64,000 nt of DNA from Lytechinus variegatus (taxonomy: Eukaryota; Echinodermata; Echinoidea; Temnopleuroida; Toxopneustidae), in the NCBI RefSeq assembly GCF_018143015.1, contig NC_054758.1:248001-312000 (forward strand), given 5' to 3'. A program made the position numbers and the translations under genes. The notes beneath the pieces are model-generated. The model was not told the DNA's origin and ran no database searches. It worked only from the letters and a program-made list of their open reading frames with translations. Positions 1 to 64,000 of the stretch are shown here, piece by piece (within the stretch, counting starts at the first letter, position 1; every line of letters begins with the position of its first letter).

Positions 1-626
1 AATACTTGGTTGACATAGTAACTGAGGGGGAAACTTCCTTGTAAGCATGTAAAATTCATGTTATATCTTTTTTTTCTGTATGATGCTGCAGGAATTGCTT
101 CAAATCTATAAAAGACAATTAACAACATTATTGAATATTTCTGTCTCAAATTTTTGACTGCTTAAAATAAAATTTAAAAATGGTATATTTTTTTCTCAAC
201 CCATTTGTTCCCTAACTGCGATTATGACATCATGAATCAACATCTGTCATGCACAACTGAATTACAACCAGAGAAAGAGCAACACAAAATACACGCATAT
301 ATTTACATATATGTCTGGTATAAATTTATTGGCATCTGCAGCTTATTTGTGAGGTATTTTCACAGAGACCCTGAGTCAACATAAGTATTTTGATATAATC
401 TATAATGTGTGCATGCACAAAATGAAATACCTCAGACTTCTGACCTTTAAACTCATGACTTAATATCAAATCTATATACAAGCATAACAATGCATCTACC
501 AACATGTATAGCAATTACATAGCTACCAAAATTCAGAAGCAGATAACAGTCTTACTTCATGAAAACAGGAGTACACATGTACTTGCCAACTTGAAGTTAA
601 AATGAAAATTTCAATAACAATTAATC
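1..626. other. AT-rich flank, no gene seen
   Basis: No coding exon, RNA gene or clear repeat boundary is visible. Open frames are short and lack any recognisable domain. Confidence 0.6.
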
Positions 627-1042
627 TAACACATTCGTGACAGAGGTCCACAATTTTTTGGTTTGGCCTAGGCCTAATATCTTTTGATGCAAAGCCCTAA
701 CAATCATACCAAATACATGAGCAGAAAGAGCAAAAAATTCTACACAAACTGTGCCCATTTTGGTTGCGTCAATATTCGTTGTTTGATGCTGAAATTTTTT
801 AAAGGAAGATAAGCATTAAAATCCTTAAATTGGCAATGTGATAAAAGTCTAAAATCACTGTTTTCCCCTGCAAATTGGCAACTTTTTGACTTTTCATAAT
901 TTCCGTCAGTTTATATTCATTTCAGATACATGACATTTTATAAGAAAAATGTAGCAATAAAACAAAAATGTTCGTGTTGCCAATTTGATGAATAAAAGCT
1001 GATCAAATTAGGCTTTAAATGATTCCCGTCACGAATGGGTTA
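627..1042. mobile_element. Small TIR element (non-autonomous DNA transposon)
   Basis: The left end TAACACATTCGTGACAG and the reverse complement of the right end, TAACCCATTCGTGACGG, form imperfect terminal inverted repeats around about 416 bp of AT-rich sequence with no coding capacity. The ends begin with TA, so a TA target duplication is possible. The family is not identified. Confidence 0.55.
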
Positions 1043-1079
1043 AAAAGTTAGAATAGGATAGGCCTAGACTACCAACAGT

Positions 1080-1171
1080 CAGATCTAGGTCTAGATCAAG
1101 ACTAGAATCTAGATCTAGGTCTATAGAGTCTAGATCTAGATCTAGGCCTAGATCTAGGCCTAGTAGACTCT
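1080..1171. repeat. TCTAGATCTAGG-type simple repeat
   Basis: About 90 bp made of overlapping TCTAGA, AGATCT and CCTAGG palindromic hexamers in irregular order. Similar words recur more sparsely at about 1340-1400. Confidence 0.85.
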
Positions 1172-2700
1172 AATACAAATTTGAAAATCTGTAAATTAAT
1201 TTCTTCAGTTAGACATCTACTTGCAAATTTGTATCTATTTACTTTTAATTACAATCATTTAACGTTACATCAGTTCAGTAATTTCAATTAATACAATTGG
1301 ATCTAAGTTACAACTTAAACCCAAGTTAACCCTGACCTCTTTAACATTAGACCTAACTTAGTTAGATCTAACGTTAGAGTCTAACGATCTAGAATTATAT
1401 CTAAATCATGTTTACACTATTTGGCCTAGGGCCTATTGAGTCAAAGGACAAGAGAATGGAAAACTTTTCTAAAGTACTAACATTGACTTTCAAGTGTCTC
1501 ACTCAGTTTATGCACGAAGTACAGATCTACTGTAGATTAAGATTGTTTTTTATTCCCCCCGGCCCTGCTGGTTGTACATGGTCTCATGGGCCTAATCACT
1601 AGTGGCAGGCCCTAGATATTCATTCGAGCCAACCCGTTGCTATTTTTTTTTATTTTGATATGGCTGATTGACAAAGTGTATGCATATGATTGTCCATCTA
1701 ACACTGATTCTATTTTTGGTAATTACTGAACTTCCTTTTCCCAAATTGGGAAGAAATATCACCAATTTTGGACTATATTTTGACTGGCGGAAGGATTAGG
1801 GCTATTTTGCTGTTTGAGGTGATGAATCTGCTCCCCCGACGATGTCTTCAAACACGCCAATTTATTTTTAAAATGAGCTGGTCGAGGGACCCTTTTCTGG
1901 TCAGATATGGATTGCCAGATACAAATCCTATCCACTGGTAGTAAACATTCGACCCCCGAATTTCATCCTTATTTTTTATGAATTTTTTAAAGTGCCAATT
2001 TAACACATAAGTCTATGGGGAATGAATTAGGCCTGTGAGACATGTTTCTGTGACGTAAATTTATAAATCGGAACAAGTGATGGCGCCAATTAAGTGTTGA
2101 CTGGTGTTGACCACTGATCTCTATAAAAAATCTCAGTGGTGTTGACACACAGAGATACGATCCATGCATACATGCCTTCCAAAGGAAGGCATACTGTGTG
2201 TACAGTGTTGAGACCTAGAGCATTATGGAGTACGTGTACGAGTTTGAGTTTAAATATTGGACAACTCACCCGGTAGACAACTCAGTCACCCCGAGACCGC
2301 TCATCCGGCCTCGGTTCAGCAAGGGCGAGTTGTCTCACATTTTGTAGGGTCGGGGAAAATTGTTTCACCAGAAAAGTCCAAATTATGCTAAATTTTGTCA
2401 AATTATGCCAAGCATAATGCCAGATGCTGAAGCGGTCCAAATTATGCCAAAAAGCATAATTATGCCAACTCTGGCAACTATGTGACACTTCGCACAGATA
2501 TCGTAGGGAATTGTGGGACGGAAAAAAATGTTTAATGCATGACGACATGAATAAAACATTAGCGTTTTATCCAATCATACAAGTGCATTATGCGTATTTT
2601 GACGTCATTACTCATGAATTAAACATTGACCTTCCAAAATCAACCTTCAAATTGGACAAATGGCAGCCATGTTTGTTATGTACAAAACCTATGGAAAATC
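1172..2700. other. No gene seen
   Basis: Mixed AT-rich sequence. The part from about 2250 to 2520 is richer in CpG and has scattered short repeats (aaattatgcca), but no exon could be supported. Confidence 0.5.
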
Positions 2701-2988
2701 AAAAACGCGCGAAAAGAGTTGCCTCTCTAGCTCCCTTCGGGAGCTTACGTATACGTAAGATCGTATCTCTGTGATTTCAGGTGCAGGCGCGGCGGATCGG
2801 ATCGGTTGCTATGCAACTCCATCAGCTGGCTGTACCTGTGATCGTGACGTAACGATTATGCAATAACATTGATTGTGCGTGGTACATGGTGTGTGCTGCT
2901 TGGCCAGGTCGGCGGGGAAAATCAAAAATTTAAAAGTGAGAAGTTGAAACTTGGAGTTTTCACACCAAAAATTGTGTTTTATTAACCG
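2700..2988 (+). promoter_or_regulatory. Candidate promoter and non-coding first exon for ODF3-like copy 1
   Basis: The stretch is CpG-richer than its surroundings. In order it holds a small hairpin (CTCCCTTCGGGAG), a perfect 16-bp palindrome CTTACGTATACGTAAG at 2744-2759, an X-box-like site at 2805-2817, and a consensus splice donor ATTAACCG|GTAAGTTC with the exon end at 2988. The layout (X-box about 170-240 bp before a good donor) matches that upstream of ODF3-like copy 3. Copy 1 has an acceptor at 11560-11561 just before its ATG, so a leader exon must exist upstream. Linking this donor to that acceptor is inference; the intron would be 8.6 kb. Confidence 0.35.
2805..2817. promoter_or_regulatory. 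X-box-like site (RFX type)
   Basis: GTTGCTATGCAAC is a perfect inverted repeat of GTTGC with a 3-bp centre. It fits the RFX consensus RYYNYY-N-RRNRAC except at one position. RFX factors drive many ciliary genes, and the next gene on this strand is a ciliary/sperm-tail candidate. Confidence 0.4.
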
Positions 2989-5900
2989 GTAAGTTCATTG
3001 ATATATACTCCTAATTATCTTTCTTTTGTGAACTTTGGTGTGAAACTGTCATGACTGTGCCAAATATTGAAAAATTCATTGCTCGCGAGTGACGAGTGGA
3101 GAATGGAGTGAGTGTTGTGTCACTGAGATAGAGAATTGAGATGATTGTCTGTTGAATGATCTTGCTCGGCAATAAGAATAAGCACTAAATTCTTCTTTTT
3201 CTCCTTTTCTGCATACCGTCCTCCTGCTTTTGTTAAATTATGTTGTTGTGAATATGTGCATTGCATACTATTGGAATGTAGGATTTTAAATCCGATGTGG
3301 ACAGACAGCTGAGTGATGAGTTGGTCGACTTTGGAGCTAGTGCATTTTCGCACCCTCAAAGAATAGTGTTTCACCTTCAGGCTACAAAAAAAGGTACCGG
3401 TACTCCGGGGCGGGGGGTAGTACGGTATACTCGCGGTCGCTTCTGGTACGAGACCGAGCGGCTGCGGAGATGCAGGCACCTGATGCGAAAGAGCATCAGC
3501 GCCATTTTTTTTTCACTAGCCACTGTAGGCCTAAACGAACTTGAAAATGTCTGGTACTGTACTTTATACTGTAGGACCTATGCCGTATTGGTGAGCAAGA
3601 AATAGATCTAGCCTTTTTCATTTGGGCACCTGTCCACATGGTCCACAAGGATCCTACTACTAGTCCTAGACCTAGAAAACAAGGATATCCTCAAAAATTA
3701 GATAAATCATGTCCTGATGAATTGATATTTTCCTTGTTTATAAGAACATATTTTTTACCTCATCCTACAGGTCTTGGACACAATTCATGATATTCTCCCA
3801 ACAAAATTTGAACTCTGATTTTTAATTTTCTTTAGAGATTTTTTTTATTTTTTCAATATATATTTTGTAATGTGAAATCCTTTTCCCCAAAGTAATTCTC
3901 ATGCTGTTTTTTTTTTAAGTACTTCTTTTTGAAGTCAAATGATAAAGGATATCATGCAGACTCACCTCGAAAAATCACTTTCGTTTTCTTTTGTATGCAA
4001 GAGCATGTATTGGAAACTGACAGGGGCCGTCTCGAACTTCGGCAAGGACTACATGTAGCCACCCTTGGCTACTTTTTAGATATTTTTCAGAGCGAAATAC
4101 CATGCTTGCGGACAGCAATTCTGCCTTTTGTATGTGATCAAAATATGTTCTGTGTCATTAATTCAATATTTTTTTTTGTTAGTCTATGTCAGATATATTT
4201 TCTCAGGCAACGGCTGTTTATCAGACATATAAGACTTTGAATAACTGCACTTGATAAATGATGAGGCAAGTTAACCTCTCTTTTAAGACATAATGTCTTA
4301 CTCAAACCCACCGAATCTTGGTCAACAAAAAAGAAAACAAAATGCAAGACCAGAATACATGTATAAGTTTCGACTCTCTACATACCACTGAGTTGTGCAT
4401 ATAATGTGGAAAATAAGCGAAATTTTAATAGTCATAACTTTCTTTTTATCAGATTTCAATGAAATTTTCAGTGTTATGCCTGTTTGATTTTTCTCCATTG
4501 ATTCAAATCAGTATTTTTCTGAGGTGGACTTGACCTTTATGTAGGCCTACATGTAGGGCTCTACCCCCCCCCCCATTGTCATTGCTTTTCTGACTAATCA
4601 ATATTAATATACGTACATAATCGTCACCAAATGGTTTGATGTCACATAGGCTTTCCCTTGCCTATGACGTCGTACTTTAATTAGAAGTGACTGGCATGTG
4701 TAATCTTGAGAAATACAAGAGCGCCCTCATATTCAACTACTAGTGATGGATATCTTTTGTTTTGTATTTTTTAAAATGTATTTCAGTACAACTTACTTTT
4801 TATATTGCATGAAAGGCATATTTTCCAGGGACACTTGACCTTATTTTAGTTTTAAGGCCCTTTTCATTTTCAAGGAGATTATGTAAAATCATGTTTTTTT
4901 TTAATTGAAAGGCATTGTAACTTCTTTAAAATATATTTTACTATTTTGAATGTACATTCTATTCATATTTCAATTGATTACCTTTCTCATATGAATATAC
5001 ATTGTATATAATAAAGTGATGAAAAAACAGAAAGGGTTCTTTTCAGTTTAATCTTGTGTAATTGTCTAACAGTAACACATAATTTTGTTAAATAAATTTT
5101 ATACTTTTTGCAAACAATTTCAGTATAAAGACATACAGTATTGTTGAGGATATGGTCATTTTCAATGTCAAATTGGGAAAGTCCAGTTGACAAAAAGGTG
5201 TGCAAGTATTTTCAAGTCTACTCTTGAGCCTAGTTTGTGGAATGTTAATATTTCACATTACAATAGCCTGTAGACTACCAAGTTTTGACTTTTCTTGATT
5301 CCATTAAATTTGTTGTTTATTTGTTAATTTTGAGATCAGTGCTGTTTCTCTTTCTCTGTTGTTTTTGTTGTGTGGAGTTTAGGATCAAGTGAACAGTTTA
5401 AAGATCTGGATGACTGAATAAATATGGAAGTAAAAATCAACACAAGTTTGACGGATTACATGTTTTCTTTTGTTGACTTTGTTTAAACTTGAGATGAGAA
5501 TGAAATGCATTTGTAGCTAAAGTATCTGATCATAAAATATTGTTGATTCTGTTCTCGCAGACCTCTGTCGTAATATGTTGCTGGGCAACTGTTCATTGCT
5601 GTCAAATAAAACACTTTATCACTTTTAGCAGAAGGTGTAACAGGAAAGTGATGTATTGATTCCACCTGCAATTGCATATAGCTTTTATTTTTGAAATAAA
5701 ATATCAAAGCAATGATCAATATGCGCATTGTATGCACACCGTTTAAAAAAATTATGTTTTAAAGAGGCTGTGCATGTCCTATTCAATACCATATGGAGAT
5801 TTATAGTATGAATTACACATGCTGCAAACAGGGCGCTTATTACTCTACCTTTATCATTGGTTGCTAGCCGGGCAATAGAATTTTCTAGACCTGTAGCCAA

Positions 5901-7592
5901 ATGGCAGTTTATGTAGTCACGGTGATTATTGTGTGTGGGTACAAAAGTCAAAACCTTTTATTACTTGTACATCAAATGTACTCATGCTCAAAACTCAAAA
6001 TGTTGTTCAATTGATTTGAATATTTCTATCTCATACTATTTTTCCAGCAAAATACTATTGACATGACAAATATTCTTTATTATAGAAGCGGGTATGATGG
6101 CCATTAGAGGTTAGAGTGCCCACGCCCCATGGATGGGGGTTTTAACAGTAAATACATGTACCGTTGGTAAAGAATTGGCATTATAGTTTGCACAGCAAAA
6201 ATGTTGGTCTACTTTATGTCTTTAAACAATTATTACCGATAACACTGCTTTTCTGCTTATGTTCTGATTTTTAATTTTTTTTTTGCTTCATTCATTATTA
6301 CAGTATATATGGAACAGATATTTGAACGTGAAATGTTGACAAAATGATACATTTAATCACACTTTTACGACTTATGAGTAAATCCAAATACACACAAGTA
6401 GTTTTATTACCATCTATATCTATAGGTAGAAGCATTCATATCTGGGTGTTTGGGGTAAAAGCTATTAACAACAAACCTACTTGGCATGAGGTTGTATTGC
6501 CAATACAAGCTATTAAATAGATGTTATTAATATTACCCCCTGAAGGCTGAAAGGACGGTAGATAATAGATTGGCTGGTAATAAAAAGAGCTTGATCCGTT
6601 TCTGGGGTGACGATGCATGTATGTAACAGGTAGCTTGCTTCCCTCGTTGCTTGGTTACTCCTTTGATTATGATTCTATACCAGGTGGGTTGAAATGTACA
6701 CAGACAACGTTTGTTCGTAGGTCCCATTACAGTCAATATCGCGATTCTAGCAAGGCAGTACTTTGACTTCGCTCGGAGTAATTTCTAGATAACAAAAGTT
6801 TTCGTCAAGAATTGATTTTAAATCGACAGACAACTTTTGATGTGTGAACTTTCATAGGAAGCATACTGGAATTTATTTCTGATTTTTAGAGGTAAATATG
6901 ATAAAAGAGTGAGAATATTGGTTTATCGTGTTTGCTTTTTAAAATATTGAAGGCCTTTCTTGTTTTCTTTTCTCTTTCATTTGTTATATATCAAGCTCAT
7001 GTTGCATACTGTCTTAGATTCATATGCTCAAAGCCCAGGCATTTCATTATTGATTGTAACTTTTTGACTTTTAGTATCAATAGACCCTTGGTGACCCCCC
7101 CCCCCCCTCCCACTAGTCTCTCCTACAAGGAAGACAAATTAAATATGTTTTGAACTGGCTCTAGACTTTGAAATTTCAGGTTAGTTACTAATGCCTTGAG
7201 TATAGACTGCTGGACACGAAGGACAGCATTCCAATGTAAAATATGAAGGTGTAACATTGAAAAGATTTGAAAGTAGAAAGTAGGATGCATAGAATATGAG
7301 AAAGTATACATCATAACATGTGCTCTAAAATTCTGAAATATTGAGTCACCTGTTCGGAAATTATCCAACATTTTGGTCATTCACGTGTATGCATTGGATG
7401 AATTTTCTGGCACTGTCATCCGACAATCCTATCTGAGTACTCTAACCTTTTGTTTTTCTTTCTTATCTTTCTTCAACAATCATGCATTCCCTGTTTCTCT
7501 TTCCATTAATTTGTATGACTCTGATTTGCTCCTTCTGCTCATATTTCTTCCAAATCTACTCTGTGCAAGATTGTGAGCTGCAGGCACTACAA
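2989..7592. other. Possible intron or intergenic DNA, no coding exon
   Basis: AT-rich, with poly-T and poly-C runs. A GC-rich patch at 3390-3500 gives short open frames on both strands but no domain. Apart from one transposon end at 4381-4537, nothing could be named. Confidence 0.5.
4381..4537. mobile_element. Right end of a 'GGTCAAGTCCACC' palindromic element
   Basis: This matches the right third of the elements at 23855-24450 and 38361-38974: an 'aagcgaaattttaa', then 'gaaattttcagtgttatg' block, ending in ggtggacttgacctttat. The left part is missing, so it is a truncated copy. Confidence 0.7.
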
Positions 7593-8140
7593 CCCGGGGG
7601 GGCCACTTACATTGACGAGTGGATACCATGCGCGACCAAAAAAACACGTAAAAAGGATGTCCTTTTCACGACGGCACGTTACGTACGTAACGTGATAAGG
7701 GTGTCAAAAACACAAAAATAATGAAAAAAGGGTATCTATTTCGCTAGGAAAATTACGTGTTTAGGGTCGAATTTGCGGGAATGATAAAACAAAATTAAAA
7801 TGTTTTATAAAGGATGTCCATTTTGCCCCAACACTTCGTGTTTAGAGTCTGATTTGCGCGAGGTGTAGAAGGTGGGGTCGTACTAAACCAAATAAGGTAA
7901 GGCCGACTACCGAAGGACCCGTAACAATAAAACATTCCTGTACTTGTTTAGGGGTTCATTTCAGGGAATATTTGCCAAGAGTATCGTTTTGTTTCCAATA
8001 CTTGTTAAGGGTAGGGTTTCACACGCCAATACTTGTTAAGGGGCGCATTTTCAGAATATGGAAATTACGTGTTTAGGGTGCTTTTCGAGATCCCATGGTC
8101 GCGCATGGTATCCACTCGTGAATGGAAGTGGCCCCCCGGG
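7593..8140. mobile_element. hAT-like non-autonomous transposon, family copy 1
   Basis: 548 bp bounded by an 8-bp direct repeat CACTACAA (7585-7592 and 8141-8148). The ends CCCGGGGGGGCCACTT and AAGTGGCCCCCCGGG are inverted repeats that extend inwards through 'gacgagtggatacc' to about 45 bp. An 8-bp duplication is typical of hAT-type transposition. No transposase is encoded, so it would need one from elsewhere. A second copy lies at 15729-16227. Confidence 0.88.
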
Positions 8141-8148
8141 CACTACAA

Positions 8149-9863
8149 CAAAAGTCAGCAAAATTATTTTTCTAAATGTAGAAGATAGAAATCGCACTGT
8201 AATCACCAGAAATTCTTGTCTAGAGGGATGTCCATCATTTAGGCAAAGAAAGTGGGAAAGGGGCATAAAAGGGAGAGCAGAAAACATTAAGAGACATTGC
8301 AAAGCATAATAAAGCCCCCCCCCCCTAAAAAATGGATTAAAAAATGAATACAAATAATAATGATCTCTTATTGCTCTCAAAAGGAAAGATAGTTATTACA
8401 TTATCATGTGGTACTCTTTCCAAATCTGGCACGAATGGGAGACTAATAGACTATCAATTTGATTCATTTTGCTTTATTTGGTTTTATTGAAAATTTAAAA
8501 GTATAGGATACAAAAGATGCATGTTTACATAGATAGGTGTATGTTTAAAGAAAAATACATTGTGTAAAGTAGACAAATTCATTGACAGCATATATGATAC
8601 CAAATAAAGTTGGGTATGCAAAAAGGGTGGCGGATTAAACAATTTCCCACAAGGTGCCATGGATAAATTGTTGTTACTTCACAGCATCTTGACCAAATTT
8701 ACAGAGTAAGATCTCATTTTGAAGCTAGAACTAATAGGCTCTATTAATAATAGTAATAATAATATAGGTATATTTATCCAGGGTAGCCACTTCAGTTTCG
8801 AAAACTGTTCTCCCACCGGGCCCTTCTATTATTATTACTACATTATTACTATCTAAATCTAAATATTACTATAAATTAGATCAACACTATATCAGGAACA
8901 AATACTATAGCACATAAATTTGGAAGTAACGGGTGCGGACTGGCGGTGCTGATGGATGCGGTGAATGATAGAATGTTAATTAAAGTTAATTAACAACAAA
9001 ATATAATATGTACAGTGTAGTATGACTGTCAGCCTCGTATTTCTAGGCACTATTCAAAAGAAGGGAACAAATTAATGTTATAAAAATATGACAAGTTAAA
9101 AAAAAATGTGCAGGAATGAAATACATGGCAAATTAAAATAATTATCTAATTTGTATGTAATATTAATTTTTAGTACAAATGTTGTGTATCATTGCAACAA
9201 ACACTTCTACCCATGATGTAGTCATTTGCCAAGCTTATAAACAATGACAGGGCATTTTGGGGGCAAAATTTAGAATGAAATACCAGTATTGTTAATTAAT
9301 TAGTGTAATTAATATGCATACAATAACAGATAATTAATCACGTTTGATACAGATTTGATTATTGATGTTTCAAGATTTAAATACTAGGGTGATATAATAT
9401 AGCATTAACTTTTATGTGTAACAGGTCCAATTTGAGAAAAAAAATATTTTAAAATTCATATTTACATTGACGTCTGTAATAATTAGACTAGCTTGTAATT
9501 AGTTATTTTAAGAAATAATAAAAGTACTAGTATTTGAGACTTAAAACTGTTTCATCATTTACAGAATGGTAATACCTATAACATAAAAAAATAAATTTTG
9601 GACCCTTTTACCCTTTTCGCAAAATTGGACCACCTTATGATGCGACCACATATCTTGCTATTTTCATAATTCATCTCACTTCTTCAGCAACTAGTCAGGG
9701 GCCCCATTTCTTAAAGACACTAGCTCTGCCATTATTGTAACTACCATAGAAACCTTGATTTGATTGGCTACTGAGCCCTGTTACCATGGTATATTGTGTT
9801 ATTTCAAGTCTGCTGTTAGCCTTGGTATTGAAATTGGGATTGCCTTTCCTAGCTCCAAAGCTT
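8149..9863. other. No gene seen; dispersed-repeat fragment near 8735-8840
   Basis: AT-rich, with (ATT)n-like runs flanking 'tttatccagggtagccactt', a block I associate with dispersed sea urchin repeats. No coding exon is supported. Confidence 0.45.
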
Positions 9864-9871
9864 ATTCAGAG

Positions 9872-10697
9872 TAGGCCCGTTTCGGGTACACGTGTACACG
9901 CACGGTCAAGTCAGTGCACGTGTACTAAATTCCATCACCGTGTACACGGTAGCATCTGCATAAACAAGCTCACAGCCTCACATTAAATCTTAGTTCTCAG
10001 ACACTGCACATGTTTTAATTACTAATATGTCAACATATTTCAATTAATCCTGAGTGAGTTCACTTCCAAAATCGCCAATTTAATCCACATTCTTTCTGGA
10101 GACTCACGTCTTTGTACCACGAAATCGGCACGAAATGGGTCTGCTCCGGTCTCAAAAGCTCGAAAGCGTTGCTCAATCACACTCAGAGTCAATTTGAGAA
10201 TCACCAATTGCGATAGCGATCATCGCTACAACTTACGTGTTATACGCTCGCACACAAGCCTACAAACAAACGCTCTTCAAATTGGCAACATAATAATGAA
10301 AATTAATCGATAACTTCAGTTACACTTATTCTGCAGCGATCTGTGCATGCATGTACGGTACAGTATACAAAATGCGCATCCACCGAGCGTCGGCGATAGC
10401 TAGGGCCCTGCACTGATTTTCTTTTGCATTCTTTATAATTTAATGCGCTGCTAAGCCGAGTAAACTTTTAATTTGCACCAATTTTTGTGGATTGATACTT
10501 CAAACTTCTCAGGTAAGCTTTAAAACCGTGACTTAGGCTATATAGACCCCTTTTTATGACATATTGATGCGGGTCCGTGTCGACATGAAAACAGAACTCG
10601 CTCTCACAGTGTTTACAACGTGTACACGTGTACACGACCGAAAAACACGCCGTGTACACGTGCATCAAAAATGGACTTTCAAAACGGGCCTATCCTA
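9872..10697. mobile_element. hAT-like non-autonomous element with ATTCAGAG duplication
   Basis: 826 bp flanked by the 8-bp direct repeat ATTCAGAG (9864-9871 and 10698-10705). The left end is TAGGCCCGTTT; the right end is TAGGATAGGCCCGTTT in reverse complement. The interior is unusually CpG-rich for this window and carries subterminal clusters of GTGTACACG-type palindromes near both ends, which may be transposase-binding sites (inference). No transposase frame is seen. Confidence 0.85.
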
Positions 10698-10916
10698 ATT
10701 CAGAGTTTGTAAAACTGATCCAGATCACATTATTGACATCTCAACAACTAGTGAGTGACTTTTCGGGACCATTTTCATTTTATGTTCAGTGTTTAATCGC
10801 ATAAAAATTGACCTAACACCAACACCAAAAGGTCAACACTGAACTTGGAATCACCGATTGTAATGGTCACAATGTGAAAGTAACCATAGAGTTGTAACTC
10901 TTGATGAAATGGACCC

Positions 10917-11170
10917 CTGGGGGCGTTTCATCAACATTTTTGTCCGACAATTTGTCAGATCTGACAACTTTTCTTGATTTTGATTGGCTGAGAAGCACTG
11001 TTACTATGGTAACTGTCGGATAAAGTGGGACTTGTCAGATAAAATGTCCGACAAGTCTCATTTTATCCGACAGTTACTATAGTAACAGTGCCTCTCGGCC
11101 AATCATAATCAAGAAAAGTTGGCAGATCTGACAAATTGTCGGACAAAAATGTTGATGAAACGCCCCCCTG
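10917..11170. mobile_element. Fold-back MITE upstream of ODF3-like copy 1
   Basis: About 250 bp that is almost one inverted repeat: each arm is roughly 120 bp, from ggggcgtttcatcaac through ttgtcagatctgacaa to ccgacagttactat. It would form a long hairpin. Each arm carries a GTTACTATRGTAAC palindrome (11000-11013 and 11073-11086) that matches the RFX X-box consensus. It lies about 390 bp before the first acceptor of ODF3-like copy 1. Confidence 0.9.
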
Positions 11171-11589
11171 GTCTACCTGCCTGCATTTAAATTTGCTATA
11201 TCTTTTACCTCACATGGATGTGACTTTCCTGATATTTTCTTCATCTTGACTCTTGAGCTTGTCCTGCTTTACTTCCCTGTTTCATATCTCCATTATTTCT
11301 TTTGCATTCATGATCGGAGTCATATCTTCTCTGAAATTCTTGGTGTTTTCTGCTGCCTTGATTCAAGATTTTCCTTTGATCTTTCCTATCACTCCAATGT
11401 TAGAGCCATCTGTACTGTCACCTCTTGGTGCATCATATTTTTGCAAGCAAACTCCTATAGAGGCATTCTTCTTATTTCACTCTTATGGATTAAATCGGAT
11501 GACAATGCCTTCTCATTGTTACAAGAAGATCGCAGTTCAACTTCCAAGTGTTCTCTTGCAGGTGTAAGGTGAAACTACTGTAGTAAGCA

Positions 11590-14500
11590 ATGTATACTCC
11601 TACTAAACCCCGTGGTCCTATCGCAGCATCCTTCACTGGTCCAGGACCCAGTTACAAACTTCCCGATCTTGTCGGAGGGAAGACCGCCATCACCAAGAGA
11701 CAGATGCCAAGTCATATTTTCGGTATAAAACACAGATCATTCACCACCGACTCCAGTCCAGGACCATGCCACAATTACCCTTCTAAAGTTACCAGGAGAG
11801 GAAACGATGGCACTCCACACTATTCCCTGTACGACCGTCCTAGGGACATATCTACATTCAAGACACCAGGGCCAGGAGCGTATTCACCTGAAAATGCTGG
11901 ACCTACCGCGTACCCTCGTGCTCCTCAGTCTACGTTTGGTTCCAGAACAAAAGGATCTAAGGTCGACCAGTCACCAGGTACGGTCAATCACATTTTGCTT
12001 AAAAAAAATCAATTTCAAAATAGTCTTTGGGTAGACAAAAAATTGATAGCAGCATGTGTCCATATTACAGTGTTTTGAAAACATGAAATACATGTTGATT
12101 GGCATGATACAACATGAACTTTAAAGATGTCACATTTCCTATTAATGTGCTTTAATATTATAAAGTTCTGTGTTTTGATTGTACATAATCAATCATACTT
12201 GTAATCCTATATTGATTGTTCATATACTGAACTGCAAAGCGTGTTGACATTTTAGGTTTTATTAATTTATATTTTCTATGTTCTTAATTTACAGCACCCA
12301 ATAGCTACATGCCAGCCGCAGTCAATTTTAAAGACTCGATTACAAAGCCCTCAGCACCTAGGTATTCATTTAGGGACCGCCCTAAGGTTGGAAGCTTTGC
12401 TGAAGATATGGCGAAGACCCCAGGACCTGGATCACATAGTACTGTAAACCCATCCATCTACAAGCATGCACCCCCTAGCTATTCAATGATTGGAAGAAAC
12501 CAAATGCCAAGTGATAATACACGTAAACCAGGCCCTGGAGCACACAGTCCAGAGAAGGTATATATATGACCCTGTTCTCATCTATTTCCTTAAACTTGTT
12601 AATTGGAAACCAGTTTTGAAAGTACAAACCAGTTTAACGTGTAATGGGAACACTTTAAAGCGGTCTTGGAAGCGATCTTAAATGGTCTCCCAAACTCCAA
12701 ACTAGTATGGAACACCAAACTGAAGTGGTCCTCTAAACCAATTTGGAAGACCATCTTGCAATGTGGTTTTCAAGACCACTTTGCTTCATTAAACTGGTTT
12801 AAGTGTAGTGAAGACACAATTGTTTTTGGGGATGTGATCTTAGCACAGAAGTACCAGACCTTGTTGGGCACACTACACACTGGGTGTGAAATGCCAATGC
12901 TGCAGTTTAAAATTTTGCACATAACATATGACCCTATTGAGAACATTTCCATAGCAACTAGACCATTTTACTTGATCTGGTTCTGGAATCCAGGGGCCCG
13001 TTTCATAAAGTACTTGCAACTGTATGTTGTAACTTTGCCATAATGGCAACTACATGTACCATGGTAACAGGGCTCAGCAGCCAATCAGAATCAAGGTTTC
13101 CATGGTAGTTGCCATAATGGCAAAATTACAATAGTTGCAAGTCCTTTATGAAATGATGATGAGAATACTAGCAAAGTGATCTTTATAAAACTGGTTTCCT
13201 GAACTGGATTAGGGATCAATTAAAGACACTGTGGATGAGAACAAACTCTGTGACAATATGGCACTTGTAAACCAAATGACACACATTATGAACAATATAT
13301 GCCATCTAATTCTGTGCTTAAATTATGGGAGGGCAGAAAAGAATCCAAAGAGTAGGGATCCTATTAAAGAAAAAATAATTTCTGTTTGGTACAAACTACT
13401 TCTCAGTCATGGGATTGACTGAAAATAATCATTGAAAATCATATGAAACGGTCAAATTATTGAACCTTTACCAAAGCTTTAGACAATCTAACTCAAGAAA
13501 CTCTGCTCCTTTCGTGGTATAGTTGACCCATTGAGCATGTTGAAGACTAGAAGGTGTATAAACCGTCTCTAATTTTCACTTTTAATAAACAAGAGTTTGC
13601 ACTTATCTTCCACCATAATATCTTTTTAAAAACATGATCCATCAATTGTGATTCCAAGTTCTTTTATAAGAAAAAAGAAGAAAATTCAGCATCCAGTCTG
13701 TTAAACAGTATGCAATTTGCATTGTGCTGGATGCTCCAATTTATATTCGTACAATTTACTGAAATATACATTCAAGGTAAATGCTAGTTTTGGTAACGAT
13801 ATCAAAATGAGTTCGTACAGAATCCAATTAAATGGCCACCAAAGTGTCTGTTTGTATAAATAAAACGTATGTGCCAAAGGATTCTGGAAGAAATTGTGTA
13901 ATTGCTGAGAAATCAGCAAATAAGAACAGGATTCGGGTAGAGCGTCGGGCCCGACGCTCTAAGCAATAATTATACATTGTCACACGTGCGCTTATCTGTG
14001 TTTGGGATCTTCGGTGTGAAGATTTTTCAGCGTAGATTTCAAGATTTCACAAAGTTCAGTTTATGCAACTGTACCTGATCTAGATCCTCAATGATATACA
14101 TGTACATGTAGGGGAAGGCGGGGTAAGTTGTGACAGTTTTTGCTTTTTGCATGTTAAAATTGATATGATTAATAATCTTGTCGAAATAAGTACCTTGCCT
14201 TGAAATTTAATTCTTTTGAAATATTTTTTACCTATATATAACTTTCTATCCCCACACTGAAAGTCATCGTGACCTTTGAAAAAAACGATGTCAAATGGCT
14301 CAACTTGCCCCATATATGGGGTAAGTTTGAGCCACCTTCTGGGGTAAGTTGAGCCACAAAAACTATATGTACAAAATGTATGGGGGAGAACCAGCATGTC
14401 AATTTTTTGTTTAAAGTCTTTTCACTTGCTAATTCTCTATAAATACTAATATCCTTTAAAAGGAAAAGAGCAGTCATGTAAATTTGCTCCTTTCAGCCAG

Positions 14501-15269
14501 CATTTCCATCGATTTTTATGGTTTGTTTGTTTTTTAAGATACATTACCATAGGAATTACCATGGCTCAACTTGCCCCATGCTGTTTGGCTCAACTTACCC
14601 CAGTCCGAGCTTAGTGCGATAATTTTGTATCCACACATTTATTATGCATCCATCATATAAAAGACTATGACAGGAATGAAGATCCATACCTGGACTAATA
14701 ATGTTGTTATCATGTCTTTATTATATTTAAAGACGTGTGTGTTTATAAAGCACTATCTATTTCACACTCTTTTTTACTTTTTTGGCTGAAATTCATATTT
14801 TTCCCTCTAAAAAACTACTTTTTGTTTCAAAGTTGAAAACAATATGGTGGGGTTAGGGGTTATGCTATGGGTCATCAATACATGACACCACCACAATGTC
14901 TGACTCATTCATTATTGGCCTGGGGCTGGTGGCTCAACTTGCCCCTATGCTCAACTTACCCCGCCTTCCCCTACTGACAATTAAGCCTTGTTTTACAGAC
15001 TTTCTCATGAAACCAGTGTTTACTGCAACTACTGGAATTTCTCTTTAAACACACAGTTACCAGGCAAATTGAAAAATTCACAGTTTTTTTTAGTGCATAT
15101 CACACTTATGTCCTTATGCACTTTTAAATGATAGTAGATACATTGTGATGCATTGTTTTTTTTCTCTTTACAGTACACAATCACAAAGAAATCTGCTCCA
15201 AAATTTCCATTTGGTATTCGTCACTCAGAGTATACTACACCCCTCATTATACAGCAGACCTCAGAATAA
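11590..15269 (+). CDS. ODF3-like: ODF3/CIMAP1-like STPGR-repeat protein, copy 1
   Basis: Three coding exons, 11590-11977, 12295-12557 and 15174-15269, join in phases 1 and 0 to give 248 residues, close to vertebrate ODF3 (about 254). The protein has six spaced PGP-type repeats (GPGPSYKLP, SPGPCHNYP, TPGPGAYSP, SPAPNSYMP, TPGPGSHST, KPGPGAHSPEK) and the family C-terminus FGIRHSEYTTPLI. An acceptor at 11560-11561 shows that the ATG lies in an internal exon, 28 nt after its start. A 3'UTR intron begins at 15297, 27 nt after the stop. ODF3/CIMAP proteins are microtubule-associated components of the sperm tail or cilium. This copy lacks the MAxx start of copies 2 and 3 and is the most diverged. 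Family assignment is secure; the organ-level role is inferred. Confidence 0.93.
12600..13215. mobile_element. Nested palindromic elements in intron 2 of copy 1
   Basis: An outer imperfect inverted repeat uses 'ggaaaccagttt' and 'aaactggtttcc' ends. Inside it, 12993-13157 is a complete fold-back MITE: left end GGGCCCGTTTCATAAAG, inner 'ttgccataatggcaact', 'accatggtaacagggctc', and the mirror of these, ending ctttatgaaatg. The inner family recurs at 21287-21437. Confidence 0.75.
14109..14973. mobile_element. TA-flanked TIR element with GGGGTAAGTTGAGCC internal repeats
   Basis: The ends TAGGGGAAGGCGGGGTAAG and CTTACCCCGCCTTCCCCTA are perfect inverted repeats of about 20 bp. The outer TA is probably the target duplication, as in Tc1/mariner-like and some other superfamilies. 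The interior repeats 'ggggtaagttgagcc' and its complement several times. No transposase is seen. It sits in intron 2 of ODF3-like copy 1. Confidence 0.85.
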
Positions 15270-15728
15270 ACTGCGCATGTGTGACATTTTTATTTGGTAA
15301 GTGTGACCTGATTTTTAATTTTTGTATGCTTTATGAAAAGGTTTCAATTGTTGAGGGTTTTTTATGAAAACAAAATTCATAGTAGTCTTTCACATTGAAA
15401 ATATACACTTATTCATTTTTTAATCCAGAAATGCCATTTTCATATTTTTATTCATTGATATTTTATGAATGTGTGCAGTAGACAAGAATTTACATGCTTT
15501 TTATTAACTTCATTCTATTGAATTCTCTTTACTTTAATAGTTTTATTCATTTAATTTCATAGAATAACATGTATAATACAAATAAATTCCACTCAATTCA
15601 GTTCAGTATTATCCAGTTCAATACTATCTCAAAGGTAAATTGAATGCTTTGATTTATTTCAATTCATTTCATGGGAAAATGTCACTTCTTATCAACTCTT
15701 TTCATTGCTTACAAATATGTGATATTTG

Positions 15729-16227
15729 CCCGGGGGGGGGGGCTTCAATTGACGAGTGGATACTAGGCCTGACCAAAGAAATGCATGAAGAGGATCTCTT
15801 TTTCTCAAGATTAGGCACGTTACGTTAATAACATAATATGGGTGTCAAAAACACCAAAATACTATTTTTAAAAAAGGGTATATTTCACTAAAAAAGCGTC
15901 TTGTTTACGGTCAAATTTGTGAGGGTATAAAAAAGATTAAATGCTAAATAAAGGATTTACTTTTTGCACCAACACTACTTGTTTAGAGTCCGATTTGAGC
16001 GCAGTGTCATGTGGGAGGTGCCCGGGCAGTAGTAAAGCCGACGTTCGTGATCACGTCCATAAATATCGCTGTACTTGTTAAGGGTAGGGTTTCACACTAT
16101 AATACTTGTTAAGGGTAGGGTTTCACACGCCAATACTTGCTCAGGGACGTTCAGAATATGGAGAATAATTGTGTAGCCATGGTCGTGGCTGGTATCCACT
16201 CTTCAATGGAAGTGCCCCTCCCCCCTG
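15729..16227. mobile_element. hAT-like non-autonomous transposon, family copy 2
   Basis: 499 bp, flanked by the 8-bp direct repeat GATATTTG (15721-15728 and 16228-16235). It shares with 7593-8140 the G/C-run ends, 'gacgagtggata', 'aagggtagggtttcacac' and 'ggtatccact'. It is inserted in the 3'UTR intron (15297-16412) of ODF3-like copy 1. Confidence 0.88.
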
Positions 16228-16412
16228 GATATTTGCATATCATGGTTTTATTGTATTAGGAGAAATGTGAATCAATGTGTACTCTAATTTATATTATTGA
16301 TTATTACAATTGTTACCATTAAAAATAAAATCATGAATACTCGTAGCTTGTCCTTTAGGACCTAAATTACCATCATGACGTAATTTTTTTCCTATATTGT
16401 GCACTTTTACAG

Positions 16413-16735
16413 ATAACGGTATGCTGAGCTCTGCCATATGGAGTGTACATGTATGTATGCAGCAGAGGGCATCTTGGATAAAAACATGGATCCCTTTCTG
16501 CCAATCAAAACCAGATCAGGCTCAACATGTTGTCACAATAGCAGCAACAACAATCTTCAGATTGTGGTGACAGCTACATGTAGTATTCACAACAATGTTC
16601 CACAGAGTTTGAAAGTATACCAGTCAATATGCTGCTGCATTTATTATAATGACTTGATGACTACATCATGTGTAGCAACAGAGATATGGAATGTTCTGAA
16701 AATGAATATTGAATAAACTTTGATTTCATTCCGTA
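16413..16735 (+). other. Last (3'UTR) exon of ODF3-like copy 1
   Basis: The acceptor ttttacag ends at 16412. The exon shares 'gcagcagagggcatcttgg' and 'ataaaaacatggat' with the corresponding exon of copy 3 and in part of copy 2. A polyadenylation signal AATAAA stands at 16712-16717. The 3' end is approximate. Confidence 0.75.
16712..16717 (+). terminator. Polyadenylation signal AATAAA
   Basis: Canonical hexamer about 300 nt into the last exon of ODF3-like copy 1. No cleavage-site data are available. Confidence 0.55.
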
Positions 16736-16739
16736 TGAT

Positions 16740-19700
16740 ATACATGTATATACAAAGAAGAGGATTTTGCGATGTGATGTATGTACTAATTTTGTCAATG
16801 CTGTTTTTGTTCACTTAGACTGTAAAACAAGCCACTGCAGTTGAATGTAAATTGTTAAAATTGAGTATTTCTTTTTTTAATAGTGTACAACTACACTTAT
16901 ATAGATCATGGACAGTTTTAATTGCATTTAGTTTTTCACCAAATATTCATATTATCTGTAACATGCTGAATTGATGTGTGATATATGATGTGTTCTGTTT
17001 TATTTCTACCTATCAGTCTTTTGAATCTCCTGAGTATTGATATTCTTTTGTATTAATGTTATTTATGAAAATAATTGTGTGGAATTAACTGTATGCTGAG
17101 ATGTCCAATATGAGATGTCCAATATTATGATTTAGAAGGGGAAAATGAAAGTACTGTTTCTCGAGCAGGACCGACCAACTGGTGCTTTTTTCATGCTTTT
17201 GTCCGTAGGGCTCTGTTTGTGTTTGAGCTATTGGCCCGTATTCTTCTGAGTCAGGTTTATCTTTTTATTAGACCATGGTCTAACTTTGTGCTAAAATTAT
17301 GGGAAGCCAAAAGTGTTAACATTTTTATTAAGTTGTATGTTTCTTGTGTTTACTGTGTTCTTTCCTGATTCATCGATGATGAAGACAATCATCTATTTAT
17401 ACTTTCTAGACAATTATGAATGATATGATAGCCAAATGAGCAGAAGTATGATATCTGTACTGTTAGTGATTTATGTAACAATTGGCTATCCATACTTAAA
17501 CCACAACTTTAAACCAAGTTTAAGTTAAACCCAACTTCAGAATACAGGCCATTGAGTTTTCCATGCATTATTAATTTTGTACCTGAAGAGTCTTTGTTTT
17601 ACTGCTTATTCATTTCATCTAGATCTAGGGAAATAACCGTTTGCTTCCAAAATAATGTGTACATTACATGAATGTAACAATGTGCAGTTAGCATTATGCA
17701 AAGATTGGGATTAACCCATCTGTATGGTTCCTTCAATGAAAAAAAAATGAAAGTTGAATTAATGTTTTACTTATAATTTCATTGATGCGATTTGCCTCTT
17801 TCATGCCAATGTAGGATGTCATTCTATGCAAGTTGAAATCCGCCCATATTGTGTATATGTTTGTGTTGACGTGCCGGAACTAAAGTCTTTTTCTACATGT
17901 ATACTGCTTGTGATTAATATTACCGTACTTCCAATGATGGAGACATAAACATTAAAGCTTGTCAGTAATATACTCTCATTTGATTTTCAATATCAATTTT
18001 GCATCATAACAAGCTCATCATTTCAAAGACGATAACTAGTCAAGATAACTCATATGAAATATTCCTCATTAGAACTACATGTACAAGAATGGGAATATTT
18101 CATTTAAAATCATGGGACAATACATGAAACCTGAAAAACACAATTATGAAAACATAATTTTTTGCCATTGTTAGTTTTTCATACATTTAGCGCAAAAAAA
18201 ACAACTAAAATTCAGAATAAGTACTTAAGATTGTGGTGTTGTAAGCAATGAAATTATATGAAGAAAGTTCCCTGTTTATGTTGATCAGGATGGTCGTAAG
18301 AGTGAAATTATGCAAGATTTTTGTAAAAAAAAATAAATATTCTATGTTTTACAGTACTTGATAGTGGGTCTAATTTATATAACAGTTTACTCCAATGCTC
18401 ATGTGAGCTCTTTGTGTGTAGAAGAGAATATTTTTAATGAACTTCAAATTCTAATAATGTTTGCAAAATGTTTTACAAGTTTCTTCATTTCTTCATGAAA
18501 ACTGTTTAGTGTTCACAATTCCGTGTTTCTATAGCTGGCTTTGGAAAAGCTTGAAAACTAAAGTGAAAATTTAGTAGTTACCTTCACATTATGCAATCAG
18601 AAGTATTAAGTCTCTCCCCAATTGAATACTATGCATATTAAATTAAATAGACAAAAGATAATGTAAAAGGAAAACAATGTCTGTTATTTTTCAGTGTCAG
18701 GGCTTCATAAAATAAAGATTTTTGATAAAACGTCAGTGACCAATCATGATCATTGTATGCACACTTGATTCAAAATACTGACCAGGAACCAATCAGATGG
18801 TTCTTCCATATAAATTCATTTATGAAAAAAAGAATCCTTGATTGTCTGTTTTACACATAAACAACTTTCACCCATTGGGCAAAATAACTTGCTCTCTTCA
18901 TTGCATCCTATTGTGTGCAACTATCCATCCAAAGTAAAGGTATTCATACATTATTTCATTAAAAAACAATATTCTTGATTGCCGATGTTAAAGTGGGGCT
19001 AATTGTATTTTCATTATACAGCAATGACCTCATTGCCGTTTGCCTCAATATTTTCTTTGCTATGTACATGTACACTGTATTTATTTACAAGGCTTTCAAT
19101 TTCAATTACGTTTGTTTATTATATCATTGTATATACTGTAAAACAAAATGTTCATGCCAAATGGATGAAGTATGTTAATAAATTCAAAATCAGAAAAACT
19201 GAAATAATAATGAAATAAAAACCTTTGGGGTTTGCTCAGTCAATCCTTCAATATACTTATATCATCACTTTTCATATGCTGAAATATTCATGAATATTTG
19301 ATAAAAATTTGTTCTTAAAATTTGAATATGGATAATTTATGATTCCCCTTATTATAAAAGCCACTGAAAATTAAAGCACACCTCTCTATCTGTATGAAAG
19401 TGCATTAATACCAGCTATGCATCAATTAATTATGATTTATTGCTTTTAAAGTTTTGTTTTGATGAATATGTTATACCATAGCACCTGAATTATATTTCAT
19501 AGTGAATGTTCTTTTATAAATGGCTAAAATCCTTTTTACAATGCCATGTTCAACTCTTTACTCTGTTATAAATATTTGTAAATTAAAGATTCTTTATCTA
19601 CTAATGAAACATACAACCCATTAAAATGCCAGACAAATTGTATAGTTATGAATTATGCTAGTCTAATAGTATAACTACAGATTTATGTACATAGTTTCAC

Positions 19701-19940
19701 CTAGACAGCTCAATATAATTTTTTCTGAAATAAATGTATTGCTCCTGTAAACAGTCACAGGAAAATAAAAATGGTTGTTTTGTTGTATCTTATAAGAGAG
19801 TGAGGGGGGGAGTAAGAACCCTTGGAAACAACAAGGGGGTATAAGTTAGAATAAGTACACGGTATGAGCAAGTTAATTCGGTATCTGGCATCTAGGCCTT
19901 TTAATAGTAGACTCATTCAAGGGCATGAATTAAGATATCT
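16740..19940. other. AT-rich spacer between ODF3-like copies 1 and 2
   Basis: Apart from the TIR element at 17233-17550, this is unique-looking AT-rich DNA. No exon with family similarity was found, and the promoter and leader exon expected for copy 2 could not be identified. Confidence 0.5.
17233..17550. mobile_element. TIR element 'GGCCCGTATTCT', copy 1
   Basis: The left end is ggcccgtattcttctgagtc; the right end is acttcagaatacaggcc in inverted orientation. Inside are 'gaccatggtctaac' and 'attatgggaagcc'. The same family lies at 63562-63855, where the ends are better kept. Confidence 0.75.
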
Positions 19941-20092
19941 GGCGGCCGTTTCATGAAGCTGTTCGTAAGTTAAGAGCGACTAGTGAACCCGTCTTACGCG
20001 CTAAACCATCGCCAATGAATATATCATTTACCACAAGAAAGGATCACCAGTCGCTCTTAATTTACAAATTTACAGCTTTATGAAACACCCAC
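19941..20092. mobile_element. Short fold-back MITE
   Basis: Arms read ggccgtttcatgaagctg...taagagcgact and, on the right, agtcgctcttaa...agctttatgaaac. About 150 bp with no coding capacity. Confidence 0.75.
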
Positions 20093-20190
20093 CTGGAAGA
20101 TAATCACTCTTTGTGGCTGACATGTTCTTTCATTTCTACACATAGAAACCCTCCACAGTCACATCCTCTATTATTAATGTAACAAATATC

Positions 20191-20340
20191 TGGGTCCCAT
20201 TTCATCGAGCTTCTTATAATAACAAAATTGTAATAACAGTTAAAAGCAACTGAAATCCTGCAATTTGATTGGTTGATTCAAAATTTGTCATATGATTTTT
20301 GCACTTGTTACTGTAACAAGTCTTTATGAAACAGGACCCA
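20191..20340. mobile_element. Short fold-back MITE
   Basis: The outer ends TGGGTCCCATTTCAT and ATGAAACAGGACCCA are inverted repeats, with inner pairing around 'ttgtaataacag' and 'ctgtaacaag'. About 150 bp, located 500 bp before ODF3-like copy 2. Confidence 0.78.
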
Positions 20341-20868
20341 GCAGGGGAATAGTGCACCAGAGTAAGGGATCAGATTTTTAAGACAAACGATAACATCAAC
20401 CTGCTAAAAAGTTGGTGAAAATTACACTGTTTTTAGTTTCGACAGGTGTTGGTTCTTTTCAACATACCATTATGTGGTTTCAAACTGCCGTGATCATAAC
20501 AAGAACCTTTTTTACAACTTTGGTTGAAATTTCACACAGATAAATGATGCTTTCTCATTTTGTTGATGTATATCTATTTCTTCCCCCCCCCCCTCTCTTT
20601 CTCTCTCTCTCTCACCTGCACACATTGTTAAAATATAGGCCTGTGAGATGTACATAATTTACATGTACTTCCTTTTTTAAAATTTCATTCCTATGATTAC
20701 ACAAAATCTCTTTTCAGGTATACAGGGTTAGGATTCAAATTCAAAACTTGTATGCAGCTTTATTGAAATAAAAAAATGATGAAAAAGGTTTCAGTTTTAC
20801 CAAGGACTTTTCACTTTGTTTCCCATTTTCCTGCAGTTATAAAAGGAAAGTAGGATTGAGAAGGAATC

Positions 20869-23640
20869 ATGGCTTCCGATTATACCCCTACTAAACCACG
20901 TGGACCTATTGCAGCATCCTTTGCTGGTCCTGGACCCAATGTACTCCTTCCTACCAACATTGGCCAAGGAACTGCCATCACCAAGCGACAGATGCCCATT
21001 TATTCCTTTGGTATCCGACACAAGCGTTACACCACCGACTGCAGTCCCGGACCATGCCACAACTACCCTTCTAAAGTCACCAGGAGAGGAAATGATGGCA
21101 CTCCACACTATTCCCTGTATTGCCGTCCAAAGGAAATAACCACTTTCAGGACACCAGGCCCAGGAGCATACTCCCCTGAAAAGGCTGGACCTAGCGCTCA
21201 CTTTAAAGCTGCTGCATACAGCCTTAGACCAAGAACAAAAGGAGTCAAGTGTGACAAGTCCCCAGGTAATTGATACACCAGGTGCCTGTTTCATAAAGTG
21301 TTACAACTGTTGTAACTTTTCCATTATGGCAACTACCAAGGTAAACTTGATTTTGACTGGCTGCTGAGCCCTGTTACCATGGTATTTGCTATAATGGCAA
21401 AGTTACAACAGTTGTAACTATTTTTGAATGGGCCCCAGGTATTGTATGCTCATAATACTTGCAAGAAGTTATTCAGCCAATTGTTGACAACATCTTTAGC
21501 AAAAAGGAATGTTTATTTCATTATTAAATATCATTCTTGTTTAATACAAAACTTACATTTTTTGTTAGGTTCCTTTCACTAGCTCTGCTAATTAGTTTTT
21601 TTTTCTTCAATATTTATTGCTTAGTTGATTGGTTTGAACAAACTTGAACATCCCATTCTGATAATCTGCCTTATAAATATTTAATGGTGGCAGCGGTGGG
21701 ATAACATGCCACCGGTTTATCTGGTGAATACGCACAGAGCTAGTGCCTATCCACCTTGTAAATAATACTTGTTGTAGGGCCTTTGTTTAGATAAATGAGT
21801 CGCTTTCTAGAGGTCCTGGTTCATTGTTTTGTTTATCTTTATGATTTTAACAGTTTAACATGTGGATTTTTAATGTTGACAATTGAATCAAATTCACCTT
21901 CATAGATGGTAAATAGCTTTGCACTGCAGCTAATGTATGTTACCTATTTAGGCTGGTGATAGAGGAAGGTTATGCAAGAAACCATTTTACAATGTGGTTA
22001 ATTAGTTTAAAAACTGTTTTATGAATTTGTTTGGATACATGTAGGTTAGTCACCACTGTACCCTGCCAAAGGATTCTTGTGAATAAAACCCTTTCTTCCA
22101 GAATAGAATCACCATCTTTTATCTAGCAGTAAATTTCATTGGTTTATATATTTTCAGCTCCTAATTGCTACATCCTACCACTTATTCTTGGGGGGCTACT
22201 CCTGCGTTAAGCCTTCTGGACCTAGATACTCACTCAGATCTCGCCCCAATGTGGGAAGCTTTGCTGAAGATATGGCCAAGACCCCAGGACCAGGGTCACA
22301 TAGTATTGTCGACCCATCCATCTACAAGCACAAGTCTCCTAGCTATTCAATGATTGGACGAAACCAGATGCCATGTGATAGTACACGCAAACCAGGTCCC
22401 GGAGCGCACAGTCCAGAAAAGGTACATCTTATTTTTGTTTTCTTCTTTATGTTAACAACTAGTACAGTTAGTGCTGTCCAGCTTGATCGAACAAGTCTTT
22501 AATGGTGGCAGCAGTGGGATGCTAAAATGGCACATGGCCAGGGCCCCATAAGTTAGGAATTAGGAGAAAAAGGGACTCACTGAATTACCAAATCATCCAG
22601 GACGGCAGGATTTTATTCGGGGCGCGGCGACCCGCAACCGATAATAAGTTTGCTCTCCCTTAGTATTGTCCAGCTTGAGTGAACAAGTTCTTAATGGTGG
22701 CAGCAGGGGGATGGCACACAGTCCAGGGCCCAGTAACACAAAAGTTAGTCATTAATTGCTATTAACTCTTAATGTGGCATTCGCTGTAATCAGTGAGTGC
22801 CATATTTTTTCAGAGAGTCTATATTCAATCGTTTATTTATGAAAAATGGAATCACTCCTGAGACAATGACCATAAGCTGAACTGAACAATGGAATCACTC
22901 ATGCATGCAATGCACTCCTCAAAATTGGATGGTACGTTTTACGAATGTATGACATTCAGCCTCCCATTTGCTTGCGTACAACAAGCTAAGTAGGCGTTGT
23001 ACAATCTACTTTGTATCAATCAAAAACAGGATTAGAATCTTGCACCTCATCACTTTCCTTTCCAATTTTTTTTTTACAATATAGGGGTGTGACACTGACA
23101 GTTCAGCTTTTACTATTTTCAGCTATTTTTGGTTTTGATTTTTAGCTTAATTTCAGCTTATTTTAGCATTCCTCTGTACGAAATAACTGGTGCTTTTTCA
23201 ATATCAGCCTTTTTTTCAGCTCTGTATATTTGTGATCTCTCACACTCTTGTGTAAAGGAGGTCACTATGTCATGTAGTTGTCACCGTAGAGGGCACTTTG
23301 CAATAACATTCTTGTTTAAGACTGATCTTCCTATTTTTCAATTTCACACGTATTGTGTATAAGATTTGATGTAAAGAAAATGTCCCAAATGTGAGGAAGC
23401 AAGAATAAAAAAGTAATTACCAAATGTCCTCAGATAATCCTCTCTCATTAATTCAGTATATTAATAATTCATTAATTCTACTACTTTCATCAGGCCTGAC
23501 TGTCACTGTCATCATTCATTTGAATGATTCTTTTTTTTTCTTCCTAGGTTACGGTCACAAAGAAGTCAGCTCCAAAATCCTCTTTCGGTATTCGTCATTC
23601 AGAGTACATCACTCCTCTCATTGAACAGACTTGTGATTAG
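20869..23640 (+). CDS. ODF3-like: ODF3/CIMAP1-like STPGR-repeat protein, copy 2 (one-base frameshift)
   Basis: Coding exons are 20869-21265, 22158-22421 and 23548-23640, with donors, acceptors and phases matching copies 1 and 3. The start MASDYTPTKPRG follows an acceptor at 20835-20836. Exon 1 carries GPGPNVLLP, SPGPCHNYP and TPGPGAYSPEK; exon 2 carries TPGPGSHSI and KPGPGAHSPEK; exon 3 ends HSEYITPLIEQTCD. Exon 2 is 264 nt instead of 263: a run of six G at 22190-22195, aligned to CTT GGT GGA TAC in copy 3, shifts the frame and leads to a stop within a few codons. With five G the product would be 250 residues. All other positions stay in frame and splice sites are intact, so this is either a very young loss, an allele, or a homopolymer sequencing error. 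Confidence 0.9.
21287..21437. mobile_element. Fold-back MITE 20 nt inside intron 1 of copy 2
   Basis: Ends cctgtttcataaagtgttac and the mirror in gggccc orientation; arms share ttacaactgttgtaact and 'attatggcaa'. It is the same family as 12993-13157. It begins about 20 nt after the splice donor at 21266. Confidence 0.85.
22475..22740. repeat. Two-copy direct repeat in intron 2 of copy 2
   Basis: Segments starting near 22475 and 22667 share 'gtccagcttga', 'gaacaagt', 'ttaatggtggcagcag', then 'ggcacatggccagggccc' or its variant, at a spacing of about 192 bp. The core AATGGTGGCAGC also occurs at 21681 and in both introns of copy 3. Confidence 0.75.
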
Positions 23641-23854
23641 ATTATTCTACTACAACCAACATTCATATTCATTGGTAAGTCATGTACTCTATAGAGAATA
23701 ATTGATGTAAGATTATTTTGCATTGTAACATTGATGCTAGCCAGCCTACACAAAGTGTCTTCAGATTATCTTTAAATACAAGCAGTTTATCCCATGCAAG
23801 TTTTGACAACAAGACCAAGTGTTACCTTTGACCTTCATCTATTATTAAAGGACA

Positions 23855-24450
23855 AGTCTACTCTAACAAAAAGTTTATTTGAAAAAGGGAGAAAAATCCA
23901 ACAAGCAAAACACTGAAAATTTCCTCAAAATTGGATGTAAAATAAGAAAGTTATGACATTTTAAGGTTTAGCTTAATTTCACAACACAGTTATATGCACA
24001 TCATGGTTGGTATGCAAATCGGCAGACAGATGACGTCACCCACTCACTATTTCTTTTGTATTTTATTATATGGAATATGAAATATTCTAATTTTCTCCTC
24101 GTTAAATGCAGCAAAGTTTTATTTCTCCCTGAACATGTGGAATTACCAATTTATTAACAGCTTATGGTTAAGTTAAGTTGGTCCTTGTCAAATCTGTAAA
24201 AATTGAAATATCATATTATTCAAACAATAAAAAACAAAAGAAATAGTGAGTGATGGACATCATTGACTCTCTCGTTTGCATATCGCTGAGTTGTGGATAT
24301 CACTGTTTTGTGAAAAATAAGCAAAACTTGAAAATGTCGTAACTTTCTTATTTTACATCAAACTTTGATGAAATTTGCAGCGTTATGTTTGTTTGATTTT
24401 TCTCTATCAATTCAAATCAACAATTTTCTATGGTGGACTTGACCGTTAAA
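23855..24450. mobile_element. TTAA-ended MITE, 'AGGTCAAGTCCACC' family, complete copy
   Basis: Left TTAAAGGACAAGTCTAC, right GGTGGACTTGACCGTTAAA: inverted ends just inside TTAA, which suggests piggyBac-type target duplication (inference). The 596-bp body is largely self-complementary ('aaataagaaagttatgacat' pairs with 'atgtcgtaactttcttattt'). It lies in the 3'UTR intron (23675-25087) of copy 2. Relatives are at 4381, 33478 and 38361. Confidence 0.85.
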
Positions 24451-25087
24451 CCTTTTATGATCTATGTGCTGTAACACAAAGCCTAGCAGTTGATCGTAAA
24501 ACAAACTTGCATGAATCATGATGTACGTAATCAATCATAAAAATTAATCGTACTGGACACGAGTAAGATTGGGGACTAGGAATAAGCAGTCTAGAGTTCA
24601 AAGGTGACATTGTATTCACCATATACATGTACATGTATTTACATATTTTGTGAAATAACACTTGGCACTATGGCTTTTTCAAGTTTAGTTAACTCTTTTC
24701 TTACGCACACTGGGAAATTGACATTTTTATGTGAGTTCATTGGCACAATTTGTGACAACACAACCACTGCAAATTATTATTTTCATGATTACATGCATGT
24801 TATGTTGCAAGAACAGAGGTATGTATATATATCAAATACCACCGGACTCAACTTTTAGTAGTTTCATACCCATATATTGGCATATTGATTTACATAGACC
24901 TCTATGTTCATTAATTTTTTGTGCATTTCCAAAATTTGTACATTATTTGCAAAGTTTTAAACTAATTGTAATTTGAAACAGCTTATATAAAGAAAACTGT
25001 AATCCTTTATTAATCTTTGCTCATATTTGTCACTTATTTATATCTTTTTTTAACCATCTTTCACTTTATCTGTTTTTTTATCTGCAG

Positions 25088-25180
25088 ATAAAATTGAACA
25101 TTGCCATGTAAAGTGAATGCAGCAGAGTCTTTCTTCATTTGAAAAACAGATTTTTTTTTAAATACAAAATAAAAATTCGA
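25088..25180 (+). other. Last (3'UTR) exon of ODF3-like copy 2
   Basis: The acceptor tttatctgcag ends at 25087. The exon holds 'gtgaatgcagcagagtct', related to the last exons of copies 1 and 3. A possible AATAAA stands at 25168-25173. The end is approximate. Confidence 0.65.
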
Positions 25181-26148
25181 GTCATCTAAATCAACTAACC
25201 AGATGTCCACCTTTAACATCAGCAACAACACACAAATCCAGTAGAATTGAATTTTTAAATATTGTGTAGATCAACATTGTGCCATTGTTATTCTTTTGAT
25301 AGACAAAAAAGGAGAGATATGAAGCATTGTCTAATATCAATATATTCTATGCTTCATGGTATGTTATTATGATTTTGTTTACTGTTAAGAAAATTTTACT
25401 TGGAATCTAAGGTTATGCAAATCAGTAAAATCATGTTATTTTTTTAATGAAAGGATGGAGCCTAAAAGCTTTGGTTAATGTATTCTTCATACCATCTATT
25501 TTGTTGGAATATGCTGCTTTTCATTAAATATGCAAACTTATGAACATATCAAATGCATCATCTGTGAAACAGAATATTTATATACCGTTATGTGTACACA
25601 TGAAATTTCTTTTCTTTACATACATAAGATGGTAAAAAGTCTTCCTTTTTCATTAATATTCAAAACATTTACTCTGTAGCCTATGTATGCTTCATAGAAT
25701 ACTAGATTCAATGTGCAATTATACAGTATAGAGGCAGGCCTCATCCCCCCCTTCCTCAACAAACTATTTAGTCTTTCATATGTCACTATCCGAGCCATTT
25801 GAACTTGGTGCTTGCATTGAAGAGTCTTCTTTCTTCTATTGCATACCTTAATTGAAAAATTCTGCATAAATCTCACTTTAGTGATAAACACTTGCCAGGG
25901 AAGTTTGAATGATGTTGAGACATTTCTGGCTTGCATTCACTGAAATAAAAGCATATGAATGTAAACTTTTCAGTTTGAACATGCGATCTATTTTACTGGG
26001 TGTAAGCATGTTTGCATATTATTATTTTATTTGCTATTAACATACATGCACCAATATGAGGTTGTTTTATCCTGAATACATAGATAATCCATTAGTATAT
26101 TCCCATCCATCAGTACATGTATCTACCTCATGATGTCATAATTACTTC
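25181..26148. other. No gene seen
   Basis: AT-rich sequence after copy 2 with no exon, RNA gene or bounded repeat. Confidence 0.5.
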
Positions 26149-26364
26149 AGGGGGGTGTTTCACAAAGATTGAAGTGTGACTTGACTCGCACTTAAATGCT
26201 GACGCGTACAAGATATGCAGTGTGCAGTCTTATTGATCAATACACAGTAGTGCACGTCCTCTTTGCACGATCATCTGACCAATGCGGTCATGCCTTTTAT
26301 GCCGCGCACAAATAGACATTTAAGTCATAAGTCATATTTAAATCTTTGTGAAGCACCCCCCTGG
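26149..26364. mobile_element. Fold-back MITE
   Basis: Ends AGGGGGGTGTTTCACAAAG and CTTTGTGAAGCACCCCCCT are inverted repeats, with inner 'gtgacttgactc' and 'gacatttaag' parts. About 215 bp, no coding capacity. Confidence 0.8.
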
Positions 26365-26390
26365 TTTTGATAGTATTTCCTCCAGAAATC

Positions 26391-26753
26391 AGGGACCCTT
26401 TTCATGAAAGCATCATTATAACTCTAGCATGACACCATCACTATGGAAAGCCAAGCTGTACCATAATCCACTGTCAACAGACATGCATTCAATGTGCATA
26501 TTCCTTGCATCTGAATGTTGTCTAGTCAGGGCTCTGTAACACGAAAGTTTGCATTAAAATGCCAAGGATTAATCAAGATCTTTGTTGCACAAGCATGGTA
26601 TGTAAAAAAACAACCTGGAGCCAATCAGTGCAGTTCTTTCATATAATTTGCAATTCATTGCAAACCTTTTTGTTATGGAGTACTGCTTATTGTCCAGCTT
26701 GGCTTTCCATAGAGATGGCGTTGAGCTGACACTTTCATGAAATGGTCTCCCAG
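26391..26753. mobile_element. Fold-back TIR element
   Basis: Left 'gggacccttttcatgaaagc' and right 'ctttcatgaaatggtctccc' are inverted, continuing into a longer pairing of 'atggaaagccaagctg' with 'cagcttggctttccat'. About 360 bp. Confidence 0.8.
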
Positions 26754-26886
26754 TATTATGAGTGTTCATTATACTTTTCATGCTTTAGAATTGGTGCTCT
26801 CAATCAAAGATATAACAGAAAAATCACTGTTTGATTCCAATCATCCTCCAGTTCTTGATCATCAGTGCTTGATAGAACACACATAG

Positions 26887-27255
26887 GCCCACAGTGTGAC
26901 CCACTATTGTGTTCACAGTGTGTTCACAGTGTAAAATCAACTTTACACTGTTAAAGTACTAACATTGAACAATGTGTGTATTCATGATCTCAACTTTGTC
27001 AACACACTGTAAGCGCTTTCACTGTAGAGGTGTTAAGTGTAAATCACATATTTCACACTTCATCACTGTGAATACTTTGTGAACACACTTAACACTGTGA
27101 ACACAATGTGAACAAACTGCAAACACTGAACACTCTGTGAACACAAGTTGAACTCTGTGAACACAATGTGAACACTGTGAACACACTGTGAACACTCTGT
27201 GAACACAGTATGAACACTCTGTGACTGCAATGTGAACACTCTACAAACTCTGAAC
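26887..27255. repeat. CTGTGAACACA minisatellite with inverted left part
   Basis: From about 27064 to 27255 the motif TGTGAACAC(A/T) is repeated at an irregular 10-12 bp step. The left part (26887-27060) carries the complement 'gtgttcacagtgt' and 'tttacactgt', so the whole may be an expanded palindromic element. The open frame on the minus strand is a by-product of the repeat. Confidence 0.8.
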
Positions 27256-27900
27256 ACTCATTAAAGAATCAGGTAATCATGTACGAAAATTGATGTTTAC
27301 TGTAACTTGCCAAAAGAGAAGTAAAAAAATATATATTCATTAATCAAGAAATTGTTGCAATATACACAATCTTGCCATGAAATTTGAAATGCATGAATAT
27401 GGATGCCACAAGTAATATATCTTGCCTTGAAATTAAAAGAAAGTACAAACATTGTAGATAATATAGTGTGCTTGTATTTGTGCTGTCTAATTTGTAGTCC
27501 ATTAAAATCTAACTTGCCCATTAAATTTTTCATTCACTAGTGGCAAACATAATGGTCGATGTAAACATTCATTGATGCAAAAAAGTAACACAATATGATT
27601 ATCAAAACAATGATTGCATACAAATTTCGGCAATGAAATCTTTGACATTTTTCATTTGATAATTGTAGAACTGTTAATTTGACATTTGATTTTCGTTTAC
27701 CTTTTATAGATTAATTATTTACAGTTCAGTTAAACATTTATTTTCCAACAGACTTTATATTCTTTGAAAGAATATAAAAGCATCAAGAATGTAAACAAAG
27801 CTGAACTAAATACCAAACCTGGGACTGTAACTAATTTATAAATAAAACCCAAATGAAAAGCAACAGCCCTAATCTATGTAATACAGGATAATATACTGCA

Positions 27901-28136
27901 CTGTAAAAACTGTGGTGTTAAAACTGACACCAATTGGTGTTAATAGAGGACCACACCCTGAGGTGTTAAAATTACACCCTAGAGATTGAACATAACACCA
28001 AAGAATGTAAATGTAACAACCAAAGGTGTTTTAATAACACATATAGGTGTAAAACTAACACCACCAATTTAACACCAGTGTAAAAGACTGGTGTGGTCCT
28101 CTATGTACACCAGTTAACACCACAGTTTTTGCTGTA
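27901..28136. mobile_element. TIR element 'AAAACTGTGGTGTTAA', copy 1
   Basis: Ends actgtaaaaactgtggtgtt and aacaccacagtttttgctgt are inverted repeats, with inner repeated 'ggtgtta' and 'taacacc'. The same family in the other orientation lies at 49268-49492; they share 'gaggaccacaccctgaggtg' and 'ccctagagattgaacataac'. Confidence 0.85.
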
Positions 28137-28225
28137 TAATGATAAGTGGATAGCATAAAAAAAACAACCAATAGGTGAGAAAGACTGGGGGAGAGAAGGG
28201 TTGAGAGGTGGGGGAGAAGAGAAAT

Positions 28226-28387
28226 ACAGAGGAGAAAGGGACAGATAGATAGGTAGGTAAGTAGATATAGATAGGTAGGTAGGTAGGTAGATAGATATAT
28301 AGATGGATATATAGGTAGGTAGGTAGGTAGATAGATAGATAGATAGGTAGGTAGGTTGGTAGGTAAGTAGATAGATAGATAGATAGA
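28226..28387. repeat. (GATA/GGTA)n microsatellite
   Basis: About 160 bp of tetranucleotide GATA and GGTA units in blocks. It creates long open frames on the minus strand made of repeated Tyr, Leu, Ile, Ser, Thr and Pro, which are not genes. Confidence 0.95.
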
Positions 28388-29510
28388 ACAAGAAAGAGGG
28401 GAGAGAAAGTAGTGATAGGTAAAAGTTCTGAGAAAAGAGATAAAGAAAGAGAAAACATGAGTCAAGCCAGTAGAGTGAGGTGAAATACTGAGAAAAGGTA
28501 CGTAGAATCGATGCGGAGAAAATGGAATTCTGAACGAAGAGGAAATGAGATAGAAAACGTGGTTTTGAAAGAAAGGGTTAAAGATGATTGTTGACTATAC
28601 CCCCCACCACCCTCCCGACTACCCCCTGGTAGATTCATTTACATAGAAAGCTGGAGAGGGGTCAAATCATTTCACCTCGTTTCAAATCACATGCGATAGT
28701 CCAAGACTACTAAAAGAATCTTTACATGAACTATAATTTACGAAAATAGATCTGTCCATGCACTTGTTGAGACATCAATGTATGGAAAGATAAAATTTTA
28801 TGAAATAAAACCAGGTTGGGATTTAGAATTAAAAATCAGGTTTTTCACTTGCATTTTAAAATAGAGATTTACAATCAAGTACTTCAGAATTAGTTTTATA
28901 AGCAATTGAGATATGAAATTGTATGAAGAACACTAAGAATCGAACTTTAAAAAACCAAGGAATGAAAGGTCTTTAAAAATATTCATTCATTCATTTCCAT
29001 TCAAAATACATGTGTACAGGTAAAAAATTGAAATATGAAATTGATTAAAACAATACAAATAGAAAATATAAAATACATAGCATACAAGTAATAAAGTACG
29101 AAATATATCAAGAGATGAATATTGGCTCAGTTTCTTAGGAGAAAAATCAGCCATGCAATGTACTTGTTCATTTTTCATTTATTATTTTAATCAATGTCGA
29201 TTGAATATTAATTTCTTAAAATGATCTTATATTCCAATTTCATTTTTATCTCTTTTTTTCTATAACAGATTGATGCGACCCAGAGATGCTTACTTTCTTA
29301 TTAAAATGTTGCTTCTTCGTGTACATTTTGAAAAAAATGTTTATACAGGTTTATCATTTTTGTTGATTATAATAGAATCTCCTAGAATGGAAATTATGCC
29401 AAGCATGTGTAGTGATGTGGCACAGTCAAGGGAGAATTTTTATCATTTACATGGATGCATGGTGGAGTGAACCGGGGAATGAAGAACGCAATACAGACTT
29501 TATAGAGATG
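28388..29510. other. No gene seen; downstream flank of the U2 locus
   Basis: Purine-rich then AT-rich DNA. From 29510 leftwards, 'catctctataaagtctgt' on the minus strand continues the original 3' flank of the U2 gene. Confidence 0.5.
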
Positions 29511-29705
29511 GGTTCTGATTGTGTCTTTCTTTGGTTTATTATTACCCCTTGAGGGGTGGGCCGATCCCGGAGGTACTGCAATACCGGGCCAACCCGTGGC
29601 CAGGACGGAGCAAGCCCCTATTCCATGGCCTAAGTTCAAAAATCAGTTTAATATACAAGCGACTCGGTGAGTCGCGTTTCAGATATTAAGCTGAAAAGAA
29701 CAGAT
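29511..29705 (-). pseudogene. 5'-deleted U2 snRNA copy (second arm of a 195-bp duplication)
   Basis: Contains U2 nucleotides 38 to 188 and 44 bp of 3' flank. By eye it is identical over all 195 bp to 30986-31180. The first 37 nt of U2 are absent and the sequence begins exactly at ATCTGTTCTTTTCAGC. With no U2 promoter it should not be made as U2. It is the downstream target-site duplication of the retrotransposon at 29706-30985. Confidence 0.93.
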
Positions 29706-30985
29706 TTATTAGCATAGAAAAAACTCAGAAATAACAGTTTTACAAATCATATATGTTGATCCAACGGTATAAAGGTTACCGAAGGATGTAAAATTAATTG
29801 GGGTGACATCGAGATATTATGTAGGACATTGCTTTGACAAAGCATTATGATGTGACAAGAAATTAATGTGTAAGGGGATTTTATCTTATTTCATCATGCC
29901 AGTTGGTTAGCAGACTTTACGTAGATTGTCAGGAACAGAAAAAAAAATGTTTAGATATAATAATGAGTATGTTGTTTGGAACACAATATAAATGCTATTC
30001 AATACTGCCGGTGACCGGTAACGTGTTCGATATAGATATCCCGGCTGCCTTTGATCGCATCTATGCAGCACAGACGCCTCATCAGTGTTCTGTATCGGCG
30101 AGAGATACCTAGACGTCCCAGAACACGCTCGTTGTCCCCGTGCCACGACCCAAGGGAGCCGATTACAAAAGCGTGGACCTCGACATCCATACCACGGCTG
30201 GCCAGCTCTTGTCGCAGTGTGTCATATTTCATGACTTTGGCGTTGGCAGCCGTGGAGAGGGCATCCGGACCATTGTCGAATGGGATGGTGATGTCGACAA
30301 TGGTCACCTTGTTACCCTCAACCACTGTGATGTCGGGTCGCTCCCTTGGGTTCGGGTCGCCGGGGACATGCTGGTCCTGGTAGATGTCACCGTAGTGAAT
30401 CGCCTTCACCAGGCGTTCTTGGATGGAGTTGTGCCTCCGGCGGATCGGTACCATGTTGGGACGGCAGTTGTTAATAATGTGGGGCAACGTCTCCAACTGG
30501 TGATCACACCTTCGGCACTTGGTGTTGGCGTTCTGTTTCCACCGCCGGACAGCAGCGTTGGTAGGTAGACAGTTTAGGCGAGCACGGTGGATGAACCTCC
30601 AGTCGCAAAATCGGATGAAACTCCCGGATGTCAGCCATGATGTTGCGTTGGCGAAACTATCCAAGGAGAGTGCCCTGGCTACCTTGCCCTGGTCTGGAAG
30701 GGACCGCAGCTTCTCTGACATCTCGTTGTGATGGTCGGAGCGGAGACCTGCAGTCACTTTCTTGGAGGGGATGGCACGGCCTCCACTCTCGACCTTGATG
30801 TCGCCGCTCGAGGCTCCGACGATCCTTATCTTCAGGCGACGGGATGCAGCCCTTGTACGTGACCAAAGAGATGATGCCTGGCCACTGTTCCCTGAGTTTG
30901 CCAGAGGGCCCTCACTGCTTCCGGACAAGAACTTGTCGATGCAGTCATCTGATGGTGCAGAATGGACCGTCCTGTGGACCACTGA
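29706..30985 (-). mobile_element. 5'-truncated RLE-type non-LTR retrotransposon inserted in U2 snRNA gene
   Basis: A LINE-type element on the same strand as U2. Its open frame covers 30985 to 29999 (stop 29999-30001), about 328 residues, with a 3'UTR of about 290 bp ending ...gctaataa without a long poly-A. The protein has a C-X2-C-X8-H-X4-C zinc knuckle (CRRC...HIINNC) followed about 42 residues later by the restriction-like endonuclease core R-PD-X12-D (RPDITVV...VTIVDITIPFD) and a KY motif (AKVMKY). This order is that of R2/NeSL/Utopia-type elements. The reverse transcriptase is missing: the copy starts in the linker before the knuckle. U2-specific RLE elements are known as Utopia; membership is likely but not proven. 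The frame is open throughout and continues by chance into U2-derived codons at its 5' side. Confidence 0.93.
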
Positions 30986-30998
30986 GGTTCTGATTGTG

Positions 30999-31007
30999 TC
31001 TTTCTTT
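30999..31007 (-). terminator. snRNA 3' box candidate
   Basis: AAAGAAAGA on the minus strand fits the core AAARNNAGA of the metazoan snRNA 3' box. It lies about 23 nt beyond the U2 3' end, a little further than in vertebrates. It falls inside the duplicated 195 bp, so the complete U2 upstream of the insertion keeps it. Confidence 0.6.
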
Positions 31008-31029
31008 GGTTTATTATTACCCCTTGAGG

Positions 31030-31217
31030 GGTGGGCCGATCCCGGAGGTACTGCAATACCGGGCCAACCCGTGGCCAGGACGGAGCAAGCCCCTATTCCA
31101 TGGCCTAAGTTCAAAAATCAGTTTAATATACAAGCGACTCGGTGAGTCGCGTTTCAGATATTAAGCTGAAAAGAACAGATACTACACATGATCTTAGCCA
31201 AAAGGCCGAGAAGCGAT
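31030..31217 (-). ncRNA. RNU2: U2 spliceosomal snRNA, complete
   Basis: The 5' end ATCGCTTCTCGGCCTTTTGG is the invariant U2 start. It is followed by the branch-point recognition GTAGTA in TGTGTAGTATCTG, stem-loop IIa, the Sm site ATTTTTGA, stem-loop III (GGGGCTTGCTCCGTCC) and stem-loop IV with TATTGCAGTACCTCC. Length is about 188 nt, as in other animals; the exact 3' end may differ by 2 nt. U2 base-pairs with the intron branch site in the spliceosome. No damaging change is seen, so the gene looks functional despite a retrotransposon just downstream. Confidence 0.97.
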
Positions 31218-31856
31218 ACCGAATAATAGATTTTGCAATACTTATTCAATTAAACTGCATGACGTTTGATGGTTAGAGAAATATTGCAGGCATCAAAAAA
31301 CCTAGAGAAAATAAGGAAAGTTTCTTGAAATCTAATAGATATCTGCAAATGAAGTACATATATTATATTGTCTTTATATTAATCTATCTAGTAAGATGTA
31401 TCACAACTTATTTAAACCATTCAATTTGACTAATATTCAATTTTTCACACGGAAACCTTAGGATCTGGCTGTTCAAGGAAGACGAAAAGCACTAGTCATA
31501 TGAATATTCATTAAGTATGCTTTGATACCACTTAATACGCCAGGCAATCGAACCATTGACAATAGCAGGCGTGGGTGGAATTTCTATACGTCTGCCTGTG
31601 ACGTCATAATTTTTATTGTAATTGGATCACGCCGAGCAGCGAGCGAGCGAAATACAAAGGTCATTAATAGTGTCGATACGAACGTGCGCAATGCAACGAG
31701 ATCGAAACGTTCTTAGATATAGCTTTTCCCCTCTTCCATTTATCATTCTTGTCCGTGCTATATATTTGCTGAATAAACCTCGATTTTGAGAATCATATTG
31801 ATTTTTATAGGAGCAGCGTAGGATATAAAAATATATATCCTGATTGTTTTAACATC
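31218..31856 (-). promoter_or_regulatory. Upstream region of the U2 gene
   Basis: About 60 bp before U2 should contain the proximal sequence element, but I cannot define it without a species consensus. A perfect CRE TGACGTCA lies at 31599-31606, about 380 bp upstream, beside a CpG-rich patch (31620-31710). Whether it acts on U2 is unknown. Confidence 0.4.
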
Positions 31857-32083
31857 GTAGACTTCAAAACTCCGGTGTTGATTCAACACCAGCCCGGAAT
31901 ATAATCAGTCCACATCTGAGAAGTATTGAATCAACACCAGTTTGGAATCAAACCGATGCTGTTTTGATACTAATTGGTGTTGTATTAACACGTTAGACCA
32001 AGACGAAACTGATGTCACTTCTCTGGTGTGGACATAGGGCCTATATTAGTTTTAAATCAACACCAGAGTTTTTGCAGTTTACT
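31857..32083. mobile_element. TIR element with TCAACACCAG repeats
   Basis: Left 'caaaactccggtgttgattc' and right 'aatcaacaccagagtttttg' form inverted ends. Internal 'tcaacaccag' and 'ctggtgt' units repeat. It resembles the 'CTGTGGTGTTAA' elements at 27901 and 49268 in design but not in sequence. Confidence 0.7.
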
Positions 32084-33477
32084 TGTATTTCTATTCACTG
32101 GCAATGATGGGAAGAATTCAGTAGACATATATATTGTACACCCGCATTTTTTTCTTAATGAAAAATGAAAAAACACAGCAAAAAATATTTCCATTTTTGC
32201 TATAAAAGAACAAGGCATGTAATAGTCACAATTGGACGGATTTGCCAAAATCATTACCTACCAACCAACCAATTCTGTAGGAGCTTTCCTTAACAAAATT
32301 ATCCTTTCTTAGTTTTCAATCTACTATTTATTATGAAGAAGCTCATCTAACATGGGGTGAGAGTTTAAAGTTCCCCCCCCCAAAAAAAAAAAAATATATA
32401 ATATATATATAATATAAACTCTTGGCATTCTTCGGTCGAAGAGGGTTAGATACAAAGATATTATGGCTATACGAATCAATAGGGTCGAAATGACTGTATT
32501 ACTCGCGGTGTTTATCCACTATTTGGTTGGTTATGAGTGACTGTACGTGGTTATGACAGTAAATGATTTTCTTTCAACAACAAAAAACAAAATAAGAGGG
32601 GAACAGGGATATAGTTCTTTCATTAAAGAAGTTTTCTATGCTACTTTTCATGGTATAGTTTTCACGGTAATCTATGAAAGGTGAATACAACATCCAACTT
32701 CCATCATGATCATGATTCACAGAAATAGTACGGTAGTTTGTTTTGTCACGTTTAGCAGTTTATTATTACATGTATCTTGAACTTAATTAATCTAGCTAAG
32801 CTGAAACCGTCGTCCTCAGATCTTGAGTTCGAATGCATAATTAACACGACGTCATGTCCAATTTTCAGCAATAGCGCCATTTACGGCGGAGATCTACCGT
32901 GGAGAGAGAGAATCAAACAAGCTTGAATAAGAAATTTGAAACATTTTCTTTCTTTAAACACATTAACTTATTTTAGACCATAATTAACAATGTTGTGTTG
33001 ATGTAAAATGTTTAAAAATAAATCATAATATGAAATAACACATTTGAGGCCTTTTCAAATTTTATTAGAAAATTATTTGAAAAAACACAGTTGTTGGCTC
33101 TTTTTTTAGATAAGCAGTTTTCAGCAGCTTCTTTTGCCAAAAACACAGTTGTGTTAAATGAAAGAACATCTAATGTCAAATACTCATTATTCATTTTGCA
33201 ATTTATAGCATGATATAATTATGAAACAATTAATTATTCCTCCAAGAATGTTAAATTTGTTTTGATTACTAATGGAAATGTAAAATCATCATAACATGTA
33301 TTTTGATTTGGCAGATGTCAATTAGACTCATCAAATGTTATTACAATTAATTTAAAATTCGGATCTTATATTTGTGAGACGGGATTAACTCTCATCATCA
33401 TCATCGATTTTATCAAAATTGAATTAGTAGGGGTTTTTTTAAATGTGAGGGTGTAGCAGTATCTGATCTCTCGTTTA
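32084..33477. other. No gene seen
   Basis: AT-rich, with a poly-C/poly-A and AT-dinucleotide tract at 32375-32415. No exon supported. Confidence 0.5.
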
Positions 33478-34642
33478 AAGGTCAAGTCCACGCCAGAAAA
33501 AAAATGATAAAATAATTGAATAAAAAGAGAGAGAGAAAAAAACATAACCCTGAAAATTTCATCAAAATCGGATGTAATATGACATTAAAGTTTCGCTTAT
33601 TTTTCACAAAACATTGATACGACAATTCGGTGACATGCAAATGATGGCGTCATACACTCACTATTTCTTCTTTTTTATTGTTTGAGTTATATAATATTTA
33701 ATTTTTACATATTTGACAAGGACCGACTTGACTAAATTAACTATAACTATAAGTACACACAGTGAAAAATGTTTAAGCATGTCACTTTAACAACAGGTTG
33801 TTTAAACTGTTTTGTAATCGTTAAACTTTTTGAACAACTTGTTTAAAAAGTTTAAACACTTGTTTAAAAAGTCTAAACATTTGTTCAAAAAGTTTAAACA
33901 CTAGTTGTTAAAGTGACGGGCTTAAACAACGTGCTTAAAATTTTAAAAAGCGTTTTTACAGTGTATTAAACAATGTTAATTCCACGTGTTCAAGGATCTC
34001 TTTTTCATTCAGTCAATAAATTAATTATATTCAATCTTTCATTCCTTTTCTAATTTCTCTCTGTATTTACTTCTTTCCTTTTTCTTTCCATATTCATATT
34101 TAGATGTGTAGTATTATTCATTGTATTTAAAACATATGTATCGTATCCTGATTGGGACCAGATAAGCCTAGCTTTGTAAAGGTCTCCTCTTTCTTTCAAA
34201 ATGTAAAATGTGTAACTTTTGTCACCGGAATCCTACTCTGTAATGTAAATGATTTATGATATAACAACCTCAATGTATGTCTATATAGCGTTGACAATCT
34301 ATTTTTATCTCAATTTTTTAACTACCACGTATGAATGTTTTTGTGATCTAGGGAAAATAAATAAACGATGAACTATGAATTAATCGCTGTTTCAACTGAC
34401 AATGAGGAGAAATGTAATAAACGTACAAAAGAAATAGTGAACGGATGGCGCCATTAGTTTCCTCATTTGCATACCGGCCAGGATGTGCATATAACCTTTT
34501 CAAATGAAATTAAGCAAAACTTTTATATGTCACAACATTCTTTTCACATCCGATTTTGATGAAACTTTCAAAGTTATATGCTTGTTGTATTTTTCTCTTT
34601 ATATCTAAATCAACTTTTTATTGGAGGTAGACTAGTCCTTTT
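33478..34642. mobile_element. 'AGGTCAAGTCCACC' MITE split by two later insertions
   Basis: Left end tttaaaggtcaagtccac at 33477 and right end near 34642 (tagactagtccttttaa) belong to the family complete at 23855-24450. The middle is split by a TIR element at 33752-33967, built of 'gtttaaaaagtttaaac' palindromes, and then by a LINE-like tail at 33969-34380. Order of events: MITE first, then the two insertions. Confidence 0.75.
33969..34380 (+). mobile_element. LINE 3' tail (CR1-like), non-coding
   Basis: The segment contains 'gattgggaccagataagcct' and 'aaaggtctcctctttc', a block I associate with CR1-type 3' ends, and closes with aaaataaataaacgatgaac, a short (ATAAA)-like tail. No reading frame. 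The family call is tentative. Confidence 0.45.
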
Positions 34643-34797
34643 AAAACTATATGCTATTCCTAAAATGTTACTATAACAATAGCTCTATGATATAACTGTT
34701 TAATGAAAATGAATAATTTGTCAAATTTCCAAAGTTTCTCACTTATTCGATTTCGATGGAATTTTCAGATAGACAACTTTAGCCTAAAATTGACTGT

Positions 34798-36866
34798 CAG
34801 TGGCGGATCCAGAGGGGGGCGCCCCGGGCGCGCGTATTTTCGCTGGATTTTTTTTTTTTGATGGTTATATTTACTGGATTGGTACAATGTAGTCAATTTC
34901 AAGGGCTAGATCTATTCAAAACTATATTTTAACTTACGCTCATGGCCTTTGTGTTCGCACAAATGCACCTCTGTCATACTGTATTGCAATATGTAAATTC
35001 CGGAATTCCAGGGCGCGCAAGTCGATTGGTTGGAAAGTTGCACCACTTGTAATCGGGAGTTGCAGTGCAGTGACCAGTGTGAAGATGTTGGATTCGATAT
35101 CATTTCCCCCCGCAATTTTGTGTTTTTTGTAACATTCGTTTGTCCGTCTTTATGGCAAATACATGTAAATTGTAAGTAACAGATCGCGAGAGAAAGTGTC
35201 AACGATGCGAATGATAATGTCTATCCCCGAGATTATTCTTCACTCAAAGATGAAGCCCTATATCGGGCGCCACGTGCGCAGCATTATCATTCTGCCTTGG
35301 TCATGTACGTTTTCACTGAAATGTATAGGTCAGACATATTTGTATTTAATGTAAACTAACTTTTACACTTTCCGGTAGATTCAGGGGCATATTATCCAGG
35401 GCGCCCCAACTAAGTTTCGCCGAAGCAATCATTCCAACGAATTATCAAGGAGCAAAATTGTATATTCTCAATCACCAGTCGACCCCACTCCGCGTTTGCT
35501 GTGTATAGGCAGCTATATGTCAGCGTAAGGAGCGAAGATTTTATGTGACGGGGGGGGGGGGGAATAAAAAAACTTTCGTGCTGGGGAAAAAAGTCCCGAG
35601 GACACATTGTGTATTGTTAAAAAGTAGAAATTGTGACATTAACCCCCCTTACCCCATTTTTAAAATGGGGTAAGGGGGGGGGGTTAATGTCTCACTTCTT
35701 CGTTTGTGTTGCATAAATAAACTTTCCATATTTTCATCTTAAAAAAATAAAAGTCATGATTGAGCTCAAACTTGGCAGGAATAGCTTTGCCCAACAGAAG
35801 GCAATCAATACAGTTTACAACATTTACTTTGTTGGTTGGAAAGCTATAGTATACATTGATTCAACATGTAGAAAAAACATCAAATTGGAAGCCTATATGA
35901 ATTCATGGTCTAAACAAGATGTAATTTCATAAATGAAAAGCTTACAAAATGCCTTCTGAACTCTGTATACCAAAGACGAGCCTCGGTTTCTTTCACATTT
36001 TCTGCCACTGATAGTTATAACTTATACAATTATGGACTGGATATCAAAGCTCCTTACATGTATTTTCTAGCATTTTATCATTAACCATAATTAATTATTT
36101 GTGGTATAGTTTTAACAAGTGCTTCGTAAAAATTGATTATCTTATGTTAAAATAAATATAAATACAATTTCATCCTGGTTGGTCATAAGTTAAGATGGCA
36201 ACGCGATGAGAGACTTTGAACGTAAACAATAAAAATGATGAGAATCCCCCTTAAGAAGCATTATATTACTTTGAGGTTGTGCAGAATGACTGGATTATTG
36301 AAGATGATTTGAAAATAATACGAGGGAAAAAGTTGATTACCAGAGGATGATGTCGTTTTTTCTGTAGTTTGTAACAATTTACTGTGCATTTTTGGGGAAA
36401 AAAAGAACCAAATTTTATGCATGTTGCCATACGACTAAACAATTCTCGTTTGAAACACACAATGTAAATACACAAATGACAATAAACAGAATGGATTATT
36501 CGGAACTTATCGATTACAAGTCTCAGTTTCGTATCATTTAAATTTGACGTTTCAATCACACGATGCAAGCAAGTGACTGAAGAGCCTTTGCCAAATGTTT
36601 GTTTTGAATGACCGCTTATACGGTGTGTGACTGGAAACCAGCTCCTAAATGAGTCAGTATGTGTCTTTTATTCATGAAGTTACAGTGATTTAAGTGTGCA
36701 TTTTTCTTCTAAAGGTGTTCTCAAAATCCGACTTTGGACATGATTTTTTGAAAAAGTCCTTGCCGTGGGAGGGGGGTATCCCCCTCCCACACCCTCCCCT
36801 GGCTCGGTCGCTTCGCTCCCTCGCCGCTGTCACCCCCCCTATTTCAAAATCCTGGATCCGCCCCTG
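34798..36866. mobile_element. CAGTGGCGGATCC-ended DNA transposon, about 2.1 kb
   Basis: Left CAGTGGCGGATCCAGAGG and right CCTGGATCCGCCCCTG are inverted ends. A 5-bp direct repeat ACTGT flanks them (34793-34797 and 36867-36871). No transposase frame is visible, so it is non-autonomous or badly decayed. It contains a 50-bp near-perfect palindrome at 35639-35687 ('ttaccccattt' against 'aaatggggtaa'). Related ends occur singly near 41190 and 48390. Confidence 0.8.
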
Positions 36867-36871
36867 ACTGT

Positions 36872-37760
36872 GGTATTTTTTAATCATTTTTCATTTTTTC
36901 CTATATAATTTTTACCGAATTTCATTGACATAATAGCTTTTTACTTGCATACTTTCAAAAAATCATTATCGTCCCGCATAAACTGAGCCCCCTCAAATTA
37001 CATCACAATAATATTGTCATCAAATTTTCTTCGATATCTTTCCGAATTTAGTTTCATCCACACTTAAAATCTGTTAAAAAATTATGGCTCGCTTTGTTTG
37101 CTCGTTTGGTTTGCTCGCTAGAAAATTAACTTTCCCGAAAGAATTAAAAACAATGTGCACCATATCAAAATAATGCTCAACCCAGTCGTAACTTTACCTT
37201 ATAGTGTCAGGTGAATGAGACTACTCGACATCATGTTATGGCTGAATCTGATGAAGCGTAAGGAGCTCTGATGATAAACTCCAAAGTCCAATCCGGAGTC
37301 AATTATGCTATTTATATGTGATAAATTAATCGCTTAAACGCTCAAGTGATTATGCACTGTTTACCTTGAAAGAGATATGTCTACATAAGATTAGGCTCAG
37401 GCCTACGGCTATATCATTGCATGTATTATACACTGACAGCTGCTGCTACAGCTCAGATGCATATTGAGCTGTTGTACTTGTAATTTATGCACATTGAGCT
37501 AGGATCCCAATATTTCAGGCGTTCTAGATCAGTAACACAATGTAAGTATTGGGAGAGGGACACGATATGGCGCACTGGACTAAAATATTTAGATAGTCAC
37601 ATGAAAGTGAATCGAGCGAGCAAAATGATAGACTCTTTTAAAATTATTATCAAATTTGGGGACATAGGCCTGGTATCCCATTTTTACTTTTTCCCCTTTC
37701 ATTATTATTTTTCTTCACTGTCTTTTGTTTATCTAGGTCTTAGACATTTTTGGGACGGGA
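36872..37760. other. No gene seen
   Basis: AT-rich DNA between two transposons. The short open frame at its right end runs into the next element and has no domain. Confidence 0.5.
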
Positions 37761-37768
37761 GTGGGCAA

Positions 37769-39341
37769 CAGTGGCATACCTTGGGTCAAGGCATAGGGGG
37801 ACACAAGCAAACATTTCCATCACTTAATGGGCGCGCGAAGCGCGTTCAATTGACAGGTATACTGACCTAAAAGAGGCATTAAACGTGTATATCTCACTGA
37901 TCAAATAATGTGAGCTAGAAGTAAAGTTTTAAAATCATGCGAGCGCGAATAAGCGCGAGTTGATTTTTTCGTATACGGTATAATGACCCCAACTAAAGAC
38001 ATTTGAAGGATTATTTTTTAAGGAATTCATGAAGAGCATATATATCTCTCACTATAGTCTTCTAATGCGAGCGCCAAACACTTGCTGATTATACCCAAGT
38101 ACATGAAGCATTTTTGCAGTCGATCATGAACATGATAATATCTCACTAATCAATTTGGAGCGCGAAGCGCGAGCTGAAAATCTTTGAAATTCAGAACTGA
38201 AGATGGACAATCTAAGGCTTGTTTGCAGGAATTCACCAAGACCACACCTGTCTCACTAACCAAATTGTTTGATATTAAGACCGAAAAAGGAACATTTCAA
38301 AGACCGTTTTTAGACATTCATGAAGAGCAGACATATCTCATCATGTTTTATATTTAGACCTTAAAGGTCAAGTCCACCTCAGAAAATTGTTGATTTAAAT
38401 CAATAGAGAAAAATCAGACAAGCACAATGCCGAAAATTTCATCAAAATCGGATGTAAAATAAGAAAGTCATGACATTTCAAAGTTTCGCTTATTTTCAAC
38501 AAAATAGTTATATGAACGAGCCAGTTACATCCAAATGAGGGAGTCGATGATGTCACTCACTCACTATTTCTTTTGTTTTTTATTGTTTGAATTATTCAAT
38601 ATTTCAATTTTCACGAATTCACCGATTAGGACCTCCTTGCCTGAAGCAAAAAAAATGTTTAAAAAATGGATTTCCACATATTCAGGGAGGAATGAAACTT
38701 CATTTCGCATGACAATGACGAGAAAATCAAAATATTTCATATTTCACATAATACAATACAAAAGAAATAGTGAGTGAGTGGTGTCGTCAGTTTCCTCATT
38801 TGCATACCGACCAAGATATGCATATAACTGTTTTGTGAAATATAGCGAAACTTTAAAATGTCATAACTTTCTTATTTTACATTCGATTTTGATGAAATTT
38901 TCAGTGTTATGCTTGTTGACTTTTTCTCTTTTTATTCAAATTAAGTTTTTGTTGGGGTGGACTTGTCCTTTATAGGAGGCCATGACTTTAAGTAGTCATG
39001 AAAAAGAAGCACCTGTCACTACATAAAACAATATTAACTCGAAGTGCGAGGAAATAATATATTTGGTGTATATTGACTTGAAAACGGGATGCTATATACA
39101 ACAGGATATTAAACCGATAATGTAAGCACCAGGAATGATGAACACATAGGCCCTAAGCAAATTATGTTTCATAAAGTTATGAAAAATATTTCTTATACAA
39201 TGTAATATGATATGACATAATATGCAATAATTCTTCCCCACTACGTTTCTTTCTTTCTCACTCTTTTTCTCCATTTCTCCATTTTTTTGCCAGGCGATGG
39301 GAGGGGGGGGGGCACGTGCCTCTCCCGAAGTCACGCCGCTG
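37769..39341. mobile_element. hAT-like element with GTGGGCAA duplication
   Basis: 1573 bp flanked by the 8-bp direct repeat GTGGGCAA (37761-37768 and 39342-39349). The ends CAGTGGCATACC and, in reverse complement, CAGCGGCGTGAC are hAT-like. The interior has repeated 'gagcgcgaagcgcgagctga' type blocks (37830, 37940, 38160) separated by similar 100-200 bp units, but no intact transposase. A 'GGTCAAGTCCACC' MITE (38361-38974) is nested inside it. Confidence 0.88.
38361..38974. mobile_element. 'AGGTCAAGTCCACC' MITE nested in the hAT-like element
   Basis: Left TTAAAGGTCAAGTCCACC and right GGTGGACTTGTCCTTTA with the same self-complementary body as 23855-24450. It was inserted after the host element. 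Confidence 0.85.
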
Positions 39342-39739
39342 GTGGGCAACACCCTCTTAGGTCCATTCATCTGTTCCACTCCTGCAGAGAAAATGACTAT
39401 TAATTACAGACACAAATTTCTATCCCCAATCTATAAGAATATTTTGAAATATTTTTTTTTTCAACTAAAATAAATCTCTGAAACAATGAATTTCAAACGT
39501 TTGATCCCTTTTTCCCTTATGTTATGGAGATCTGCATGATTATAGGCCTACTCTTCGTCTGTCTACCAGTGTTATTTGTGTGATCTCATCCAGCTCCCCA
39601 TTCGTTTCCCATCCCATCATACACCTGCGTATCTTTATTTGAGGGTCTGTTGTAGTGAAAAAGCGAAGCGTCCAATCCACTATGTATATATTATATACAT
39701 GCACTGGAAAAGCATTGATGTTTCACATAACTTTGAAAT

Positions 39740-40131
39740 TGATACTTTATTTACCACAATCTTCATAAAAAACATACAAATCAAGAAGTATAAATATTTC
39801 AATAAAATACATTATAACAAAAGTGAGTATATTTAAGAATAGTGGAAGGATCACTGAAAAGTTACAAGGAACTTACAAGTTAGTGATCCTGAAATTAACA
39901 CAAAACAACACAATTAAAAAACAAATGCAGTAAGGAAATGCAGAACAGCAAACATAACAAAAGTATACAATTGGATCTATATCAGTATTACTATTAGTAT
40001 TAGACTTTCTGCATGAAATGTATTTTTAAATGTCTTTTAAAGCTTTGAAGAGTTTTGCAATGCTTGATATTTTGAAGGATCTTATTCCAAATAATGGGAC
40101 CCCTGCATAAAAATATGTTGTTTGAGAAAGA
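39740..40131 (-). mobile_element. LINE fossil: C-terminal end of ORF2 and 3'UTR
   Basis: On the minus strand, 40131 to 40000 reads SFSNNIFLCRGPIIWN then KILQNIKHCKTLQSFKRHL and a stop at 40000-40002. The pattern RGPIIWN...IK.......FKRHLK is the usual C-terminus of APE-type LINE reverse transcriptase proteins (CR1/L2/Rex/RTE-like). The 3'UTR may end at the aaataaagtat near 39745. Everything upstream of this tail is lost or unrecognisable. Confidence 0.65.
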
Positions 40132-40139
40132 ATAAACTT

Positions 40140-42000
40140 CAACTTAAAGAAGGAGATAGGTGACTACAATCTGGAATGGGGGAGCGGTAAGGGTAAAACA
40201 AAACGCTACAAAATATGAGAATATGTCGCTGACAACTTTAATTAAGCAATCTCAAAGTTTTATAAACCAGGTATATATTCCAGGTCCGATTTCTACACTT
40301 TTTTTCTCTCCTTTCACATAAACATTTCATTACAAAGGTTTGATTGAGAAAAATTATTCAACATTAACACTAAACATTAACACTATGTACTAAAATTAAC
40401 CAATGCATTAGTAGGAGGTAGCGGGATTGTTTATTGATAAACAAAGGTTGGCTCTAGGAGGGGGGGTGGATAGCCGGTATAAATAATCCGTGTTTGTCAA
40501 CGACCCATCCACGGAGAAAAAAAATCGATATTCGTCGCCCGTCCGCCCGCCCGCTCACTCCTCCAAAAACAAACGTGACAAATAGGTATTACAGTGATCA
40601 TGGATAGGTCCATGCAGTGATCTACTTCGTTAGCGACTTGATTGTTTATTACTTTCAAATCCATCTGACGATAGACTTATACATTTTCTTTTTTCCAAAT
40701 CATGCCATGTCTATTTTCTCTGATACGATTAGCGACCATTTTCTTCATTTATGAATAACGATTCTTTTCCTCATTTATGAATAGCGAACATTTTTATCCC
40801 ATATATCGAGCATATGAATCTTGATTCAGCATTATGAACATTTAATTAGCAACCAACCATTAATTAATTAATATGTTATGAATAGGGGCCCCTCTTCAGT
40901 TTTCTGAATAATGGATGATTTCGCAAAACGCGCTTAGGATGATACCTCAAGGAAAATTGTGAATTGTGGACCGTATATCGGGCATTGGAAAGTACATACC
41001 AAGATGCGTTTTTTATGGATAGAAAATTATCCATAAATGAAGAAGAAATCATCAAAATCATTTTTTTTATGAATCGACGATCAGAGTTAGTTTTTTTATT
41101 TAGTTGTCGTTGATATATCATAGGTTTTCGTTTTTCTAAAGGAATTCGTTTTGTAAAAGTATATACCTGCGAGCCTGAAGGACAGGCGCGGATCTAGGGG
41201 AGGGGGTTGAAGGTGCTATATATATGATTTCATTTCTATAGGGTTAGGGTTACATATATATATATATAGTTTTCCTTATATAGGTTTATTATTAATGTGA
41301 TATTGGAGATTTATGGGCTAACTTAATATATACATTGGATTTTATTGCAATAAAAACTATCAAAATACAATCACAAGCAGTCAAAGACTGAAATAAGTGA
41401 ATGTTTACATACAAATAGAAACACAACAAAATATAAAGTCAACATTATAAATAAATATTAAATAGAATACAAATTCATAAAGATGAAAAAGTAATGTATC
41501 GTAAGTAAATACAAGAGGCCATAAGTACTACAAAGTGTCAGCAAAGAAGAAACAATGGGAGTGAAAAATTAAGAAGAAAGAGGAGATCAGAGAAGATGAG
41601 AGAAGGAAAATAGGGATAAGACAAAGAGAAGGGAAAACAAGAGTGAAATTTTGTAAGAGAATAAGAAGCAACATTAAGAATAAAAAATGATAACCTTAAC
41701 TGTTTATCTATCCCCAACCCCCTTACAACACAATCATAAAAGTTAGAGTTCGCCAAGTGTGTATGTCAATCAGGGCTTATTTCTCATCTGGTCAAATAAG
41801 TCGAAGTTTGGGCATAATAATTGATCAGGGATTGGCTAGCTATGTCCAAGTACTTGGACCAAACATTCATTCTCTCAGACCCCATATGACACACCCAAAC
41901 TATATGACTCCTCTCACATTCTTTTAACACTGCATAACCCAGTGTATCTTACATGGTGTTTAGGCCTCGTTCCTTGAATACCCCTTTTATGTGAACAGTC
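40140..42000. other. No gene seen
   Basis: AT-rich DNA with repeated 'atttatgaatarcga' words at 40730-40800, a G/C patch at 40530-40565 and a TA-dinucleotide run at 41250-41270. No exon supported. Confidence 0.5.
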
Positions 42001-42362
42001 CTCTTTAGAGAATGAGAAAGAGCGCGCCCAAGTGAATAGCGATCGGTCGCTCACAATAGAGTGTCCGAAGTTTCCTGGGCGATGCGGCGATGCATAGCGA
42101 GCGGGTTGGTGTGTTGGTTGCCTAGTAACTTTATTGATAGGACCCCACGCCAGTTTTGTTGATAGGGGCCTACACGCAGGCAGATATCTTAGTTGTGGGT
42201 CAAATTTTCTTCAGCACAGGTGCAAGCGCGCGGCTTCGTCGTGAACCAGCGTAATTTCTTCTAAACAACCGTTCGTAGTTTAACAAGTTTAGTACAAGAA
42301 AATCCATATCGGAACCATAAACAGGAAACATCTTGGATAAGATTCATACCGAATTCTTTAAG
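42000..42362 (+). promoter_or_regulatory. Candidate promoter and non-coding first exon of ODF3-like copy 3
   Basis: CpG-rich relative to the flanks, with an X-box at 42117-42129 and a splice donor TTTAAG|GTAAAT (exon end 42362). The acceptor before the copy-3 ATG is at 43026-43027, giving a 664-bp intron. No TATA box is obvious. The exact start of transcription cannot be read. Confidence 0.5.
42117..42129. promoter_or_regulatory. X-box (RFX-type) site
   Basis: GTTGCCTAGTAAC fits RYYNYY-N-RRNRAC at every position. RFX factors bind such sites at ciliary genes. It lies about 245 bp before the candidate leader donor and 943 bp before the ATG of ODF3-like copy 3. Confidence 0.6.
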
Positions 42363-43059
42363 GTAAATATGATTATTTAGAGGGAATTTTGTTCTGTTTG
42401 TGAGTAGAGTAAACTAAAGAAGACCGCACACCGGGAAGGACCATCTTGATTTTTGTTTTCAAAACACTCAATATGCCAAGACGAAAAGACTCAAGATTTC
42501 AGTTTAAATGTGTTGAAACCCATGTTTCTGTGAGTAATAACATAGCAAAGGAGAAGAAGTTGTAGAAGACGTATTATGGTAGTAGTTATGATTGAAAAAA
42601 ATAGTAGGAGTAGGATGGAAGTACATGTACATGCGGTAGCCATATTTGTATAATCGCCGTTGTCATGGGTGTGGTAGTAGAAGCAATATACTGACTTATA
42701 GTTTTATAATGAAAATATATATTTACATTCCTCTGCATATATACCCAAAATCTTGTACACATTAATGTTGGTCAACATGCCTATTGATTGATGCTAACTT
42801 AGTTTTCCTAACCAGAACCCAAGAAAAGTTATGTATGAAACGTGTAGTTAATTATATCTACCAAACAAGTATTTTACCTTACTATTGGGTTATTATTTTT
42901 CTTAGTGTTTTACTTTATGATTGTTATTATTTCTTCTGTTTCAGATTTATGATTGTATTTGATGTTTTCTTATTTCATGATAGTTCTCAGTCTCACCTAA
43001 CCATATTTCCTCCATCTTTTCTTGTAGGTATAAAGTGAAAACTAGGATAAAATAGAAAG

Positions 43060-45148
43060 ATGGCTGCAGGCTATACTCCTACCAAACCTAGAGCTCCAAT
43101 TGCAGCATCCTTTGCTGGTCCTGGTCCCAATGTCCTCCTTCCCAGTAACATTGGCCAAGGAACGGCCATCACCAAGAGACAGATGCCCATTTATTCATTC
43201 GGTATTCGTCACAGATCGTTTAGCACCGACTGCAGTCCAGGACCATGCCATAACTACCCTTCTAAAGTCACTAGGAGAGGAAATGATGGCACTCCACACT
43301 ATTCCCTGTACGACCGTCCTAAGGACATGACCGCATTTAAGACACCAGGACCAGGAGCTTATTCTCCTGAAAAAGCAGGACCAAGTTCCCATTTTCATGC
43401 TCCTGCATACGGCCTTAGGTCGAGGACAAAAGGAGTCAAGTGTGATAAGTCCCCAGGTAATTATATCCAGTAGTGGACCATGACCCGAAGGAGACAAAGC
43501 ATTGAGGGGCACTGCATTGTTTTTGAACAATGCCGTGCCCCCCATGCTTTGTCTCCTCGGGGTCACAGTCCGCCACTGATTATATCTCATACTTGGTAAT
43601 CTCTGAGAAGCTGAAGATCAAGACAGAGAGAAAGGGTTGCTGATTTGTCACATTATGAGGGGTTTATAGTTCATGTACCAGTCCTCTTTAATAACCCTCT
43701 CCCCAAAGTAGAATGTTTGATATAATAAACCAATCTGCTATGTTCAATTCTATTTTTGTGGCAGCGGTGGGATACACTTTCCATTCAAATTTCTTATGAC
43801 TCAAGTTACTAAAGTAATAATAGACTTGTCTACATGATGAATGTCACAATGGGTCACCCATGAAACTAATTCAGTCATGACTAGGTTAAGTTATGATAAA
43901 CAAGTTCCATCAGCTCCCCTTTACCAAGAAACTTTTTAGTGTTTTGAAGTTTGGTTTGTTTAATGTCATTAAATGCATTCATATCAGTTGTTCCACTTCA
44001 TGATGGGTGTATCTTAAGATTTGAAATGTTAAACATATTCATGATCTGGGTTTAAATTCTTTTGTTTTATTTGTTTGTTTGTCCTCAGCTCCCAATAGCT
44101 ACACTTTACCCAAGATCCTTGGTGGATACTCCCCTGTGAAGCCATCGGGAGCAAGGTACTCTCTTAGGGATCGCCCCAAGGTTGGAAGCTTTGCTGAAGA
44201 TCTGCAGAAAACTCCTGGACCAGGATCACATGATGTTGTAGAGCCATCCATCTACAAGCATAAATCCCCTAGCTATTCAATGATTGGAAGAAACCAGATG
44301 CCAAGTGATAGTACACGCAAACCAGGCCCAGGAGCACACAGTCCAGAGAAGGTATGTGTGTCTTGTCTTCTTGATAAAAACTTTAATAGTACTGTTCAAA
44401 GTTTACATGATTTTTAGGGGCTGTGGAATGGTTTTCAAAGTGGGGGGGGGGGGGAGCTGACCATGTAAAGAATCACAATCATATGGTCATTTTTACCTTT
44501 TTGTACATGGTTTTGGAAAAAAGTGGGGGGGGGGGGCTTCAGCTTCTGCTTCCGCAGCCCCTGATTTGTAATGTAAAGTTCAAAGCTTACACCTAGGCCA
44601 TGGTTAATTCTGCCTTTTGATTATTTTAATGGTGGCAGTAGTTGGATGAATGTGCAACATAAATCCAAATGGATCAAAGCTAAAGAAGAAATAATGTGAG
44701 ATGATGCTGTTATAGAAGCTTTATTGTAATCAATTGGAAGATTGCATTTTGAATATCATCATCATTGTTATGTGGCAAGTAAATATTATGTTGAAAATTT
44801 TCTGTGTCATATGAGGACCTTTCTGAGTCTAATAGGGTCATTGAACCTGTCCAGAGTTATTTATTGAACAGGAAAGAGTTGCGTTCAAACGCAAGTCCCA
44901 AATGATTGTTGATTGGTTGAAGATCAAGTTTCGCATAATTTTTAGAGTTGCGATTGATTGCAACGGGCCCCAGATCAGCCTTGATTATTGATGGTATTGG
45001 TGAGTAGGTGAAGTTATTCTCATTTCCATTTTTTTTCTCTTTTCCACCACCACAGGTCACAGTCAACAAAAGGATGGCTCCTAAATTCTCCTTTGGTGTC
45101 CTTCATTCAGAGTATACCACACCTCTTATTGAGCAGCCTTGTGATTAA
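43060..45148 (+). CDS. ODF3-like: ODF3/CIMAP1-like STPGR-repeat protein, copy 3 (intact)
   Basis: Coding exons 43060-43456, 44089-44351 and 45056-45148 join in phases 1 and 0 to 250 residues. It begins MAAGYTPTKPRA, and an acceptor at 43026-43027 precedes the ATG by 32 nt. The repeats GPGPNVLLP, SPGPCHNYP, TPGPGAYSPEK, SPAPNSYTLP, TPGPGSHDV and KPGPGAHSPEK follow at the family spacing, and the C-terminus is HSEYTTPLIEQPCD. All three exons are open and all junctions are canonical, so this is the best functional copy of the three. It is closest to copy 2 (shared NIGQGTAITKRQMPIYSFG and VKCDKSPG). A 3'UTR intron starts at 45181, 32 nt after the stop. Role: microtubule-associated protein of sperm tail or cilium (family knowledge). 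Confidence 0.95.
43468..43578. mobile_element. 111-bp hAT-type MITE 12 nt after a splice donor
   Basis: The element is flanked by the 8-bp direct repeat ATTATATC (43460-43467 and 43579-43586). Arms CAGTAGTGGACCATGACCC... and the mirror ending GTCCGCCACTG pair over about 50 bp each ('ggagacaaagcat' with 'atgctttgtctcc'). It starts 12 nt into intron 1 of copy 3. Confidence 0.92.
44416..44563. mobile_element. Short TIR element in intron 2 of copy 3
   Basis: Ends AGGGGCTGTGGAA and TTCCGCAGCCCCT are inverted repeats, each followed inward by a long G run and 'tggttttc' or 'ggttttgg'. The target duplication is unclear. Confidence 0.65.
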
Positions 45149-45624
45149 AGCATCTTCTATCAATACTTTTAGTTTACTTGGTAAGTCATTTGTCTCATTA
45201 GAAAAAGGTTCAATTTGCAAAGAACCCCCCCCCCCTCTCCTGTTTATTAAATACAAATACCATCTTTATATCATACAAAACTAAAAGAAGAAGTAAAAAT
45301 TTCTAATTTTTAAAGTTGATAAACATACATTTTTAATATGCCTCCAAAACAAATAAAACACTAGTAATTGTAAATCAAGGATGACAGCATTTCTTAATAT
45401 TGCCTTTCATAATCTATATACATTTGTTTTATATTTTTTACATCACTGATTTGAACTATGTATCAGTGCAGGGAGATGGGAGTAGATCATTCCCTGAACT
45501 TTAAATGTTGTTATGGGTTATATAATCTCTTATTGATGTATTCATATTGATTTTGTGTTAAATTGCTTTCAAATATCAATTATCTATTAATGTCATTTTC
45601 CTTGTCTTTTTCTTTTATTTACAG

Positions 45625-45780
45625 ATACATGCAAAGTTTGGGTACTACCACATAGAGTGTATGCAGCAGTGTCTATCTTGGATAAAATCATGGATTTTTC
45701 TGCCACAATCTACATTGGTGTCAACTTAAACAGGCTAAAGACATTGAAACATCAGCAACATCATATTTAAAAAATAAGAT
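45625..45780 (+). other. Last (3'UTR) exon of ODF3-like copy 3
   Basis: The acceptor ttttatttacag ends at 45624. The exon holds 'agagtgtatgcagcagtgtc' and 'tatcttggataaaatcatgg', which match the last exon of copy 1. The 3' end is not defined; AATAAA hexamers at about 47517 and 47625 would give a long 3'UTR if used. Confidence 0.65.
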
Positions 45781-47774
45781 TGTGGCAACAAAAATGGACA
45801 ACAATTTGTGAAAAATCTTAGAAGCCTGGAGAGTTTTCTGAAATATTGTCAAGATTTATCCTGCTGCATGAAAGCTATTCAAACATAAAGATTCTCACTC
45901 TGTCAAAAGAGAGAAAAGTCTTATTATTTATGGCTTGTGAATGACAAGGAAATCAGATATATTTGTAATGTGTATTCAACAACCGTCCATTGCATAGTTA
46001 CAATTAGAGCTTCAACGAATATGCAAATCATTGAAAATAAGTGTTATATAATCTGTGTAATGTAACATTGATTAATGTACGCATGAGGTGTTTATTCTTA
46101 TGTGAATTTATTAGACTAATGTCAACATGAAAAAATTACTGATAGCATGTGTAAATATGAACAACGGAACAAAAATGTTGACGTATTGTATTCTCATACA
46201 AACCTGCTTTAGCTTACAACTTACAAGTATTATTATTTTGATGCAGGAGTCACCAACTTCCTTTCTTCTAATATCCTGCATGTGCCATATTCAAGCAATT
46301 CACATTTGGTGCCAGTAACAAGTCTTCTCACTCCTTAGTGATAGAATCATAAAACTCACAATTTACTTCCAAATATGCAACGATCAAGAACAAATGAACC
46401 GGTAATCATTCTGAGTTAACTTATATGCTTGAGCAAGAAGGAAAAAAGCAATCTTGAGTGCGAAATTTGTAATCATTTTCCTTCCGAAACAGTATTCCAG
46501 TAAACTGTAGTTACTTCAAAATGAACAGTATGCAAAGTTGGGTTATTTTATTAGACATGGTGAATCTCCTATCCGTCCACATGGTTTAACAGTATTATAT
46601 GCTTGTTTAGTATATTAATGTTTTCCACATACTCATGGTATGATGCTTTATTACAAGATGTATGCTGAAAATACATGTATGGTCATAAGCAGTATATAAA
46701 GTCAGTGTTTGAATTTTGCAGTATTATTTACAATGGCTTTTTATATATCATTTCACTTGTTGCAAGAACATGTTTTAAACAGTTATTTTTAATGTGTATA
46801 TGCATTTACATATATGTGAAGCAGTAGTGTAGGCTATTGATGCATAGGAAGTTGTTCTATTTTAGAAACAGAATATTTATCAATCCATGACCAGTTCACA
46901 AATAGTCATTTCAGCCAGCATTCCAATTTTTTAATATTTGTATTTTTGTCGAATGTAACTAATCAGAAAAATTTGGTTAATATTTCATCAAAATGATTGG
47001 ATTCTGTAACTTTTCAAATAATTATTGGGTAATTTGAATATTGCAGAATCTTCTCATTTTCAGCTATTGAACATTGTGTAAAGATCATAATTTGAACGTG
47101 CTTGCCTCACAATTATCAAAGTACAAAAAATGTACTTTTGTTGTAAAAAGTAGAATATATGGCTTTGTGTGCGTGTGCTATAATCATGATAATGTATTTT
47201 GTAACCTCCAATACTGTATATCAGCACAATGTTCACCAAATTTGAAATTCTGATTGGAAAAAGAAAAATCCTTCTTTAAATTGATTTTCCAGCTGGTTTT
47301 GGAAAGGTTCATAATCCTGAACACTACACTTACATGAACGATCTTTAAAAGAACTTTCAGAACAAATATCGTCTTGTGCCTATGCTTGTGAATGAATGTT
47401 GTGGTAAATCAATTGGAACTATATATCGCTATAAATTTTCTACATGTATTTTAAATTTGTTGAACAATTTACAATGTTGATAATTATTGTATATATCTTG
47501 CTTCATTGCTTTATGTAATAAATGTAAACTTAATGCTATTTGATATATCATGACAGAACTGTGTTTTCTGGTTGTACATTTACTATGAAAATGCAGTAGG
47601 CCTACTACAGTCATGTATGATATTAATAAAGGGATATGAAGATTGAGATCACTGGGAGATCCAGGGGGCACATCTGGCCCATGCCCCACCCCCCCCCTTT
47701 GAGAAGCAAAATACAAAAATTTTATGTAAAAATGCCATTAAAACAGAAGTGTGCCACCCTTTCGGTTTATTGTT
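45781..47774. other. No coding exon; possible long 3'UTR of copy 3
   Basis: AT-rich unique-looking sequence without mobile elements, in contrast to both flanks. This is compatible with transcribed 3'UTR, but no frame or conserved block proves it. Confidence 0.4.
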
Positions 47775-48279
47775 TTAAAGGGGAAGTTCACCCTGAAAAA
47801 AAGTTTATTGTAAAAATAGCAGAAAAAATAATGAAAAATATTGCCGAAGGTTTGAGAAAAATTCATCAAATAATTAAAAAGTTATTAGAATTTCAATTAT
47901 TTGATTTGTGACGTCATATGCGAGCAGCATTCGTACATAGTGAATGGTAAAAAATCAATGAAATGTCATTTTCTCAGAAAATTGAAAATGGTTTTTACTG
48001 TACCTTTTGTATATCAATAGACAAATCATTTCACACCCGATCATGAATAGAAAACAAAATCAAGTCATCAGGAACCATATAAACTTTGAAATTCATGCGT
48101 TTTATATAACATAACACATGGGGCAGCTGCTCGTTTATGACGTCACAAATCCAGAACTTTGAACTCTAATAACTTTCTTACTCTTTAACGGATTTTCCTC
48201 AAACCTTCACCAATATTTTTTACTATTTTTTCTGCTATTTTTACAACAAAGTCTTCTTCAGGGTGAACTTCCCCTTTAA
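47775..48279. mobile_element. TTAA-flanked fold-back MITE 'AGGGGAAGTTCACCC'
   Basis: TTAA at 47775-47778 and 48276-48279 flanks the inverted ends AGGGGAAGTTCACCCTGAA and TTCAGGGTGAACTTCCCCT. Arms continue through 'attgtaaaaatagcagaaaa' and 'tgtgacgtcata'. 505 bp, no coding capacity. TTAA duplication suggests piggyBac-type mobilisation. Confidence 0.88.
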
Positions 48280-49103
48280 GGGACGGAATATCCTTAATTT
48301 TTGGTTTAAAAACCTTCTTTTTGCTTGTCAAATTTTTCTTTGGAGAAATGTGCCCCCCCCCCACTTTTGGAAAAATCTTGGATCTGCCCCTGAGTGAGAT
48401 GTAACACTGGGGAAGGAAAAGAAGCATGGTGGAGAGATGGGGGGTGAATGCACACGCGTCAGAGAGAGAGATAGATGTGGGGGGGGGGGGTGAAGCGCGG
48501 TAGATGCGTGTGGTAGAAAGAAGAAAGGGAGAGCTCCCTCCCCCCCCCCAGATAAGGAGAGCAATGGATTGAAAGAGAGCAGTCTATAGACCACTCTAGT
48601 TTTAGGGAAACATGAAGGCGGCAGGTAATGGAAGGAGATTTTTAAAAAACGGAAAGAGGGAGGAGGCGTTGGAGCTTTCGCAATTCCACGGAGCCTTCTC
48701 ATTGGTGGATACTTTTCTCAAGTGATCTCACCGATCAATACATTTTTTTTTCCGTGATCAATACTCGTATCATATCACTGATCTCTATAATAGAGATCAG
48801 TGTATCATATACATTGCAGAATGATGAGAACAATCTGCAACGAAGATGGCGCTGTTCAGAAATAATGAATGACTGCATTTATCATTTTCGATTGTGTCAC
48901 CATGGACCCTACGGTGTCACAAATCAACTTCTACAAATTTGCTTACAATTTTTTAACTCGTCGCGGCACCGAGATTTTTTAAATTGGGGGGGGGGGGGTG
49001 GGGGTGGAGGGTAAATGAAAATATATCGAGGGCAATGGCGGATACTCTACATGGTTTTATTTTCATTAGTTTATTAGGTCTTGATACCATTGATTTTATT
49101 TTG
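48280..49103. other. Repeat-derived DNA, no gene
   Basis: Holds a single 'ggatctgcccctg' transposon end near 48376, poly-C/poly-G runs, and a small palindrome 'actgatctctataatagagatcagt' region at 48777-48801. Open frames here are compositional. Confidence 0.5.
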
Positions 49104-50002
49104 TTAAAGAGCGAGTTCTCATTGATAAAAACGTTTATTGTGAAAATTGCGGGAAAATGATTATATAATAACACTAATAATGAATAATAATTAATGTGAT
49201 TTCTAAGGCGCCAAATCCATTTAAATCTAAACTTTGCTCAAAATGCACAGGTGAAGAGAGAGATACACGGCAAAAACTGTGGTGTTAACCTGTGTACATA
49301 GTTATTTTACACCGGTGTCCAATTGGTGGTGTTAGTTTTACACCTGAGGTGTTATTACAACACCTATGGTTGTTACATTTACACTCTTTGGTGTTATGTT
49401 CAATCTCTAGGGTGTTATTTTAACACCTCAGGGTGTGGTCCTCTATCAACACCAATTGGTGTCAGTTTTAACACCACAGATTTTACAGTGTAGGGGAAAG
49501 CTATATGAAATCATTATTATTGTTATTATCATGCAGAGTGAATCAATATACAGATCTGTCTAGAAAGGGAATTGATGAAAATCCACCAATAATTGATAAA
49601 ACTATTCGATTTTTTATGACGTCACATGGAGTCTCACCATATATGGTTAAGTAAAATATCATTGTCAATGAAATTTCTCAAATTAAGAAAGAAAGAAAGG
49701 ATAAAGAAATATGCCTGATTCATGGAATATTATATCAACAGAAAAATTATATCACATCCGCTCATGAAAGAAGAAATATCTAAAGTCATCATGAACAATT
49801 CCAAAATTGAAAATTTAAGAATATTACATAACAATAATGGGGCAGCTGCTTGTAAATATACATCATGTCGCAGACAAAAAAAAATTTTCTTAACCTTTAT
49901 TTTGATGGAATTTCATCAAACATTCACTTATATCTTTTTTTTCCATGGTATGCCTTTTATTATTTACAATACTATACGTCAGTGTGAACTCGGCCCTCTT
50001 TG
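49104..50002. mobile_element. Decayed relative of the 'GAAGTTCACCC' MITE, with nested insertion
   Basis: Left 'gttaaagagcgagttctcat' with 'aaacgtttattgtgaaaatt' and right 'gtgtgaactcggccctcttt' recall the element at 47775. It is interrupted at 49268-49492 by a TIR element. The border calls are approximate. Confidence 0.5.
49268..49492. mobile_element. TIR element 'AAAACTGTGGTGTTAA', copy 2
   Basis: Left 'ggcaaaaactgtggtgttaa' and right 'ttaacaccacagattttaca' are inverted ends. The body is the reverse-orientation counterpart of 27901-28136. Confidence 0.87.
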
Positions 50003-51189
50003 ACTTGAATCAGCCTTGACTCATATAGTAAAAAATAAGAATGTCGTAATCAAGCTGCGAAGATGGCAGTAATATTTTGATTGGCTGATCCTGTTCAATA
50101 AAACTTAAAAAAAATTGACAGTTTGAATGATGATGTAGATTGGCCAAAGACGGGAGGTGCGAAGCGGGAGTGCTAGACTAGAGATATCAGAAAAAAATAT
50201 ATCAAAAGGTTTAATAATTTGTGACGTCATATTCCTACGGCAGCCAGCCCCCCTTACAAATGCAAAAAAAATATTTCTAATGATCATGATGGCATTCTTT
50301 TTTTTTCTTTCATGTGCGGGTGGGAAATTGTTTCATGAGTCTATATTATTGGTGACTTTTCTTAAATCAATTGTCTGATCTTTTATTTTAAGAAAAATGA
50401 ATATTTATTTAGGCCTATCTTATTAGTAGCTGTTACAAATTATGACGTCACAAATAAAATAGAATTGTAATAACTTGTCATATCAATTTGTTGTGTACAA
50501 AAAACGCTCCTCTTGTAAGGCATAAAAATGGGACGTTTAACGCACAGTCACTAATACGCGCCGCTGTCTTCGCATCGTGCAGGCAGTCTACGTGTATAGT
50601 GGCGGGCTGCTACATTGCAGTGCAGGGGTGTTAAACTTACATATCGTGAGCGCACTCAGCTGCGTGTTTTCACTTCTTCTCCTTTCTCTCCTTTTCTTGT
50701 CATTTTTCCTCGCATTACTTGTTTTCATAAATTTCCCTCTCACTTTCCTTGTTTTCTCACTCCCTTCAGTTTTGTAACTCTTCTTGATCACTTGCATTCA
50801 TTGGCACACCCCCCGGTCAAAAATGGTACGGTCCTATCCAACATACACTCAAGTCGTCGCTGTACGAATAATGAAAACGTGCAAAATTCTTCACGCGCTG
50901 CGTTAATGCCTAGCTATGCGTGTGTACTGTGTACACACAATGCCATCGGCTGAACCCGCCAAACTATAGTGACCAATTATTGCAAAAGCTTTTGCAAATG
51001 TGAAAAGTGACAGAGGTTTTTTTTATCCAATCAAAATCATTCTTAGGTATTCGCAATCTACAGCATTTTCTGCAAAATGTCTTTTTTTGATAGGGTCTAT
51101 TGTGACGTATATATTTTTTTACAACAATGTGAAGTCGCACCAAACGTTTCGTTTCCCGCACTTGCCCATTGGCTCATGTATGGCAGTGA
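50003..51189. other. No gene seen
   Basis: Mixed DNA with a CpG-richer part at 50540-50960. Open frames on both strands at 50577-50953 overlap each other and show no domain. Confidence 0.45.
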
Positions 51190-52442
51190 GTCCAAACTTC
51201 GCGCGTGTCCAAACTTCGCGGACGGTCATTATTGACAATCCCAGCCAGTATGGTTGGAACTACCCCTTATCGACCACCTAATCTTCTAAGCATCGTATCT
51301 GTGAAAATATTCATCAATTTTACCCAGTTTTCGTCTCATTTGTGCAGAAAATTAAGCAGATCAGATTCCCACGTTTCGCACGGCGACTCCGATTCGATCC
51401 GCGTATATATCGACGAACAACGAATACGACGATTTTACATTTGCTCATTTGCACCCATCTTTTGAAACCGACCACCCGCGATACACTAAGTTTACGGCCG
51501 ATTCTTGTCGCGGTGGCGAAGAATTTCAACTCTTCCAAATCAGTTCTATGATGTCAACATGCTAAATGTTCGTCTCACTACTTCCATTGCGAGCTCCGGT
51601 ACATGATTCGACGATTGACGACGGAAATTTGTTCTAAAGCCGTTTCCTATCGGATTTCTTGGTTTTTCAGCGGGGTCTGGATCTGGTCAATACAATTTTG
51701 ATTAATTCTACTCAATTTATACTTTTTGTTGCTTCCTTTTTTCTCGTAAAATCAATTTTTACCGTTTCTATGGACACTGCGCCTACTCTCCCGCGCGTAT
51801 CGTTTGTAATACGCAATAATTTTAACGCGCGCAAGGTGGTCGGTTTCAAAAGAGGTGGTCGATATGTGGTAGTCTCACTCATATCCTTAAAATCTGACAT
51901 CATCAATGTGAAAAGCGACCTAAAATTACCCTTCGCTGAAAGTTTCTTTAGGATTAGTCCAGTAGTCATGAAAATATTGGCAAAAGATCGGCAAATTTGT
52001 CACCAGTAGCGCCCGTTTTGAAGAAAGCAACAAGCATCACGATATCACCATTTTACAAGCAGAAATCATAAAAAATGTGAGTTAAATGTGGTACTAACCG
52101 ATTCCATAGCATTTTGCCATCAATCTGATATAAATATTTCATTTTTTGAGCTTGAGTCTTTGTTTAAATCTCCACAAAAGCTTTGGTGCGCGAAGTTAGG
52201 TCACACTTTTTCTGAACGGTTTTCCAGCACAGCCCGCATTCGCCGATCGGAATAGAATTTTGAGATCGCGATACCGGCGAAACCCCGTGACCTACTTTAC
52301 ATTTTCGTCCATGATTTTATAGTTTACAATCTTGCCGTCAATGTGGTAACTATTTCTTGAATTGGTTTTGTATAAATTATGAATAATTTGTGGACAAAAT
52401 TAAGCCTGATCAATATTTTTGAAAAGTGCGCGAAGTTTGGAC
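51190..52442. mobile_element. Candidate TIR element 'GTCCAAACTTCGCGC'
   Basis: Left GTCCAAACTTCGCGCG and right GCGCGAAGTTTGGAC are perfect 15-bp inverted ends. The left motif is repeated at once (gtgtccaaacttcgcggac), and a variant lies inside the right end at 52185. An inner inverted pair, 'ttttgaaaccgaccac' and 'gtggtcggtttcaaaa', supports a palindromic design. No clear target duplication. CpG content is high and open frames look coincidental. Confidence 0.55.
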
Positions 52443-52507
52443 ACCCCATCATACAAATGGATTTCCAAAATCATCAAGAAAGGTTCCAAAAACCTCAAAA
52501 GTGACAG

Positions 52508-53811
52508 CCCAGGACCAAAATCCAATTGAAACCAGTTGGATTTCCAACTGGTTTCAATTGGTTTCAACTGGTTTCAATTGGTTTTAACTGGAATTTAACA
52601 ATTTCCAGTTGAAACCAATTGAAACCAGTTGGGCAACTGGAAATCCTAACTGGAACCAGTTGGGCAACTGGAAATCCTAACTGGAACCAGTTGGGTAAAT
52701 GGATATGACTTCCAACTGGAAATGATTTCTAACTGGAACCAGTTGGGTAACTGGAAATCCTAACTGGAACCAGTTGGGTAACTGGACATGAATCCTAACT
52801 GGAACCAGTTGGGCAACTGGAAATCCTAACTGGAACCAGTTGGGTAACTGGAAATGACTTCCAACTGGAAATGATTTCTAACTGGAACCAGTTGGGTAAC
52901 TGGAAATCCTAAATGGAACCAATTGGGTAACTGGAGATGACTTCTAACTGGAAAGATGGGTAACTGAATTCTAATTGGAACCAGTTGGCCGGGTAACTGG
53001 AAATAAAACTGGAACCAGTTGGGTAACTGGAAATGATTTCCAATTGGAAATTTTCCAGTTACCCAACTGGATCCAATTGAAACCAGTTAATTTGCATATT
53101 TTCTGCCAGTGTGCACAGATTAATGTTTTATGAGATTCATCATAATTTACAATGTATCTATTTATTTTTTTTCAATTTGAAGTTCCACACTTTTTTCAGA
53201 TAAGTGTTTCCAATACTTAGCAGTGAAAACCATGTTCATAAATGTTATAGATTATAATTAAAACAGATTAAAAGATAATTAGTACACCACTAACTGTTAC
53301 CAAATTACATCAAATAAAAATACATATATTTGAAGAACTCCAATATGAATATATACATATGAAAGTCTGTATTTTATCAATGCCCTTTACATTGGTATTA
53401 ATAGACAAATAACACTGCTTCTGTGTTGGCATGAGCAATAGTGCAAATGCTAATTAATTTGTAACTAATTAAGTTCATTCCAACTGGAATTTCCAATTGG
53501 AAACCAATTGGTTTCAACTGGTTCCAGTTGAAAACCAGTTGCCTCCAATTGGTTTCAACTCAACTGGAACCAATTGAAACCAGTTGCCTCCAATTGGATT
53601 CAACTGGTTTTAATAGGGAAATTGGAACAACTGGAACCAATTGAAACCAATAGCCAACTGGTTCCAGTTGCCCAATTGGTTTTAACTGGAACCAGTTGGC
53701 AACTGGTTTTCAATTGGAACCAGTTGTTCCAATTTCCCTATTGAAACCAGTTGGCCAACTGGTTTCAATTGGTTTTGCTCTAATTGGTTTCAACTGGATT
53801 TTGGTCCTGGG
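52508..53811. mobile_element. Fold-back element made of CAACTG/CAGTTG repeats
   Basis: The ends CCCAGGACCAAAATCCA and TGGATTTTGGTCCTGGG are perfect inverted repeats. A 2-bp AG stands outside each end. The left arm (to about 53090) is a tandem series of 'aactggaaccagttgggtaa' units. The right arm (from about 53475) is a denser mix of 'ggtttcaattgg' and 'aaccagttg' words in both orientations. A 380-bp AT-rich core separates them. No coding capacity. Confidence 0.85.
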
Positions 53812-54296
53812 AGAACTTAATTTGACTAAAATTAAATGAAAATCATATCATGTTCAAGGTGAGAATCTGCTCTATTATATTCTGTTTTGATAGATCACCT
53901 TGTTGACGCGTTTGGGAGATATCTTAGCAAATCCCTCAAAACGGCGTATTTTCTATTATTCTCCATAGGGAAATAATTTAACACGCTACGCACTGCAAAA
54001 AAGGAGCGCAAACAAATTGATATTTAAAATTGGATTATCCTCAAACTATCACCAACATGTAGTATTTTTTTTATTTGTTTTGTCAGATTGAACTTGCGAA
54101 AATAACAGAACGTATCCCTGTCACACAGAGACAGTTGCGGTTGTCGGCCGGTGGCAGGCCCCCTTTTTTCTTATTCTGGAAGGTTGGAGGAGTGACATTT
54201 TCTAAATGTTGCATTTATCACTTGAAATGGTTTTACCGAACACTTAAAATGTTGGATTCAGCTTTATACAAGGCCCGGATACAAGGTTGGATGCAT

Positions 54297-54600
54297 TGGC
54301 GGCGGATCCGAAGCCAAAAAAAAAAAAATTAGGGGGTGTCCACCTGAAATTTCGGGATGGACACAGGTAAAAAATTGGACAAGCGCCCCCAAAAAGGTTA
54401 TCAACCTAAATTTTAGGAGTGGCTAACCAAAAATTTTTGACAAGCAAAAAAAAAAAAAAAGGTCATCTACCTAACACATGTTTCGAGGGGGGTCCACGTG
54501 ACTTTAGGGGGGAAGCTGGAAAAAAATTGACAAGCAAAAAAAAAAAAAAAATAGGGGGGGACACGTCCCCCCGTCCCCCCCCCCCCCGCTTCCGCCGCCG
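54297..54600. mobile_element. Short TIR element with A-runs, just upstream of ATP5PB
   Basis: The direct repeat ATGCAT (54291-54296 and 54601-54606) flanks ends TGGCGGCGGATCC and GCTTCCGCCGCCG. The interior has two or three degenerate units ending 'ttgacaagc' plus 12-15 A. About 300 bp. Confidence 0.7.
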
Positions 54601-54882
54601 ATGCATGGTTGGATGTAACATTTGTAAAAGGCTGTCACTCCTCCAACCTTTCAAATGTTGATTTAACATACGAATAAGGGGGGGGGGGTAATAAAATTGA
54701 TAAAATATCTAGTTACAATTAACTGATATATTCATTTCTTTAAAAAAATAAACCAGCACACTCTCACGTCCCCGCCCGGTCCCACCCTAATTGAAATTGA
54801 AGAACTGCTATTTTGTAAAGACCCCCAACCCCTCCCTCGAAATAGTGTGTGTGCATGTGTGAAAAAAGAATAAGCGTGAGCA

Positions 54883-54890
54883 GCCATCTT
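54883..54890 (-). promoter_or_regulatory. YY1-like site near the ATP5PB start
   Basis: GCCATCTT, i.e. AAGATGGC on the minus strand, is the core of the YY1 motif found around start sites of many nuclear genes for mitochondrial proteins. It lies about 50 bp before the ATG, so it may be in the promoter or 5'UTR. Confidence 0.4.
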
Positions 54891-54937
54891 TCTTGCTGTT
54901 GAATTTGGAAGGAAGGGGTCGCGGGATTCTCTCCAAA

Positions 54938-57900
54938 ATGCTGTCCCGTCTTGCTCTAAGAAATGGTAAATAGATAATTTTACATATAATATGTTGCTAA
55001 TGTTTTTACTCTAGGAAGTCAATTTAGTATTTAATAAGTTTGATGTGTTTATATTATATTAAAACGATCTTAGTTAACATTACATGTCTGACAGAAAATT
55101 TCGTGTTGCTGGCTCGGCACACTCGCCGTGACATGAGCATGGATGGACGTGTGCTTGCCGCCAGGCCTGGGGCAGGGAGTCTTGTAACCAAGCGTGACGT
55201 GGCTAAGGCCTGTTTGGGGAGTGTTTCATAAAATAAAGGACTTGTCACAATGTCGCACGTTTTATCCGACAGTTACCATAACTTTTTAAGAACAGTGATG
55301 CCAATTCAGTTTCGCACTGGCCGAATTCAAATGAAAATGATTTCCCGTCCCAGCTGCTGGGCATGTCGTCGGGCGACCGGCGTCGGCGTCGGCGAGTTCG
55401 TGCAGGCTCCACTTCACTTCTAGTTCTACTAAGTTACACTACTCGCTCTACCTACCCGAACTTCGGGATGGTGAACTCGATCGCAGAGATGCCAAGTTCA
55501 AAGACCAGCTATGCGTGAGATTTTCTGTGATTTTGAGTGAGATCACAGACATTGTGTACAATGTATATGGGGATAGGCTGTGATAGTTGCGTGAGACAGA
55601 GATTTGAGGGGATGAACAAGAGTCCGAAATGCTTGAGTCTCACGCATGATGCGTGAGACTTGGTACTAAATGGTAGCTCTGCAATTGGATATTCTGAGTG
55701 ACAAAGGTGGGACCAAAAAGTGGTTTATTGTAAAAATTACAGGCCTAGAAAAAAAAATATATCGGTATTATTACTCTCATTCAATGAACAAGGTTATGAA
55801 TATGATATAAACTTGTTCTCAGTTACATCTCCATGTGTGGTAAAATAAGGGTGGCAATGTTTGGCTTATTTTCTCTTTTTCTATGGGACAAATGCTTGAT
55901 TTTCTTACACTGTCAGTTTTCATTACAGCTATTCATCATATAACTTGGCTCTCATGGAAATTTAATTCTTTAAATTATTTTTTTCTGAATTAAAAATAAA
56001 GATTGAAAATGAAAATTTCTTGCCATATTACTTTATTAAACTGTTTAATTTTTTCAGATCTTATCTTGATGAAAATAGTGAAAAATAGAAATCTAGCAAA
56101 TTTCATAGTAATCCATGAATCAGTTTTTGAGAAATAACCATATGAATTTGGAATGAAATTCCACCAAATGCTCCCAATAGGCTCTGTAGTATAATTTGTC
56201 ACAACACACACACAGCTAAAACACATGACCACACACAGAGTGCAATTTACATTTTGTGTGCAGTTTTGCATTGGGCTTTCTGGAGTAGTGGCGAAGGGTA
56301 TTTTGAAATCAATTCTGACACTTGATCCTAAATAAAAGGCGAAAATTTAGTACTTCCATTGGATTTGCCATTTTAATATCAATAGTATCAATACTACGAA
56401 AACCCGCTAGTTTCCAAAATATGGTATATTTATTCATGAGGTACAAGACTTTGAACTTCCTTTTTTAATGCAACATCAAAATTATTGTAGTAGCCAAATG
56501 TAAACTGAGTATGTTATTTGGAGTATTTTTTTCTCTTTAATTTGATACCAAAATCATTAAATTTGGATAATGGGATCATACGTCAGAAATGCGGTGAATT
56601 TTAATTTTCCCCTCAAAGCCATGACAATTTTTGGCTGTGTAAATGCAGTGAAAAGGGCAACATTTTTGTTCTGTGTGCAGTCACCCTATTCACCCTTATT
56701 TCACTCCGTGTCCATCCTCCAGTTATCCTCAAAATTGGTTATTTTGGGCCAGTATCTAATTCCTCACACATTATTCCAAGATACTTTCCCAAACTCTTAG
56801 AATATTTCTGGTATTTTCTGAGCCATCCAATATAATAATATTTATGCTGTTTGGCCTAGCCTGCAAAAGATCGCATGCAATATTTTGAAATCGGCCGTGA
56901 ATAATACGTGTGAGGAACTAGATACTGGCCTAAAATCACCAATTTTGAGGACAACCGGAGGATGGACACGGAGTGAAATAAGGGTGAACAGTAAGAAATT
57001 AAGCTATTTTTCTTTCTCGTTATGTTTGTTTTCTTTAATTTTTACAATAAACCACTCTTTGATCCCACCTTTGTCACTTGGAATATCCGATCGAGTTCAC
57101 CGTCCCTATGTTGGGTAGGTGGAGCGTACATGTAGTGAAGTGGAATGGAGCCTGCATGAACAGCCTTAGCCTTGAGGACTCTGAGGCGTGAGCATATTTT
57201 TTTATGATTTTGATATTGTCATTTGCTCATGGAACCTTGACAAGGCATCCTGACTGTAGAGAAGATAAAAATCCAGAAGGGAATTCCCTCCATATTTAAT
57301 ATTAGAACTAGTAGTCCATACATTATATAGACCAAAATTTTCTTATGCATAGCATATTGCATACTTTTATATTCCTAATGCGTATAAGGGTATCATAGTT
57401 TCCACTAGTCTTGACTCCATGATGATGTTTTTTTTTATATTAAGACATATATTTCATCATCGTGGAGTCTTGAATCCCCGTCCATATATCTATAAGAGGC
57501 ACATGTACACAAAGATGGATTTCCCTAGGAAATCCATAGTTAAAGGGTGAAATCGGTTTGTATTGTCGAATTTTATTCATCCATGAACCTTCAGGCGCCT
57601 TATGCGTATAAAGACCCGATCTCCCGTCTATGCCTCGTTCCGTTTGTCAACAAAGCAAAGACAATAGACCTGACCCTTGACCCGCTTCGTGATGACGTAC
57701 TTCTGACTAGTGATGCCGTTTTGAAGAACAATTTATAGATACAAATTATTATTTCACAAATAGTAAAATTTGATATGTGATTATAAATAACTAATTATTC
57801 ATAATCACGTATCAAATTTTGGTATTTGTGAAATATTGTCTTTGCTTTGTTGACAAACTGATCGAGGGATCTACGGGAGATTGAGTTTGGTATGAAACGT

Positions 57901-60900
57901 CTCATTTTTACCATTTACAGTGAAATAATTTTTATCCCTTTATACGCATTAGGCGCCTAAAGGTTCATAGATAAATAAAATTCGACAATATAAACTGATT
58001 TCACCCTCTAACTATGGATTTCCTAGGGAAATCCATCTTTGTGTACATGTGCCTCTTATAGATATATGGATGGGGATTCAAGACTCCATGATGAAGAAAT
58101 ATATGTCAAAATATTTTTAAAAAAATAGAGTCCTCAAGACTAAGTTTCCACCCCCAAAATAAGAAAAATTTGAAAAAAAATCAATAGATTAAATTTTTTT
58201 TTTTTTATTAAAGAATAAAATGTAAATATTGATTGTCTATGGCAGAGTAAACATCAGACCATTTTTTGTGTGATTCCTACAGAATATTTTTGTTCATAGT
58301 TATTTTCACCACAAAAAGTATCAGATTTTAATAATTCTTTTGTTCAAGCAATAACATGCAGAATGATGGTCATCATTTAAAAATATGCAGAACACTGTTT
58401 TCCAGACCTTTAAAAAATACGACTGTCCAACCTCTCATCGGTTTATCTCTCAATGATTATCCTGACCAAAATTGCTAATTTTTAGAAAATAAAATCTTTT
58501 TAGTCGGAAAATGGGATTTTGAACTAAAATGAACTTTCCTACACAAACCCATATTGATCGCATATATTTTCCAACATGAATTAATTGGAGTGGTTGTGAC
58601 CCTCAACCTGAATTATGAGTAGAAGATATCAATGATATTTGAAATAAATGATCTCTTATTGTCATTCGAGCCCAGCCATGTCAGAGGCACTTTACTCCGC
58701 TGGTAGCTGGCATGGCTGGCCCGGCTGATGTTCTTCAGCTACACGTACTAACGATGATCTCAAATTTGGTCTCAAAATCACTAATATGACGGAAGAAAAT
58801 GCAACAATAGCTTACGCATGGTCTGTATGCAACTCGCCGTGTATTATCACATGAGCCTCCTTGGTAGGGTAGGATATTTTGGTTATTTTTTCAGGCTAAA
58901 TCCTTATAAATGAAAGCCAATTGAGATGAACATATCCTGAAGTTATCGACTAAATATCTCTAAAATGACGTCATTTTTAAAGGTCACCTGATATCTTAAA
59001 CCCTTGCTTTTCGAATCGCGTTACTTGAAGCTGGTATTTTAGCTTTTCGGGTACATGATCGTTCACAGCAAAGCCAGTATTCTGGCTTTTTGGGTTCATA
59101 GGGTTAAAGCTACGGTTATGAAAATTATATCAACGCATTGTTGTCAAGGTCATTAGAACTCTGACCATGTTATGGTAGATTATGTATATTGAGGGTATGA
59201 GACAGTATTATGTGAAACATTAATGTAGTTGATTAACATGAATGAATAATATTGCAAAAATTTGACAAGTGTAATGTACATGTATATGTCGCAGCTTACC
59301 AGCAAAAACATTTTTTTTGCGTGTGTTTTGCTCCCCTCCCCCTTGTCCTGTATTTCATGACATTTTTTTATCATTGTTTCTTTGTTTTCATCAGGTTCTG
59401 CCATTGCAGCAATTGCATTAAGATCATCGGCACCATGGTGAGTTCTTAATTGATATTTTCTAAAGAATTCATGGAATTTTGTCCAATTTAGTTGAGATTA
59501 TGGAACTGTTAATGCCTTACAACATTAATGCTTTCAAACTTGATTATCCAGCCTTTAATGTTGATGGTTTTAGAGCAAGGTCACTTCTCCATTGAATATT
59601 TTCTGTAATACAAATGAGAGAAATAAAATAGGGTGCAAAAAATTTCCAAGCCAAGGCCAATGAGAAGAAGATCAAGACCAATTGACAGGGCATCTGTGAC
59701 TGTTCACTGAGTTAAGTCCTGATCCAGATTGTTTTACAATAAAGAGGAGAGGGGAGTGGGAGGTATCATGTTATATGATGTTGGATATTCTTACAAAGAT
59801 GTGATAGTGGCCACATAAATCACTTTTTCTGTTCTGGATTAGATAAAAAGCACATACATGTACAAAAATATTTATATGTATATTTTTTTTAAATCATATG
59901 TGCCTTCATTGTTATTTTTCCTCAAGCTTGAATTTTAAATTCCCCTCCAAGCATATTAGGCAGCCCCAAGGAATACATGTATTGAAATCTAATTTGATAC
60001 CTCATTTCTGAATTTAATTTTGAATTTCTCTCACAGTGTTTCAGCAGCCCCACAGAAGCTGTTACTCTCAACGTCTGTCCCTCAGCGTATGCCTAATAAG
60101 ATGCCTGAGGAAGGAGGCAAGGTCCGCTTTGGTTTCATCCCAGAAGAATGGTTCCAGTTCATGTACAAGAAGACCGGTGTCACAGGTACAGAAACATACT
60201 CCTGAAGGGGCAGTGACGTACTGCCTGTTAGGATGTTCATCATGTTGGATGTAATCAGACCCTTTGTTTAGAAATTGGCCAATTTGCTTGCAGTGGGTTA
60301 TACCGTTTCACAACATCCCTGCAATTGTCCTTGTCTGACATAGCATTATGGCTATACTGTACACCTTGTAACCTACTACACTGAAAACAATTGGAAACTA
60401 ATTGAATTCTGGAACGAAGGGATCATATTGCATCCAACTTCAGGGGAAACTGCTATCTAAACTGACAATGTGTGCTTGCCCTTTAAGTTTTCATTTGTGC
60501 CTCCCGTTTTTTTTTTCATTGAACGCTGACCCTTTCTCATGAAATATTTCTGGTATCTCATTCTTATTATGCAATGTAATATTTTATTATAGAACAAGTG
60601 TGTTTGTGGGTTGCATTGACATGTATGTTTTTTGAACAGCTATTAAAGATGATGACATACAATGTGTCTCTTGTAGGGGGGGGGGGGGGGGAGAATGACT
60701 GCTGCTTGGGATGATTTCTTTCATGAAATTTGTGTTTTACTTTAGTCTTCAAGATAACATTTAGATCAAAGTAAACACTTGCTTTGTTTTTTATGACAAC
60801 ATAATGACACTGTCCTACATGTCCTAATTCACAAATGGTATGCTACGATCAACTGTTTTTGCCTCAAAAAACTTTTTTAAATGAAATTAATGTTTGCTGC

Positions 60901-63900
60901 AACTACATTAGTTTATATTTTAATGTATGATTTTCTCTGAATGATATAGGACCATACGTATTTGGAACTGGTATGATTCTGTTCCTGTTGAACAAAGAGA
61001 TCTATGTTCTTGGACCTGAGACCGTCCATGCTGCAGTGGCGCTCTCTATGTTTGTTTACGGTATCAAGAGATTTGGACCAGGTATTGCAGCATGGGCTGA
61101 CAAGAAGAGAGAGGTGAGAACTTAAAAGGTCCGCCTCTAAAAATGAAACCTTTGGAACAAGATATGTGTAAATTACTATGAAAACAGAAAAATCACAGAA
61201 ACAGATCAATGAAAGTCTGAGATTGATTGGAAGATTATTAAGAAAGTTATGAGCATTTGAAATTTAGATCATTATTGTAATGATCTCAGCCATTGCGTAA
61301 TTGCCTCGGCAAGAAATTTATCCACATTGTGCTGCACTTGACCCAGGTGAGCTGAATGGGTACCCGGTAGGATGTATTCCTTGAACGCTTTACCACCTAT
61401 TAATATGGCGGCTTAGCTACAGCCGGGGTAATAATATACCAAGTATCAAAGCGCAGTTGAGTATATGCACAAAGTAACTGCGGTATATAAATGGACATAT
61501 TATTAATGTAGATCCCCCATTGGCAATGCAACATAGATGTTACATGTGAACAACTTTTCTCCTACTGTTATTTCATTTAATCAGCCTCTTCTTACATCTA
61601 CCAGTAGATTATTCATTCTTTCTGTAAGAGGGCATGCAATGCAGATTTTCAAAGAAGACATGGGTGAAGAGTCTGTATCACCATAAGAAAAGGCATAAAG
61701 ATACATTTTTGGGATTTTGTTGTTCACATGTGACATTACAAATTTATTGCATTGCCAATAGGAGGATCTCTATAGCATTAGTGATTGCAACATTCAACTG
61801 CTCATAACTTTCTCATTAATTGGCCGTTTTTGTCTCGCCTGCGTCCTTAACGATTGTGTTGTACACCCAATAACTTTCTATAGCTTCGAGGTGGGATCAC
61901 CAAATTCATACCAGAGGTCCATCTCCTGAAGGCACAGGTCATGTTTGAATATGAGTCGAGTTTGAATAAGGTCAAAGGTCAATGAACTTCCATGACTGGC
62001 ACAATTGTGTTGTACACCCAATAACTTTCTATAGCTTCGAGGTGGGATCACCAAATCCATACCAGAGGTCCATCTCCTGAAGGCACAGGTCAAGTTCGAA
62101 TATGAGTCAATTTGAATAAGGTCAAAGGTCAATGAACTTTCCATGACTGGCACTGTGCTTTGCTGTACACACAATAACGTTCTATATCTTCGAGGTAGGA
62201 TTGCCAAATTCATACAAGTGGTCCATCTCTTGAAGGTGCAGGTCAAGTTCGAATGTGAGTTGAATTTGATTAAGGTCAAAGGTCAATTAACCCTTTATGA
62301 CTGGCACTGTGCTGTGTTGTACACATACTAACTTTTTATATCTTTGAGGTAGGATTGCCAAATTCATTGAAGGTGCAGGTCCAGTTCGAATGTGAGTTGC
62401 ATTTGATTAAGGTCAAAGGTCAATGAACTTTCCATGACTGGCACTGTGCTGTGTTGTACACACAATAACTTTCTATAGCTTCGAAACAAGTATTAAAGAT
62501 ATCTGACTAGTGCTGTATGTTCTGATGCTGTTTGCATCAGTTTGTTCCACTAATGACATGACCTATAGTTTTGACATGCAGTCTCTTCATGACTGCAATA
62601 TGCAGGCGAGACAACGGCGTTACGCTTGGCGTTTGAATTGTTCTCAAACTTTCTTTGTTCTTATTCTTTGATTTATCTGTTTCCGCACAAGCCCACTTGT
62701 TCCAAAGGTTTCATTTCAATTTAAAGAACAAACCTGCTTTATAAAATGTCATAAAAGGGAAACTGAACTCCAAGGAACTCTAACACAGTATTCAACAAAT
62801 ATCCAATTACATACTCTTACATAGGCTTGATAATATATATTCCCTTTCATAAAACAAGTAGAAGTAATTTGTGAGTTTTTGTTTTAGAAATATGGTCATT
62901 TGAAGGCTAACTTTATGAACATTTTTTGAAAACCAAAGAAATACTTCTTGGCAAATATTTTTTTTAGTATGAATTTTGTTAGAGTAGCTGAAATAGTCAA
63001 AGGATTGCTCTTAAAGTGACCCAGCATTCAAATCCTAACAGATAATAACTAGAACTTTTGGGTTGACAATTTTGGTGTAGTCCAATACTTAGTTATTTGT
63101 GTGCAGTGCATGTAGCCTTCAAGGGAATTGAGCCTATTTGTCATCATTTCATGGCTTTACAGCTGACACAAGTCTTAGATTATAAACAACCCTTTACAAT
63201 GTTCACTTTCAGGCAGTGTCACCCTGAACCAGGTATAAATTGTATCTATAAATGTTTTTAGGGAGCCATTCGCAGCTTGTGAAGCAGTCTAATTCATGTT
63301 ATGATCACCGACACCATACCCAGAGCTACCAACTAGTACTGAAAAATGAAAGGATACTGATGGTGTTATGCAAAATACTAATTACTAAAGTTACAGTTTA
63401 TGTATTGTCCCATGTTACATCTTTTGATAGTACTGATTTCCTCACCAAATTACTGATTTTTTTTTAGCTTTTTAAACTACAAAATTTTCTTGTTCAGCTC
63501 TTAGCAGCTCTGTAACCTCCTGTCTTGACTCTACGCGATAGAAAGTTCCACTTAAGCCAATGGCCCGTATTCTGAAGTCAGGTTTAACTTAAACTTGTGG
63601 TGAAAGCCAATTGTTACACAAATCACTGACAGTATAGAGATATCATATTTCAACTCATTTGGCTCTCAAATCATTCATAATTGTCTAGGAAGTATAATGA
63701 ATAGATGATTGTCTTCACCATCGATGAATCAGGAAAGAGCACATCAAACATAGAAAACATAAACTTAATAACAATTGTGACGATTTTAGCTTCCCATAAT
63801 TTTAGCACAGAGTTAGACCTTGGTCTAAGTTGAACTTGACTTCAGAATACAGGCCACTGTGTGTTAGCTTTTCAGCCGATGTCTTTCCATTCTTGCTTTC

Positions 63901-64000
63901 TTGGGGTTCAGGGGTGGCTAACACTAACGTATCAACCTGTTTGTTTACCTTTACAGGAGAAGCTAGAACAAGCATATGAAGGACGTAATGCTAACATTGA
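54938..64000 (+). CDS. ATP5PB: ATP synthase F0 peripheral-stalk subunit b, mitochondrial (5' part)
   Basis: Five coding exons are visible: 54938-54965, 59395-59437, 60037-60185, 60950-61113 and 63957 to the window end. They join in phases 1, 2, 1 and 0 to 142 residues; the family is about 250, so the soluble stalk part lies beyond the window. Residues 1-45 are basic, rich in Ser and Ala and without acid, as in a mitochondrial presequence (MLSRLALRNG...). Then come GGKVRFGFIPEEWFQF, KTGVTGPYVFGTG and KEIYV, all close to vertebrate ATP5PB, two hydrophobic stretches (about 75-88 and 98-113) that form the membrane hairpin, and the start of the charged stalk helix (EKLEQAYEG). The subunit holds F1 still against the rotating c-ring in the inner membrane. 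Context ctccaaaATGc. Introns are large and full of palindromic repeats. Confidence 0.97.
55395..57161. mobile_element. 1.8-kb palindromic TIR element in ATP5PB intron 1
   Basis: Outer arms: 'tgcaggctccacttcact' at 55400 against 'gtgaagtggaatggagcctg' at 57136; then 'ggtgaactcgatc' against 'gatcgagttcacc'; then 'gtgacaaaggtgggacc' with 'agtggtttattgtaaaaatt' against the mirror at 57030-57075. Inner arms of about 95 bp pair 56680-56790 with 56890-57000. The left arm carries a later insertion at about 55483-55680 with its own 'gcagagatgccaag' and 'cttggtac...ctctgc' ends. Confidence 0.8.
57398..58150. mobile_element. 750-bp near-complete palindrome in ATP5PB intron 1
   Basis: Each arm is about 360 bp. 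Pairs include 'cttgactccatgatgatg', 'gatatatctataagaggcac', 'gatttccctaggaaatcc', 'tgaaatcggtttgtattgtc' and 'tttgtcaacaaagcaaagac' with their mirrors. The centre is at about 57785. No frame, no defined target duplication. Confidence 0.88.
58151..59394. other. Intron 1 remainder of ATP5PB, no feature seen
   Basis: AT-rich intronic DNA, with two blocks 'agctggtattttagctttt' and 'agccagtattctggcttttt' at 59028-59095 as the only visible repeats. Confidence 0.5.
61303..61515. repeat. SINE-like dispersed repeat fragment
   Basis: The block 'gctgcacttgacccaggtga', then 'atgggtacccggtagga' and 'gcgcagttgagtatatgcac' is one I associate with interspersed sea urchin repeats. No polymerase III boxes were confirmed. 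Confidence 0.4.
61855..62486. repeat. Tandem array, four full units of about 151 bp plus a partial unit
   Basis: Unit starts marked by gtacac at 61861, 62012, 62165, 62319 and 62456, so the steps are 151, 153, 154 and 137 bp. Shared parts are 'caataactttctatagcttc', 'gtccatctcctgaagg' and 'aaggtcaaaggtcaatgaac'. Each full unit holds a perfect AGGTCA-A-AGGTCA direct repeat (61969, 62119, 62273, 62410). Open frames through it on the minus strand are repeat by-products. Confidence 0.93.
63562..63855. mobile_element. TIR element 'GGCCCGTATTCT', copy 2
   Basis: Left 'ggcccgtattctgaagtcag' then 'gtttaacttaaac', right 'agttgaacttgacttcag' and 'aatacaggcc'. About 294 bp, related to 17233-17550 through 'ttaacaattgtgacg' and 'cccataattttagcac'. 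It ends about 100 bp before the last visible ATP5PB exon. Confidence 0.85.

Follow-up and report, generated by a model that had tools for sequence, protein, structure and literature searches.

The window analyzed here is a 64-kb stretch of the Lytechinus variegatus genome (C19:248001-312000; genome searches covered the 869.6-Mb assembly), in which a complete U2 snRNA gene on the minus strand is followed by a 5'-truncated non-LTR element and then by a second U2 sequence that begins at nucleotide 38 (Table 1). This order, as well as the wholeness of the upstream U2, had been proposed in an initial annotation of the sequence and is borne out by the Rfam matches. The complete gene scores 189.9 bits, a score shared by the U2 genes on C4 and C7 and by 22 listed C8 array units, and the second match (29734-29551, minus strand) scores 127.2 bits, with its first ~37 positions falling on non-U2 sequence. 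The motif upstream of the intact gene, TATTTCTCYAACSA, is also found 67 bp upstream of the C7 U2 gene, and this string is absent from the compared regions upstream of the C4 and C8 U2 genes.

Table 1. Features of the interrupted U2 locus, in the order of U2 transcription (positions in the 64-kb window)
Feature	Position	Strand	Evidence or remark
Region upstream of intact U2, with TATTTCTCYAACSA motif starting 66 bp upstream	31218..31283	-	candidate PSE, by eye
Complete U2 snRNA gene, 188 nt	31030..31217	-	RF00004, 189.9 bits, model 1-192, Rfam span 31026-31217
Upstream arm: U2 nt 38-188 and 44 bp of 3' flank	30986..31180	-	195/195 match to 29511-29705
5'-truncated Utopia-like non-LTR element, 1,280 bp	29706..30985	-	sits exactly between the arms
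Open C-terminal reading frame, 328 aa and stop	29999..30985	-	element begins inside its own frame
CCHC zinc finger, C157-X2-C160-X8-H169-X4-C174	30464..30517	-	four residues almost invariant across an alignment of 24 sequences
Restriction-like endonuclease core, P217-D218 ... D231-x3-P235-F236 ... K250-x2-K253-Y254	30224..30337	-	residue conservation, structure match
Element 3' UTR, ending ...TAATAA at the U2 junction	29706..29998	-	read from sequence; matched by the 3' end of the C7 copy
Downstream arm: U2 nt 38-188 (29555-29705) and 44 bp of flank (29511-29554)	29511..29705	-	lacks U2 nt 1-37 and U2 promoter

A repeat search recovered the two arms as a shared block of 195 nt with 100% identity, exactly as initially delineated (29511-29705 and 30986-31180), and a 195/195 match excludes a chance origin. 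The block comprises U2 nucleotides 38-188 (151 nt) and 44 nt of 3' flank, of which 31 bp (30999-31029) are alike in other U2 genes and the outer 13 bp (30986-30998) were found only at the C19 locus, given that the 38 other U2 matches in the genome cover only positions 14-195 of the query. The abrupt divergence at both borders, to which the initial annotation drew attention, is real but carries no diagnostic weight, since each border has the element itself on one side. The first cut had been placed between U2 nucleotides 37 and 38; the downstream copy does start at nucleotide 38, but a cut between 38 and 39 is equally possible because a single A at the 3' junction can be assigned to the element or to U2.

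Elsewhere in the window, two AACACC/GGTGTT-rich stretches (27900-28140 and 31870-32075) lie in inverted orientation and look MITE-like by eye, and part of the former matches other loci. An outer dense fiber protein of L. variegatus matches the open stretch at 11587-12075, with 90% identity over 90% of the stretch.

Identity and genomic copies of the element

The interrupting sequence had been described as an RLE-type LINE tail, correctly so, as its open frame contains a CCHC finger and an R2-type endonuclease. The Pfam zf-RVT model matches this frame with an E-value of 3.7e-5 but at 24.7 bits, under the cut-off of 27.5. In the endonuclease core, F236 and K253 are invariant among the 24 aligned sequences, and P217, D231, P235, K250 and Y254 are nearly so. 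A phmmer search against solved structures retrieved three R2 sequences (best E-value 6.3e-21). When the predicted structure of the frame (mean pLDDT 86, pTM 0.64) was used as a Foldseek query, all seven matches with E <= 0.001 were R2 structures (best E-value 3.5e-14), the weaker matches being mostly other nucleases; the structure alignment to R2Tg gave 27%. According to this model, the endonuclease region has the R2 fold, a feature shared with R2 itself, although the target is U2 rather than the 28S target of R2.

Protein searches identified 90 relatives with E <= 0.001 among 2380 candidates, including those from Asterias amurensis (62% identity across the whole query) and Diadema antillarum (69%, covering 60% of the query). 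BLASTP also matched turtle proteins, one from Pelodiscus (40%, whole query) and two from Chrysemys (41-43%, over 63% and 56% of the query). Both of these genera appear as hosts of Utopia, the U2-specific RLE LINEs of the NeSL clade, in Table 1 of Kojima & Jurka 2015 (PMC4640811), and so does L. variegatus. The element resembles Utopia, as characterized in the available part of that source, in its named host, in its C-terminal zinc finger and RLE domain (with the zf-RVT score below the Pfam cut-off), and in its 3' junction, given there as U2 nucleotide 38/39 for Phytophthora (PMC4640811). U2 from nucleotide 38/39 onward forms the 3' flank in two of the three copies scored at the DNA level (C19 and C7). 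These features support the assignment of the element to Utopia-type, U2-targeted RLE LINEs.

The DNA search of the genome yielded three copies (3 of 3 candidates scored), namely, those on C19, on C7 (79% identity) and at C8:5121207-5122232 (87%). At the protein level, with 122 of 146 candidates scored, the same three loci accounted for 5 of 31 rows, the other 26 rows being 25-35% identical. All three copies are 5'-truncated, none extends past the C-terminal part used as the query, and no full-length copy of the family was found by either search, with the same 122 of 146 protein candidates scored. Among viral contigs, 28 pattern matches were obtained, none of which was a relative. Changes found only in the C19 copy are far rarer at codon positions 1 and 2 (9/379) than at position 3 (29/190). 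Together with the identical arms and the open frame, this scarcity indicates that the copy is young and that its lineage has been under selection, in agreement with the initial suggestion of a recent event.

The C8 copy lies outside U2, adjoining only a short U2-like stretch, and its flanks share no recognizable repeat. Copies with short or no duplications had been named at the outset as evidence against the proposed process; such a case thus occurs in part, but outside U2. A ~1.07-kb insert whose ends match in inverted orientation (TCAGTCGGCAAGCCC...; L027:2240-3312) divides the C8 copy. This copy is also adjoined by an older 3' end of the same element (L027:3484-3654; 70% over 135 bp), which is followed by ~21 bp of U2-like sequence, a possible case of relaxed targeting.

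A second U2 insertion and the age of its arms

The genome search for further junctions between the element and U2, as recommended in the initial annotation, produced one additional, older case, on C7 (L010), with U2 again resuming from nucleotide 38; only two U2-located copies were found, and their duplications differ in length (195 bp and ~360 bp). The layout on C7 matches that on C19: an intact U2 gene (1745-1936, 189.9 bits) and its flank, which runs to 2149, precede the element (~2158-3046), after which U2 resumes at nucleotide 38 (from 3047), again with its flank. The shared block, which is decayed, spans 1782-2149 and 3047-3402, that is, 368 and 356 bp. Between the two arms, U2 nucleotides 38-188 differ at 5 of 151 positions, the next 31 bp show no differences, and the remaining flank differs at 28 of 173 positions, with 14 additional gap columns. 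Because the U2 part is far more alike than the flank, gene conversion probably acted on the dead U2 fragment.

If the arms were made at insertion, half of their divergence should match the decay of the element since then. The flank divergence is 16.2%, or 8.1% per arm (95% range 5.6-11.1%). Among the three copies, element changes unique to C7 amount to 51/645 (7.9%) at codon positions 1 and 2 and in the UTR, with positions 1 and 2 contributing 27/379, and to 79/835 (9.5%) across all columns aligned in the three copies. The 7.9% figure was chosen for comparison because these sites should be least changed before insertion, with the proviso that the C7 branch still includes any pre-insertion change. 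The resulting difference between arm and element decay is 0.2% per arm (95% interval -3.2 to +3.7%). Thus, the divergence of the arms fits the decay of the element, which suggests that the arms were near-identical at insertion. The interval permits arms up to ~7% different at that time, and a freshly homogenized array, with units ~97% alike, would satisfy it as well, so the test speaks against an old tandem pair only.

U2 genes and arrays in the genome

Most U2 genes of L. variegatus belong to two arrays on C8 (C8:1807780-1829899 and C8:5057616-5081150), which consist of ~1.04-kb units, have opposite orientations and lie about 3.2 Mb apart. By our row count, one array contains 22 full units, and the other contains 22 full units and one truncated unit, 44 full units in all. 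Outside the arrays, full-length U2 was represented by four solitary genes among those scored, a pair on C4 and single genes on C7 and C19; the underlying listings covered 46 scored candidates out of 55,624, omitting known truncated copies and some array units, and, in another search, 40 of 56 candidates. The two C4 genes, both solitary and uninterrupted, form a duplicated pair (upstream flanks 94% alike). The C19 gene, which the initial annotation took for an essential RNA gene, is not obviously essential in the presence of 44 array units and three other solitary full-length genes. With U2 this plentiful, sparing one copy is not needed for life.

The Utopia-like element has no match within either C8 array. 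A Fisher test comparing the solitary loci hit (2/4) with array units (0/45) gives p = 0.005; we assign no weight to this result because the comparison was devised once the data were known, the two C4 genes are duplicates, and insertions may be purged from arrays.

The sequence around the two interrupted genes was searched for traces of additional units. No third U2 is present in the 64-kb C19 window or in the 20 kb around the C7 locus. No second copy of the 400 bp upstream of the intact U2 was found in 29.5 + 32 kb around C19 or in 6.6 + 11.3 kb around C7; the same search in the array, used as a control, does find a second copy. The 399 bp next to the C19 junction have no other match in the genome. 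When the entire 911-bp C19 downstream flank was compared with the genome, 24 other places matched, all within query positions 378-512; we therefore rejected these as paralogous empty sites and regard them as a dispersed repeat.

Apart from the Utopia-like element, another kind of U2-targeting element is present at one C8 array, whose outermost unit it truncates at nucleotide ~35 (L014:965-1150, with the element from 1151 to ~5150; C8:5080965-5085150). The sequence next to the 5' side of this element is that of a diverged array unit (unit 298-453 at L014:5204-5355); U2-downstream sequence is thus again found upstream of an element. Two more decayed U2 fragments (L014:6870-7306, on the strand opposite to the array, and L024:1964-2129) are each preceded by what appears to be the same 3' end. 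Judging by position and by reading of the sequence, these copies at the C8 array are apparently Keno-like. The Utopia-like element differs from Keno in its type of endonuclease (RLE as opposed to APE). Keno, an APE-type U2-specific element, has been reported with the same U2 3' flank as Utopia (PMC4640811).

Origin and significance of the duplication

At C19, a Utopia-type RLE LINE, truncated at its 5' end, recently inserted into a solitary U2 gene, and the duplication, in our judgment, probably arose at insertion, through either a distant second cut or repair. We prefer this reading to insertion into an array followed by deletion because no third U2 or second U2 promoter was found in the surrounding sequence searched and the 399 bp beside the C19 junction are unique; these observations hold for the surroundings of C7 as far as U2 and its promoter are concerned. 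An old tandem pair is a less likely source of the two arms than the insertion itself, because both arms carry locus-specific flank and the arm divergence at C7 equals the decay of the element. The initial interpretation is supported in part, including its reading of the locus as a duplication. The evidence comes from one genome and two U2-located copies.

As judged from the 3' junction, the endonuclease would nick U2 at the canonical site (nucleotides 37-39) and prime reverse transcription there; the 5' end of the cDNA would then be joined at a point beyond the 3' box, ~195 bp further downstream than the first nick, such that the whole block between the two breaks would be copied. The outcome at C19 is a complete U2 gene upstream of the element and a promoterless U2 fragment downstream. 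A fixed stagger of ~195 bp, as initially proposed, is rejected given that the C7 block is 356-368 bp long; the second break, although far from the first, would not be at a fixed distance, as the ~360-bp duplication by the same family indicates. A far-displaced second cut that generates duplications of variable length appears to be the most likely source. Nucleosome spacing was considered in connection with the 195 and ~360 bp lengths, and we make no claim to that effect. Insertions that preserve U2 at solitary genes may be those that survive, and such survival may shape the observed set.

The duplication at insertion might alternatively have been completed by repair, with the cDNA end attached, by template switch or end joining, to sequence downstream of U2 on the sister chromatid or homologue, which could yield any length. 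This is a possible, if somewhat doubtful, route. The difference between 195 and ~360 bp and the 5' truncation of all three copies are compatible with it, and, from the codons that homologs lead one to expect, 2-3 nt of microhomology could be argued for at the 5' junction on C19; yet, the sequence outcome is identical to that of a staggered cut. With only two cases, a distant nick and sister-chromatid repair are inseparable.

A different scenario, which we consider unlikely, posits a pre-existing tandem U2 pair or small array, in which the element entered the second U2 at nucleotide 38 and deleted its first 37 nucleotides, promoter and part of the spacer, bringing the 5' end of the element next to the 3' flank of the intact first U2. 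U2 is indeed arrayed on C8 in this species, in ~1.04-kb units; intact U2 genes lie upstream of Utopia in Phytophthora arrays, for which a similar deletion reading was given in 2015 (PMC4640811); and deletion and duplication would produce borders that look alike. A 150-bp stretch at window 1646-1793 is 70% similar to the C8 array spacer (unit 563-709) and counts in favor of this scenario; it is 28 kb away, has no U2 beside it and is perhaps a dispersed repeat. Against this scenario, the same two-unit layout and a large deletion would be required independently at two loci, each of which retains a single intact U2, with neither another unit nor another promoter in the surrounding sequence searched. 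Moreover, the C7 arms show no clear divergence beyond that accrued since insertion, and the C4 loci are single genes.

An assembly artefact, with inserted and empty haplotypes stacked in tandem, would account for the identical C19 arms, but is highly improbable because the same layout on C7, with arms 16% diverged in the flank, is hardly expected of a haplotype stack. Even less credible is an import of the upstream U2 part with the element, by reverse transcription of a U2-element read-through transcript: co-transcripts with target-flanking sequence belong to a published model for the R2 group (PMC3636483), but both arms at C19 and C7 carry the 3' flank of their own locus, which is unlike the flanks of the other U2 genes compared, and the upstream U2 continues into locus-specific upstream sequence.

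The length of the duplication was compared with published cases. For Utopia, the accessible text reports no duplications in arthropods and 20 bp in reptiles (PMC4640811), unlike the 195 and ~360 bp at the solitary U2 genes described here. Among the target-site changes cited for other elements in PMC6895275, R2Bm deletes 2 bp, 9 bp is given for R8 and 13 bp for R4, 10-20 bp is the general range, and the 126 bp of R9 is the distant case. The element resembles R9 of bdelloid rotifers in being an RLE element with an unusually long duplication, but it targets U2, not rDNA, and in place of the single cited length of 126 bp (PMC6895275), the duplications are 195 bp on C19 and 356-368 bp on C7, with none found at the off-target C8 copy. 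The duplication is thus longer than any RLE duplication cited there. No long U2 duplication was reported in the literature searched, that is, titles and abstract openings, with most subscription papers outside the search. In Drosophila rDNA, type I insertions are R1, an APE-type element. As indicated by the title of Roiha & Glover 1981, duplicated rDNA targets of variable length flank short type I insertions in Drosophila. Therefore, variable duplications beside short copies, the feature shared with the present element, are not new as such.

An intact U2 upstream of Utopia is not new either, having been described in Phytophthora, where it was explained by loss of a U2 5' fragment, with a duplication that was later lost still considered possible (PMC4640811). 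What is new is that the second U2-located copy, on C7, repeats the layout with a different duplication length. The two loci provide a natural case for the poorly understood second half of LINE integration, with two breaks hundreds of bases apart. How Utopia persists in few U2 genes was left open in 2015 (PMC4640811), and restoration of the target by duplication would be one way to account for it. Speculatively, echinoderm Utopia might be a gene-sparing LINE that duplicates the rest of its target, including the 3' box, so that each insertion leaves a working U2; the same process may then explain both the intact Phytophthora U2 genes now read as deletions and the persistence of Utopia, a strictly site-specific element, in a low-copy essential gene.
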